46,193 bases of DNA from Bacteroidia bacterium (lineage in GTDB: Bacteria > Bacteroidota > Bacteroidia > Bacteroidales > UBA932), in contig JAUMVX010000018.1 of NCBI GenBank assembly GCA_030529945.1, positions 1 to 46,193 on the forward strand. Reading direction: 5' to 3'. This document shows positions 1 through 46,193 of this stretch, one piece after another. The position numbers and the translations under genes are program-made. How positions within the stretch are numbered: the stretch's first letter is position 1; every line of letters begins with the position of its first letter. The notes beneath the pieces are model-generated. The model worked only from the letters and a program-made list of their open reading frames with translations. It searched no databases and had not been told where the DNA came from.

Positions 1-56
1 CCCTCATAGCAGGAATTTACATCATATCAGACACGGAAGTTTGCAGGTGAGCCGGG

Positions 57-1319
57 ATGGGTCTGAAGCCTTTTTTCGCGGACTACAGGCAGCCTTTCGG
101 GAAATACACGAACATCGTGGCGCTGATCGAGGGCTGCGACCCTGCCCTGAAGGACGAATACATAGTCCTCGGGGCGCATTATGACCATCTTGGAGTGAAG
201 AAGGGTAAAATCTACAACGGAGCGGACGACAATGCCTCAGGCTCCGCCGCCCTCATCGAGATCGCGAGGGAATTGCACGCTCGGCGTGCCTCCCTCAAGC
301 GCAGCGTCATCATTGCGGCTTTCGATGCGGAGGAACTCGGGCTTTTCGGCTCTTCGGCACTCGTGAAGGAGCTTGAATCCACGGTCGGCATTGACAAGGT
401 GAAACTTATGATGAGCGTGGATATGGTGGGCTGGTATAGGGCTTCGGGCTATCTGGAGCTTGAGGGTTCGGCCACTATGAGGGAGGGAAAGCGTCTCCTC
501 GAAGCCGTGGCTTCGGATTATTCCATTACGGTCAAGGCCAAGGGCTTCGAGACTTCTGTGTTTACGGGTACTGACACTCAGGGCTTCGCCGAGAAGGGCG
601 TGCCGACTCTCGCCGTTACGACTGGCCTCAAGTCCCCTTACCATAAACCGGGGGATGATGCGGAACTCATAGATTATGACGGGCTTGTGAAAGTGTCGCA
701 GTATCTGGCCGCTCTGACGGAAAAGGTCGCATCAGACCCGGACTTCGCATCTTCCGGCAAGGTGGCGCGGAAGCATTCGGATAAGATTCCGGTATTCGAG
801 GCGGGTCTTACGCTTTCTCCGACACGCTCGAGTCTGAATTTCCGGCGCAGCGCCCTGAACACTGACTCCGCCATAGGCTTCAGCGCAGGACCGCAGTTTC
901 AGCTCAACTATAAACATATCGGTCTGAACGCCAGGGCGTTGTACGATTTCTCGGCTTCCCGTTTTCCGGATGATGACGACCTCTGGGGTTCTTCCCTCCG
1001 ATATCGCCAGCACGCTCTGACAGTGCCGCTTATGCTCGTCAGCAATTTCGCCGCTACCTATGCCTTCAGGGTATATGTGGGCGTGGGTGCCTATTACAGC
1101 TATGTCTTTCAGAACAACGCGTGCGGCCGCACTCTTTCCTCCGTTCCGGTCGAGGTCGCGAAGAATCAGTATGGTATAGTGTACTGTTTCGGGATTCAGA
1201 CGGGGCCTCTCTCCCTGTCTTTCGAAGGGCGTGACCAGAAGAACGGATTCTTCACGGGACCGTCCGCCCCGTCCGCGCGTCTGAACACGTTCTGCGTCAG
1301 TCTGGGGTATAACTTCTGA
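57..1319 (+). CDS. M28 family zinc aminopeptidase fused to a C-terminal outer-membrane beta-barrel domain
   Basis: Predicted metallo-aminopeptidase. All M28 metal-site residues are visible: His41 in HYDHLG, Asp57 in GADDNASG, the Glu92-Glu93 pair in AEELGLFGS, Asp122 in SVDMVG and His196 in PYHKPGDD. From about residue 245 the protein changes character into alternating amphipathic strands ending in Phe (LGYNF), typical of the PorT/OMP_b-brl_2 family, so the enzyme may be held at the outer membrane. The start is uncertain: the first ATG is at 57 with an in-frame TGA at 48-50, and no signal peptide precedes the catalytic domain although a barrel needs export. The true 5' end may be upstream and disrupted. 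Domain calls are firm; the fusion's function is inference. Confidence 0.85.
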   Translation: MGLKPFFADYRQPFGKYTNIVALIEGCDPALKDEYIVLGAHYDHLGVKKGKIYNGADDNASGSAALIEIARELHARRASLKRSVIIAAFDAEELGLFGSSALVKELESTVGIDKVKLMMSVDMVGWYRASGYLELEGSATMREGKRLLEAVASDYSITVKAKGFETSVFTGTDTQGFAEKGVPTLAVTTGLKSPYHKPGDDAELIDYDGLVKVSQYLAALTEKVASDPDFASSGKVARKHSDKIPVFEAGLTLSPTRSSLNFRRSALNTDSAIGFSAGPQFQLNYKHIGLNARALYDFSASRFPDDDDLWGSSLRYRQHALTVPLMLVSNFAATYAFRVYVGVGAYYSYVFQNNACGRTLSSVPVEVAKNQYGIVYCFGIQTGPLSLSFEGRDQKNGFFTGPSAPSARLNTFCVSLGYNF

Positions 1320-1445
1320 GAATCACTGAACGCGCCGCGGGCTTGCTGACTGTGGGCTCCGTCGATGTTCCGGAGGCTCAGTCGCCGCCGGAGGCTTTAT
1401 CGCGATGCCGGTCTCAGTCGCCGTCCCGGACCTCCGGAGTGTCTT
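1320..1445. other. Short convergent intergenic gap
   Basis: This 126-base gap lies between the converging M28 and yqeY genes. It holds GC-rich imperfect repeats (CTCAGTCGCCG twice, CCGGAGG-type motifs) that could fold into a shared terminator, but no clean hairpin with a T tract is seen. Confidence 0.4.
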
Positions 1446-1895
1446 CTAACCGAGGAGCTCTTTGACGATGCCCGAGATGGTCCGTCCGTCGGACAGACCG
1501 GCGAGGGCCTTATTGGCCGCGGCCATAACCTTTCCCATATCCTTGATGGAGGCGGCGCCCGTCTGTGCGATGATCTCACGGATGCGCGTCTTCACCTCCT
1601 CTGCGGAGAGCTGCTTCGGGAGGAATTTCTCCATAACGGCCGCCTCCGACAGTTCGTTGTCCGCAAGTTCCTGCCGATTTGCGGCGGCGTATTGGTCCGC
1701 AGCCTCTCTGCGCTGCTTGACGAGTTTCTGAATCATCTTGAGGATGTCGCCGTCGATAACTTCCTTGCTGCCTCCCTCGCTGGTTTTGAAGAGAAGTATT
1801 TCGCTTTTGATGGCGCGTGTCGCGTTCATTGCCACCATATCCTTGGCTTTCATAGCCTCCTTGATGGCTTGCTGGATGGTTTCTTCGAGTGTCAT
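1446..1895 (-). CDS. yqeY: GatB/YqeY domain protein
   Basis: Encodes a 149-residue helical protein of the YqeY family, which resembles the tRNA-binding tail domain of GatB. Characteristic segments are TLEETIQQAIKEAMKAKD at the N terminus and GKVMAAANKALAGLSDGR near the end. Length matches the family (about 150). The start at 1895 is chosen because everything upstream in frame is low-complexity and not family-like. The biochemical role of YqeY is poorly defined; a link to tRNA-dependent amidation is inferred from the GatB similarity only. Confidence 0.9.
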   Translation of the reverse strand: MTLEETIQQAIKEAMKAKDMVAMNATRAIKSEILLFKTSEGGSKEVIDGDILKMIQKLVKQRREAADQYAAANRQELADNELSEAAVMEKFLPKQLSAEEVKTRIREIIAQTGAASIKDMGKVMAAANKALAGLSDGRTISGIVKELLG

Positions 1896-1978
1896 ATCGT
1901 TTTCTTTTAATAGTTTCTGTCCTGCTGCGGGGAAGTGTCCCGGCTTCTGTGTTTGCTTTCGGAAGTGTTGCCGCTTCT

Positions 1979-1986
1979 GGGGGGGG
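1979..1986 (+). repeat. 8-G homopolymer upstream of yqeY
   Basis: Eight consecutive G residues in non-coding DNA about 85 bases upstream of the yqeY start. Length variation here would not change any protein, but could alter promoter spacing. Confidence 0.6.
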
Positions 1987-2222
1987 TACCGCTTCCGAGG
2001 GTGTTTTCCGCTCTGTGAAGTGTACCCACACCCCGAGGGTGCCTCGCGGCCCGAGATTCGTTCCACTCCCGAGGACATCTCGCTCCCTCCACTTTTCCGG
2101 CCTCATACTGCAAAGGTACGATTATTTTACCCTTATTCCACCGCCTCATTCCGACAAAAATAGTATTCCCGCTTGCTCCGCCCCGACATAATAGTTTCCC
2201 CGCTTGCTCCGCCCGGACCTGA

Positions 2223-2264
2223 CATCGAGATGTAAAAAATGCCGTGGAAACGTACATCTCGATG
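2223..2264. repeat. Inverted repeat with perfect 12-bp arms
   Basis: CATCGAGATGTA and its exact complement TACATCTCGATG enclose 18 bases. It has no T tract, so it is a hairpin or protein-binding palindrome rather than a typical terminator. Confidence 0.7.
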
Positions 2265-2269
2265 CACTC

Positions 2270-2339
2270 CTACGTCATGCCCGACTCGCTCGGGCATCTC
2301 GTGTCTCGAAGGGATTGCCGGTCGGGGCCGGCAATGACG
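2270..2339. repeat. REP-like composite palindrome, copy 1
   Basis: Two palindromes in tandem: ATGCCCGA-CTCGC-TCGGGCAT and ATTGCCGG-TCGGG-CCGGCAAT. The pair is framed by GTCAT at one end and ATGAC at the other, like a BIME. It is identical over 70 bases to 2701-2770; related units occur near 5921, 13007, 13691, 41044 and 41500. Confidence 0.85.
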
Positions 2340-2412
2340 TAATAACGGGGTCCATACAATTGAAGTAAGAACGGAGCCGATGCAATGACGGGAAAAGACG
2401 AGGATGCCGATT

Positions 2413-2443
2413 CGGGGTGAAAAACAGGCCCTTTTTCACCCCG
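2413..2443. repeat. Strong hairpin, 12-bp arms
   Basis: CGGGGTGAAAAA pairs with TTTTTCACCCCG around a 7-base loop. A related half-site (CGGGGTGAA and TTTTCACCC) follows at about 2463-2491. Its role is unknown; it could act as a bidirectional terminator. Confidence 0.6.
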
Positions 2444-2527
2444 GGTGTCTTAATTCTAGCCTCCGGGGTGAATTAAAACGTTATTTTCACCCAGACCCGC
2501 CGCGTCCGTCCGATTTATTTCTTCCGT

Positions 2528-2627
2528 GCATCGGCGGCTACGAAAACGGGCAATAACGTGGCCTTCGATGTACTTTTATACATCGAAGGGATAAGGTAAA
2601 ACGTTTTTCCGTGGCCTTCATCGCACC
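2528..2627. repeat. ~95-bp dispersed element, copy 1
   Basis: Shares long near-identical blocks with 41186-41285, including GGGATAAGGTAAAACGTTTT. The core hairpin is CCTTCGATGTA (2562-2572) paired with TACATCGAAGG (2579-2589). The second copy keeps the pairing through a compensatory change. Confidence 0.75.
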
Positions 2628-2700
2628 ATCATACCCGCGCGATTCGGCAGGCCCGCTCTTTCCCTTTCCGACAGGCTCGCTCGGGCATCCCGCTGCTGTT

Positions 2701-2770
2701 CTACGTCATGCCCGACTCGCTCGGGCATCTCGTGTCTCGAAGGGATTGCCGGTCGGGGCCGGCAATGACG
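2701..2770. repeat. REP-like composite palindrome, copy 2
   Basis: Exact 70-base duplicate of 2270-2339. It is followed by three degenerate half-units each containing GCCGGCAATGAC (to about 2815), suggesting decay or stepwise growth of an array. Confidence 0.85.
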
Positions 2771-2906
2771 GAAATAATTAGCCGGCAATGACAGGAAGAA
2801 CGAGCCGGCAATGACATTATGGTTGGGATATTTGCGAAATAGGGGCGGATTCATTACATTTGGGAATTGGAGTACGAATCACTTAATCAATTTTCAAAAG
2901 TAAGGT

Positions 2907-3407
2907 ATGGCAGACGACGGGAAGAAGCCGGGGGTGGGCCCGGAAGATACTGGCGTATCCTCGGGGGAGGAGATGAAGAAGAATGGAGGGAAGAAGGGGG
3001 AGGAGATGAAGAAGAAGGTGAAGAAGGAAGAGTCCGGATATACGCTGGCGGAGTTCACAAGGGATCTGGATGCGGTGGTGGTGGATGATGAGTTCGGGAG
3101 TGGAGGGGAGGACTTGGAGGAGGCGGACGGACATTCCTGGAAAGGAATAGAGCGCGATGGCGCAGCCGCCGGCGGAGCACATCGTGTCTCTTGCCGACAT
3201 CGGAGAGTTCCGATGGGACGGGACCGGCGGAAAGATAGGATTTTAGAATTGGCCGGACGGGATGACCCGTCCGGCCAATTCTGCAGTGTGCGCGAAGCTC
3301 TCGTCCGCCGGGGGTGCAGAGTTCGGAGCTCTCGTCCGCTCGCGCGAAGCTCTCGTCCGCCTGTGCGACTCTCTCGTCTGCCGGGGGTGCGGGCTACTCG
3401 GTCCTGA
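2907..3407 (+). CDS. Doubtful Lys/Glu-rich hypothetical ORF
   Basis: A purine-rich open frame of 166 codons beginning MADDGKKPG, with a charged N-terminal half (EEMKK, KKKVKKEES) and a second half that runs through a terminator-like palindrome and into the 3' end of the oppositely oriented permease gene. Only the first ~80 residues look protein-like. No family is recognised. The palindrome and repeat content of the second half argue that the frame is at most partly real. Confidence 0.25.
   Translation: MADDGKKPGVGPEDTGVSSGEEMKKNGGKKGEEMKKKVKKEESGYTLAEFTRDLDAVVVDDEFGSGGEDLEEADGHSWKGIERDGAAAGGAHRVSCRHRRVPMGRDRRKDRILELAGRDDPSGQFCSVREALVRRGCRVRSSRPLARSSRPPVRLSRLPGVRATRS
3246..3281 (-). terminator. 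Perfect 16-bp stem downstream of the permease gene
   Basis: GAATTGGCCGGACGGG pairs perfectly with its complement around the loop ATGA. It lies about 110 bases beyond the stop of the leftward permease gene, so it plausibly ends that transcript. The following run is only moderately T-rich on that strand. Confidence 0.65.
3290..3392. repeat. Degenerate direct repeats next to the permease stop
   Basis: Four copies of a motif close to GAAGCTCTCGTCCGCC, some extended by GGGGGTGC, fill the space between the terminator hairpin and the permease stop codon. Confidence 0.6.
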
Positions 3408-5784
3408 TGGAGTCCGCCGGGTTCGCCTTCGAGGCGTGCAGGGCCTGCAGCAGGACGGAGAGCACGGCTATGAGCAGGGACAGGAGCGCAGTGGCGAGGA
3501 ATATCCACGGACTGAGGTCTATCCGGTAGCTGAAGTCTTCCAGATAGCGGCTCATCAGTTTCCAGGACAGTGGCACGGCGAACAGGAAGGAGATGAGCAG
3601 AGGTGCGCAGAATTTCCTCAGGAGCATAGCGAGAATCTCGCCGACCGTGCCGCCCATAATGCGGCGCACGCCGATCTCCTTGCGTCGCTGGCGGATGAAG
3701 AACAGCGACATCCCGATGAAGCCCAGCACGGAGATGAGCACGGCGATGAGAGTGAACATCGAGATGAGCTTCATCGTGTCCCGCTCATCCGAGAACGAAT
3801 CCTCCACTCCCTTTTCGAGACCACGGACTTTCCAGTCCAATTCTTCGGAGGTCCCGTCCACCTTTTTCACCAGTTCGCAGAGTTTCCTGTAGGCGTCGCG
3901 CGACCCGTCGGTCAATACGAGATAGCTCGGCCACTTGATTTTTCCGGTCGGAACCAGGGTCATCATAGTCGCCCGATAGGGGTCCATCACGTTTATCATA
4001 CGGTAATTCGAGAAGATGCCGGCGACCTGGGTGGCCTCCCCGTCGCCCCAGACTATCTCCGTGTCTCCGTCCCCGAGGCCGACCTTGGCGGCGAGCGCCT
4101 CGTTTACGTACTTCACGTTTCCGGACAGATGATAGTCCTTCAGCAGCTTGATGCCTGATATTTCCAGATATGTGCTGTCGCAGTCGAACGTATAGACCAG
4201 GATGTCGTTCCGGTCTTTGTCTTTCTTAGATGTCATACGTGCGTTGTTGCCGTCCAGTGACGAGCCGCCGAAGGTTCCTATGGCCTTTATGTACGCCTGG
4301 GCCTCCAGTTCGCTCCTTATGAGTTCGTCCTCGTCCGGACTGACTATGTAGAGGTTTTCGACATCGTGGCCGAGAGGCGCGCTTATGAGATGGTTTATCT
4401 GAAGCCAGATGGTGAAGGAGGCGGTGAGCATAGTCACGGTGATGATGTTCTGCAGGATGATGAATACCTTGCTGAGCACCATTTTCGAATGCTGGCGGAA
4501 AGAACCCTTCACTATGTCGATAGGCTTGAACTTAAGCAGCAGCAGGGTAGGGAGGATACCGGAGATGACACCGGTCAGGACGATGAACAGAAGGCATACG
4601 CTGACCGTTCCGAACGAGAGGTCGCGCAGCAGGTCTATCCTGCCGTCGAAAATGGTCTCGAACCTGTCCTCGAAGCACAGGGCCAGGGCGAAGCCGATGA
4701 GGAAGGAGACAAAGACCATCAGCGTCGATTCAGTGATGAGTTCCAGGGTTATGCCCCTGCCGTCGCTTCCGAGCAGGCGCCGCGTGGCCACTTCCTTGGC
4801 TCTGAAACCGGTATTCGCGGTGGTGAGGTTCACGTAATTCGTCACGGCGAAAAGCAGAATGGCCAGGACTGCGGCGAACAGGATTTTAAGCATTCCTTCG
4901 TCTCCATTCAGGATTCCGCCGCCTCTGTTCTGCGGCGCGAACATCAGTTCGTTCAGAGGAATAAGAACCGGTTTAGACTCAGCGCCGTAATACCCCAGTG
5001 CCGGTATCTGTTCCTTGAAGAATTCGGCCATATCCCCGGTCTTGTCCTCCAATGAGGCCCCCGGGCGGGTCATCAGGAACGAGTATGTGGAGCCCAGAGG
5101 GCCGGAAACATAAGTTCTTCCGCTGACGCGATAGCCGAGAATCTGAGGGTAGCGGGCGCTGTTTGCGATGAGTTCCGTGGTGCTCAGGAAGACCGTTCTG
5201 TCGAGATCCTCTATGACGGCTGAGACGGTATAGACGAGGGTCGAATCGTAGGGGTCGCCGGTCCCGTCGTTGATGGTTATAAATCTGGAGCCGACGATGT
5301 TCAGCGGCTGTCCGAGCGGGTTCCTGTCCGGGAAGAGCTTTTTAGCGAGCGACTCGGTTATGACGCATTTCTCGGGGCTGTCGAGGGCTGTGGTCCTGTC
5401 TCCGGAGATGAAGTCGAAGTCGAAGAATCTGAAGAAAGTGGAGTCGGCCGCCATAACGTTCCCTTCGCCTTCCCCGTTGCTGCTGTCGGAGGAGCGGTCC
5501 TCGAACTTGATCCGGGCAGTATGCATATTAAGGCAGCAGACGGACTCTATCTCGGGATAGCGCTCCTGAAGGGCGTGAGTGGCATCCGGCCAGGTAGCCA
5601 GATGGGTGCCTGTAACCGAAAGGGCCTCTATCCTGTCGCGGTTATGATGCCGGCGGTCTGTGCTGAACTGGCGGTAACTGTAGTCTCCGAGCAGGATTAC
5701 GAACATCAGCGAGACGGCAAGCCCGAAAGTGTTTATGAGGGCGTAAAGCGGATTGTTTTTAAGGTAGCGGAAGAAGTACTTCAT
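3394..5784 (-). CDS. FtsX/MacB-type ABC transporter permease
   Basis: A 796-residue inner-membrane permease of the large Bacteroidetes FtsX family. It starts with a membrane segment (INTFGLAVSLMFVILLGDY), followed by a long periplasmic MacB_PCD-like domain, a three-helix FtsX core (about residues 290-430, including LFAAVLAILLFAVTNYVNL), a second periplasmic region and a C-terminal FtsX core (about 670-790, with the typical RRKEIGVRRIMGGT loop). Members move lipids, lipoproteins or peptides, or transmit force in a MacB-like way, with a separate ATPase. No ATPase gene is adjacent, so substrate and partner are unknown. Confidence 0.9.
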   Translation of the reverse strand: MKYFFRYLKNNPLYALINTFGLAVSLMFVILLGDYSYRQFSTDRRHHNRDRIEALSVTGTHLATWPDATHALQERYPEIESVCCLNMHTARIKFEDRSSDSSNGEGEGNVMAADSTFFRFFDFDFISGDRTTALDSPEKCVITESLAKKLFPDRNPLGQPLNIVGSRFITINDGTGDPYDSTLVYTVSAVIEDLDRTVFLSTTELIANSARYPQILGYRVSGRTYVSGPLGSTYSFLMTRPGASLEDKTGDMAEFFKEQIPALGYYGAESKPVLIPLNELMFAPQNRGGGILNGDEGMLKILFAAVLAILLFAVTNYVNLTTANTGFRAKEVATRRLLGSDGRGITLELITESTLMVFVSFLIGFALALCFEDRFETIFDGRIDLLRDLSFGTVSVCLLFIVLTGVISGILPTLLLLKFKPIDIVKGSFRQHSKMVLSKVFIILQNIITVTMLTASFTIWLQINHLISAPLGHDVENLYIVSPDEDELIRSELEAQAYIKAIGTFGGSSLDGNNARMTSKKDKDRNDILVYTFDCDSTYLEISGIKLLKDYHLSGNVKYVNEALAAKVGLGDGDTEIVWGDGEATQVAGIFSNYRMINVMDPYRATMMTLVPTGKIKWPSYLVLTDGSRDAYRKLCELVKKVDGTSEELDWKVRGLEKGVEDSFSDERDTMKLISMFTLIAVLISVLGFIGMSLFFIRQRRKEIGVRRIMGGTVGEILAMLLRKFCAPLLISFLFAVPLSWKLMSRYLEDFSYRIDLSPWIFLATALLSLLIAVLSVLLQALHASKANPADSIRTE

Positions 5785-5885
5785 CTTATTTTCTTTTACA
5801 GTCGGCGCTGTCTGTCACACGTTCTGTGCCAGATGGGCTTATCGCTTGGTGTTCAGGCGCTTGTGGATTTGCGAGGGGTGCGAGG

Positions 5886-5904
5886 GTGTAAAAAAACTTT
5901 ACAC
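5886..5904. promoter_or_regulatory. Possible operator palindrome
   Basis: GTGTAAA and TTTACAC surround five bases about 100 bases upstream of the permease start. The size and symmetry fit a repressor site, but no regulator is identified. Confidence 0.3.
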
Positions 5905-5920
5905 AGGTGTGAAAAAACTC

Positions 5921-6047
5921 CGTCATGCCCGACGTGCTCCTTCGTCATGCCCGACGTGCTCGGGCATCTCGTGTCGAGGTGAAGGGATCCCCGGTCGAGC
6001 CGGGGATGACGACCCATCTTCGTCATGCCCGGCCCCGACCGGGCATC
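5921..6047. repeat. REP-like array reaching the metY stop codon
   Basis: Three units: a half-unit (CGTCATGCCCGACGTGCT), a composite unit with the second palindrome in the ATCCCCGG-TCGAG-CCGGGGAT form, and ATGCCCGG-CCCCGA-CCGGGCAT. The last unit overlaps the metY stop codon on the opposite strand. Confidence 0.8.
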
Positions 6048-7335
6048 AGACGGCCTCGAAGGCCTGCTGCAGGTCGGCGATGATGTCGTCGATATGCTCC
6101 GTGCCGATGGAGAGCCGGATGGTCGAAGGCGTGATGTGCTGCTGCTCAAGCTCCTCGGGCGAGAGCTGCGAATGAGTGGTGGTGTAAGGATGTATCACCA
6201 GACTCTTCACATCAGCGACATTGGCCAGCAGGGAGAAGATCCGCAGGGAGTCGATGAACTTCCAGGCCTCCTGCAGCCCTCCCCTTATCTCGAAAGTGAA
6301 TATGCTGCCTCCGCCGCCCGGGAAATACTTCTGATATAGCCGGTGGTCCGGATGGCTCTCGAGTGACGGGTGATTTACTTTCAGCACCTTAGGATGCTTC
6401 GCAAGGAAATCGACCACCTTCAGGGCATTCTCCACGTGACGCTCCACACGCAGGCTGAGCGTCTCGACACCCTGCAGCAGGATGAAGGCGTTGAAGGGCG
6501 AAATGGCCGCGCCGGTATCCCTCAGGATGACGGCCCTGATGCGGCTTACGTATGCGGCAGCCCCCGCCGCGTCGGCGAATACAGTGCCGTGGTAGTTCGG
6601 ATCCGGCTTCGCCAGAGTGGGGAATCTGTCCGGGTCCGCCTTCCAGTCGAACTTCCCGCCGTCGATGATGACGCCCCCGAGGCTCGTGCCGTGCCCGCCG
6701 AGGAACTTGGTCGCCGAATGCACCACGATATCAGCCCCGTGTTCGATAGGACGGATGAGATACGGAGTCCCGAAAGTATTGTCCACTATGAGAGGTATGC
6801 CGTGACGGTGCGCGACAGCTGCGACACCCTCTATGTCAAGCACTTCGCAGTTCGGATTGCCGAACGTCTCGGCGAATACCGCCTTGGTCTGGGGTCTTAT
6901 GGCTGCGTCGAGGGCCGCGAGGTCGTTCACCGTCACGATGGTGTGCGTGACTCCCTGCGCGGCGAGCGTGTGCGTGATGAGGTTATAGGAACCGCCGTAG
7001 AGATTGTCGGCAGCCACTATGTGGTCGCCGGCCTCCGCTATGTTCTGCAAGGCGTATGTGACGGCTGCGGCGCCCGACGCCACAGCCAATCCCGCCACAC
7101 CTCCTTCGAGTGCCGCTACGCGGTCCTCGAACACGCCCTGCGTGGAGTTGGTGAGCCGCCCGTAGATATTTCCGGCATCGCGCAGTGCGAAACGGTCGGC
7201 AGCGTGCTGCGAGTTATGGAATACGTAGCTCGTCGTCTGATAGATGGGGACAGCGCGCGCATCGGTCGCCGGATCGGCTTTTTCCTGACCCACGTGGAGC
7301 TGGAGAGTCTCGAAATGCAGTTTTTTTGTGCTCAT
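6046..7335 (-). CDS. metY: O-acetylhomoserine aminocarboxypropyltransferase/sulfhydrylase
   Basis: A 429-residue PLP enzyme of the Cys/Met metabolism family, catalysing O-acetylhomoserine plus sulfide to homocysteine and acetate in the cytoplasm. Lys210 in [13 protein letters not shown] is the Schiff-base lysine, Asp185 in [10 protein letters not shown] supports the PLP ring nitrogen, and YGRLTNST and [11 protein letters not shown] are cofactor-pocket segments. The long form (about 430 residues) is typical of OAH sulfhydrylases rather than cystathionine synthases. A Bacteroidetes promoter lies 29-36 bases upstream. No SAM riboswitch fits in the short leader. The stop codon lies inside a REP-like repeat. 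Confidence 0.95.
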
Positions 7336-7363
7336 ATCTGTTTGTCTTGTTGTTTTACGCCTG

Positions 7364-7371
7364 CAAAGCTA
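7364..7371 (-). promoter_or_regulatory. Bacteroidetes -7 box for metY
   Basis: On the minus strand TAGCTTTG matches TAnnTTTG, with a TTG 20 bases further upstream at the -33 position. The implied leader is about 20 bases. Confidence 0.55.
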
Positions 7372-7419
7372 CATTCCGCAGCATTTTCAAACAAGAGATT
7401 TTTTATTTTTTTATGTGGT

Positions 7420-8334
7420 ATGGTAAAGACAAAAGGATTCAAGTGCGAAAAAGGTTTTTTGGTTTTCGCCCGGGAAGTGATCAGGCAGCAGGCGAAGCTC
7501 GGAAAGGTCTGCACTGCGGAGCGTTACACGACCGTGGTGAATAGCTTCGGGCGTTTTCTCGGGGAGCGGGATGTGCTTCTGGGGGAGATGGACTCCGACC
7601 TTATGGAGGGGTACGAAAACTATCTGAAATCCGCCGGCGTGTGCCCGAACACCTCCTCTTATTATATGAGGGGATTGAGGGCGATCTACAACCGTGCAGT
7701 CGAGAAGGGCTTGACTGCGCAGCGCAGTCCGTTCAAGCACGTTTACACGGGTGTGGACAAGACCGTGAAACGCGCGGTGACGATAGAGACCATCCGCTTG
7801 ATACGGGATATGGAACTGGAATCACGCCCTATGGAAGACTTCGCCCGTGATATGTTTATGTTCTCGTTCTATATGCGGGGAATGTCGTTCGTCGATATGG
7901 CGTTTCTGAAGAAGGATGACCTCCGGAACGGTATCCTCTCGTACAGGAGACGCAAGACGGGGCAGCAATTGTTTATCAGATGGGAAGTTCCGATGCAGGC
8001 GATCATCGACAAGTACGACACAAGCGGGACCGTCTATCTGCTTCCCATCATCCGCGACGGGGAGGCTGACCTCCTCCGTCAATACAGGAACTCCATCCAT
8101 CTCGTCAACGCGAAACTCTGGGAGATGGGCAAGGCGCTCGGTCTGGACGCGCCGCTGACAAGTTACGTGGCACGCCACTCCTGGGCCAGCATCGCAAAGA
8201 GCAAGGAGATTCCTCTCTCCATCATCAGCGAGGCAATGGGGCACGACTCGGAGAAGACGACGAGAATCTACCTCGATTCGCTGGACACGCTCGTCGTGGA
8301 CAGGGCGAACAGTATCATTATCAATTCCTTGTGA
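7420..8334 (+). CDS. Tyrosine site-specific recombinase (capsule-promoter invertase)
   Basis: A 304-residue Bacteroidetes phage-integrase-family recombinase. The catalytic set is visible: Arg153 (YMRGMSFVDM), Lys179 (RRRKTGQ), Arg252 in VARHSWAS, His275 (MGHDSEKT) and nucleophile Tyr284 (TRIYLDSL). The usual first histidine of box II is replaced by Tyr, which occurs in this subgroup. The start at 7420 is chosen because upstream in-frame sequence is antisense to metY. It lies immediately before a segment with perfect inverted repeats and then upxY, the arrangement of locally encoded invertases at Bacteroides capsule loci. Inversion of that segment is its inferred job. Confidence 0.93.
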   Translation: MVKTKGFKCEKGFLVFAREVIRQQAKLGKVCTAERYTTVVNSFGRFLGERDVLLGEMDSDLMEGYENYLKSAGVCPNTSSYYMRGLRAIYNRAVEKGLTAQRSPFKHVYTGVDKTVKRAVTIETIRLIRDMELESRPMEDFARDMFMFSFYMRGMSFVDMAFLKKDDLRNGILSYRRRKTGQQLFIRWEVPMQAIIDKYDTSGTVYLLPIIRDGEADLLRQYRNSIHLVNAKLWEMGKALGLDAPLTSYVARHSWASIAKSKEIPLSIISEAMGHDSEKTTRIYLDSLDTLVVDRANSIIINSL

Positions 8335-8368
8335 TACGAATAGGGGAGGGTTGCCGTCCGGGGGACGC

Positions 8369-8393
8369 GATACTTCTCTTGACAAGAGATGTA
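8369..8393 (+). repeat. Left inverted repeat of the switch
   Basis: 25 bases beginning GATACTTCTCTTGACAAGAG; perfect reverse complement of 8562-8586. Confidence 0.95.
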
Positions 8394-8439
8394 TCGGAAC
8401 GGTCGCACATTTGTAACTGGCTGAAAAATAAATATTTAC

Positions 8440-8451
8440 GGGGGGGGGGGG
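8440..8451 (+). repeat. 12-G homopolymer inside the invertible segment
   Basis: Twelve consecutive G residues about 90 bases upstream of the promoter box. It is the longest G run in the window and is expected to vary in length by slippage. Its effect is unknown. Confidence 0.85.
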
Positions 8452-8541
8452 CCATTTAGATTTCCGTAAAAAACTCAGAATTAATGCTTTATTTTTGTTG
8501 ATTTTTATCGGGAATGATGCTATGAATGTCAGTTTATTTAG

Positions 8542-8549
8542 TACCTTTG
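8542..8549 (+). promoter_or_regulatory. Promoter -7 box of the capsule operon
   Basis: TACCTTTG matches TAnnTTTG. Transcription should begin about 7 bases later, just before the right inverted repeat, so that repeat becomes part of the leader. No clear -33 TTG is seen at the usual 19-21 base spacing. Confidence 0.7.
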
Positions 8550-8561
8550 CAATCCGGCAAG

Positions 8562-8586
8562 TACATCTCTTGTCAAGAGAAGTATC
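8562..8586 (-). repeat. Right inverted repeat of the switch
   Basis: 25 bases that are the exact reverse complement of 8369-8393. Confidence 0.95.
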
Positions 8587-8618
8587 TGAACAGTGCTGTA
8601 AATGTTATTTGTGATGCT

Positions 8619-8631
8619 GGGGCTGTGCCCC
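8619..8631 (+). promoter_or_regulatory. Small hairpin in the upxY leader
   Basis: GGGGC-TGT-GCCCC, about 90 bases upstream of upxY. UpxY proteins need a leader sequence to act, so this is a candidate recognition or pause element; that role is inference. Confidence 0.35.
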
Positions 8632-8719
8632 GAACTTATGAATCAGCTATCGGTAACTGCTTAATCTGCAAAAACTTTTGAGATTATGCAGGATAGTCGT
8701 TGTAATCTTATTCCGAACT

Positions 8720-9268
8720 ATGACAGGGCAAAAAGCGGACAGTAAGGAAAAATGGTACGTTATGCGCGACCTCACGCGGCCTAACGCAAAGCTCCCGGCA
8801 TACAAGCGCTTCGTCGACGGCGGCTTCGAGGTCTTCACCCCGATGAAAGAAAAGCTGTCCGTTCAGGGCGGCAAGCGCGTCAAGGAGCAGGTGCCTTTCA
8901 TTCACGACCTGCTCTTCGTCCACGGCGCCCGAGAGGACATAGACCCTGTAGTGCGGAATGTCCCCACCATTCAGTATCGCTTCGTCAAAGGCGGCGGCTA
9001 CCTGAACCCGATGACCGTGCGGGACTCGGATATGGAGAAGTTCATCATCGCCGTGAAGTCATCGGAAGACCCGAAGTATCTTTTGCCGGACGAAATCACT
9101 CCCGCCATCTGCGGAAAGAGAATAAAGATCATAGGAGGCCAGCTGGACGGATTCGAGGGCAAGATGCTGAGCGTCAGGGGGTCGAGAAAGAGGCATCTGC
9201 TGGTGGAACTTCCGGATTTCCTTGCCGTCGCGGTGGAGGTGAATCCCGACTATGTCAAGTTGCTCTAA
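8720..9268 (+). CDS. upxY: UpxY family NusG-like transcription antiterminator
   Basis: A 182-residue NusG N-terminal-domain protein plus KOW-like tail. Segments typical of UpxY are KWYVMRDLTRPNAKLPAYK near the start, VPFIHDLLFVHGA in the middle and GGQLDGFEGKMLSVRGSRKR near the end. In Bacteroides, UpxY proteins prevent premature termination in the leader of their own capsule operon. ATG at 8720 is preferred over an upstream TTG frame because family similarity begins there. It is the first gene after the invertible promoter. No upxZ-type inhibitor gene follows, unlike many Bacteroides capsule loci. Confidence 0.93.
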   Translation: MTGQKADSKEKWYVMRDLTRPNAKLPAYKRFVDGGFEVFTPMKEKLSVQGGKRVKEQVPFIHDLLFVHGAREDIDPVVRNVPTIQYRFVKGGGYLNPMTVRDSDMEKFIIAVKSSEDPKYLLPDEITPAICGKRIKIIGGQLDGFEGKMLSVRGSRKRHLLVELPDFLAVAVEVNPDYVKLL

Positions 9269-9301
9269 AGAATAGGATAATACTTAAACATAGATATAAT
9301 T

Positions 9302-10576
9302 ATGCAGAACATTAAGATTGGCGTAATCGGCCTCGGTTACGTCGGTTTGCCTTTGGCCCGCCTTTTTTCCACAAAGTTCCCTACGGTAGGATATGACCTC
9401 AATCAGGCCCGTGTAGATGCCCTGATGACGGGGCACGATGCGACACTTGAGGTGCGCGACGACCTTTTGCAGGACGCAATCCATCACCACGGATTCGTCT
9501 GCACGACTGACGTGGAGAAGATTCGCGGCTGCAACTTCTACGTGGTGGCCGTGCCTACACCGGTGGACGGGAACAAAGCGCCTGACCTCAGACCTCTCTG
9601 GGGCGCGAGCGAGACTGTCGGCAAGGTCATCTCGAAGGGTGACATCGTGGTGTATGAGAGCACCGTCTATCCCGGAGTGACCGAGGACGAATGCATTCCC
9701 GTAGTGGAGAAAGTTTCCGGACTCAAGTTCAATGAGGATTTCTTCGCGGGTTATTCCCCCGAGCGCATAAACCCCGGCGACAAGGAACACACCGTCGAGA
9801 CCATAAAGAAGATAACTTCAGGTTCTAATCCGGAGATCGCCGAAATCATCGACAAAGTGTATAATGCGGTGCTTGTAAACGGCACTCACAAGGCCCCGAG
9901 CATCAAGGTGGCGGAGGCGGCGAAAGTCATAGAAAATTCCGAGCGGGATATAATGATAGCCTTCTTCAACGAACTCTCGAAGATATTCACCCTTATGGGC
10001 ATTGACACTCAGGATGTGGTGGATGCCGCAGGAACGAAGTGGAACTTCATCAAAATGAACCCGGGACTTGTCGGCGGCCACTGCATCAGCGTTGACCCCT
10101 ATTATCTGGCACAGTGCGCACAAAGGCTCGGATACAACCCGGAAATCATCCTTGCCGGCCGCCGTATGAATGACGGGATGGGAGCGTATGTCGCCAATCA
10201 GACCATCAAACTGATGCTGAAGAAAGGCATTCAGGTGCTGCATTCTGACATTCTGATAATGGGGTTCACTTTCAAGGAGAACTGCCCCGACATCCGAAAC
10301 ACCCGTGTCGTGGACATCTATCACGCACTGCAGGAATACAACGTGAACATCACCGTTTACGACCCTTGGGCGAACCCCTCTGCCGTGAAGATAGAGTATG
10401 GAGTCGATATCGTAAACGAACTTCCGAAGGAGCAGTTCGACTGCGCCATCGTGGCCGTGGCCCACAAGGAGTTCCGCGAAAGCGAAGTTGACATCAAATC
10501 CATACTCAAGCCCGAGCACGTCATATTCGATGTCAAAGGCATTCTTCCGCGCGAGATGGTTGACGGCAGACTCTGA
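9302..10576 (+). CDS. wbpA: UDP-N-acetylglucosamine 6-dehydrogenase (WbpA/TviB type)
   Basis: A 424-residue nucleotide-sugar dehydrogenase that oxidises UDP-GlcNAc to UDP-GlcNAcA with two NAD+. GVIGLGYVGLPLA at the N terminus is the Rossmann loop, VYESTVYPGVTED follows, and Cys261 in GGHCISVDPYY is the catalytic thiol. TFKENCPDIRNTR is a C-terminal-domain signature of the WbpA/TviB branch. It ends two bases before wbpD. It is the first step of the GlcNAc3NAcA branch completed by wbpD here and by wbpB/wbpE 25 kb downstream. The TviB/WbpA assignment is by sequence flavour, not by alignment. Confidence 0.88.
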   Translation: MQNIKIGVIGLGYVGLPLARLFSTKFPTVGYDLNQARVDALMTGHDATLEVRDDLLQDAIHHHGFVCTTDVEKIRGCNFYVVAVPTPVDGNKAPDLRPLWGASETVGKVISKGDIVVYESTVYPGVTEDECIPVVEKVSGLKFNEDFFAGYSPERINPGDKEHTVETIKKITSGSNPEIAEIIDKVYNAVLVNGTHKAPSIKVAEAAKVIENSERDIMIAFFNELSKIFTLMGIDTQDVVDAAGTKWNFIKMNPGLVGGHCISVDPYYLAQCAQRLGYNPEIILAGRRMNDGMGAYVANQTIKLMLKKGIQVLHSDILIMGFTFKENCPDIRNTRVVDIYHALQEYNVNITVYDPWANPSAVKIEYGVDIVNELPKEQFDCAIVAVAHKEFRESEVDIKSILKPEHVIFDVKGILPREMVDGRL

Positions 10577-10578
10577 TT

Positions 10579-11142
10579 ATGCAGGAGAAAGAATATTACG
10601 TCCACCCCTCCAGCTACGTGGATGAGGGCGTGACCATCGGGAAGGGCACAAAGATCTGGCACTTCTCCCACGTGCAGAAAGGAGCCGTGATCGGGCGCGA
10701 CTGCTCGCTCGGACAGAATGTCAACGTGGGGAACAATGTCCGCATAGGTAACGGAGTTCGCATTCAGAACAACGTCTCCGTCTATGAGGGCGTGGAGCTT
10801 GAAGACAATGTCTTCTGCGGTCCTTCCTGCGTGTTCACCAATGTCAACACGCCGCGAGCCCATTTCCCGGTGCACGGTGTGTATGCCAAGACCGTCATCA
10901 GAGAAGGAGCCTCCCTCGGAGCGAACTGTACGGTGGTCTGCGGACACGATGTGGGCAGAAGCGCTCTCATCGCTGCGGGAGCCGTGGTTACGAAGGACGT
11001 CAAGGATTATGCCCTTATGGCCGGAGTTCCCGCCCGTCAGATAGGCTGGGTGTGCGAGTGCGGAAAGAAACTTGACGGGAGCCTCAAATGTCCTTGCGGA
11101 CGGGAATACTTGCTGCAAGATGATGTGCTCAGAAAAAAGTGA
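10579..11142 (+). CDS. wbpD: UDP-GlcNAc3N-acid 3-N-acetyltransferase (WbpD-like, left-handed beta helix)
   Basis: A 187-residue hexapeptide-repeat acetyltransferase. Repeats such as VTIGKGTKIWHFSHV, IGNGVRIQNNVSVYEGV and ALIAAGAVVTKDV build the beta helix, and FTNVNTPRAH carries the likely catalytic-loop residues. The product would be UDP-GlcNAc3NAcA. The C terminus has four cysteines (CECGKK and CPCGREY) resembling a small zinc ribbon, a feature seen in WbpD relatives. It sits directly after wbpA, consistent with one pathway. Confidence 0.87.
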   Translation: MQEKEYYVHPSSYVDEGVTIGKGTKIWHFSHVQKGAVIGRDCSLGQNVNVGNNVRIGNGVRIQNNVSVYEGVELEDNVFCGPSCVFTNVNTPRAHFPVHGVYAKTVIREGASLGANCTVVCGHDVGRSALIAAGAVVTKDVKDYALMAGVPARQIGWVCECGKKLDGSLKCPCGREYLLQDDVLRKK

Positions 11143-11147
11143 CCCCT

Positions 11148-12365
11148 ATGAATATGAATGCGGGAGCAGATGATTCTGACCGGAATGCCATACCTATGGA
11201 AGAGAGCGGGGTCGAAAGAATAGTTTGTGACGGAAGGCCCGAAACCTCAGCGGAATATGATGAGTTCAACGGGGAGCGGGTAGCAAGCGTCTCGGAGACA
11301 TCTGTCACGGACGAGGACTTCAAGCGACTGATGGAGGCCACCTCCGCTCTGGACGAAGACGAGACATTGGCCTGGATAAAAACCAATTCCGGCTCATTCT
11401 CGCCCGAGACCCTCATCGCGGACGAAACGAACGGCAGAGACCTTTCCCTGCCGCAGAAGAGTCTGGGCGCAGTCGTTATGTTGAGACCGTTCAACGAGAT
11501 AGCCCACTTGGACACTTTTCTGACCGCAGTGAATGAAGCTCTGGAGGACGGCGGCTACATCTGGTGTCACTGTAGCACGGCCGCTCTGCATAAGAAGAAG
11601 ATAATGGAGAAGTGGCCGCCGGTCTTGAACAGTATCGTTTACTTCTGTCATTATCTCGGGCACAGGGTTATGCCCAAGGCGAGGCTGACCAAACGGCTGT
11701 ACTTCGCTCTGACAAAGGGTAAACAGCTGGACTACCATCGGGTGGAGGTGCTGGGAAGACTTTACCGTGCCGGGTTCGATGTCATCGACGAGTCGTTTCG
11801 GGGGGCGCATTACTTCGTGGCTGCAAGAAAGATAAAGGCTCCCATAAAGGATGACGAACCGACAGGCTCTCCTCTCATCAGGCTCCGCAGGACAGGAAAG
11901 GACGGGAAGATTATCAGAGTGTATAAGTTCCGCACGATGTACTCCTATAGCGAGTACCTTCAGCCATACATCTACAAGTATAACAGACTGGCGGAAGGCG
12001 GAAAGTTCGCCGATGACTACCGCGTGAGCAGACTAGGACACTTTATGCGCAAATACTGGATCGACGAGCTGCCGATGTTCATAAACCTCATAAAAGGCGA
12101 GATGAAGCTGGTGGGCGTGCGCCCTCTGTCGCAGCACTATTTCAGCCTCTATACCCCGGAGATGCAGGAACTCCGCATCAAGGTCAAGCCCGGACTTCTG
12201 CCGCCTTTCTATTACGACAAGACCCGTCCCAAGACCATAGAAGACGTGCAGGAATCTGAACGCCGCTACATCGAAGCCTATCTGCAGCACCCCTTCCGTA
12301 CCGACTGGCGGTACTTCTGGGGGACATTCGGGAATATAGTGTTTAAGGGAGCGAGAAGCAAATAA
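11148..12365 (+). CDS. Polyprenyl-phosphate sugar transferase domain behind a methyltransferase-like N terminus
   Basis: The C-terminal ~190 residues form the catalytic core of WcaJ/PglC-type phosphoglycosyl transferases, which load the first sugar-phosphate on undecaprenyl phosphate: VYKFRTMYS, the Asp-Glu pair in YWIDELPMFINL, and KLVGVRPLS. The usual N-terminal re-entrant membrane helix is absent. Instead residues ~100-240 look like the end of a SAM-methyltransferase fold (VNEALEDGGYIWCHC and LGRLYRAGFDVIDESF), and the first ~90 residues are acidic and probably disordered. ATG 11148 is used; a GTG at 11139 overlaps wbpD. Role as the initiating transferase is inferred from the locus. Confidence 0.82.
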   Translation: MNMNAGADDSDRNAIPMEESGVERIVCDGRPETSAEYDEFNGERVASVSETSVTDEDFKRLMEATSALDEDETLAWIKTNSGSFSPETLIADETNGRDLSLPQKSLGAVVMLRPFNEIAHLDTFLTAVNEALEDGGYIWCHCSTAALHKKKIMEKWPPVLNSIVYFCHYLGHRVMPKARLTKRLYFALTKGKQLDYHRVEVLGRLYRAGFDVIDESFRGAHYFVAARKIKAPIKDDEPTGSPLIRLRRTGKDGKIIRVYKFRTMYSYSEYLQPYIYKYNRLAEGGKFADDYRVSRLGHFMRKYWIDELPMFINLIKGEMKLVGVRPLSQHYFSLYTPEMQELRIKVKPGLLPPFYYDKTRPKTIEDVQESERRYIEAYLQHPFRTDWRYFWGTFGNIVFKGARSK

Positions 12366-12377
12366 GCTATAAGCAAT

Positions 12378-13688
12378 ATGAAGAAAGTAATGCTGGTCTT
12401 CGGGACTCGGCCCGAAGCGATTAAGATGTGCCCGTTGGTCAAGGAGTTCCAGAAGCATCCCGATGAGTTTGAGACTATCGTGTGCGTGACTGGGCAGCAC
12501 AGAGAGATGCTGGACCAGGTGCTGAAGATATTCGAAGTCAAGCCTGACTTCGACCTTAATATTATGAAGCAGGGTCAGGACCTGACGGATGTCACAGCGA
12601 GGGTGCTGACCGGAATGAGGGATGTGTTCGCGAAGTGCAGGCCGGATGTCGTGCTTGTGCACGGGGACACCACGACCTCTACGGCTGCGGCACTTGCGGC
12701 TTTCTATCAGCAGATTCCTGTGGGACACGTGGAGGCTGGACTTAGGACCCACAACATCTATTCGCCTTGGCCGGAGGAAATGAATAGGCAGATAACCGGA
12801 CGCATCGCGACATATAACTTTTCGCCGACTCCGCTTTCAGAAAAGAATCTTCAGGAGGAGAAGGTTCACGGCGATATCTATGTAACGGGAAACACTGTCA
12901 TTGACGCTCTGCGTCTGGTGGTGGACAAGATGAAGTCTGACACGAAGCTGGCGAAGGAGCAGGAAGCAGTATTGGCGGATGCCGGATACGATGTGAAACG
13001 ACTGGAGATTGCCGGTCAGGCCGGCAATGACGGTCATGCCAGACCGGACGATAACTGTCATGCCCGACCTGACGAAAGCCGTCGTGCCCGACCTGACGAT
13101 TCCCGTCATGCCCGACCTGCTCGGGCATCTCAACCAGGTAATGCTGGACGCAGGCTCGTGCTTATCACGGGGCATCGCCGCGAGAACTTCGGAGAGGGGT
13201 TCATCAGGATGGTGACTGCAATCCGCGACCTCAAGAACAAGTACCCGGAGGTGGATTTCGTATATCCGATGCATCTGAATCCGAATGTGCGCAAGCCGAT
13301 TCACGAAGTGTTCGGAGAGAATCTCAGCGGACTGGGGAATATGTTTTTCATTGAGCCGTTGCAATATCTGGAGTTTGTGTATCTGATGGAGAAATCGACG
13401 ATTGTGCTTACTGATTCCGGCGGCATTCAGGAGGAGGCTCCGGGACTTGGCAAACCGGTGCTTGTGATGCGCGACACGACTGAACGCCCGGAGGCTCTTT
13501 CGAGCGGTACGGTGCATCTCGTTGGAACTGATTATGACAAGATTATGAATGAAGTCAGCACCCTGCTTGAGGATGAGCAGGCTTATGCCAAGATGTCGAA
13601 GGCCGTGAATCCTTACGGCGACGGGAAGGCTTGCAGGCGTATAGTGGACGTGCTGAGAGGCGAGTGTCCTGAGCCTTACAGGGTATAG
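12378..13688 (+). CDS. wecB: Non-hydrolysing UDP-GlcNAc 2-epimerase with an in-frame repeat insertion
   Basis: Converts UDP-GlcNAc to UDP-ManNAc. Family marks are FGTRPEAIKMCPL, VHGDTTTSTAAALAA, GHVEAGLRT, ITGHRRENFG and TDSGGIQEEAPGLGKPVL. At 436 residues it is about 60 longer than usual. The excess is largely explained by residues ~210-252, which translate a REP-like array (13007-13131) into an 8-residue repeat of HARPDDxx type, placed just before the LITGHRREN strand that opens the C-terminal domain. The frame stays open, so the enzyme may still fold with a surface loop. A second REP-like unit follows the stop codon. WecC comes next. The alternative name WbpI cannot be excluded. Confidence 0.9.
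   Translation: MKKVMLVFGTRPEAIKMCPLVKEFQKHPDEFETIVCVTGQHREMLDQVLKIFEVKPDFDLNIMKQGQDLTDVTARVLTGMRDVFAKCRPDVVLVHGDTTTSTAAALAAFYQQIPVGHVEAGLRTHNIYSPWPEEMNRQITGRIATYNFSPTPLSEKNLQEEKVHGDIYVTGNTVIDALRLVVDKMKSDTKLAKEQEAVLADAGYDVKRLEIAGQAGNDGHARPDDNCHARPDESRRARPDDSRHARPARASQPGNAGRRLVLITGHRRENFGEGFIRMVTAIRDLKNKYPEVDFVYPMHLNPNVRKPIHEVFGENLSGLGNMFFIEPLQYLEFVYLMEKSTIVLTDSGGIQEEAPGLGKPVLVMRDTTERPEALSSGTVHLVGTDYDKIMNEVSTLLEDEQAYAKMSKAVNPYGDGKACRRIVDVLRGECPEPYRV
13007..13131 (+). repeat. REP-like array inside wecB
   Basis: Starts with the palindrome ATTGCCGG-TCAGG-CCGGCAAT, then three degenerate copies at a 24-base period of GTCATGCCCGACCTGACGAA type, and ends with ATGCCCGA-CCTGC-TCGGGCAT. The total is compatible with the wecB reading frame. 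Confidence 0.9.
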
Positions 13689-13690
13689 GA

Positions 13691-13772
13691 GATTGCCGGT
13701 CAAGCCGGCAATGACGTTCCCGTCATGCCCGACCTGGCAAAAGCCGTCATGCCCGACTCGCTCGGGCATCTC
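13691..13772. repeat. REP-like array directly after the wecB stop
   Basis: Begins two or three bases after the stop: ATTGCCGG-TCAAG-CCGGCAAT, a half-unit GTCATGCCCGACCTGGC, then a full ATGCCCGA-CTCGC-TCGGGCAT. The order of units mirrors the array inside wecB. Confidence 0.85.
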
Positions 13773-13811
13773 TTAACAACAAGAAGAAAACAAACAACAC
13801 ACAAAAGAAAT

Positions 13812-15035
13812 ATGATAAACGTTATCGGACTGGGCTACATCGGACTTCCGACCGCCCTTATGATGGCTTCCCACGGAGTAGATGTCATAGGAACAGATTA
13901 TAATAAAGAACTTGTCGCCACCCTCAATGCAGGCAAGACCACATTTAAGGAAAAAGGTCTCGACGAACTCTTTCAGGCCGCAGTAAAGGCTGGAATCAAG
14001 TTCACCACCGAATACCAGAAAACGGATATGTACATCGTATCTGTTCCGACACCATACGACAAGTTCTCGAAGAAGGTGGATGCCTGCTACGTCGTGGCGG
14101 CAGTCAAGGATGTGATGAACGTCTGCCCTAAAGGCGCGACAGTCGTCATCGAGTCCACGGTAAGCCCGGGAACCATCGACAAATATGTCCGTCCGGTCAT
14201 CGAAGCCAACGGCTTCACAATCGGCGAGGACATCAACCTCGTACACGCCCCGGAGCGAATCATCCCCGGCAATATGGTCTATGAACTGCTCCATAACAAC
14301 CGCACCATCGGAGCAGACAGCAAAGAGATAGGCGAAAAGGTCAAGAAGTACTACGCCAGTTTCTGTCAAGGCGAAATCGTGGTCACGGACATCCGCTCCG
14401 CCGAGATGACCAAGGTAGTCGAGAACACCTTCCGCGCCGTCAATATCGCGTTCGCGAACGAACTCTCCCGCATCTGCCGTCACGATAATATGGACGTCTA
14501 TGAAATCATCCGCATCTGCAATATGCATCCTCGAGTGAACATCCTCCAGCCGGGCCCGGGCGTGGGCGGCCACTGCATCAGCGTGGACCCTTGGTTCCTC
14601 GTGGGAGACTATCCTCAGCTTGCCAAGGTCATCGACGAGTCTATGAAGACCAATGACAGCCAGCCGACATTTGTCCTCAACCGTATCCACGAGATAATGC
14701 AGGAGAACGGCATCACGGACAATCGCCGCGTAGGCCTTTACGGCCTCACCTACAAGGAGAATGTGGACGACTTCCGCGAGTCCCCGACCCTCCAGCTTCT
14801 CGAAGCCCAGGAGCGTCACCTCGCCCCTCCTCTCAAATGCTACGACCCGTTCCTCGAGAACCACAAGATAGCCGAGAACCAGTACTCTGATTTCGATGAA
14901 TTCCTGAGCGACCTCGATATGGTAGTTATTATGGTCAAGCACGACCACATCAAACAGAACTGGGACAAGCTTCGCGGCAAAGTCATCCTCGACTGCTTCA
15001 ACATCTGCCCGTTGGATGGAGTGTATCATATTTAG
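13812..15035 (+). CDS. wecC: UDP-N-acetyl-D-mannosamine dehydrogenase
   Basis: A 407-residue UDP-sugar dehydrogenase producing UDP-ManNAcA from the WecB product. INVIGLGYIGLPTALM binds NAD, VIESTVSPGTIDKYV follows, and Cys255 in GGHCISVDPWF is catalytic; GLTYKENVDDFRESP is the C-terminal signature. ATG 13812 is chosen because upstream in-frame codons are translated REP-like repeat. With wecB it makes a second acidic sugar precursor distinct from the wbpA branch. Confidence 0.92.
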   Translation: MINVIGLGYIGLPTALMMASHGVDVIGTDYNKELVATLNAGKTTFKEKGLDELFQAAVKAGIKFTTEYQKTDMYIVSVPTPYDKFSKKVDACYVVAAVKDVMNVCPKGATVVIESTVSPGTIDKYVRPVIEANGFTIGEDINLVHAPERIIPGNMVYELLHNNRTIGADSKEIGEKVKKYYASFCQGEIVVTDIRSAEMTKVVENTFRAVNIAFANELSRICRHDNMDVYEIIRICNMHPRVNILQPGPGVGGHCISVDPWFLVGDYPQLAKVIDESMKTNDSQPTFVLNRIHEIMQENGITDNRRVGLYGLTYKENVDDFRESPTLQLLEAQERHLAPPLKCYDPFLENHKIAENQYSDFDEFLSDLDMVVIMVKHDHIKQNWDKLRGKVILDCFNICPLDGVYHI

Positions 15036-15123
15036 TCAGTATTTAAAGAACCCTTACGCAGTGCGGCAGACGGGAGGCGATATCGGATCGGATAAAGTAC
15101 TATAAACTTGTGGTACAAAAATG

Positions 15124-15154
15124 ATTGAGGTCTTGAGAGAAATTTCTATATTTG
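15124..15154 (+). promoter_or_regulatory. Bacteroidetes promoter for the DUF3791 gene
   Basis: TATATTTG (15147-15154) matches TAnnTTTG, with TTG at 15124-15126, 20 bases upstream. This suggests that the small genes that follow have their own transcription inside the capsule operon. Confidence 0.6.
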
Positions 15155-15175
15155 TACATCGAAACGTATTGGCCA

Positions 15176-15397
15176 ATGTCTGAGATTATTTGGAATAAGA
15201 TAGGCTTTGTCTCAATGATTGTAATGATGTTCGCAAAGAAGCATCGTTACAGCGAGCCTGTGGCGTATGAGTATCTGAGGCAGTATGGTGGGGACAAGTT
15301 GCTGGTGGACCACTACGGCTATCTGCACACTCAAGATTACGATCAAGTGGTGGACGATTTGGGCGTTTATTGCCGCCGTCAAGGAGGGACGTTATGA
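15176..15397 (+). CDS. DUF3791 family small protein
   Basis: A 73-residue protein with the family pattern FAKKHRYSEPVAYEYLRQYGG followed by LLVDHYGYLHTQ. DUF3791 genes usually precede a DUF3990 gene in Bacteroidales; function is unknown, though the pairing resembles a two-gene toxin-antitoxin or effector module. It has its own promoter and overlaps the next start by ATGA. Confidence 0.75.
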   Translation: MSEIIWNKIGFVSMIVMMFAKKHRYSEPVAYEYLRQYGGDKLLVDHYGYLHTQDYDQVVDDLGVYCRRQGGTL

Positions 15398-15669
15398 TCA
15401 AGTTGTACCACGGCAGTAACGTCGAAATTGAGGAGGGTATGACGCAGAGCAAAAGGATAGAATTTCTGAAGCTCGCTTTGACCAACGAGCTTGTGGGAAT
15501 ACTGGTGGAGGAGCGTGGCTGCTCCATAGAGGAGGCTTTCTCTCTGCTATATCGTTCGAGGACTTATGCACGGCTGTCCGATCCGAACACGTTATTATAC
15601 ACACAAAGTTCCGGTTACGTGTACTCGCTGCTGGAGGATGAGTTGGGAGTCTCTCTAACTGGCAAATGA
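15394..15669 (+). CDS. Chimera: DUF3990 N-terminal remnant joined to a DUF3791-operon small protein
   Basis: The first ~13 residues (MIKLYHGSNVEIE) are the typical start of DUF3990 proteins, which normally run about 150 residues or more. Here the sequence switches at once to TQSKRIEFLKLALTNELVG..., which I recognise as the usual third protein of this operon type. The simplest reading is a deletion that removed the DUF3990 body and fused its start codon to the next gene in frame. The family comparison is from memory. The 91-residue product could still be made. Confidence 0.6.
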   Translation: MIKLYHGSNVEIEEGMTQSKRIEFLKLALTNELVGILVEERGCSIEEAFSLLYRSRTYARLSDPNTLLYTQSSGYVYSLLEDELGVSLTGK

Positions 15670-15676
15670 TCCGATA

Positions 15677-15865
15677 ATGGACGTGCGCAAGCTGGGAGCT
15701 ATCTGTATGGTGGCAGCAGGTTACGGAGGTGATATGCCGGAAGCGCAGGCCGATGAACTGCTCGATGAGATGGACTTCTTCCATAATCGTGTGCAGTGCC
15801 GCAAGATAGAAAACCTTCTGCCGATGCTGAACGGGATGGTGGCAACTGTTGACCTTGTGATTTAG
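15677..15865 (+). CDS. Small hypothetical protein
   Basis: A 62-residue frame starting seven bases after the preceding stop, with acidic helical content (PEAQADELLDEMDFF). No family is recognised. Close spacing suggests co-transcription with the DUF3791 module, but it may be a remnant. Confidence 0.35.
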   Translation: MDVRKLGAICMVAAGYGGDMPEAQADELLDEMDFFHNRVQCRKIENLLPMLNGMVATVDLVI

Positions 15866-16039
15866 TGGGGGCGAAGCATCTTGCCTTCCTGAATAGGTCT
15901 CCCGCAAAAGAAACAAAGCAATACGCTGAAATACGTACAAAGACTGGCTCCGATTCAGGTTAGATCGTTGCCATGTGCTTGATTATGAATATAGTCCAAA
16001 AAATGACCGCTAACGAGACCACTTACAATTATCAAAATA

Positions 16040-16771
16040 ATGCATACTAATAGTAAAGGCTATCGCCGTTTTAAAAGCAGGGTAGAGTATTTTCAAGAAG
16101 ATATGGAAACCGTTGCCGTATTATTGAAGAATAAGGAGTTGTTAGCTGATAGCGATAAGATATTTCAGTCAGTAACTGAACGTGGCCAGCCTCGTTTGAG
16201 CAAAAGACAAAGCACGAGTGGAAGCAGGGATGTGGTCGTCCGTCATTTGCAAAACACGCTATTTGTGTCAGTTATTAAAGACCTCTATGAAGAGGTCATT
16301 TTGTATTGTGCTTATGCATCTGATTGCGCAGCGCAAACGTCACCAAATGCAAATAGATTAATTGGTGCTCAAAACTGCAGCTTTAATGCAAACGATCTCT
16401 TATCTCTACCTGATAGAAAATCGATTATTTCGTTAATAATGTCAAGAGTGTTTCGTAGCATAGAAAACAAAAAAGACACTCTCTTGTTGGTTTCTGCGTT
16501 GAACGAAAGGCTAAACCTTGGTGTCAGTCCAGATACGATATCAAACGCTCTTCCTTATTTGGAAGCTAGGCATAAGTTTATCCATTCAGACGGGAAAGCA
16601 GATGATAAATTTAGTACGGATCATCCAGAGATAGCCTTGGACAAGGATGGCTATATAATATTAAACTCCACAATCATTCAGAAAGCCCTTTCAGCTATTA
16701 AAAAGCTTGTTACTGAATACGAATCGGCAATGAAAGCAAATAATCTTTTTCCTCAAGAGGAGTTTGAATAG
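16040..16771 (+). CDS. HEPN-domain protein with an R-x4-H motif
   Basis: A 243-residue mostly helical protein. Near the C terminus ARHKFIHSDGK has Arg177 and His182 in the R-x4-H spacing that marks HEPN ribonucleases, close to the RiboL-PSP-HEPN/MAE_28990 groups. Such proteins act in RNA cleavage, often in toxin or defence settings. The gene is AT-rich compared with its neighbours, suggesting separate origin. No recognisable partner is adjacent. The motif is visible; nuclease activity is inference. Confidence 0.6.
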   Translation: MHTNSKGYRRFKSRVEYFQEDMETVAVLLKNKELLADSDKIFQSVTERGQPRLSKRQSTSGSRDVVVRHLQNTLFVSVIKDLYEEVILYCAYASDCAAQTSPNANRLIGAQNCSFNANDLLSLPDRKSIISLIMSRVFRSIENKKDTLLLVSALNERLNLGVSPDTISNALPYLEARHKFIHSDGKADDKFSTDHPEIALDKDGYIILNSTIIQKALSAIKKLVTEYESAMKANNLFPQEEFE

Positions 16772-16799
16772 CACGGCTCATCAACTCAATACCGATTTT

Positions 16800-17774
16800 A
16801 TGAAATATACAGACTTGAGATTCCCCGAAGGTACGTTGTTCTTAGTGACCGGAGGGGCGGGATTCATCGGCTCCAACCTATGTGAGGCGATTCTTAAAAT
16901 GGGTTATCGAGTGAGATGTCTTGATGACCTCTCTACCGGCAAACAGTCCAACGTGGAATTGTTCAAAGGCAACCCCGGTTATGAGTTTATAAAGGGAGAT
17001 GTAAAGGATTATGACACTTGCCTGAAATCTTGCGAAGGTGTGGACTATGTAATGCACGAAGCAGCGTGGGGCAGCGTCCCGAGGAGCATCGAGATGCCCC
17101 AGTTCTATTGTGTCAACAACATACAGGGGACGTTGAATATGATGGAGGCAGCAAGGCGGAACCAAGTGAAGACCTTTGTCTATGCTTCTTCCAGCAGTGT
17201 TTATGGCGATGAAGTCCACCTCCCGAAAAAGGAAGGTGTTGAAGGTAACCTGCTCAGTCCGTATGCACTTACAAAACGCTGCGCAGAGGAATGGGCGAAG
17301 CAGTACACGATGCACTACGGACTGAAGACTATTGGCTTACGTTACTTCAATGTTTTTGGACGCAGGCAAGATCCGCACGGGGCATATGCCGCAGTGATAC
17401 CGAAGTTCATTAAACAACTCCTCAATGACGAACGTCCGACCATCAATGGTGATGGCAAGCAAAGTCGCGACTTTACATACATTGAGAATGTGGTAGAGGC
17501 CAATCTGAAGGCCTGTCTTGCTTCCGATGAGGCCAGCGGAGAAGCATTCAATATCGCCTACGGCGGCAGGGAATACTTGATAGACATATATCACGACCTC
17601 ACAGAAACTCTTGGAATGGACATCGAACCAATCTTCGGCCCTGACCGCAAAGGCGACATAAAGCATTCTAACGCCGACATCGGCAAGGCGAGGAATCTGC
17701 TGGGTTATGACCCACAATATGATTTCAGAAAAGGCCTTGGCGAGGCGATAGAATGGTACAAGGAGAATTTGTGA
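16800..17774 (+). CDS. gne: UDP-N-acetylglucosamine 4-epimerase (WbpP/Gne-like SDR)
   Basis: A 324-residue extended short-chain dehydrogenase. VTGGAGFIGSNL is the NAD loop; the Ser region SSSSVYGD and Tyr155-x3-Lys159 (YALTKR) form the catalytic triad. HEAAWGSVPRSI matches the WbpP-type HQAALGSVPRSI loop that accepts N-acetylated substrates, so UDP-GlcNAc/UDP-GalNAc exchange is likely. The start at 16800 is used; the upstream in-frame codons overlap the HEPN gene. Confidence 0.88.
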   Translation: MKYTDLRFPEGTLFLVTGGAGFIGSNLCEAILKMGYRVRCLDDLSTGKQSNVELFKGNPGYEFIKGDVKDYDTCLKSCEGVDYVMHEAAWGSVPRSIEMPQFYCVNNIQGTLNMMEAARRNQVKTFVYASSSSVYGDEVHLPKKEGVEGNLLSPYALTKRCAEEWAKQYTMHYGLKTIGLRYFNVFGRRQDPHGAYAAVIPKFIKQLLNDERPTINGDGKQSRDFTYIENVVEANLKACLASDEASGEAFNIAYGGREYLIDIYHDLTETLGMDIEPIFGPDRKGDIKHSNADIGKARNLLGYDPQYDFRKGLGEAIEWYKENL

Positions 17775-17829
17775 GCTTCAATAATCTTCAAGGAGTTCCT
17801 ACCGGATTGAATAACACTATGTCAAAGGT

Positions 17830-19305
17830 ATGGATGAAATACAAGAGAAGGCCGTAAAAGGGTCTTTATGGACTCTGATTGAGCGGTTCGGATTCCTCTC
17901 GATACAGTTCGTCTCGCATCTGGTTCTGGCAAGAATACTTATGCCGGATGATTTTGGAACAGTAGGCATATTGTTGATATTTACCAACTTGTCGATGGTT
18001 TTTATTGACAGTGGGTTAGCCACGGCGCTTATTCAGAAAAAAGATGCTACAAATATAGACAATGCTTCAGTATTCTACACAAACTTCTCAATAGCGGTTT
18101 TTGTTTACCTAATAGTTTTTGTAGGAGCTCCGTCAATTGCAAATTATTTCAACAACCCTAACATTACTACATATCTTCGGGTTATAGAACTGATGGTGAT
18201 TATTGATTCTATTTGCGCTATACAGAATACTCTGCTGGTAAAGCAGATGAAATTCAAAGAAATAGCCAAACTGAAAATCATCGCGGTTCTGATTTCAGCA
18301 TCGTCAGCCATAATCTGTGCTCTATGTGGGTTAGGAATATGGTCGCTTGTCATCCAGTATCTTACATTCAGCGTTGCCAGATCTTTTCTGCTCTGCCATT
18401 ACTCCAGGTGGAAGCCAGTCTTGCAATATAGCCTCACATCAATGAAACAATTATGGGGATTTGGAATAAAACTATTGGGAGCATCGCTTTTAAGCGAGTT
18501 GTACATCAATCTGCAATCAGCCATTATAGGCAAGCGTTTCACAGCTGCAGATTTGGGTTATTACACGCAAGCGAAGCAACTTCAAAGAGTCCCGGAGCAG
18601 GCAATATCTGCAATGATTAACAATGTATCTCTTCCTGCTTATGCTCAATTACAGGATGAGAAAGGACGATTCAAGGCTATGGTGCAGCAGAATATTCGCC
18701 TGATAGCATTCCTTAACACCCCCATTATGGTATGTCTGGCTATTCTGGCAGAACCTCTTATAGTGTTTCTATACACTTCAAAATGGCTCCCCTCAATCCC
18801 TTATTTTCAAGGATTATGTATAGGTTTCAGCCTTTTACTTGTCGTTCATAATTGTAATCTCACAGCTCTGAAAGCACTTGGCAGGAGCGACTATGTTTTG
18901 TATTTGGAGATAATTAAAAAGGCGATAGGGGTATGTCTCCTTTTATACTTTACGAAGATTTGCGGAGTCTTCGGCATAATCATAGGATTGGCAGTTAACA
19001 GTGTATTGGAATTTTTCCTCAACGGAGCTTTTTTGGGCAGAGAAATCGGATATGGGCCTTTTTCACAATTAAGGGATATCATAAGTCCCATTCTCTTATC
19101 CGCAGTAGCCGGGTCTGGAACCTGGCTGGTTGTGTTCAAATTAGTTGGAGGAACAGCAAACATTCTTCAAATCCTTGTAGGAGGAAGTGTTTTTATGGCA
19201 TTATACTTCAGTGGGGCATATATTCTCAAGTTACACGAGTTATATATGACAAAGAAGGTCTTGGATGTAATATTGGTCAACTTTAGAAAAAAGAAAGGCG
19301 AGTGA
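17830..19305 (+). CDS. wzx: Polysaccharide flippase (Wzx, MOP superfamily)
   Basis: A 491-residue integral membrane protein with about 12-14 hydrophobic segments. The N terminus (KGSLWTLIERFGFLSIQF) and RILMPDDFGTVGILL are typical of the WzxC/polysaccharide-export branch of MOP transporters, which flip undecaprenyl-linked repeat units to the periplasm. The downstream ATG overlaps closely (stop 19305, next start 19308). Confidence 0.9.
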   Translation: MDEIQEKAVKGSLWTLIERFGFLSIQFVSHLVLARILMPDDFGTVGILLIFTNLSMVFIDSGLATALIQKKDATNIDNASVFYTNFSIAVFVYLIVFVGAPSIANYFNNPNITTYLRVIELMVIIDSICAIQNTLLVKQMKFKEIAKLKIIAVLISASSAIICALCGLGIWSLVIQYLTFSVARSFLLCHYSRWKPVLQYSLTSMKQLWGFGIKLLGASLLSELYINLQSAIIGKRFTAADLGYYTQAKQLQRVPEQAISAMINNVSLPAYAQLQDEKGRFKAMVQQNIRLIAFLNTPIMVCLAILAEPLIVFLYTSKWLPSIPYFQGLCIGFSLLLVVHNCNLTALKALGRSDYVLYLEIIKKAIGVCLLLYFTKICGVFGIIIGLAVNSVLEFFLNGAFLGREIGYGPFSQLRDIISPILLSAVAGSGTWLVVFKLVGGTANILQILVGGSVFMALYFSGAYILKLHELYMTKKVLDVILVNFRKKKGE

Positions 19306-19307
19306 GG

Positions 19308-20510
19308 ATGATATCAATAATAAAAGTGCCCCTCATTTGGTTGAGGTACGTGTATCTTAGATTTATCAAGAATCGATTGTTTCAACCATATTACTCAGAT
19401 TATCGGATAGAAAAAGTATCTACACAAGAGGTGTCGTTCTTCGGCTATTACGATGTTTCGCCGGAAAACCTAAATGGAGATATCATTTATTGTTCACCAA
19501 ACAGAGACAAATCGATTGACCTACATATCAAGACTCGTGATGAGGATAAGATTATAGCGACTACTCAATCATACAATCTTCAACAAGGATGTATGGAGCA
19601 GTGGGGCTATGCTCAAAGAAATAATCTATACTACAATCGGTTCAATGCAAATACGCAATCTTATGAAGCTATCCGCGCCAATACGGAAGAGGGCCTGAAT
19701 GACATATATCCTTTGCCTATTTACGCACTTTCAAAGCAGGAGGACTTTTATCTTTCCCTGAATTTCGAGCGTCTTGCCAAGATGCGCCCCGATTACGGAT
19801 ACTTCTGTAAGCCGGTCGACTCCCTGCCAGATAATGAAAATGACGGGATATGGTATGTAGATATGTTAACCAAGTCGGTGAAACTTATCATAACTCTACG
19901 GCAACTCATTGACTTTAAGCCATCTGATACGATGATCGGTGCGCAACATAAGGTCAACCATATCGATATCTCGCCTGACGGGCAGAGATTTATGTTTTTG
20001 CATCGTTGGATCGGTCCTGCCGGTAGGTATATGAGATTGATAACCGCAAATGCTGACGGATCAGACTTGTACATTCTTAATGGAGACAAAATGACTTCAC
20101 ACTCTTTTTGGCGTGACAACAATCATATAATCTCCTTTTGCTACACAGAGCAATTCGGCAACGCTTATGTGGAGTTCACAGACCATTCCAATTCTATCAG
20201 AAAGTTGTCGGACAAGCTCCCTGTCCGTGACGGTCATCCTTCCACTTTCCATAATGAGTGGATGGTGACAGATACCTATCCCGACCTTTCAAGATACTCT
20301 CGCCTTCTGCTATATAACCTGAATACAGACAAAGTGATAGCACTTGGCCGATTCTACCAGCCGCTAAAATACAATGGAGTCAAAAGAATCGATCTTCATC
20401 CTAAATGGAATATGGACGGCACAAGAATCTATTTTGAGTCCGGGCACAACGGCAAACGCAATCTATATTTTGTGGAACTGGCTGGCCTTACCAACATTAA
20501 CAGTAAATGA
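19308..20510 (+). CDS. Beta-propeller-like hypothetical protein of polysaccharide loci
   Basis: About 400 residues. Repeated blade-like segments are visible, such as VNHIDISPDGQRFMFLHRW and IDLHPKWNMDGTRIYFES, which resemble TolB/WD-type propeller repeats. A short hydrophobic N terminus (IKVPLIWLRYVYLRF) could anchor it to the membrane. No catalytic family is recognised. Its position between wzx and an acyltransferase suggests a role in glycan assembly or tailoring. ATG 19308 is preferred to the GTG at 19302. Confidence 0.6.
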   Translation: MISIIKVPLIWLRYVYLRFIKNRLFQPYYSDYRIEKVSTQEVSFFGYYDVSPENLNGDIIYCSPNRDKSIDLHIKTRDEDKIIATTQSYNLQQGCMEQWGYAQRNNLYYNRFNANTQSYEAIRANTEEGLNDIYPLPIYALSKQEDFYLSLNFERLAKMRPDYGYFCKPVDSLPDNENDGIWYVDMLTKSVKLIITLRQLIDFKPSDTMIGAQHKVNHIDISPDGQRFMFLHRWIGPAGRYMRLITANADGSDLYILNGDKMTSHSFWRDNNHIISFCYTEQFGNAYVEFTDHSNSIRKLSDKLPVRDGHPSTFHNEWMVTDTYPDLSRYSRLLLYNLNTDKVIALGRFYQPLKYNGVKRIDLHPKWNMDGTRIYFESGHNGKRNLYFVELAGLTNINSK

Positions 20511-20520
20511 GGAAGATAAG

Positions 20521-21527
20521 ATGCAACGATTAGCATATATAGATTTAGCTAAGGCGGTGGCGATAACACTGATGATTCTCTGCCATTGTGGCTTCCAGAA
20601 TATAGCCACAGTGTGGATTTACGCTTTTCATATGCCCTTCTTCTTCATCGTTTCGGGGTATCTATCTGAAGGGAGGACCCACAGAACATCTTTCCATAAA
20701 TGGATAAAAACTAAAATTAGTGCATTGTTTGTGCCATACCTGCTTTTTGGCTTGATATATAGCTTTGGCACAAACGGTTATCTTGACTGGTGTTACATCG
20801 GATATGCAAGTAGAGACTCTATCCAGATAGCTCAGTCGTTCACCCCTCTGTGGTTTCTGCCTTGTTTCTTTCTTTCATCTGTATTGTATGATGGAATTAA
20901 ACGCATCGTGAAAAACAATAAAGTCCGTCTGTATATTGTCGGGGGGGGGTAGGTATAATAGGTTTATTTATAGGTAGATATGCGCCTGCGCTTGGTTTCC
21001 CATTATCAGCGAATATTGCTTGTGTCGGAGTTTTATTGATGACCATTGGTGATATGCTGGCTTTCTTCAGGAGGGCATTCCCCAGTATCGCTTCCTCTAT
21101 TTGGACTGTAATTTCTATGCTTGTCATAGGTTCTGCTATAGCTTTTATTAACCGCCCGATATCACTTAATCCAGCACTTCCACACGTGGAAGTGTCTACT
21201 GGCAGCTTCGGTTGTTTCCCACTATTTCTAATGTCATCTACAGCGTTATCTTATTCATTGATTGAATGTTCGAGAATTTATTCCGATAAATTGGGTACGC
21301 GCAAACTATTTTTGACAATTGGTGAGTATTCGCTGTCGATATTGTGTATTCATGGGTTGCTTATGACATTATCCAAGCATCTTTTACAGATAGTTCCTTA
21401 TGCTTTTAATGATGTCTGGACTGCTATAATAGAAACCATAGTCGTTATTCTTTTCAGTCTGCTTGTGATTCGTGTTGTCTTACCGCTTGCGCCAAATGTG
21501 TTCGGGCTTAAAAATGCATCCAATTGA
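20521..21527 (+). pseudogene. Membrane O-acyltransferase, frameshifted at a 9-G run (phase-variable, OFF as assembled)
   Basis: An acyltransferase-3 family protein: AYIDLAKAVAITLMILCH and FAFHMPFFFIVSGYLS-like segments begin it, followed by several membrane helices. The frame stops at TAG 20950-20952 right after nine Gs (20941-20949). Downstream a second frame continues without interruption from the run (VGIIGLFIGRYAPALGF) to 21527 with more helices. One added G, or loss of two, would join the halves into a 335-residue protein of normal family length. The next gene overlaps the stop by ATGA, showing that the downstream frame is the real one. Expected action: O-acetylation of the glycan. Confidence 0.88.
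20941..20949 (+). repeat. 9-G phase-variation tract in the acyltransferase
   Basis: Nine consecutive Gs. The present length gives Gly-Gly-Gly-stop; 10 or 7 Gs restores the frame. Confidence 0.9.
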
Positions 21528-22594
21528 AATTACTGATTATACATAAGACGCAGTTTGGCTACCATAATAATGCTTTCAAGCTATGTCAATATCTGAAAGA
21601 CAGGATTGACATCACGTATATCTGTTTTGATGGCCACAAGAAAATAGAGGAACCGGATGTCACAGTAAAGTATGTCCCGGTATGTTTCCCGAAGCAAATC
21701 AGAGGGGTCTTATTTATGTTGTTATCTCTCTTCTATACGTTGATATGGAGAGGGGGCATTCTGGTTTATTATTTCCCGGGATGCGAATGGTATAAGAGGC
21801 TATCCAGAAGAAAGAAGATGTTGCTGGACATCAGAACCTTAAGTGTGTATGAGGACGAAAAACGAAACCAGAAAGAAGATGAACGCATCAAAAAGACTGC
21901 AGGCAGATACGACTTTGTGACTTTTTTATCAGAGGAAATGCGCAATAAGATAGGATTTAGTCGGGACAAGTCTGCCATAGTACCACTTGGTGCGGATGTC
22001 ATCTCAACATCCGCTAAGGTGTATATCCCAATCAAGTTACTTTATGTCGGGACCTTTATGAACAGGAAACTTGACAGGACATTGGAAGGATTAAAGCGGT
22101 TTGTCGATAACAATCCTACTGCTCAGATAGAATACCATATCGTGGGAGATGCAGGAATGAATCATCGTGATGTAGAAACGCGACTTCAAGATTATGTGGA
22201 TCAGAGTGGCTTAGGCAGTATAGTCTTTTTTCACGGTAGGATTCCTAACAAGGATTTGAAACCTTTGTTCGACCTATGCAATGTTGGTGTTTCGTTTGTC
22301 CCTATCACTCCTTATTTTGATTTCCAGCCGGTGACGAAGACATTCGAATATGCGATGTCCGGGCTGTATGTCATTGCAACTAAAACATTTGAGAATCGAC
22401 AAGTGATAGATGAACGCAATGGAATACTAATAGGTGATACACCGGACTCTTTTGCAAACGCTCTTCAGTACATATATGAAAACAACGAGCGTTTCGATGA
22501 ACAAGTTGTAAGGAATTCCCTGTCGGATTACTTATGGAGTACTATCGAAAACAAACGTATGTATCCCGTTTTGGATGCGTTGTTCAACGAATAA
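21524..22594 (+). CDS. Glycosyltransferase, family 4-like (GT-B)
   Basis: A 356-residue GT-B protein. The C-terminal domain has LLYVGTFMNRKLDRTLEGL, YHIVGDAG and the donor-binding region YFDFQPVTKTFEYAMSG with a Lys-Glu pair, followed by VIATKT. A hydrophobic stretch near residue 65 (LFMLLSLFYTLIW) may mediate membrane contact. The start overlaps the acyltransferase stop. Sugar donor and linkage cannot be told. Confidence 0.83.
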   Translation: MKLLIIHKTQFGYHNNAFKLCQYLKDRIDITYICFDGHKKIEEPDVTVKYVPVCFPKQIRGVLFMLLSLFYTLIWRGGILVYYFPGCEWYKRLSRRKKMLLDIRTLSVYEDEKRNQKEDERIKKTAGRYDFVTFLSEEMRNKIGFSRDKSAIVPLGADVISTSAKVYIPIKLLYVGTFMNRKLDRTLEGLKRFVDNNPTAQIEYHIVGDAGMNHRDVETRLQDYVDQSGLGSIVFFHGRIPNKDLKPLFDLCNVGVSFVPITPYFDFQPVTKTFEYAMSGLYVIATKTFENRQVIDERNGILIGDTPDSFANALQYIYENNERFDEQVVRNSLSDYLWSTIENKRMYPVLDALFNE

Positions 22595-22603
22595 GGGCAC
22601 AGT

Positions 22604-23950
22604 ATGCATCAAATATCAGTTTACGATATCTCGAACGCTCAGATACTGCTATATAACATACCGATTGTATTATCTTTTCTGTACCTGTTGTTCAAGTATA
22701 GGAGCGGCAGCGTATGCTCTTTGATTGTCTGCTTGTTTTTCTATGGTCTCTTTGTTGATGTCAGCAGGGTTTTCACAAGTGGACGATTAATCGTTAATGT
22801 GTATCAGATACTGCTTTTAGTCTGGGCGGTCAAGATATTTCTCCATAGAAAGCAAAGGAACTCTATGAGGCATCAGTGTTTAGTTCTTGTTTTCTTGATT
22901 TATGCGGTCTATTATTTCCATATTAATATTCTTTATCACGGAGATAGTACACTTCTGGTTATTTCACAGTTTTCCAAGACACTGATTCCTTTATTGCTTT
23001 TACCGGCAATTGAGCTGTCGGTTAATAGAGGATACGGAGAGAAATTATACAATCTTTTTTATCAGCTTCTACTGTTTCAGATGCTGTTCGGGGTCTGGAA
23101 ATTGGTCTTTTTGGGGGGCTTCCTTGAGGGCTGGGTCGGTTCGATAAGTGGTCTGCAAGGAGGTGGAGCGGGGACTAGCCTTCCTCTACTGGGACTCATC
23201 TTCTGGAGCATCAGGTCGCATATGGCTTTCCGCTCCAGAAAGGATTGGCTATTTGTTGGGGGATTGCTACTTATCGGCTTTGCCGCCGGGAAAAGAGCCG
23301 TTTGGGTACTGTTCCCGCTTTTATTTCTCCTGATATACATCGTCGCCTACGGCAAAACGATTAAGCCCGGTTCCGCTTTAATGATAGTGATTCTGTTGCC
23401 GGTTTTTGTGTATCTGGGTATGCGTCTTACGCCCACACTGAATCCCGAGGACAAGGTGTGGGGGAGCTTTAATCCCCAATACGCTTGGGAGTATGGCTTG
23501 AAGTATTCCACCGGCTCAGAAGGTGGCGGAGATAGCATAGAAAAAGGTGTCGGCAGGGTAGGTGCGGTTTCGCTGATGTTGGATATGATGAAATCTTCTG
23601 ATGAGTCGGCTTTGTTCGGGCGTGGATTGGAGTATATGGTGTATGCTGACCATGATGATTATCTTAATGCGGACTATTATCAAGGTATCACGTCTAGGGG
23701 GAGCATAACGGGAATAGTAAGTACTTTCTTCACAATAGGAACAATTGGCGTTGTGTTGTTCATCCTGTTCATTTGTACGCTATTATTGCTTAATAAGTCA
23801 CGATACCGATGGGTCCTGTTGATAATGGTGCTGTTCGATTATGTTTTCTATAATGCGCAGTCTGTCAGTACTATGGCGTTATTCGCATTGGCTATATTCC
23901 TTACCATATATACGAATTACCGTAATTATTCTCTGAGCAGCAGCGTATGA
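22604..23950 (+). CDS. wzy: Polysaccharide polymerase (Wzy-like)
   Basis: A 448-residue protein with about 10-12 membrane helices and one large soluble loop between helices (about residues 280-370, containing SFNPQYAWEYGLKYSTGSEGG and FGRGLEYM). This layout fits O-antigen/capsule polymerases, which are poorly conserved in sequence. It lies between two glycosyltransferase genes and overlaps the next start by ATGA. The name rests on topology and context. Confidence 0.75.
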   Translation: MHQISVYDISNAQILLYNIPIVLSFLYLLFKYRSGSVCSLIVCLFFYGLFVDVSRVFTSGRLIVNVYQILLLVWAVKIFLHRKQRNSMRHQCLVLVFLIYAVYYFHINILYHGDSTLLVISQFSKTLIPLLLLPAIELSVNRGYGEKLYNLFYQLLLFQMLFGVWKLVFLGGFLEGWVGSISGLQGGGAGTSLPLLGLIFWSIRSHMAFRSRKDWLFVGGLLLIGFAAGKRAVWVLFPLLFLLIYIVAYGKTIKPGSALMIVILLPVFVYLGMRLTPTLNPEDKVWGSFNPQYAWEYGLKYSTGSEGGGDSIEKGVGRVGAVSLMLDMMKSSDESALFGRGLEYMVYADHDDYLNADYYQGITSRGSITGIVSTFFTIGTIGVVLFILFICTLLLLNKSRYRWVLLIMVLFDYVFYNAQSVSTMALFALAIFLTIYTNYRNYSLSSSV

Positions 23951-24978
23951 AATATCTCATTACCAGACCCTATTCTGATATAGGGGGTGTTGCAGCATTT
24001 GTCGATGCCATTTATCCGGTTATGGCTGAAGGCACACGGGTGTTTTATCGCGGGGCGAAGCCGGGGCGGAAACACTTATCTAAGGCCGTAAATAAATTGA
24101 TGTGCCCTATCCGGTACTTTCTGCACATTATCAAACATAGACCGGAACGTATAATAATCAACACGTCACTCAGTAATTCTCTTATTGTCAGAGACGGGTT
24201 ATTAGTGTGTTTCAGTAAACTTTTCAACATTGACACGCTTCTGATCATTCACGGATTTGATGAAAGGGCGTTGGTCCACAGAAAGGTATTAAGATTCGGA
24301 TATTATAAAGCTGATGCCATCTGCGTCCTTGCAAATGAATTCAGACAACAAATCATAAAGACCGGCTACAAAAGGAAGGTCTATACGCAATTCAACCCCG
24401 TGTCGGAGGATATTCTAAACTATGAAAGCGATGTCCTGCCGCCTGTTTCCAAGACTTTGTTCATCGGCCGCATAGAAACGGCAAAAGGCATATACATTAC
24501 ACTTGACGCTTTCAGGATACTGAAGGACAAGCATCCTGATATGACTTTAGATGTCGTGGGTACTGGCAGTGAATACGAGAATGTGAAGTGCTATATAGAA
24601 GAACATCAAATAGATGGTGTCGAGATGCACGGGTTTAAATCGGGGGCTGAGAAGCTAAAGATTCTTGCCAATTCCGGCACTTCTTCTTCTTCTTCTTATA
24701 AGGAGGGACTTCCTATCAGTATACTGGAGGCTATGTCTGTGGGGCAGCTTGTGATAGCCAGACCTATAGGAGGCATTGTCGATCTTTACCGACAGTGCAA
24801 CTTCGGAAAGATGATTCCTTCGTTGGACCCGAAGGATTTTGTCGAGGCTTATGAGGAGTTGATTTCTGACCCTGCCAAGGCGGAACAAATTAGATTGAAC
24901 AACCGGAAATTTGCCAAGGAGCATTTCTCGGCCAGAGCGATAGTTAATAATATCGAGCGGATTTTCAATGAAATGTAA
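23947..24978 (+). CDS. Glycosyltransferase family 4
   Basis: A 343-residue GT-B retaining glycosyltransferase. The first domain has the glycine loop YSDIGGVAAFV; the second has LFIGRIETAKGIYITLDAF, DVVGTGSEYENV and the E-x7-E motif in YKEGLPISILEAMSVG. A run of five Ser encoded by tandem TCT codons (24681-24697) sits just before that motif, where most relatives have a structured FVFPS-type strand. Length changes there would stay in frame. Confidence 0.87.
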   Translation: MKYLITRPYSDIGGVAAFVDAIYPVMAEGTRVFYRGAKPGRKHLSKAVNKLMCPIRYFLHIIKHRPERIIINTSLSNSLIVRDGLLVCFSKLFNIDTLLIIHGFDERALVHRKVLRFGYYKADAICVLANEFRQQIIKTGYKRKVYTQFNPVSEDILNYESDVLPPVSKTLFIGRIETAKGIYITLDAFRILKDKHPDMTLDVVGTGSEYENVKCYIEEHQIDGVEMHGFKSGAEKLKILANSGTSSSSSYKEGLPISILEAMSVGQLVIARPIGGIVDLYRQCNFGKMIPSLDPKDFVEAYEELISDPAKAEQIRLNNRKFAKEHFSARAIVNNIERIFNEM

Positions 24979-24983
24979 TCGTG

Positions 24984-26141
24984 ATGGATGCTACAGCAAT
25001 CAATAAGACCATAGCGGAGTTATCCGCCTTTATGGAGAAAGAAAACTTCAGAGGCTGGGACCCGTATGATTATCTGAACTCGTGGATACCGTTCCGTTGG
25101 TTCGGGAAAATGGCTCAAGCGGTAGCCGTCCAGGCCGGAAAGTTAATCCCTTTTAATCTTCGGCCTTTAATGGGCATCAGGAAAGAAGAGAATCCCAAAG
25201 GTCTGGGCTTAATGTTACACGCTTACTGCAATCTGTATGACAAGACCGGAAATGTCAAGTATCTTAAGGTGGCGGACTACTTGTATGAGAGATTGTTATC
25301 TCTCAGAAGTCCCGGAAAAACGGAATATTGCTGGGGGTATGATTTCATCTGGGCCAATCCGCAGAGTGTGCACCCTAAGTATATGCCCTCGGTTGTAGTG
25401 TCATCATTTGTCGGACAGGGCATCTACAGATATTACCGGATAAAGCAGGACGAAGGTGTAAAAAAAGTCCTCGTGAGTATAGGAAACTATGTTACAAATA
25501 GTTTGCAGGTGACAGAGACGGAGGACGGCATTTGCTTCAGCTACACGGAGGAGGAAGCTGACTGCTGCTATAATGCCTCTTTGCTTGGAGCGGAGATTTT
25601 GGCTATTGTCTATACCCTCAGCAAAGAGGAAACGTTGTTGAAGGTCATACGGCGTAATATTGATTTTATCCTTGCCCACCAACACGAGGATGGCAGCTGG
25701 GGATATTCGATAGATGTAAGAACCGGCAAGGAGCGGATACAGGTCGATTTTCACCAGGGATTCATCTTATGCTCGCTCGGGCATATAAAGAATCTGCTGG
25801 CATTAGAGGATGCGCGTGTCGATGAAGCCATCAGGCGGGGTCTGCGATACTACAGAGGTGTTCAATTCAATGTCCAAGGTGTTTCGAAATGGAGAGTCCC
25901 AAAAGAGTACCCGGTGGAGATTCACAATCAGGCTCAAGGCATCATCACTTTTTCAGAGTTTTCCTCCTATGACGAAGAGTATAAGGAGTTTGCAGAAAGA
26001 ATAGCCGATTGGACTATAGCTCATATGTATTCAAGGAAGAAAGGGTACTTTTATTATCGGAAGTTTAAACGCTACACGATCAGAATACCCTATATGCGAT
26101 GGTCACAGGCTTGGATGTTACTGGCCCTGTCAACCATATGA
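24984..26141 (+). CDS. Alpha/alpha-toroid hypothetical protein of polysaccharide loci
   Basis: About 385 residues. Several repeats of paired helices with segments such as LMLHAYCNLYDKTGNVKYL, HQHEDGSWGYS and FHQGFILCSLGHI resemble the (alpha/alpha)6 toroid fold of some glycoside hydrolases, lyases and epimerases. No confirmed catalytic set can be assigned. It lies between a glycosyltransferase and an acetyltransferase and overlaps the latter region. A role in processing glycan or a sugar intermediate is possible but unproven. An alternative ATG lies at 24981. Confidence 0.6.
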   Translation: MDATAINKTIAELSAFMEKENFRGWDPYDYLNSWIPFRWFGKMAQAVAVQAGKLIPFNLRPLMGIRKEENPKGLGLMLHAYCNLYDKTGNVKYLKVADYLYERLLSLRSPGKTEYCWGYDFIWANPQSVHPKYMPSVVVSSFVGQGIYRYYRIKQDEGVKKVLVSIGNYVTNSLQVTETEDGICFSYTEEEADCCYNASLLGAEILAIVYTLSKEETLLKVIRRNIDFILAHQHEDGSWGYSIDVRTGKERIQVDFHQGFILCSLGHIKNLLALEDARVDEAIRRGLRYYRGVQFNVQGVSKWRVPKEYPVEIHNQAQGIITFSEFSSYDEEYKEFAERIADWTIAHMYSRKKGYFYYRKFKRYTIRIPYMRWSQAWMLLALSTI

Positions 26142-26203
26142 AGGGAATGCCGATAGGCGATTCCAGCAGACATTATCACTTTTCTAAACGAGGGGAATTC
26201 ACT

Positions 26204-26644
26204 ATGTTCAACGCAATCCATTTTTACAGGGTTTCAAGATGGTTATACGTTCATCACGTCCCTTTCCTGCCAAAACTGATTACACTGCTGATTTTTCTAC
26301 TTTACAATAGCAAGGTCCCATACCAAGCTGAAATCGGTAAAGGAACGAGGCTTGGGTATGGAGGCATAGGGGTTGTAATTCATACGGATTGTAAAATCGG
26401 GTCTTATGTAGTTATAGGTCAGAATGTTACACTGGGGGGGGGTAATTCCAGATTTCCCGGTGTGCCTACAATAGGTGACAATGTGCATATCTACCACGGG
26501 GCTGTGGTATTCGGTGGCATCAGTATAGGCAACAATGTGACAATAGGGGCTAATTCTGTTGTAGACAAACCTGTTCCCGATAATGCGGTTGTCGCGGGAG
26601 TTCCCGCAAAAGTCTTGAAATTCAAGGAGAATACGGAAGTATGA
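26204..26644 (+). CDS. Serine-acetyltransferase-like hexapeptide acyltransferase with an in-frame 9-G run (ON)
   Basis: A left-handed beta-helix O-acetyltransferase of the CysE-like group found in capsule loci: MFNAIHFYRVSRWLYVHHV, then GKGTRLGYGGIGVVIHTDC, IGDNVHIYHGAVVFGGI and VVAGVPAKVLK. ATG 26204 has AGGGGA just upstream; an alternative ATG at 26138 overlaps the previous stop by ATGA and would give 168 residues. Nine Gs at 26434-26442 encode Leu-Gly-Gly-Gly, so the gene is readable now, but gain or loss of one G would truncate it in mid-helix. Probably acetylates the polysaccharide. Confidence 0.85.
   Translation: MFNAIHFYRVSRWLYVHHVPFLPKLITLLIFLLYNSKVPYQAEIGKGTRLGYGGIGVVIHTDCKIGSYVVIGQNVTLGGGNSRFPGVPTIGDNVHIYHGAVVFGGISIGNNVTIGANSVVDKPVPDNAVVAGVPAKVLKFKENTEV
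26434..26442 (+). repeat. 9-G tract in the CysE-like acetyltransferase
   Basis: Nine consecutive Gs in frame within the beta-helix coding region. It has the same length as the run that breaks the acyltransferase at 20941. Confidence 0.88.
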
Positions 26645-26711
26645 AAGATAAGTTCTACGTATTTATATAAGCTGCCACAAGAGAAGGTTGACGAAATCGG
26701 GAAAAAGGGAC

Positions 26712-26787
26712 TGTTATAATACACGAAATCTCTTTGAATTCTCTGAATCTTGTGTAATTTTGCATTTGAATTGAAAATTTACACAAG
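26712..26787 (+). promoter_or_regulatory. Promoter/operator block of the DUF4143 ATPase gene
   Basis: TAATTTTG (26755-26762) fits TAnnTTTG, with TTTG at 26733-26736 near the -33 position. The arms CTTGTGTAA (26749-26757) and TTACACAAG (26779-26787) are perfect complements around the start region, suggesting an autoregulatory operator. A closely similar block occurs without a gene at 41424-41496. Confidence 0.65.
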
Positions 26788-26796
26788 CAAGGGGTT

Positions 26797-27954
26797 ATGG
26801 CAATAATAGAGAGAAAGTTGAAGGCAGCCGTTGAGGAGAATTTACAGTATTTCTCCGCAGTGACGGTAACGGGCCCCCGTCAATCGGGCAAGACTACGCT
26901 GATTCGGGAAATGTTCCCGGACAAGCCTTATTTCTCGCTGGAAAACCCCGACACGCTCGACTATGCGTTGACCGACCCCGTGGCGTTCCTGGGACAATCC
27001 CCCGACGGAATGATATTGGACGAAGTCCAAAATGCTCCGCACCTTTTGTCGTACTTGCAAGGTGTGATTGATTCCCATCGCGAGGCTCGGTACATCCTTT
27101 CCGGTTCAGCTCAATTCAATTTGCTTAAGAGTGTCACACAGTCTCTTGCGGGGCGCACGGCGATGCTGGAGCTGCTGCCCTTGTCTGTGGAAGAGATTGA
27201 CCATTCGGCTATGAGTGTCGACAGGCTGCTTACAACCGGTTTCTATCCAGCCATACATGCAGGTCAGAACATTCCCCGGTTGTTCTATCCAGCCTATGTG
27301 AGCACATACTTGGAGCGTGACGTGCGACAGTTGCAGACGGTGAAGGATCTGCGGCAATTCCAGTCTTTCGTGCGTTTGTGTGCCGGGCGTATCGGCAGTA
27401 TATTCAATGCCAGCGAGCTGTCCGGTGAGGTGGGCATAGCGGTGAACACGGTAAAGGCTTGGCTGTCCATACTTCAAGCCTCCTACATCGTATTTCTGTT
27501 GCCTCCGTATCATAGCAACACGAAGACGAGGCTCGTGAGAAGTCCGAAGCTGTATTTCTATGATGTAGGGCTTGCGAGCTATCTGCTTCGTATCGACGGC
27601 GAGGAACAGATGCGTACGGACAGGATGAGAGGACATCTGTTCGAGAATATGGTAATTGCCGATTGCGTAAAAAGGCTGGCGAACGGGGGAAAGACCGCTG
27701 ACTTGATGTTCTATCGCGACTCCCACGGCAATGAGACTGACCTGCTCATACCTGATGGAGGCCGTCTGACAGCCGTCGAAATCAAATCGTCCCAGACCTA
27801 CAACAGTTCGTTCGAGCAGGGGCTGACGCGGCTGAAAGAAAGACTTGGCGACACGTTAGAGAGGCGCATCGTGATCTACGATGGAGAGCTGGAGCGTCGT
27901 GACGCGGAAATCGAGTTACTGAACTACAGAAGTTTTCTGGTAGAAAACATCTGA
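26797..27954 (+). CDS. AAA ATPase with DUF4143 domain
   Basis: A 385-residue ATPase: Walker A GPRQSGKTT (residues 26-34), Walker B MILDEVQNAP, sensor-like ILSGSAQFNLL, and a C-terminal DUF4143 region ending in a nuclease-like fold (FYRDSHGNETDLLIP and AVEIKSSQTY, giving Asp and Glu-x-Lys). This family is abundant in Bacteroidales, and its function is unknown. It has its own promoter and GC content above the flanking capsule genes, so it looks like an insertion into the locus. Confidence 0.87.
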   Translation: MAIIERKLKAAVEENLQYFSAVTVTGPRQSGKTTLIREMFPDKPYFSLENPDTLDYALTDPVAFLGQSPDGMILDEVQNAPHLLSYLQGVIDSHREARYILSGSAQFNLLKSVTQSLAGRTAMLELLPLSVEEIDHSAMSVDRLLTTGFYPAIHAGQNIPRLFYPAYVSTYLERDVRQLQTVKDLRQFQSFVRLCAGRIGSIFNASELSGEVGIAVNTVKAWLSILQASYIVFLLPPYHSNTKTRLVRSPKLYFYDVGLASYLLRIDGEEQMRTDRMRGHLFENMVIADCVKRLANGGKTADLMFYRDSHGNETDLLIPDGGRLTAVEIKSSQTYNSSFEQGLTRLKERLGDTLERRIVIYDGELERRDAEIELLNYRSFLVENI

Positions 27955-28026
27955 TTTTTTTGCCCGATTCAGCAGGGCGGTTGGCGGGAAATTGCTTACC
28001 TTTGTGGGTAGTAGTCATATGCGGTT

Positions 28027-29601
28027 ATGGGAACATACATCAACATAGGGAACGCGGGGTTCCAGTCGGCGAGGAACAGCGAGTACGTGGACAAGTCGGG
28101 ACTGATAGCCGTCGTGAACAGAACTTTGTTCAGCGAGGCACGGTTCAGCTGCGTGACGCGCTGCCGCCGTTTCGGAAAGTCTATGGCGGCGAAGATGCTT
28201 TACGCCTACTACGACAAATGGTGCGACTCGCGGAGTCTGTTCGAGGATTTGCAGATTGCCCGGGAACCGGGCTTCGAAAAGCATCTGAACAAGTATCCGG
28301 TGATTTATCTGGATTTAAGTGATTTCGTGACGAGGTATAAGGATGAAACGATAGTACGGAAGGCAGATGCGGAGTTAAGAGCTGAAATTCAAGTAGTTTA
28401 CCCCGATATTCCTTTACGGGAGGGGGATGATTTGATGAGCTACCTCGTTCGTGTAGTCGATGAAACCAAAGAACCGTTCATCTTCATCATCGACGAGTGG
28501 GATGCAATCTGCAGGGAATTCAGAGCAGGGACATCAGCTATGGACGAGTATGTCGATTGGCTGCGCCGGATGTTCAAAGGCGGCCTCTCCCAGCAGGTGT
28601 TCGCGGGGGTTTATATGACCGGGATTCTGCCCGTCAAGAAATACAGGACGGAGTCGGCCCTGAACAACTTCATCGAGTATTCTATGGTGGATCCGGGTGA
28701 TATGGCGGGATATTTCGGTTTCACGAAGGATGAAGTCCGAGAACTGGCCGGGAAATATCGTGCTGATTTCGATGATCTGGAGAAATGGTACGATGGCTAC
28801 AGGATAGGCGGAGAGACATCGATGTTCAATCCTAATTCCGTGATGATGGCCCTCCGGAAGAAGTGGTGCACAAGCTACTGGGGGAAGACGGGAGCCTTCG
28901 ATGCGGTGGCTGACTACATCGGGATGAATTACGAGGGACTGAAGGATGACATTATCTATATGCTCAGCGGTGGCAGAGTGAATGTCAACACCACCAAATT
29001 CCAGAATGATATGTCGGTCATCCGTGACAAGGATGACGTGTTGACGGTGCTCATCCATCTTGGATACCTCGCATATGACAGAGAAGAGGAAGAGTGTTAT
29101 GTGCCCAATTTCGAAGTTTTCTGCGAGATGTCAAACGCCGTGGAGCGCACTGACTGGACTAATGTCATCGCTGCTCTGGAAGATTCCAAGCATCTTCTGA
29201 GGGCAACGCTTCGCGGCGATGAAGAGGCTGTAGCGCGGGGCATAGACCAGGCCCACGATGAAAACACGAGCATCCTCAGCTACAATGACGAGAACTCCCT
29301 TTCCTGTGTCTTGAGCTTAGCCTACTACTATGCCAGGAACGACTATATCGTGCGCCGGGAACTGGCAGGTGGGAAAGGCTTCGCCGACTTGGTGATGATT
29401 CCGAGAAAGAATGTGAGCAGTCCGGCGCTGGTCATCGAGCTGAAATATAACAGGGACGCAGATTCCGCCATCCGGCAGATTAAGGAGAAGAACTATCCCG
29501 AGGGCATCGCTGAGCATAAAGACAATCTGCTTCTCGTCGGCATCAGCTACGACCGCGAAACCAAAACCCACAGCTGCCGGATAGAAAAGTATCGGGACTG
29601 A
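28027..29601 (+). CDS. AAA-ATPase-like / PD-(D/E)XK nuclease protein, copy 1
   Basis: A 524-residue protein with an AAA-ATPase-like N-terminal domain (Walker A RRFGKS at 47-52, Walker B FIFIIDEWDA at about 150-160) and a C-terminal PD-(D/E)XK (DUF1703-type) nuclease domain in which ADLVMIP supplies Asp and ALVIELKYN supplies Glu-x-Lys, near residues 451 and 470. Function is unknown; the family is widely amplified in Bacteroidales. It has its own TAnnTTTG box (TACCTTTG) about 30 bases before the ATG. It is followed by a paralogue of identical length. Confidence 0.87.
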   Translation: MGTYINIGNAGFQSARNSEYVDKSGLIAVVNRTLFSEARFSCVTRCRRFGKSMAAKMLYAYYDKWCDSRSLFEDLQIAREPGFEKHLNKYPVIYLDLSDFVTRYKDETIVRKADAELRAEIQVVYPDIPLREGDDLMSYLVRVVDETKEPFIFIIDEWDAICREFRAGTSAMDEYVDWLRRMFKGGLSQQVFAGVYMTGILPVKKYRTESALNNFIEYSMVDPGDMAGYFGFTKDEVRELAGKYRADFDDLEKWYDGYRIGGETSMFNPNSVMMALRKKWCTSYWGKTGAFDAVADYIGMNYEGLKDDIIYMLSGGRVNVNTTKFQNDMSVIRDKDDVLTVLIHLGYLAYDREEEECYVPNFEVFCEMSNAVERTDWTNVIAALEDSKHLLRATLRGDEEAVARGIDQAHDENTSILSYNDENSLSCVLSLAYYYARNDYIVRRELAGGKGFADLVMIPRKNVSSPALVIELKYNRDADSAIRQIKEKNYPEGIAEHKDNLLLVGISYDRETKTHSCRIEKYRD

Positions 29602-29674
29602 TAATTATTGCCTGATTCAAGAGGGCGGTTGACGGGAAATTGCTTATCTTTGTGGGTAGTGGTCATATGCGCTT

Positions 29675-31249
29675 ATGGGAACATACATCAACATAGGGAA
29701 CGCGGGGTTCCAGTCGGCGAGGAACAGCGAGTACGTGGACAAGTCGGGACTGATAGCCGTCGTGAACAGAACTTTGTTCAGCGAGGCACGGTTCAGCTGC
29801 GTGACGCGCTGCCGCCGTTTCGGAAAGTCTATGGCGGCGAAGATGCTTTACGCCTACTACGACAAATGGTGCGACTCGCGGAGTCTGTTCGAGGACCTGG
29901 AGATTGCCCGGGATTCGGGCTTCGAAAAGCATCTGAACAAGTATCCGGTGATTTATCTTGACGTGACGGGTTTCGTGACGAGGTTCAGGGATGAGACTAT
30001 AGTGAGGAAGGTAGATGCGGAGTTAAGAGCTGAGATTCAAACAGTTTACCCCGATATACCTTTGCGGGAGGGGGATGACCTGATGAGCTACCTCGTTCGT
30101 GTTGTAGATGAAACCAGACAGCCGTTCATCTTCATCATCGACGAGTGGGATGCGATCTGCAGAGAATTCCAAGCCGGAACGTCAGCTATGGACGAGTACG
30201 TCAACTGGCTTCGCCGTATGTTCAAGGATGTGAACAGCAGCAGCGTATTCGCAGGAGTCTATATGACAGGGATTCTGCCCGTCAAGAAATACAAGACGGA
30301 ATCGGCCTTGAACAACTTCATCGAGTATTCGATGGTGGAACCGGTAAATATGGCGCCGTTCTTCGGTTTTACGAAAGAGGAAGTGAAAGGTCTTGCGGCA
30401 AAGCATAAAATGGACTTCGATGATCTGGAGAAATGGTACGACGGGTATAAGATTGGTGATGAGCAATCGATGTTCAATCCGAATTCCGTAATGCGGGCTA
30501 TCGCATCAAGACGTTGCCGCAGTTTCTGGGCCTTCACTGGTTCTTTCGAGTCTGTGGCGAAATACATCAATATGAATTTCGACGGGCTGAAGGATGACAT
30601 CATCAAGATGTTGGCCGGAGGCACTTCTATGGTGGATCCTACGGGTTTCACAAACGATATGTCCGTGGTCAGGAACAGGGATGATGTGCTGACCGTGCTG
30701 ATTCATCTGGGTTATCTGTCATTTGACTGGGTGAAGGGCGAGTGCCGGATTCCTAATCTGGAGGTCGCGGGAGAGATGGTGAACGCGGTGAAAGCCAATG
30801 AGTGGAGTTATGTGATGAAGTCTCTGGATGCCTCCAGACAGCTTCTCCAAGCGACGATTGACGGGGATGAGGAGGCTGTCGCTGAAGGTATCGCGGCTAC
30901 CCACAGTACCGGGACGAGCATTCTGAGCTACAACGATGAGAACTCCTTGGCTTGCGTGATAGGGATCGCGTACTATTACGCCCGCGACAAATACTCCATT
31001 CACAGGGAGTTCCCTTCCGGGAAAGGCTTCGCCGACTTGGTGATGATTCCGAGAAAGAATGTGGACAGTCCGGCGCTGGTCATCGAGCTGAAATATAACA
31101 GGGACGCAGATTCCGCCATCCGGCAGATCAAGGAGAAGAACTATCCCGAGGGCATCGCTGAATATAAAGACAATCTGCTTCTCGTAGGCATCAGCTACGA
31201 CAGGGAAACCAAGACCCACAGTTGCCGGATAGAGAAGTTTCGGGCATAA
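29675..31249 (+). CDS. AAA-ATPase-like / PD-(D/E)XK nuclease protein, copy 2
   Basis: A second 524-residue member with the same motifs as its upstream paralogue (RRFGKS, FIFIIDEWDA, ADLVMIP, ALVIELKYN). About 70 bases before the start, the first ~280 coding bases and the last ~230 are nearly identical to copy 1, while the middle (about residues 170-440) is clearly diverged. This mosaic suggests gene conversion of the ends, or exchange of the middle. A TATCTTTG promoter box lies in the duplicated upstream block, and a terminator hairpin follows the gene. Confidence 0.87.
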   Translation: MGTYINIGNAGFQSARNSEYVDKSGLIAVVNRTLFSEARFSCVTRCRRFGKSMAAKMLYAYYDKWCDSRSLFEDLEIARDSGFEKHLNKYPVIYLDVTGFVTRFRDETIVRKVDAELRAEIQTVYPDIPLREGDDLMSYLVRVVDETRQPFIFIIDEWDAICREFQAGTSAMDEYVNWLRRMFKDVNSSSVFAGVYMTGILPVKKYKTESALNNFIEYSMVEPVNMAPFFGFTKEEVKGLAAKHKMDFDDLEKWYDGYKIGDEQSMFNPNSVMRAIASRRCRSFWAFTGSFESVAKYINMNFDGLKDDIIKMLAGGTSMVDPTGFTNDMSVVRNRDDVLTVLIHLGYLSFDWVKGECRIPNLEVAGEMVNAVKANEWSYVMKSLDASRQLLQATIDGDEEAVAEGIAATHSTGTSILSYNDENSLACVIGIAYYYARDKYSIHREFPSGKGFADLVMIPRKNVDSPALVIELKYNRDADSAIRQIKEKNYPEGIAEYKDNLLLVGISYDRETKTHSCRIEKFRA

Positions 31250-31260
31250 TATCTATTTCT

Positions 31261-31283
31261 GCCCCCTTTAGGGGGGATTTTTT
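31261..31283 (+). terminator. Rho-independent terminator after the ATPase pair
   Basis: CCCCC-TTTA-GGGGGG followed by ATTTTTT, 12 bases after the stop. It should limit read-through from the ATPase genes, but an UpxY-modified polymerase could pass it. Confidence 0.8.
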
Positions 31284-31316
31284 ACAAGAATTCAATATAA
31301 AAATCGTAAGCGAGTG

Positions 31317-31342
31317 CGGACATCGGTCATCACCGATGTCCG
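31317..31342. repeat. 11-bp-arm hairpin upstream of the FemAB-like gene
   Basis: CGGACATCGGT and ACCGATGTCCG enclose CATC. There is no T tract. Short TGTCGATG direct repeats follow at about 31366-31381. Confidence 0.5.
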
Positions 31343-31400
31343 GTGTCGTGTGCGGTGTGGTGATGTGTCGATGTGTCGATGACAGTAATAATGTAGCCCT

Positions 31401-32501
31401 ATGTGCCAAGACGAGTTTGAAAAGATTGATAAAAACCAGTGGGCAGAATTACTGAAGAGTTCTTCCCATAGGAGTTTCTTTCAGAGTCCCGAATGCTATG
31501 GCCTCTACAAGGCGATGTCCTTTATGACGCCTTTTGTCTATGCAGTAAGCAATCAAAGTGCATTGAAGGGTGTCATTGTCGGCTATGTCCAGAAAGACGG
31601 CGGTGCGATAAAATCGTTTTTGTCTCGCCGGGCGATTATCAATGGTGGACCGCTGGTTGCTGATGATATAACGTCCGATGAATTCAAGGAACTGCTTATC
31701 ACCTGTAGAAAAGGCCTCAAAGTCAAAGCGATATATGTAGAAACGAGGAACTTTGAAGACTACTCCACCTATAAGACGTTGTTTGAGGAATGTGGGTTTA
31801 AATATGTTCCTCACCTAAACTTCCACATAGATACGTCATCTATGGAGGTCGTGGAGAGCAATATGGGGAAAAGCCGCAAGCGGGACATCAGAGTTTCGTT
31901 TCGAGACGGTGCCTCTGTCGTTGATGACCCTTCAGATGAACAGGTCGTGGAGTTCTATGCCGTGTTGGAACAACTGTACAGGACGAGAGTTAAGACTCCC
32001 CTTTATCCATTGTCATTCTTTCAGTATTTGGCGAAGCAAGATTATGCCAGATTTCTGCTTGTGGAATATGGCGGGCATATAGTGGGAGGAACCGTATGCG
32101 TGTGCTTGCCGGAATATGCCGTTTATGAATGGTTCGCCTGCGGAGAAGACGGGGTGCATAAGAACATCTTTCCGTCCACTGTCGCCACATATTCGGGAAT
32201 CAAATATGCGGCTGAAAACGGTTATGGACACTTTGATATGATGGGAGCCGGAAGTCCAGACAAAGGATATGGTGTCAGGGACTTCAAGGCCAAGTTCGGG
32301 GGAGTTTTAGTGGAACACGGGAGATTCAGAAACGTATTGAATCCTGCGCTATATGGCGTAGGAAAACTTGGTGTGGCCGTGATGAAGGGAGAATTGTCTA
32401 AACAATTGAGGGGGGGGCAGATACGACTTATCGATTACTGGAGACGGTTATGGCCGCGTAAAAAAGATGGCGGCATAGCCGCTGATGACGATAAGCCGTA
32501 G
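31401..32501 (+). CDS. FemAB-like acyl/aminoacyl transferase (GNAT fold), first copy
   Basis: A 366-residue protein with the double-GNAT pattern of FemAB/peptidoglycan bridge transferases: FFQSPECYGLYKAM near the start, SRKRDIRVSFRDG, and the C-terminal hallmark FDMMGAGSPDKGYGVRDFKAKFGG. Relatives in polysaccharide loci are thought to attach amino acids or acyl groups to sugars. An 8-G run (32410-32417) lies in the last 30 codons (Leu-Arg-Gly-Gly-Gln). A similar gene follows, 56 bases on. Confidence 0.83.
   Translation: MCQDEFEKIDKNQWAELLKSSSHRSFFQSPECYGLYKAMSFMTPFVYAVSNQSALKGVIVGYVQKDGGAIKSFLSRRAIINGGPLVADDITSDEFKELLITCRKGLKVKAIYVETRNFEDYSTYKTLFEECGFKYVPHLNFHIDTSSMEVVESNMGKSRKRDIRVSFRDGASVVDDPSDEQVVEFYAVLEQLYRTRVKTPLYPLSFFQYLAKQDYARFLLVEYGGHIVGGTVCVCLPEYAVYEWFACGEDGVHKNIFPSTVATYSGIKYAAENGYGHFDMMGAGSPDKGYGVRDFKAKFGGVLVEHGRFRNVLNPALYGVGKLGVAVMKGELSKQLRGGQIRLIDYWRRLWPRKKDGGIAADDDKP
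32410..32417 (+). repeat. 8-G tract near the 3' end of the first FemAB-like gene
   Basis: Eight Gs in frame. A length change would alter only the last ~28 residues, leaving the GNAT core intact. Confidence 0.75.
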
Positions 32502-32557
32502 TCGGGCAGTCGAATCCAATATCTGTCTGTTTTGCTGCGGCGAAATGACAGACAGAT

Positions 32558-33598
32558 ATGGAGATCATCGTAAAGACAATAATAGATGAGATAGACATAA
32601 AGGAGTGGTCTGATTTTGTGTCGACACATCCCAAGGGTTCGGTTTTCCAGACTCCGCAGATGTTCCGTTGTTATGAACGAACTCCGGGACAGACGCCATT
32701 CATAGTCGGCGCATACCAGAATACGAAACTTGTCGGGATACTTGTAGCGGTGATAATCAGAGAGAAAGGCTTTCTGAAATCTCGGTTCTCCTCCCGTAGC
32801 ATTATAACTTCCGGTCCCATAGTCAGAAATGATGATGCGAGGATACTGGAGATTCTTCTCCGAGAATACGATGATGCAGTGGGACGACAGGTCATTTATA
32901 CGCAGATCAGGAATCAGTACGAGCAGCTTTCGAATTGTGATGTATTCCGAAATCACGGATATCGTTTCGAGCCTCACCTGAATTATCTGATATGGCTTGA
33001 CAGCGAAGAAAACATCTGGGGCCGGATAGGCAATGGCCGGACGAAGCATATTAAAACGGCACAGAAGAACGGTCTGTATGTAGATGTGTACGGTCCGGGA
33101 GCATTAAAACTGGCCCCACAACAGCTTCACGAAGGTTTCGATGTCATACTGGAGGTGTATCGGCGGGCCGGACTCCCTCTCGTAGATTGTGCCCAGATAG
33201 AGGCGGCGAATGAAGAGGGTCTGTTAAGGATGTTTGTGGTCAGAACAAAGGACGGAGAAATGGCAGGGTGCCGTTTCGGACTCTCTTTCGGGAAGTCCCT
33301 CTATGGATGGTATGCAGGAAGTCGTAGCCGCTATTACTCGTTATTCCCCAATGACCTGCTGATATGGGAGACGCTCCGTTGGGCCAGTGCAAATGGTTAT
33401 GAAGTGTTCGACTATGGCGGTGCCGGCAGCCCCAATAAAGCTTATGGGGTGAGATGTTTCAAATCTCAAATAGGGGGAGAACTTATCGACCCCGGCAGAT
33501 GGGAGAAGGTTCATAAGCTCTTGAAAATGTATATTGGGAGGTTAGGCTATGCATTATACCGTTATTGTAAAAAGATGACAAATAAACTATCGAGATGA
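32558..33598 (+). CDS. FemAB-like acyl/aminoacyl transferase, second copy
   Basis: A 346-residue paralogue of the preceding gene: SVFQTPQMFRCYERTPG, GNGRTKHIKTAQKNGL and FDYGGAGSPNKAYGVRCFKS align with its motifs. It probably transfers an acyl or amino-acyl group to a polysaccharide precursor. The stop overlaps the next start by ATGA. The two copies differ enough to suggest different acceptors. Confidence 0.83.
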   Translation: MEIIVKTIIDEIDIKEWSDFVSTHPKGSVFQTPQMFRCYERTPGQTPFIVGAYQNTKLVGILVAVIIREKGFLKSRFSSRSIITSGPIVRNDDARILEILLREYDDAVGRQVIYTQIRNQYEQLSNCDVFRNHGYRFEPHLNYLIWLDSEENIWGRIGNGRTKHIKTAQKNGLYVDVYGPGALKLAPQQLHEGFDVILEVYRRAGLPLVDCAQIEAANEEGLLRMFVVRTKDGEMAGCRFGLSFGKSLYGWYAGSRSRYYSLFPNDLLIWETLRWASANGYEVFDYGGAGSPNKAYGVRCFKSQIGGELIDPGRWEKVHKLLKMYIGRLGYALYRYCKKMTNKLSR

Positions 33599-34686
33599 GA
33601 ATACTTGTAGATATCGGACATCCCGGGCACGTCCATTTGCTGAAGAATGTGGCAAAGAATCTGGAGAAAGACGGCCATACCGTGTTCTATTCTGTCAGGG
33701 ATATCCCTGTGGCCAAGCGGCTTATGGATACTTATGGAATGCCCTATTATGATTTGGGGAGAAAGAGTGATTCCATAATGGGGAAGGCTTGGACAGTGAT
33801 CGGACAGGATGTGAAACTGCTGCGCTTTGTAATCAAGCATAAGATTGACATCGGCTTGAGTTCAGGTATTGCCCTCTCGCACGTGTCACGCCTGACGAGA
33901 ATGAAGTCTTTCGTGTTCGACGATGACGATGATGAGGTGGAACCGTTTGTCGTAAAGTATTGTCACCCTTTCTCGGATGTGGTGCTCTCGCCATCGGTTC
34001 TGACCGGGCATAGAAAAACTGGGAAAGCGGTGTTTTATGCAGGCTATCACGAACTGGCTTACCTGCATCCCAACGTTTTTTCTCCGGACAGGTCGGTTCT
34101 GGACCGGCTGGGAATCAAGGAAGGAGAGAAGTTTTTCGTTTTACGGTTCGTTGCTTTGAAGGGGCATCACGACATCGGCAATAAAGGACTCTCATTTGAG
34201 CAGAAAATGACACTAGTCAATATTCTGAAAGAGAATGGTCGGGTAATCATCACTGCGGAGCGTCAGTTGGAACCCGATCTGGAACCATACCGTCTGGCAG
34301 TCCCGGCAGAAGATATGCATTCTGTTTTAGCCTACGCTTCGCTGTACATCGGTGATAGCCAGACTATGACATCCGAAGCTGCCGTCCTTGGTGTACCCGC
34401 CTTGCGCTGCAATACTTTTTGCGGGAGAATATCTTATCTGAGTGAGGAGGAACACAAATACGACCTCACGTATGCCTATACCCCGGATCAGTTTGAGAAT
34501 CTCATAGCCAAGCTTACAGAATTGCTTGAGAACTCCTCATTAAAGGAGGAATGGTCAATGAAGCGGCAAAGGCTGCTTAGCGACAAAATCGATGTCTCCG
34601 CTTTTTTCACCTGGTTCATCGAGAACTATCCGGAAAGCGTGAGGATAATGAGTGAGAACCCTGACTATCAATACCGTTTCAGATAA
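33595..34686 (+). CDS. DUF354 family protein (GT-B-like fold)
   Basis: A 363-residue protein beginning MRILVDIGHPGHVHLLKN, the DUF354 signature, with an acidic loop FDDDDDEVE and a C-terminal nucleotide-sugar-like site (YIGDSQTMTSEAAVLGVPALR). DUF354 resembles UDP-GlcNAc 2-epimerases and GT-B glycosyltransferases; a glycosyltransferase role is the likeliest. It overlaps the gene before and abuts the gene after. Confidence 0.8.
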   Translation: MRILVDIGHPGHVHLLKNVAKNLEKDGHTVFYSVRDIPVAKRLMDTYGMPYYDLGRKSDSIMGKAWTVIGQDVKLLRFVIKHKIDIGLSSGIALSHVSRLTRMKSFVFDDDDDEVEPFVVKYCHPFSDVVLSPSVLTGHRKTGKAVFYAGYHELAYLHPNVFSPDRSVLDRLGIKEGEKFFVLRFVALKGHHDIGNKGLSFEQKMTLVNILKENGRVIITAERQLEPDLEPYRLAVPAEDMHSVLAYASLYIGDSQTMTSEAAVLGVPALRCNTFCGRISYLSEEEHKYDLTYAYTPDQFENLIAKLTELLENSSLKEEWSMKRQRLLSDKIDVSAFFTWFIENYPESVRIMSENPDYQYRFR

Positions 34687-35478
34687 ATGGACTTCACGAG
34701 AAAGAAATATAAGGAACTGATTTCCGCACTGAAAGGATACGGTTATCGGTCGATTACCTTTTCCGAATATATGCAGGGTGTCCGTCCTGAAAAGTTCGTC
34801 ATCCTTCGTCACGATGTGGATTTGCTGCCGTATCACTCGCTGGCCGTCTCCAGAATCGAACACGAAAACGGGATGAAGGCATCGTACTATTTCAGGGCAG
34901 TACCGGAGAGTTGGAACGAGGAGGTGATAAAGACGATTCATTCGCTCGGCCACGAGGTCGGATATCATTACGAATCGCTGACGACCTGTAAAGGTGATAT
35001 GGAGGCGGCACTTAAAGATTTCAAAATGAATCTCACGACACTAAGAGAGTTGGTCCCTGTGCAGACGATATGTATGCACGGCAGTCCCAAGTCGCCATAT
35101 GACAGCAAATTGCTCTGGGGAAAGGATAATTCGTATCGGGATCTGAACATTATCGGAGAGCCATATTTCGACGTGGATTTTTCCGATGTGTTTTACTTGA
35201 CTGATACGGGACGGCAGTGGGATAGCTTCAAGGTCAGCGTCCGGGACAAGATCGGCGATTATCAAGAAGTCTGGAACCGGGAGGGGCTGGTCTTTCATTC
35301 CACCGACGATATCCTCAGAGGCATAGGCCAGGGCAGGATTCCTCCTCACGTGATGATAACGACTCATCCGCAAAGATGGAACGAGTCCTATGGCTTATGG
35401 CTGAAGGAACTGCTTCTGCAGAAAAGCAAGAATGTCATTAAACGTGTTCTCGTAAAAGCCGGAAACCACAAGTGCTGA
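34687..35478 (+). CDS. Polysaccharide-deacetylase-like protein
   Basis: A 263-residue protein with CE4-like marks: VILRHDVDLLPYHS (the His-Asp-x-Asp metal motif), LGHEVGYHYESL and TICMHGSPKSP. It begins immediately after the DUF354 stop. Proteins of this kind often follow FemAB and DUF354 genes in sugar loci, suggesting removal of an acetyl group before another group is attached to the amine. Activity is inferred. Confidence 0.75.
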   Translation: MDFTRKKYKELISALKGYGYRSITFSEYMQGVRPEKFVILRHDVDLLPYHSLAVSRIEHENGMKASYYFRAVPESWNEEVIKTIHSLGHEVGYHYESLTTCKGDMEAALKDFKMNLTTLRELVPVQTICMHGSPKSPYDSKLLWGKDNSYRDLNIIGEPYFDVDFSDVFYLTDTGRQWDSFKVSVRDKIGDYQEVWNREGLVFHSTDDILRGIGQGRIPPHVMITTHPQRWNESYGLWLKELLLQKSKNVIKRVLVKAGNHKC

Positions 35479-35526
35479 CAATGTCAGATATCCGGTACCG
35501 ATAAGTCTATACATTATCATAGATAT

Positions 35527-36507
35527 ATGCCAAATTTTGCGTTGATCGGTGCTGCGGGGTACATCGCTCCGCGGCACATCAGGGCCATTGCCGACACCGG
35601 GAACAGGCTGGTGGCGGCGTATGACCGTTTCGACAGTGTGGGGAGGCTTGACGCCTCGTTCCCGGAGTGTTCATTCTTCACGGAGCAGGAGCAGTTCGAC
35701 CGTTTCTGTAGCGGGGTGAAAGGTACTAAGGACCACATTGACTGGCTGTCCATCTGCACCCCGAACTACACTCACGATGCTTTCATCCGTTACGGGCTGC
35801 GTCTCGGCGCGGACGTGATCTGCGAGAAGCCCGTGGTGCTGAACCCGTGGAACCTCGAGAAACTGATGGAGGTGGAGAAGGAGACCGGGCACAAGGCCTA
35901 CAATATTCTTCAGCTGCGTCTGCACGACAGCATCGTCGCCTTGAAGAAGAAGGTGGACGAGGGATCGGCGGACAAGATTTACGACATCGACCTGACCTAC
36001 ATCACTTCGAGGGGCAAATGGTACTATTCTTCCTGGAAGGGGGATAACCACAAGAGTGGGGGCATCGCCACGAACATCGGCGTGCATTTCTATGATATGC
36101 TCCAGTGGATATTCGGTCCGGTGCAGGAAAATATCGTGCACGTGATGAGCTTCGACAGGGTGGCCGGATATCTGGGTCTGAAGAAGGCGCGCGTGCGCTA
36201 TTTCCTGAGCATTAATCCTGACTGTCTGCCTCCGAACGCTGTGCAGGGCGAGAAGAAGACCTACAGGACACTCAGCATCGACGGGGACGAATTCGAGTTC
36301 AGCGCCGGATTCACGGAGCTGCACACGAGAAGTTATCAGAAAATCCTGTCCGGCGAGGGATTCCGCATAAGCGAGGCGCTGCCCTGCATACAGATAGTCC
36401 ACGACATCAGGAACGCTACGCCGGTGGGGCTTGTGGGCGACTACCACCCGCTTGCGAAGCTGCCGCTCTCGAAGCATCCGTTCGGATGGGAAGATGTGAA
36501 ATACTAA
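35527..36507 (+). CDS. wbpB: UDP-GlcNAcA 3-dehydrogenase (WbpB/WlbA, Gfo/Idh/MocA family)
   Basis: A 326-residue NAD-dependent oxidoreductase that oxidises C3 of UDP-GlcNAcA, the second step after WbpA. FALIGAAGYIAPRHIRAI binds NAD; CEKPVVLNPWNL carries the family EKP; and GGIATNIGVHFYDMLQWIFG is the WlbA-type active-site segment with the catalytic Lys/His region. The next gene, wbpE, aminates its product. GC content rises again here compared with the central locus. Confidence 0.9.
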   Translation: MPNFALIGAAGYIAPRHIRAIADTGNRLVAAYDRFDSVGRLDASFPECSFFTEQEQFDRFCSGVKGTKDHIDWLSICTPNYTHDAFIRYGLRLGADVICEKPVVLNPWNLEKLMEVEKETGHKAYNILQLRLHDSIVALKKKVDEGSADKIYDIDLTYITSRGKWYYSSWKGDNHKSGGIATNIGVHFYDMLQWIFGPVQENIVHVMSFDRVAGYLGLKKARVRYFLSINPDCLPPNAVQGEKKTYRTLSIDGDEFEFSAGFTELHTRSYQKILSGEGFRISEALPCIQIVHDIRNATPVGLVGDYHPLAKLPLSKHPFGWEDVKY

Positions 36508-36521
36508 ACAATATCTACGCT

Positions 36522-37664
36522 ATGGCTAACCAGATTCAAATGATCGACCTGAAAGGTCAATATCTCAAGATTAAGGATGAGGTAGATGCCGGCATACAGG
36601 CTGTTATCGACGACACCGCGTTCATCAACGGTCCCGCAGTTAAACAATTCTCGGAGCATCTGAGCCGGTATATGGACGGACGCTATGTGACCACCTGCGC
36701 GAACGGCACAGATGCCCTGCAGATTGCCCTGATGGCCCTCGGACTCAGGCCGGGAGATGAAGTTATCGTTCCGGCCTTCACATACGTGGCGTCCGCAGAG
36801 GTCATCGCCCTTCTGGGCCTGACTCCGGTGATGGTGGACGTGGATTACGGCACTTTCAACGTTACGGTAGAGAATGTAAAGAAAGGCCTCTCTTCGAAGA
36901 CGAAGGCGATAATCCCGGTGCATCTGTTCGGGCAGAGCTGCGATATGGAGCCGATTCTGGAGTTTGCGAAGGAACACGGTCTCTACATAATCGAGGACAA
37001 TGCCCAGGCGATGGGGGCCGAATACAGCTTCAGCGACGGAAGGAAGGCCAAGACCGGGGCGATGGGCACCATCGGCTGCACATCTTTCTTCCCGACTAAA
37101 AATCTCGGCTGCTACGGGGACGGGGGTGCGATATTCACTGAAGACGAAGAACTTGCAGAAAGGATACATATGGTGGCCAACCACGGCCAGAGGGTCAAGT
37201 ATCACCACGATGTAATCGGCTGCAATTCCCGTCTGGACAGCATTCAGGCGGCCATTCTGGATGTGAAGCTGAAGCATCTGGACGAATATTGCGCCGCACG
37301 CCATAAGGCTGCGGCTTATTACACGGAGCGCTTCAAGGCATTCGACCCGGAAGGGAAATACTTCATCACGCCCGAAGAGATGCCTGAAAGCACGCACGTC
37401 TATCATCAATACACGCTGAAAATAAAGGACGGAAAGCGTGACGGACTGAAGGCCCACCTGGCCCAGAGCGGCATCCCGAGTATGATCTACTATCCTCTGC
37501 CGCTGCAGGAGCAGACCGCCTTCAAGCATATAACGCGAGCGGCCGAGGCTCTGGAGAATTCCCGTGCCTGCGCATACTCGGTGCTGTCCCTTCCCATCCA
37601 CACGGAGATGACAAGGGAGATCCAGGACCGGGTCATAGCCGCCGTCGAGAGTTTCTTCGCGTAG
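36522..37664 (+). CDS. wbpE: UDP-2-acetamido-3-keto-glucuronate aminotransferase (WbpE, DegT family)
   Basis: A 380-residue PLP sugar aminotransferase. GTDALQIALMALGL and IEDNAQAMGAEY contact PLP; the Schiff-base Lys is in FFPTKNLGCYGDGG; GCNSRLDSIQAAIL is typical of the family. It converts the WbpB ketone to the 3-amine that WbpD then acetylates. ATG 36522 is used, since an earlier in-frame ATG overlaps wbpB. It is the last gene that clearly belongs to the polysaccharide locus. Confidence 0.91.
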   Translation: MANQIQMIDLKGQYLKIKDEVDAGIQAVIDDTAFINGPAVKQFSEHLSRYMDGRYVTTCANGTDALQIALMALGLRPGDEVIVPAFTYVASAEVIALLGLTPVMVDVDYGTFNVTVENVKKGLSSKTKAIIPVHLFGQSCDMEPILEFAKEHGLYIIEDNAQAMGAEYSFSDGRKAKTGAMGTIGCTSFFPTKNLGCYGDGGAIFTEDEELAERIHMVANHGQRVKYHHDVIGCNSRLDSIQAAILDVKLKHLDEYCAARHKAAAYYTERFKAFDPEGKYFITPEEMPESTHVYHQYTLKIKDGKRDGLKAHLAQSGIPSMIYYPLPLQEQTAFKHITRAAEALENSRACAYSVLSLPIHTEMTREIQDRVIAAVESFFA

Positions 37665-37682
37665 GACAGTTCCACCCCGAAT

Positions 37683-40649
37683 ATGACCCGAATCCACACA
37701 GACAGTCTCCACAGGATCGCTTACTCCACCGATGCATCCGTCTATCGGGAGGTGCCGCTCGGCGTAGCCTATCCCGAGACGGCGGAGGACGTGGTCGCTC
37801 TGCTCGGGCAGGCGCGTCAGCGTCATACCTGCCTGATTCCCAGAGCCGCCGGCACATCCATCGCCGGTCAGGTCGTGGGCAGTGGAATAGTCGTGGACAT
37901 CAAGGCTTGGGACAAGATTCTGGAGGTCAATCCCGAGGAAAGATGGGCGAGGGTGCAGCCCGGGGTGGTAAGGGATGAGCTGAACATCCGCCTGCGGCAA
38001 TACGGACTCCAATTCAGCCCCGAGACCTCCACCAGCGACCGCTGCTGCATAGGCGGAATGTTCGGAAACAACTCCTGCGGCACGCATTCGCTGATTTACG
38101 GCAGCACGCGCCATCACGTGCTCGCCTGCAAGGGAGTTCTGTCGGACGGGACCCTGTTCGACACGGAGAGGCTCGGAGAACCCGGGTACCGCTCAGCGCG
38201 ACCGCTGCTTGACGGCGCGTTGCGCGAGTTGGAGGATTGGGCGGCGGATGCCGCCACAATGACGCTTCTCGAAGCGAACTTTCCCGACAGGAGTCTCCGG
38301 CGCCGGAGCTGCGGTTATGCCATCGACGAGGCGGCGGAGGAGGTGAGGGAGCGTCCGGGACTCGCGCTGTGCAAGCTGCTCGCCGGCTCGGAGGGCACGC
38401 TGGCGTTCATCACTGAGATAAAGGTCTCGCTCGACCCTCTGCCCCCGGCGGAGACGATGGCGGTATGCGCGCATTGTGACACATTGGCGGGGAGCTTCCC
38501 CGCCAATCTCATAGCTCTCCGGCATCATCCCGCCGCCGTCGAGCTGATGGACGGGAAGATTCTGGAGCTGAGCCGGCAGAACATCGAGCAGGAGCGGAAC
38601 GGCTTCTTCGTGGAGGGAAATCCGGCTGCGCTGCTGATTGCAGAGTTCCGGGGAGAGACGAGGGAGGAGATTGATGCTCGGGCAGGCGCCTTCGAGGCGG
38701 AGGTGCTGGCATCGGGTCCGGTATATACTTGCACGAGGGTCTATGGTGCGGACGTGTCCAAGGTATGGGCGCTCCGGAAAGCGGGTCTCGGAGTGCTCGG
38801 CGGGATGAAGGGGGACGCCCGGCCTGTCGGCGTGATAGAGGATACGGCGGTGGCTCCCGAACGGCTGCCGGACTATATGAGGGATTTCCGGGCGATGCTG
38901 GAGCGGCTGAACACCTCGTGCGTGTACTATGGACATATCAGCACGGGGGAGCTGCATCTGAGACCGATACTTAATCTGAAGACTGCGGAAGGACGCAAGC
39001 TTTTCAGGGACATTGCCGTCGAGACGGCGCTATTGGTGCGTAAGCACCGGGGGAGCCTGAGCGGCGAGCACGGGGACGGGAGGCTGAGAGGAGAGTTCAT
39101 TCCGCTGATGTACGGTGAGCAGGTGTATCGGATGATGCGGGAGGTGAAACGCCGCTGGGATCCGGACGGGGTGTTCAACGAGGGCAAGATCATCGATACG
39201 CCTCCGATGGACGAGTGGCTGCGGTTCACGGTGGGGCAGGAGTATAAGGTGGAGGAGGAACTCCCGCGCGGCGGGACTTATTACAATTGGCGTGCGGCAT
39301 TCGATGAGTGCAAGGTGGAAGGGGTGAGCGGAGTGCGTTCGCAGGCTCACGCGATGATGTGCTCGGTGGAGCAATGCAACGGGGCCGGCGCCTGCCTGAA
39401 GTCCGGTCTGATGGGCGGCACTATGTGCCCCGCCTACAAGGTGAGCTGCGACGAGACCCGCTCCACCCGGGCGAGGGCTAATGTGCTGCGGGAAATACTG
39501 ACAAGGGGTTATGAGAGTGAGGCTTTCAGTGCTGTGAAGGCAGGAGGAAGCGTATTTGACATTCAGGAGCTGTCGGAGGTGCTGGATTCCTGTCTCGCCT
39601 GCAAGGGCTGCCTTTCCGAGTGCCCGTCGAATGTGGATATCACCAGGCTGCGCTCGGAGGTTCTGCAGCAGAAATACGACAGGCAGGGGACTCCGCTGCG
39701 TTCGTGGCTGGTGGCGAGGATGGCGGCGGTGGAGTCTCTTGGAGGTGCGGTTCGGCCGCTGTATAATTTCATTGCCGGCTGGTCGCTTTCGGCCCTTCTC
39801 ATAAAGAAGGTGGTGCGCTTCTCGGCTGAGCGGAATATTCCGAAGCTGAGCCGCTTCAGTATGAGGAAGCTGGTGGCGAGGGAGAACAGGGTGTCAAGGG
39901 GCGGGCGCAAGGTCTATCTCTTCGCCGATGAGTTCACCGACCATCAGGAGGCGGAACTCGGGCTGACTTTCGCGAGGCTGCTCATCCGTCTCGGTTATTC
40001 GGTCGAGATTCCCCGTCACGTGGAGAGCGGCCGCGCGGCGTTCTCCAAGGGCTGCCTGAGGCTTGCCCGGAAGTATGCCGTCAGGAATGTCGGTCTGCTG
40101 TCTGACGTGATTTCGGAGGAGAGCCCTCTGGTGGGCATCGAGCCGTCCTGCATATTGTCTTTCAGGGATGAATATCCCGACATAGTGCCTGCGCAGATGC
40201 GTTCCGAGGCTCGGTCGCTGGCGCGTAACTGCCTGCTTTTCGATGAATTCATTATGAGAGAGGTGGAAGCTGGATGGATATCGCCGGATTCTTTCAGGGA
40301 GCGGCCTGTCGAAATATTCCTGCACGGCCATTGTCACCAGAAGTCACTGGTTGGAACCGGGAAATGCGCCGATATGCTCCGGCTCATCCCCGGCGCGAAG
40401 GTGAATATCATCCCGAGCGGCTGCTGCGGTATGGCGGGGTCTTTCGGCTACGAGAAGGAGCATTATGAGACTTCGATGGCCATCGGGGAGATGGTGCTGT
40501 TTCCGGCGGTGCGGTCTGCGGTCTCTGGAGGAGATGTCATCATAGCCGCGCCAGGAACATCCTGCCGCCAGCAGATTCTGGACGGGACCGGTGTCAAGGC
40601 GGTGCATCCGATAGAGGTATTGTACGAAAGTTTAAAAGAATCGATATGA
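37683..40649 (+). CDS. FAD-linked oxidase with Fe-S C-terminal half (D-lactate dehydrogenase-like)
   Basis: A 988-residue flavoprotein. Residues ~20-230 form the FAD_binding_4 domain (PRAAGTSIAGQ and GGMFGNNSCG), ~230-530 the FAD-oxidase C domain (SGEHGDGRLRGEF), ~555-660 two 4Fe-4S cysteine clusters (from Cys560, and CLACKGCLSECP from Cys637), and ~750-988 a CCG-type heterodisulfide-reductase-like domain (HGHCHQKSLVGTGK and SGCCGMAGSFGYEKEHYE). This architecture fits D-lactate or D-2-hydroxyacid dehydrogenases feeding electrons to quinone. The substrate is unproven. It starts 18 bases after wbpE, so capsule-operon read-through is possible. Confidence 0.9.
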   Translation: MTRIHTDSLHRIAYSTDASVYREVPLGVAYPETAEDVVALLGQARQRHTCLIPRAAGTSIAGQVVGSGIVVDIKAWDKILEVNPEERWARVQPGVVRDELNIRLRQYGLQFSPETSTSDRCCIGGMFGNNSCGTHSLIYGSTRHHVLACKGVLSDGTLFDTERLGEPGYRSARPLLDGALRELEDWAADAATMTLLEANFPDRSLRRRSCGYAIDEAAEEVRERPGLALCKLLAGSEGTLAFITEIKVSLDPLPPAETMAVCAHCDTLAGSFPANLIALRHHPAAVELMDGKILELSRQNIEQERNGFFVEGNPAALLIAEFRGETREEIDARAGAFEAEVLASGPVYTCTRVYGADVSKVWALRKAGLGVLGGMKGDARPVGVIEDTAVAPERLPDYMRDFRAMLERLNTSCVYYGHISTGELHLRPILNLKTAEGRKLFRDIAVETALLVRKHRGSLSGEHGDGRLRGEFIPLMYGEQVYRMMREVKRRWDPDGVFNEGKIIDTPPMDEWLRFTVGQEYKVEEELPRGGTYYNWRAAFDECKVEGVSGVRSQAHAMMCSVEQCNGAGACLKSGLMGGTMCPAYKVSCDETRSTRARANVLREILTRGYESEAFSAVKAGGSVFDIQELSEVLDSCLACKGCLSECPSNVDITRLRSEVLQQKYDRQGTPLRSWLVARMAAVESLGGAVRPLYNFIAGWSLSALLIKKVVRFSAERNIPKLSRFSMRKLVARENRVSRGGRKVYLFADEFTDHQEAELGLTFARLLIRLGYSVEIPRHVESGRAAFSKGCLRLARKYAVRNVGLLSDVISEESPLVGIEPSCILSFRDEYPDIVPAQMRSEARSLARNCLLFDEFIMREVEAGWISPDSFRERPVEIFLHGHCHQKSLVGTGKCADMLRLIPGAKVNIIPSGCCGMAGSFGYEKEHYETSMAIGEMVLFPAVRSAVSGGDVIIAAPGTSCRQQILDGTGVKAVHPIEVLYESLKESI

Positions 40650-40969
40650 ACACTGATATCATCACCTTTAATGAGGTGGAGAATGACGGAAAGACTATCC
40701 ATCTCTATTACAATGCGGCTGTGGGTTTTTATGCGGCCTACGGTTATTCGGCGTTTTTCGTGACGCACGTTGCGGCTCCAACCTGCTCTTTTTCGGAGGA
40801 GCTGCTGATGCCCGTGGCGCTTCTGCGGCGCTCGGAGGTGGCGAAGCTGGGCAGGGCGGAAGACGGGCCGTCAGGGGATTATGCCGAATATGTGCGCTTC
40901 GGGATGCAAACGGAGATTCCGAGGGACGGATATGCGGCCTGGGTGGAGAAGGTGAAGGCGGCGGGTTGA
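40646..40969 (+). CDS. Hypothetical 107-residue protein
   Basis: Overlaps the dehydrogenase stop by ATGA, so it is translated with it. The N-terminal half (GKTIHLYYNAAVGFYAAYGYSAFFV) is aromatic-rich; no motif or family is recognised. A clear terminator follows. Confidence 0.65.
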   Translation: MNTDIITFNEVENDGKTIHLYYNAAVGFYAAYGYSAFFVTHVAAPTCSFSEELLMPVALLRRSEVAKLGRAEDGPSGDYAEYVRFGMQTEIPRDGYAAWVEKVKAAG

Positions 40970-40975
40970 GGTTTG

Positions 40976-41010
40976 ATAGGGCGGAGCCGTTTGGCTCCGT
41001 CCTATTTTGC
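40976..41010 (+). terminator. Rho-independent terminator
   Basis: ATAGGGCGGAGCC pairs with GGCTCCGTCCTAT (one G-T wobble) around GTTT, followed by TTTG. It closes the dehydrogenase transcript. Confidence 0.8.
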
Positions 41011-41043
41011 TATGGGGGTCCGGAGGTCTGTTCGCGTGCCGCG

Positions 41044-41100
41044 AGATTGCCGGTCGGGGCCGGCAATGACGCAAAAGTTCGGGGCCGGCAATGACGGCTC
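41044..41100. repeat. REP-like units after the terminator
   Basis: ATTGCCGG-TCGGG-CCGGCAAT followed by ATGAC, then a half-unit TCGGGGCCGGCAATGAC. Confidence 0.75.
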
Positions 41101-41185
41101 TCGATGACGGACCTGTTTTCCGCAACGGGACACCCAAATTCGATTCGAAATCAGCCCTATTTACTTTACCTGGGCTATGTAGGTG

Positions 41186-41285
41186 CATCGAAGGCCACGA
41201 AAATGGGCAAAAACGTGGCCGTCGATGTCATTGTATACATCGACGGGATAAGGTAAAACGTTTTTCTGTGGCCGTCACTGCACTC
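41186..41285. repeat. ~95-bp dispersed element, copy 2
   Basis: Matches 2528-2627. The core hairpin CCGTCGATGT (41220-41229) with ACATCGACGG (41238-41247) differs from copy 1 by T-A to G-C at the same pair, preserving the stem. Confidence 0.75.
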
Positions 41286-41423
41286 CTGTTCTTCACATCG
41301 GGACACCCAAGCCGATTATTCCAGAACATCGACATTGTTTGTCAACTGCTTGCAAAATCGGCCCCCGAAAGCGCAGAGAACAGGAAAGGTATCGGGCATA
41401 GTCTCGATTCCTGTCCTTATATT

Positions 41424-41496
41424 GTTATAATACACGAACAATCTTTGAGTTCTCTGAACTTTGTGCAATTTTGCATTTGAATTGCAAATTTACACA
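41424..41496 (+). promoter_or_regulatory. Orphan copy of the DUF4143 ATPase promoter block
   Basis: Shares TTATAATACACGAA, TTCTCTGAA, the 16-base block AATTTTGCATTTGAAT and ATTTACACA with 26712-26787, but the -7 box has changed to CAATTTTG and no rightward gene follows. It is probably what remains of a deleted ATPase gene. Confidence 0.6.
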
Positions 41497-41499
41497 TGT

Positions 41500-41578
41500 C
41501 ACACGCCGGCAGTGACAGCTCTCGATGACGGGATCCCCGGTCAAGCCGGGGATGACGGAATGGTCAAGCCGGGGATGA
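41500..41578. repeat. REP-like units abutting the GH43 stop
   Basis: ATCCCCGG-TCAAG-CCGGGGAT plus a half-unit GGTCAAGCCGGGGATGAC that ends at the GH43 stop codon (CTA on the plus strand, 41579-41581). Confidence 0.8.
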
Positions 41579-43315
41579 CTACAGGCCCCTGTACGAGAAG
41601 CTGTTGAAGTCCGCGGCGGAGCCGGGGACGCCGGCGCTGAAGAGCCCGAGGATGATGCCGGTGAAGCCGCCGGAGCCCTCGGTGCTGATGTATTTGGCGT
41701 TCATCCTGCCGATGCGGTGATAGACTTTCCCGTCTGAAGACCAGGAGAACGTGTAGAGGTTTTCGTCCCCTTCCACCTTGAGGAATAGCCGGCCCTTGTC
41801 CACCTTAAACTCCTCAGTGTGCGAGAGTTCCCCCAGACGTACCCGGAAAGCGAGAAGCCCGTCGCGCTTGAGGAAAATGTCGTAGTGCGCGTCCGCGTCC
41901 ATATACACACTCAGCCCGGCCTCGGCGGACGCCTCCCCGCAGATTTCCACCGAAGTGGACATCGGTCTGCAGACTTCCGCCGAAGTGAAAGCTTTCCCGC
42001 AAACATCCACCGCAGCGACCGTCCCCTCGCAAATCTCCACCGAAGTGACCGCTTCGAAAGAGATGTCTTCCTGCCTGCGGCCAATGAAAGTAGGGGATAC
42101 CGTCCTCTCGTCCAGGCTCTTGCCGGCGGTCAGTCGCAGCGCGGAGCCTGTGAAGGAGTAGTTCCCCGGGAAAGGATTGCGTATGTGGACCCATTCAGGA
42201 CCGAAGGTATCGGAAGAGAAATCGAGAGAAGGATTGGACGCCTCGGCCTCCTGCTGAGGCAGAGTCGGAACGTTCATTTCAATGTGGATGGCTCCGCCTT
42301 CGACTCTCGGCCAGGAGCCTTCCTCCCACTTGACCGGGGTCATAAACGTCTCGCGGCCCAGCAGATGGTAGTTTCCGCCTTGAGTTCTGAATCCCAGACA
42401 GCACATCCACCAGCTGCCGTCGTGCGCCTGCACCAGGTCGCCGTGCCCCAGACCCTGGATGATGCTGGACTGCGACTGGAGATTGCAATGAGTGAGGACG
42501 GGATTGGCCGGGTCGGCCTCGTAAGGACCTTCGATGCTGCGGCTGCGCGCTATCGTGATGCTGTGCGCGTACTCCGTGCCGCCCTCCGCGATGAGCAGGT
42601 AGAACCAGCCGTCTTTGAAGTAGAGGTGCGGGCCCTCCGGGTAGCGTCCGCCGGTGCCGCGCCAGATTTTCCGGACTTCGCCGAGCTTCTCGCCGGTCAG
42701 AGGGTTCAGCTCGAAGAGGACGATCCAATTGTCGCACGTTCCTGTGTACCAGCACTTTCCCTCGTGGAAGAAGAGTGAGGGGTCGATGCCGCCCTGATCG
42801 ATCCAGACGGGGTCGGACCACTTGAGGGCGGGATCCTGCGTATGCACGATGAAGTTCCCGCGCCCGCTGCAGTTCGTGGTGATCATATAGAAGACGCCGT
42901 CGTGGTGGCGGATCGTCGGCGCGTAGATGCCTCCCCACGCGAGCGCCCCGTCCAGTTCCAGCTGCTCGCGGCGCGTGAGCACGTTGCCTATCTGCGTCCA
43001 ATTCACGAGGTCGCGGCTGTGGAAAATTGGCACGCCGGGGAAGTATTGGAAGGAGCTGTTCACGAGGTAGTAGTCTTCGCCGACCGCGCAGACGCTCGGG
43101 TCGGGGTGAAAACCTTTGATGACAGGATTCGTGTAGCCGAAGCCGCGGACTTCGTCCAATGTCGTTTCGCTGATTTTCCGGGGTGCTTCCGCCTGAGCGG
43201 CCCTCGTGCGAGCTTCTTCTGCCGCCGTCGTGCCGCGGACTTCGTCCAATGCTGTGCTGTGCCCTGCGGCTGCTGCCGCCCCGGCAAAGATGAGTGCAAG
43301 TGTCGTAAGGTTCAT
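41579..43315 (-). CDS. Glycoside hydrolase family 43 with C-terminal beta-sandwich
   Basis: A 578-residue predicted xylosidase/arabinofuranosidase. A weak signal-like N terminus (MNLTTLALIFAGAAAAAG) suggests export. The five-bladed propeller has the GH43 acids: Asp72 (GFHPDPSV), Asp178 (GGIDPS) and Glu227 (RYPEGPHLY). The C-terminal sandwich contains an unusual insert (about residues 420-460) of four 10-residue repeats of SVEIC type. A 20-base direct repeat encodes LDEVRG twice between the signal and the catalytic domain. The stop abuts a REP-like repeat. It probably follows folE and trmO in one transcript. Confidence 0.88.
   Translation of the reverse strand: MNLTTLALIFAGAAAAAGHSTALDEVRGTTAAEEARTRAAQAEAPRKISETTLDEVRGFGYTNPVIKGFHPDPSVCAVGEDYYLVNSSFQYFPGVPIFHSRDLVNWTQIGNVLTRREQLELDGALAWGGIYAPTIRHHDGVFYMITTNCSGRGNFIVHTQDPALKWSDPVWIDQGGIDPSLFFHEGKCWYTGTCDNWIVLFELNPLTGEKLGEVRKIWRGTGGRYPEGPHLYFKDGWFYLLIAEGGTEYAHSITIARSRSIEGPYEADPANPVLTHCNLQSQSSIIQGLGHGDLVQAHDGSWWMCCLGFRTQGGNYHLLGRETFMTPVKWEEGSWPRVEGGAIHIEMNVPTLPQQEAEASNPSLDFSSDTFGPEWVHIRNPFPGNYSFTGSALRLTAGKSLDERTVSPTFIGRRQEDISFEAVTSVEICEGTVAAVDVCGKAFTSAEVCRPMSTSVEICGEASAEAGLSVYMDADAHYDIFLKRDGLLAFRVRLGELSHTEEFKVDKGRLFLKVEGDENLYTFSWSSDGKVYHRIGRMNAKYISTEGSGGFTGIILGLFSAGVPGSAADFNSFSYRGL
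41947..42056 (-). repeat. Four 30-bp tandem repeats in GH43
   Basis: Units beginning CCACCGAAGTG or close variants start at 41947, 41977, 42007 and 42037 on the plus strand, exactly 30 bases apart, so copy-number change keeps the frame. Confidence 0.8.
43142..43251 (-). repeat. 20-bp direct repeat at the GH43 N terminus
   Basis: GCCGCGGACTTCGTCCAATG occurs at 43142-43161 and 43232-43251, 90 bases apart and in the same frame. Confidence 0.8.
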
Positions 43316-43321
43316 ATCGCG

Positions 43322-44038
43322 TCAGTCTATATTTATGATAATCAATGTGTCGCCTTCTGCGCGGAAGAGAATCTCTCGCTTTCCGAATTTCAGACCGTAA
43401 ACTCTCTGCGGGTCATTCTGATATCGAGGGCGCGGATCCTCCGCGAGGATTTCCTTCAGGGCTTCCCTGTCCTGAGGGCTGAATAGGGCGTCAAGCCGCA
43501 CCGCCACCTCCTCGGGGACTATCACTTCGAGCCTGCGCCAGGAGCTGCCGTCGGTGAAGCCGCTGCGCACTCCCGGATGAGAGTCGGCGTATTCTATGTA
43601 GGGCTTGATGTCGTAGATGGGAGTCCCGTCCGCGAGGTCGGCTCCGAGGACGGTGATTACCCCTTTCCGCGGGTCTATGGAGCTGATTTTTACAGAACTG
43701 AGTCCCAGAGGGTTAGGTCTGAAGGGAGAACGGGAGGCGAAGACTCCCACGCGGACGTTGCCGCCGAGTCTCGGAGGCCTTACGGTGAGCTGTCCCGGTC
43801 GGCTTTCCCGGTTAAGGCTGAAGCCCCAGATGAGCCAGAGGTAGTCGAAGCCCTCCAGGCCCCGGAGCGCTTCCGGGGAGTTCCACTCTTGCTCCAGCAC
43901 TATCTCGCCTCGAAGGTTCTCCGCTATTCCCGCCTGGCGTGGCAGGCCGAACTTCCCTTCCACCGGGGAGCGGAAGCGGGCCACCGGACGGATTTCCAGA
44001 GGCTGCGGGGCGGGGGAGAGAGGAGGGTCTGTCGTCAT
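43322..44038 (-). CDS. trmO: tRNA (t6A37-N6)-methyltransferase, TrmO/TsaA family
   Basis: A 238-residue SAM-dependent enzyme predicted to methylate t6A37 in tRNA-Thr. Signatures are RPVARFRSPVEGKFGLPRQ at the start, FDYLWLIWGFSLN, and the SAM-binding region VFASRSPFRPNPLGLS, followed by DIKPYIEYAD. The size matches the family. ATG at 44038 is chosen because upstream frame is antisense to folE. It ends six bases before the GH43 start. Confidence 0.93.
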   Translation of the reverse strand: MTTDPPLSPAPQPLEIRPVARFRSPVEGKFGLPRQAGIAENLRGEIVLEQEWNSPEALRGLEGFDYLWLIWGFSLNRESRPGQLTVRPPRLGGNVRVGVFASRSPFRPNPLGLSSVKISSIDPRKGVITVLGADLADGTPIYDIKPYIEYADSHPGVRSGFTDGSSWRRLEVIVPEEVAVRLDALFSPQDREALKEILAEDPRPRYQNDPQRVYGLKFGKREILFRAEGDTLIIINID

Positions 44039-44127
44039 ATCCTGGGATGGATGGGCTGTATGCGAGTGGGGGCGTATTGGCCGTAAGGCCGTGGGATTGG
44101 ACGGCTTGCCGGCCGCCTGGTGATTCT

Positions 44128-44721
44128 TTAACGGTTGCCGATGAGGTTGAGGAACTCGTTGCGGGTGCGGGCGTCCTTGAGGAACGCGCCGCTGAACGCG
44201 GAGGTGACGGTCGTGGCGTTCGATTTCTGAACGCCGCGGAGCTGCATACAGGTGTGCGTGGCTTCGATGACGACCGCGACGCCGAGAGGATGGATGGCCT
44301 GCTCGATGCAGTCGCGGATCTCTACGGTCAGACGTTCCTGGACCTGCAGGCGGCGGGCGTAGGTCTCGACGATGCGGGCTATCTTGCTCAGGCCGGTGAT
44401 GGTGCCGTTCGGGATGTATGCCACGTGCGCCTTGCCGATGAAGGGCAGCATATGGTGCTCGCACATCGAGTAGAGTTCTATGTCCTTCACGAGGACCATC
44501 TGGCGGTATTTTTCCTCGAAGAGTGCGCTGCGGATGATTTCGCCGCCGTCCTGTCCGTAGCCTTGCGTGAGGAACTGCAGGGACTTCGCGACTCTCTCGG
44601 GGGTCTTGAGCAGGCCTTCGCGCTGCGGGTCTTCGCCGAGCAGGGCGAGTATTTCATAGACGTGGGAGGCTATCTTTTCAGTGACCTCGGCCTCGTATCT
44701 TTCTTCCTTTATGTATGCCAT
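44128..44721 (-). CDS. folE: GTP cyclohydrolase I
   Basis: A 197-residue FolE: converts GTP to dihydroneopterin triphosphate for folate synthesis. Zinc ligands are in [11 protein letters not shown] (Cys and His) and THTCMQLRG (Cys); [11 protein letters not shown] and [20 protein letters not shown] are invariant family segments. ATG 44721 (MAYIKEE) is preferred over an ATG 13 codons upstream. It is divergent from the DUF2795 gene. Confidence 0.96.
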
Positions 44722-44877
44722 AGAAGATGTTCTGAATGATATGGGAGCAAAAATAAGCATTCTTCCTCAAATAACCGCTTCGTTTTCGGGTAGACTGTCG
44801 GAAATACCCTCTTTTGCCGAAGTCGCTTTTTTTTCATATCAGAGTGAAAAAAACGTTCATTCTTATCATTTTTTCAA

Positions 44878-44885
44878 TATATTTG
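44878..44885 (+). promoter_or_regulatory. Promoter -7 box for the DUF2795 gene
   Basis: TATATTTG matches TAnnTTTG, 40 bases before the start codon, in an AT-rich intergenic stretch. Confidence 0.6.
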
Positions 44886-44924
44886 CGCCCGAACGAAAAA
44901 CAAAGCGTTCAGACCATTTATTAT

Positions 44925-45146
44925 ATGTATTGGACATTAGAACTTGCCAGCAGCCTGGACGATGCTCCGTGGCCGGCAACCAAAGACGAACTTATAGACT
45001 ATGCGAACCGCTCCGGCGCTCCGGAAGAGGTTATGGAGAATCTTCAGGAACTGGAGGATGACGGTGAAATCTACGAAAGCATAGAGGATATCTGGCCGGA
45101 CTACCCGACCAAGGATGACTTTTTCTTCAACGAGGAAGAGTACTGA
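44925..45146 (+). CDS. DUF2795 family small acidic protein
   Basis: A 73-residue cytosolic protein: MYWTLELASSLDDAPWPATKDELIDYA and VMENLQELEDDGEIYESIEDIWPDYP are family hallmarks. Function is unknown; conserved across Bacteroidetes. A longer frame from 44814 is rejected because it runs through the promoter. Confidence 0.85.
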   Translation: MYWTLELASSLDDAPWPATKDELIDYANRSGAPEEVMENLQELEDDGEIYESIEDIWPDYPTKDDFFFNEEEY

Positions 45147-45507
45147 TTTGATAATTAGGATGTTATAACGTCGGCATAAAGTGGCGGCGTTAGCATTTCC
45201 TCCTTATTCTGCGCATCGGCACTGACGTGCGCATTCGACTGTTACAAGACTGGACACCGCGGCACCTTGAGTCCGCAAAGCGAGTTGGGTCATATCGCAC
45301 ATGACTCGCTTTTTTTGCGGGGGCAGTCAGTGGTATACCTTGTGCGAGGCCCGTCCGGGGAATTTCGTCCGGAAAAAAGCCGTTTTGCCGGACAAAAGGG
45401 CTGCTGGGATGAGTTTGTCCGGAAATAAGGCGTTCTGCCGGACAAAAGGAGCTTCGGGGTTATTTCGTCCGGTGAGAAGAGCTTTGCGTGGACAAATTAT
45501 ATGGAGT
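45147..45507. other. 361-bp gap: possible structured RNA plus tandem hairpins
   Basis: The first half has two inverted repeats (TGCGCA arms at 45210-45233, and the terminator at 45273-45320). The second half is three 50-bp hairpin units (45361-45510). No gene is seen. Confidence 0.6.
45273..45320 (+). terminator. Strong hairpin with internal T tract
   Basis: CCGCAAAGCGAG (45273-45284) pairs with CTCGCTTTTTTTGCGG (45305-45320), with further GGTCAT/ATGAC pairing in the loop. It probably terminates the DUF2795 transcript or a small RNA. Confidence 0.65.
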
Positions 45508-45510
45508 ATG
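45361..45510 (+). repeat. Three 50-bp tandem hairpin units before the transposase-like gene
   Basis: GTCCGG occurs at 45367, 45417 and 45467, exactly 50 bases apart, and pairs with CCGGAC at 45388 and 45438 (degenerate GTGGAC at 45488). Units read close to TTTGTCCGGAAATAAGGCG. The third runs into the start codon. Confidence 0.85.
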
Positions 45511-46146
45511 AGTACTTTTACAGAAAAAGAAAAGTGTTGCGAGGCGACATTCCGGTCAGGAGAACCATATTTGCACGCCTACACTTCGGGGAAAGACACC
45601 CCTCTGCTTTTTTCGAGGGAGGAGGATCTCGCGTTTGTGATGAATGTGGTGGCGCAGGCTGCGGCTCATTCTCCGGAGGTCTGTATTATCGCGTTCGAAG
45701 TGATGAACAACCATTTTCACTTTGTGGTTTCTGCGGAAGAGAAGGCTGTGCAGGCGTTTTGGGATTATGTGCGGAAGAGGTTGTCCAGATCTTTTCCACT
45801 CTTGAAGGCGCTTCAAATAGCTCTTAAGCGAATCAGTGATCTGAGCTCATTGCGCAACAACATCGTCTACACCAACCGCAACGGCTATGTAGCGGATCCC
45901 GCCTATACTCCGTTCAGCTATCCTTGGGGTACCGGCCGCTATTATTTTCTGGACTGGCCAGCAGGGAAGTCCCTGTCTTCCATATCCGTGGACAGCAGGA
46001 GGGAAATGTTCCGATGCCGCACTCCGGCGCTTCCGGGCGAGTGGGAGGTCAGAGGCGATTACATCGCTCCCTGGAATTACTGCTCCATAAAGTTCGGTAT
46101 GTCGATGTTCAGGGATGCGCACCACTACTTTGCTCAAGTCACGTGA
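45508..46146 (+). CDS. REP-associated transposase-like (Y1_Tnp/HUH) protein
   Basis: A 212-residue protein with the HUH motif as NNHFHFVV (His69, His71), preceded by EVCIIAFEVM, and the RAYT-type segment LRNNIVYTNRNGYVADPAYTPFSYPWGTGRYYF. RAYTs nick and mobilise REP palindromes. The nucleophilic Tyr expected ~10 residues before LSSLRNN is not evident (ALQIALKRISD), so activity is doubtful. Relatives that I recall from Bacteroidales are longer, so this copy may be truncated; the frame ends 47 bases before the window edge. ATG 45508 is chosen because upstream codons are repeat. Confidence 0.75.
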   Translation: MSTFTEKEKCCEATFRSGEPYLHAYTSGKDTPLLFSREEDLAFVMNVVAQAAAHSPEVCIIAFEVMNNHFHFVVSAEEKAVQAFWDYVRKRLSRSFPLLKALQIALKRISDLSSLRNNIVYTNRNGYVADPAYTPFSYPWGTGRYYFLDWPAGKSLSSISVDSRREMFRCRTPALPGEWEVRGDYIAPWNYCSIKFGMSMFRDAHHYFAQVT

Positions 46147-46193
46147 CTTTAACCAATTTTTGTACAATTAACTCTCCAGCTTGACGGTCTTGG

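Follow-up and report, generated by a model that had tools for sequence, protein, structure and literature searches.

A capsule-locus acyltransferase gene interrupted at nine Gs, a probable poly-G contingency gene in a Bacteroidales genome

Within a polysaccharide locus on the stretch of Bacteroidales DNA analysed here (46,193 nucleotides, hereafter the window), an acyltransferase gene is broken by a stop codon that directly follows nine consecutive Gs. From the anatomy of this gene, and from the tracts found in its operon and among related loci, we consider it likely that this is a poly-G contingency gene observed in its truncated state. Poly-G slippage of capsule acyltransferases is already a known kind of variation; what is new is the apparently repeated origin of such tracts within one genus. 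Below we describe the interrupted gene and its setting, document the occurrence of G tracts in this genome and in others of the genus, and weigh the alternative explanations where the evidence bears on them.

The acyltransferase gene and its break

The interrupted gene and its downstream neighbour comprise the following features.

20521..20952, + strand: acyltransferase gene, first part (PF01757; 143 codons, then TAG)
20941..20949, + strand: frame-breaking G9 tract
20952..21527, + strand: acyltransferase gene, second part, in a frame offset by one base (191 codons and TGA)
21524..22594, + strand: glycosyltransferase gene, its TTG start overlapping the far stop of the acyltransferase gene (TTGA)

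The frame that opens with ATG at 20521 ends at TAG (20950-20952), immediately 3' of the tract, and from the tract onward a frame shifted by one base stays open as far as TGA at 21525-21527. Neither part contains a further stop or is otherwise decayed, and a stretch of 191 stop-free codons has a chance of about 2.7e-5 at the local composition. An initial annotation of this DNA had described a stop right after nine Gs in an otherwise intact gene, with the next gene overlapping the true stop, and both particulars were borne out (TTG at 21524 against TGA at 21525-21527). Its further statement, that one G added or two removed would restore a protein of 335 residues, agrees in its frame arithmetic with the open frame offset by one.

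When the two pieces were searched apart, they proved to be consecutive parts of a single family, PF01757 (Acyl_transf_3, a Pfam family of length 326 with a curated cut-off of 31 bits). Piece 20521-20949 matched positions 2-153 of the family (6.2e-18; 65.4 bits, above the cut-off), and piece 20952-21524 matched positions 190-324 (8.7e-6; 25.4 bits, below the cut-off on its own). A small profile of homologues from the genus likewise placed the pieces in order, at 17-138 and 190-314 of 322; only the order is taken from this profile, because several of its rows, representing minus-strand loci, were in the wrong frame. Two features that define a contingency gene are found together here: a long repeat in the coding region where a change of length alters the frame (the G9 tract at the break), and an intact remainder of the gene.

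The polysaccharide locus and its upstream inverted repeat

Genes of the surrounding locus encode two UDP-sugar dehydrogenases, an initiating sugar transferase, epimerases, a flippase, glycosyltransferases and an aminotransferase. The locus starts with an UpxY family gene that scores over its cut-off, and an inverted repeat lies upstream of that gene.

8369..8393, no strand assigned: left arm of a perfect 25-bp inverted repeat (putative invertible promoter)
8440..8451, + strand: G12 tract between the repeat arms, outside genes
8542..8549, + strand: TAnnTTTG box, predicted promoter -7 element, between the repeat arms and pointing at the operon
8562..8586, no strand assigned: right arm of the same 25-bp inverted repeat, 168 bases from the left arm
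8678..9268, + strand: UpxY family transcription antiterminator gene (NF033644, 136.8 bits, cut-off 100)
11139..12365, + strand: initiating sugar transferase gene (PF02397)
17830..19305, + strand: flippase-type polysaccharide export gene (PF13440)

A second TAnnTTTG box occurs at 8490, also on the operon strand and between the arms. We take the TAnnTTTG consensus to be a -7 promoter element, and the boxes at 8490 and 8542 to represent the predicted promoter; inverted repeats thus flank a predicted promoter, as in UpxY loci. The invertible-promoter polysaccharide loci of Bacteroides fragilis are UpxY loci. The core of the repeat is unique in the genome to these two arms, even when up to three mismatches are allowed. 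By its anatomy, the inverted repeat spanning 8369-8586 is probably an invertible promoter, and a perfect 25-bp repeat around a predicted promoter suggests that an inversion switch probably governs the operon too.

A role for the G12 tract between the arms in switching promoter spacing was considered but not retained, the tract being some 90 bases upstream of the box at 8542. Also inside the polysaccharide locus are two tandem 524-codon genes (28027-29601 and 29675-31249) with AAA-ATPase_like and PDDEXK_9 domains, adjoined by an AAA_14/DUF4143 gene (26797-27954).

Poly-G tracts in this genome and across the genus

The operon holds a second intragenic G9 tract, in another gene predicted to encode a transferase of this general kind.

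26204..26644, + strand: hexapeptide (EpsC/CysE-like) acetyltransferase gene, frame kept (NF041874, 105.5 bits, below the cut-off of 150)
26434..26442, + strand: second intragenic G9 tract, in frame, 5.5 kb from the first

The genome (2.28 Mb in 93 contigs) contains 14 tracts of at least nine Gs, three of them inside the 46-kb window (p 0.003). Two of the 14 are clearly intragenic (20941-20949 and 26434-26442), and both sit in acyl- or acetyltransferase genes of this operon. A third tract of the genome (L007) was flagged at threshold on one side by one score; it is counted outside genes, since the ORF that follows starts at an ATG of its own past the tract. We estimated chance expectation by synonymous recoding of the 25 coding pieces of the locus with their own codon use. 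At least one run of nine or more Gs appeared in 574 of 5000 trials, at least two in 30, and at least three runs of eight or more in 3 of the 5000, the observed runs being of 9, 9 and 8. Since roughly one recoding in nine yields it, a single G9 run is unremarkable; the pair in one locus is unusual. The run of eight (32410-32417) keeps the frame and lies close to the 3' end of a gene for a FemAB/GNAT-like protein (31401-32501).

Homologues of the two enzymes were sought with a sampling of one genome per species, so that the comparison is one between species. No close homologue of the broken acyltransferase gene was found in the sets searched: the first piece had matches in 24 of 151 genomes, its own included, the strongest of the others at no more than 35% identity, and the second matched in its own genome and one other (29% identity) of 400. 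A further search for homologues of the broken gene retrieved five distant actinobacterial loci, and a scan of viral contigs revealed no copy of the site with another tract length. Among loci with related PF01757 genes, 3 of 25 carry a tract of G8-G11 in the gene, one of them being the window's own. The others are L028, with an in-frame G8, and L032, whose in-frame G9 precedes the conserved start, within a short leader. At another of the 25 loci (L025:3021-3029), a fourth tract, an in-frame G9, lies at the beginning of the ATP-grasp gene that neighbours the acyltransferase gene.

The hexapeptide acetyltransferases provided the closer relatives. Tracts of G8-G11 lie within the gene at 5 of 43 such loci in the genus (own included), and the two nearest homologues both carry one, elsewhere in the gene: L204 (52% identical) has G9 in frame, and L205 (53% identical) has G8 with the frame broken at the tract. 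Two further homologues share one aligned position, at which L235 has G10 in frame and L236 has G11 out of frame. Altogether, three of the eight tract-bearing genes are out of frame, and tract positions mostly differ between genes. By comparison, no tract of at least eight Gs was found anywhere in 30 control loci bearing the best-scoring PF01757 genes from 180 genomes of the genus. These genes were best matches only and none had an internal stop, so that the set was used as a control and not as a census; one scan took in the gene at 23 of these loci and the full locus at 5 others, and a second took in all 30 loci in full.

As a count of genes, the contrast with the control is weak: 8 of 68 loci against 0 of 30 (p 0.047), 6 of 66 without the window's own genes (p 0.098), and 5 of 43 for the hexapeptides alone (p 0.064). 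Placement of the tracts is firmer evidence than the gene count. In the 68 loci, 8 of 10 tracts of at least eight Gs fall in the hit gene and not in its flanks (p 0.0004), as do 6 of 8 when the window's own tracts are omitted (p 0.004); for the PF01757 loci alone, 3 of 4 do so, which is not significant (p 0.11). The motif GGG is partly structural in hexapeptide proteins, and this counts against a reading by slippage. At eleven hexapeptide loci belonging to other genera in the order, no tract of at least seven Gs was seen, and the pattern may accordingly belong to this lineage.

These comparisons bear directly on the alternative that fares best, namely that the acyltransferase gene suffered a one-off frameshift in a mutation-prone run and is a fresh pseudogene with no evolved, reversible switching. 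We regard this as unlikely. It draws support from the frequency of single G9 runs in the recodings (574 of 5000) and from the lack of a close homologue in the genus that would show constraint, and a 2025 review urges the same caution: in section 6 (PMC11868660) it holds that 'phase variation' requires reversible change at a high rate and warns of accidental tracts, giving siaD as a case. Yet neither half of the gene shows other decay, the same operon holds a second tract, and homologues carry tracts elsewhere in the gene, both in and out of frame. A contingency gene remains our preferred reading of the break.

G tracts of greater length are widespread in the genus: 121 of 260 genomes have tracts of ten Gs or more. 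Codon scoring of 150 distinct tracts among the matches listed placed 12 inside genes, 5 of these with a change of frame, and 138 outside genes; by the score used for comparison with random positions, 129 of 140 were outside genes. By that comparison, the frame changed at 5 of 11 intragenic tracts, against 33 of 847 random coding positions. Nine tracts near a locus edge were left out of codon scoring, as were tracts near contig ends in G118, G185:C160, G098:C38, G191:C1, G108:C82, G106:C72, G176:C15, G093:C135, G142:C74, G119 and G018:C57. The five frame-changed genes encode two SusC-like receptors (L076 and L094), a sensor with Reg_prop repeats (L077), a Sel1-repeat protein (L124) and a DUF3575 protein (L135), and in all except L124 both pieces match domains expected of one protein. 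In these four genes of relatives (L076, L077, L094 and L135), the frame is broken at G10 tracts. The SusC-like and Reg_prop matches, like the UpxY match in the window, agree with an assignment to Bacteroidales, and the genus may be Cryptobacteroides.

The intragenic counts are a minimum, because the scores miss low-GC capsule genes: the codon score passed over the window gene itself (L017) and L138, which lies at the same place as L235, and both were found later by homology. A second, composition-adjusted score gave 5 shifted and 5 in-frame tracts among 144 of at least ten; L094 and L135 are absent from its set and L142 and L236 are new to it, and it likewise misses L017 and L138. A control with runs of A or T yielded few cases: at length 8, 2 intragenic runs with one shifted, and shifts at 5 of 17 runs of length 7 and 39 of 350 of length 5-6, which indicates that in AT-rich places the scoring itself produces some spurious frame changes.

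In several genomes, long G runs also recur in the first 150 bases or so of contigs and look like sequencing or assembly artefacts (G018:C57, G118:C207 and G185:C160). With homopolymers being error-prone in general, these three cases lend some substance to the idea that the tract length in the window is an error of sequencing or assembly and that the real gene is intact. We judge this quite improbable. The G9 tract lies in the middle of its contig, between flanks that are unique, and breaks of this class recur in separate genomes. Family searches or translations of other polysaccharide genes in the window showed each of those checked to read through, among them a gene with a G8 and another with an in-frame G9. 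Less probable still is that ribosomal or transcriptional slippage on the G run allows expression with no change in DNA, for although a run of Gs right before a stop is a plausible slippery site, the homologous tracts lie elsewhere in the gene and some are in frame, which a conserved recoding signal would not predict.

Known systems and the proposed switch

A poly-G contingency gene in a capsule locus has close counterparts, which we compare from parts of the cited sources. In Campylobacter jejuni, phase-variable capsule and glycan genes contain intragenic tracts mainly of G9-G10 (PMC8355987), and as here a tract in this range lies in genes that add non-essential modifications to the capsule; switching in that organism has been measured as reversible, unlike here, where it is proposed from sequence. 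Campylobacter jejuni also belongs to another phylum, and the operon described here has in addition an apparent invertible promoter. Nearly the same pairing occurs in cps1 of Akkermansia muciniphila (PMC13343947), likewise a gut capsule locus, which combines an inverton with an acyltransferase gene, amuc_2098, bearing long mononucleotide repeats. That species too is of another phylum; the repeats there are at the end of amuc_2098, and slippage is only suggested in that case as well.

NeuO of Escherichia coli K1 (PMC3046976) provides an example of capsule O-acetylation controlled by slippage. It resembles the second gene of this operon as a hexapeptide-family capsule acetyltransferase with a repeat inside the coding region, and differs in that its repeat is a heptanucleotide near the start codon and the gene is prophage-borne. 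Within the phylum, a 2010 paper suggested that slippage occurs in an O-acetyltransferase gene belonging to a Bacteroides polysaccharide locus (PMC3090145). Bacteroides fragilis shares with the present locus the invertible promoter regions before polysaccharide loci and a frameshift in a gene linked to O-acetylation, for which slippage was proposed as a source of variation; as described in that source, the frameshift lies at a run of four Cs, with no long tract, and the genus is another. A slippage switch has also been reported for the pili of gut Bifidobacterium (PMC9187656). Among the papers listed by a literature search that reached few subscription papers, none demonstrated poly-G phase variation in Bacteroidales.

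By the mechanism we propose, the acyltransferase, a predicted integral membrane protein of family PF01757, would add an acyl group, probably acetyl, to a capsular sugar. Slippage during replication would alter the length of the G9 tract, presumably reversibly, and so alternate between a full-length product and one that ends after 143 residues, the state present in the assembly. The hexapeptide acetyltransferase would switch independently through its own in-frame G9 tract, and inversion of the putative promoter may turn the whole operon on or off, so that capsule diversity would comprise an on/off choice for the whole capsule and two independent decorations. Translational coupling might also be lost in the broken state, since the start of the glycosyltransferase gene and the stop of the acyltransferase gene overlap, and expression of the glycosyltransferase may then fall. 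The earlier proposal of a contingency locus is supported in part. It agrees with the anatomy and family of the gene, with its place in a capsule locus and with what is seen in related genomes; the proposal's description of the gene as 'switched OFF' applies to one assembled sequence.

More tentatively, and with rather less confidence than we place in the single gene, we suggest that the capsule acyl- and acetyltransferase genes of the genus, along with some SusC-like and sensor genes, have acquired poly-G tracts time and again, at various glycine codons. The outcome would be a two-tier switch, in which the invertible promoter would determine whether the capsule is made and independent G tracts would determine its decoration. 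The slippage idea is directly testable, as existing metagenome reads allow tract lengths to be counted. Capsule variation in gut Bacteroidales is attributed in the cited literature mainly to DNA inversion, and a lineage-wide pattern of tracts, if it holds, would be real news. Should one-base slippage in the decorating enzymes form a further layer of variation, a capsule type assigned from one assembly, or from the state of an inverton alone, would miss part of the diversity in antigens and phage receptors.
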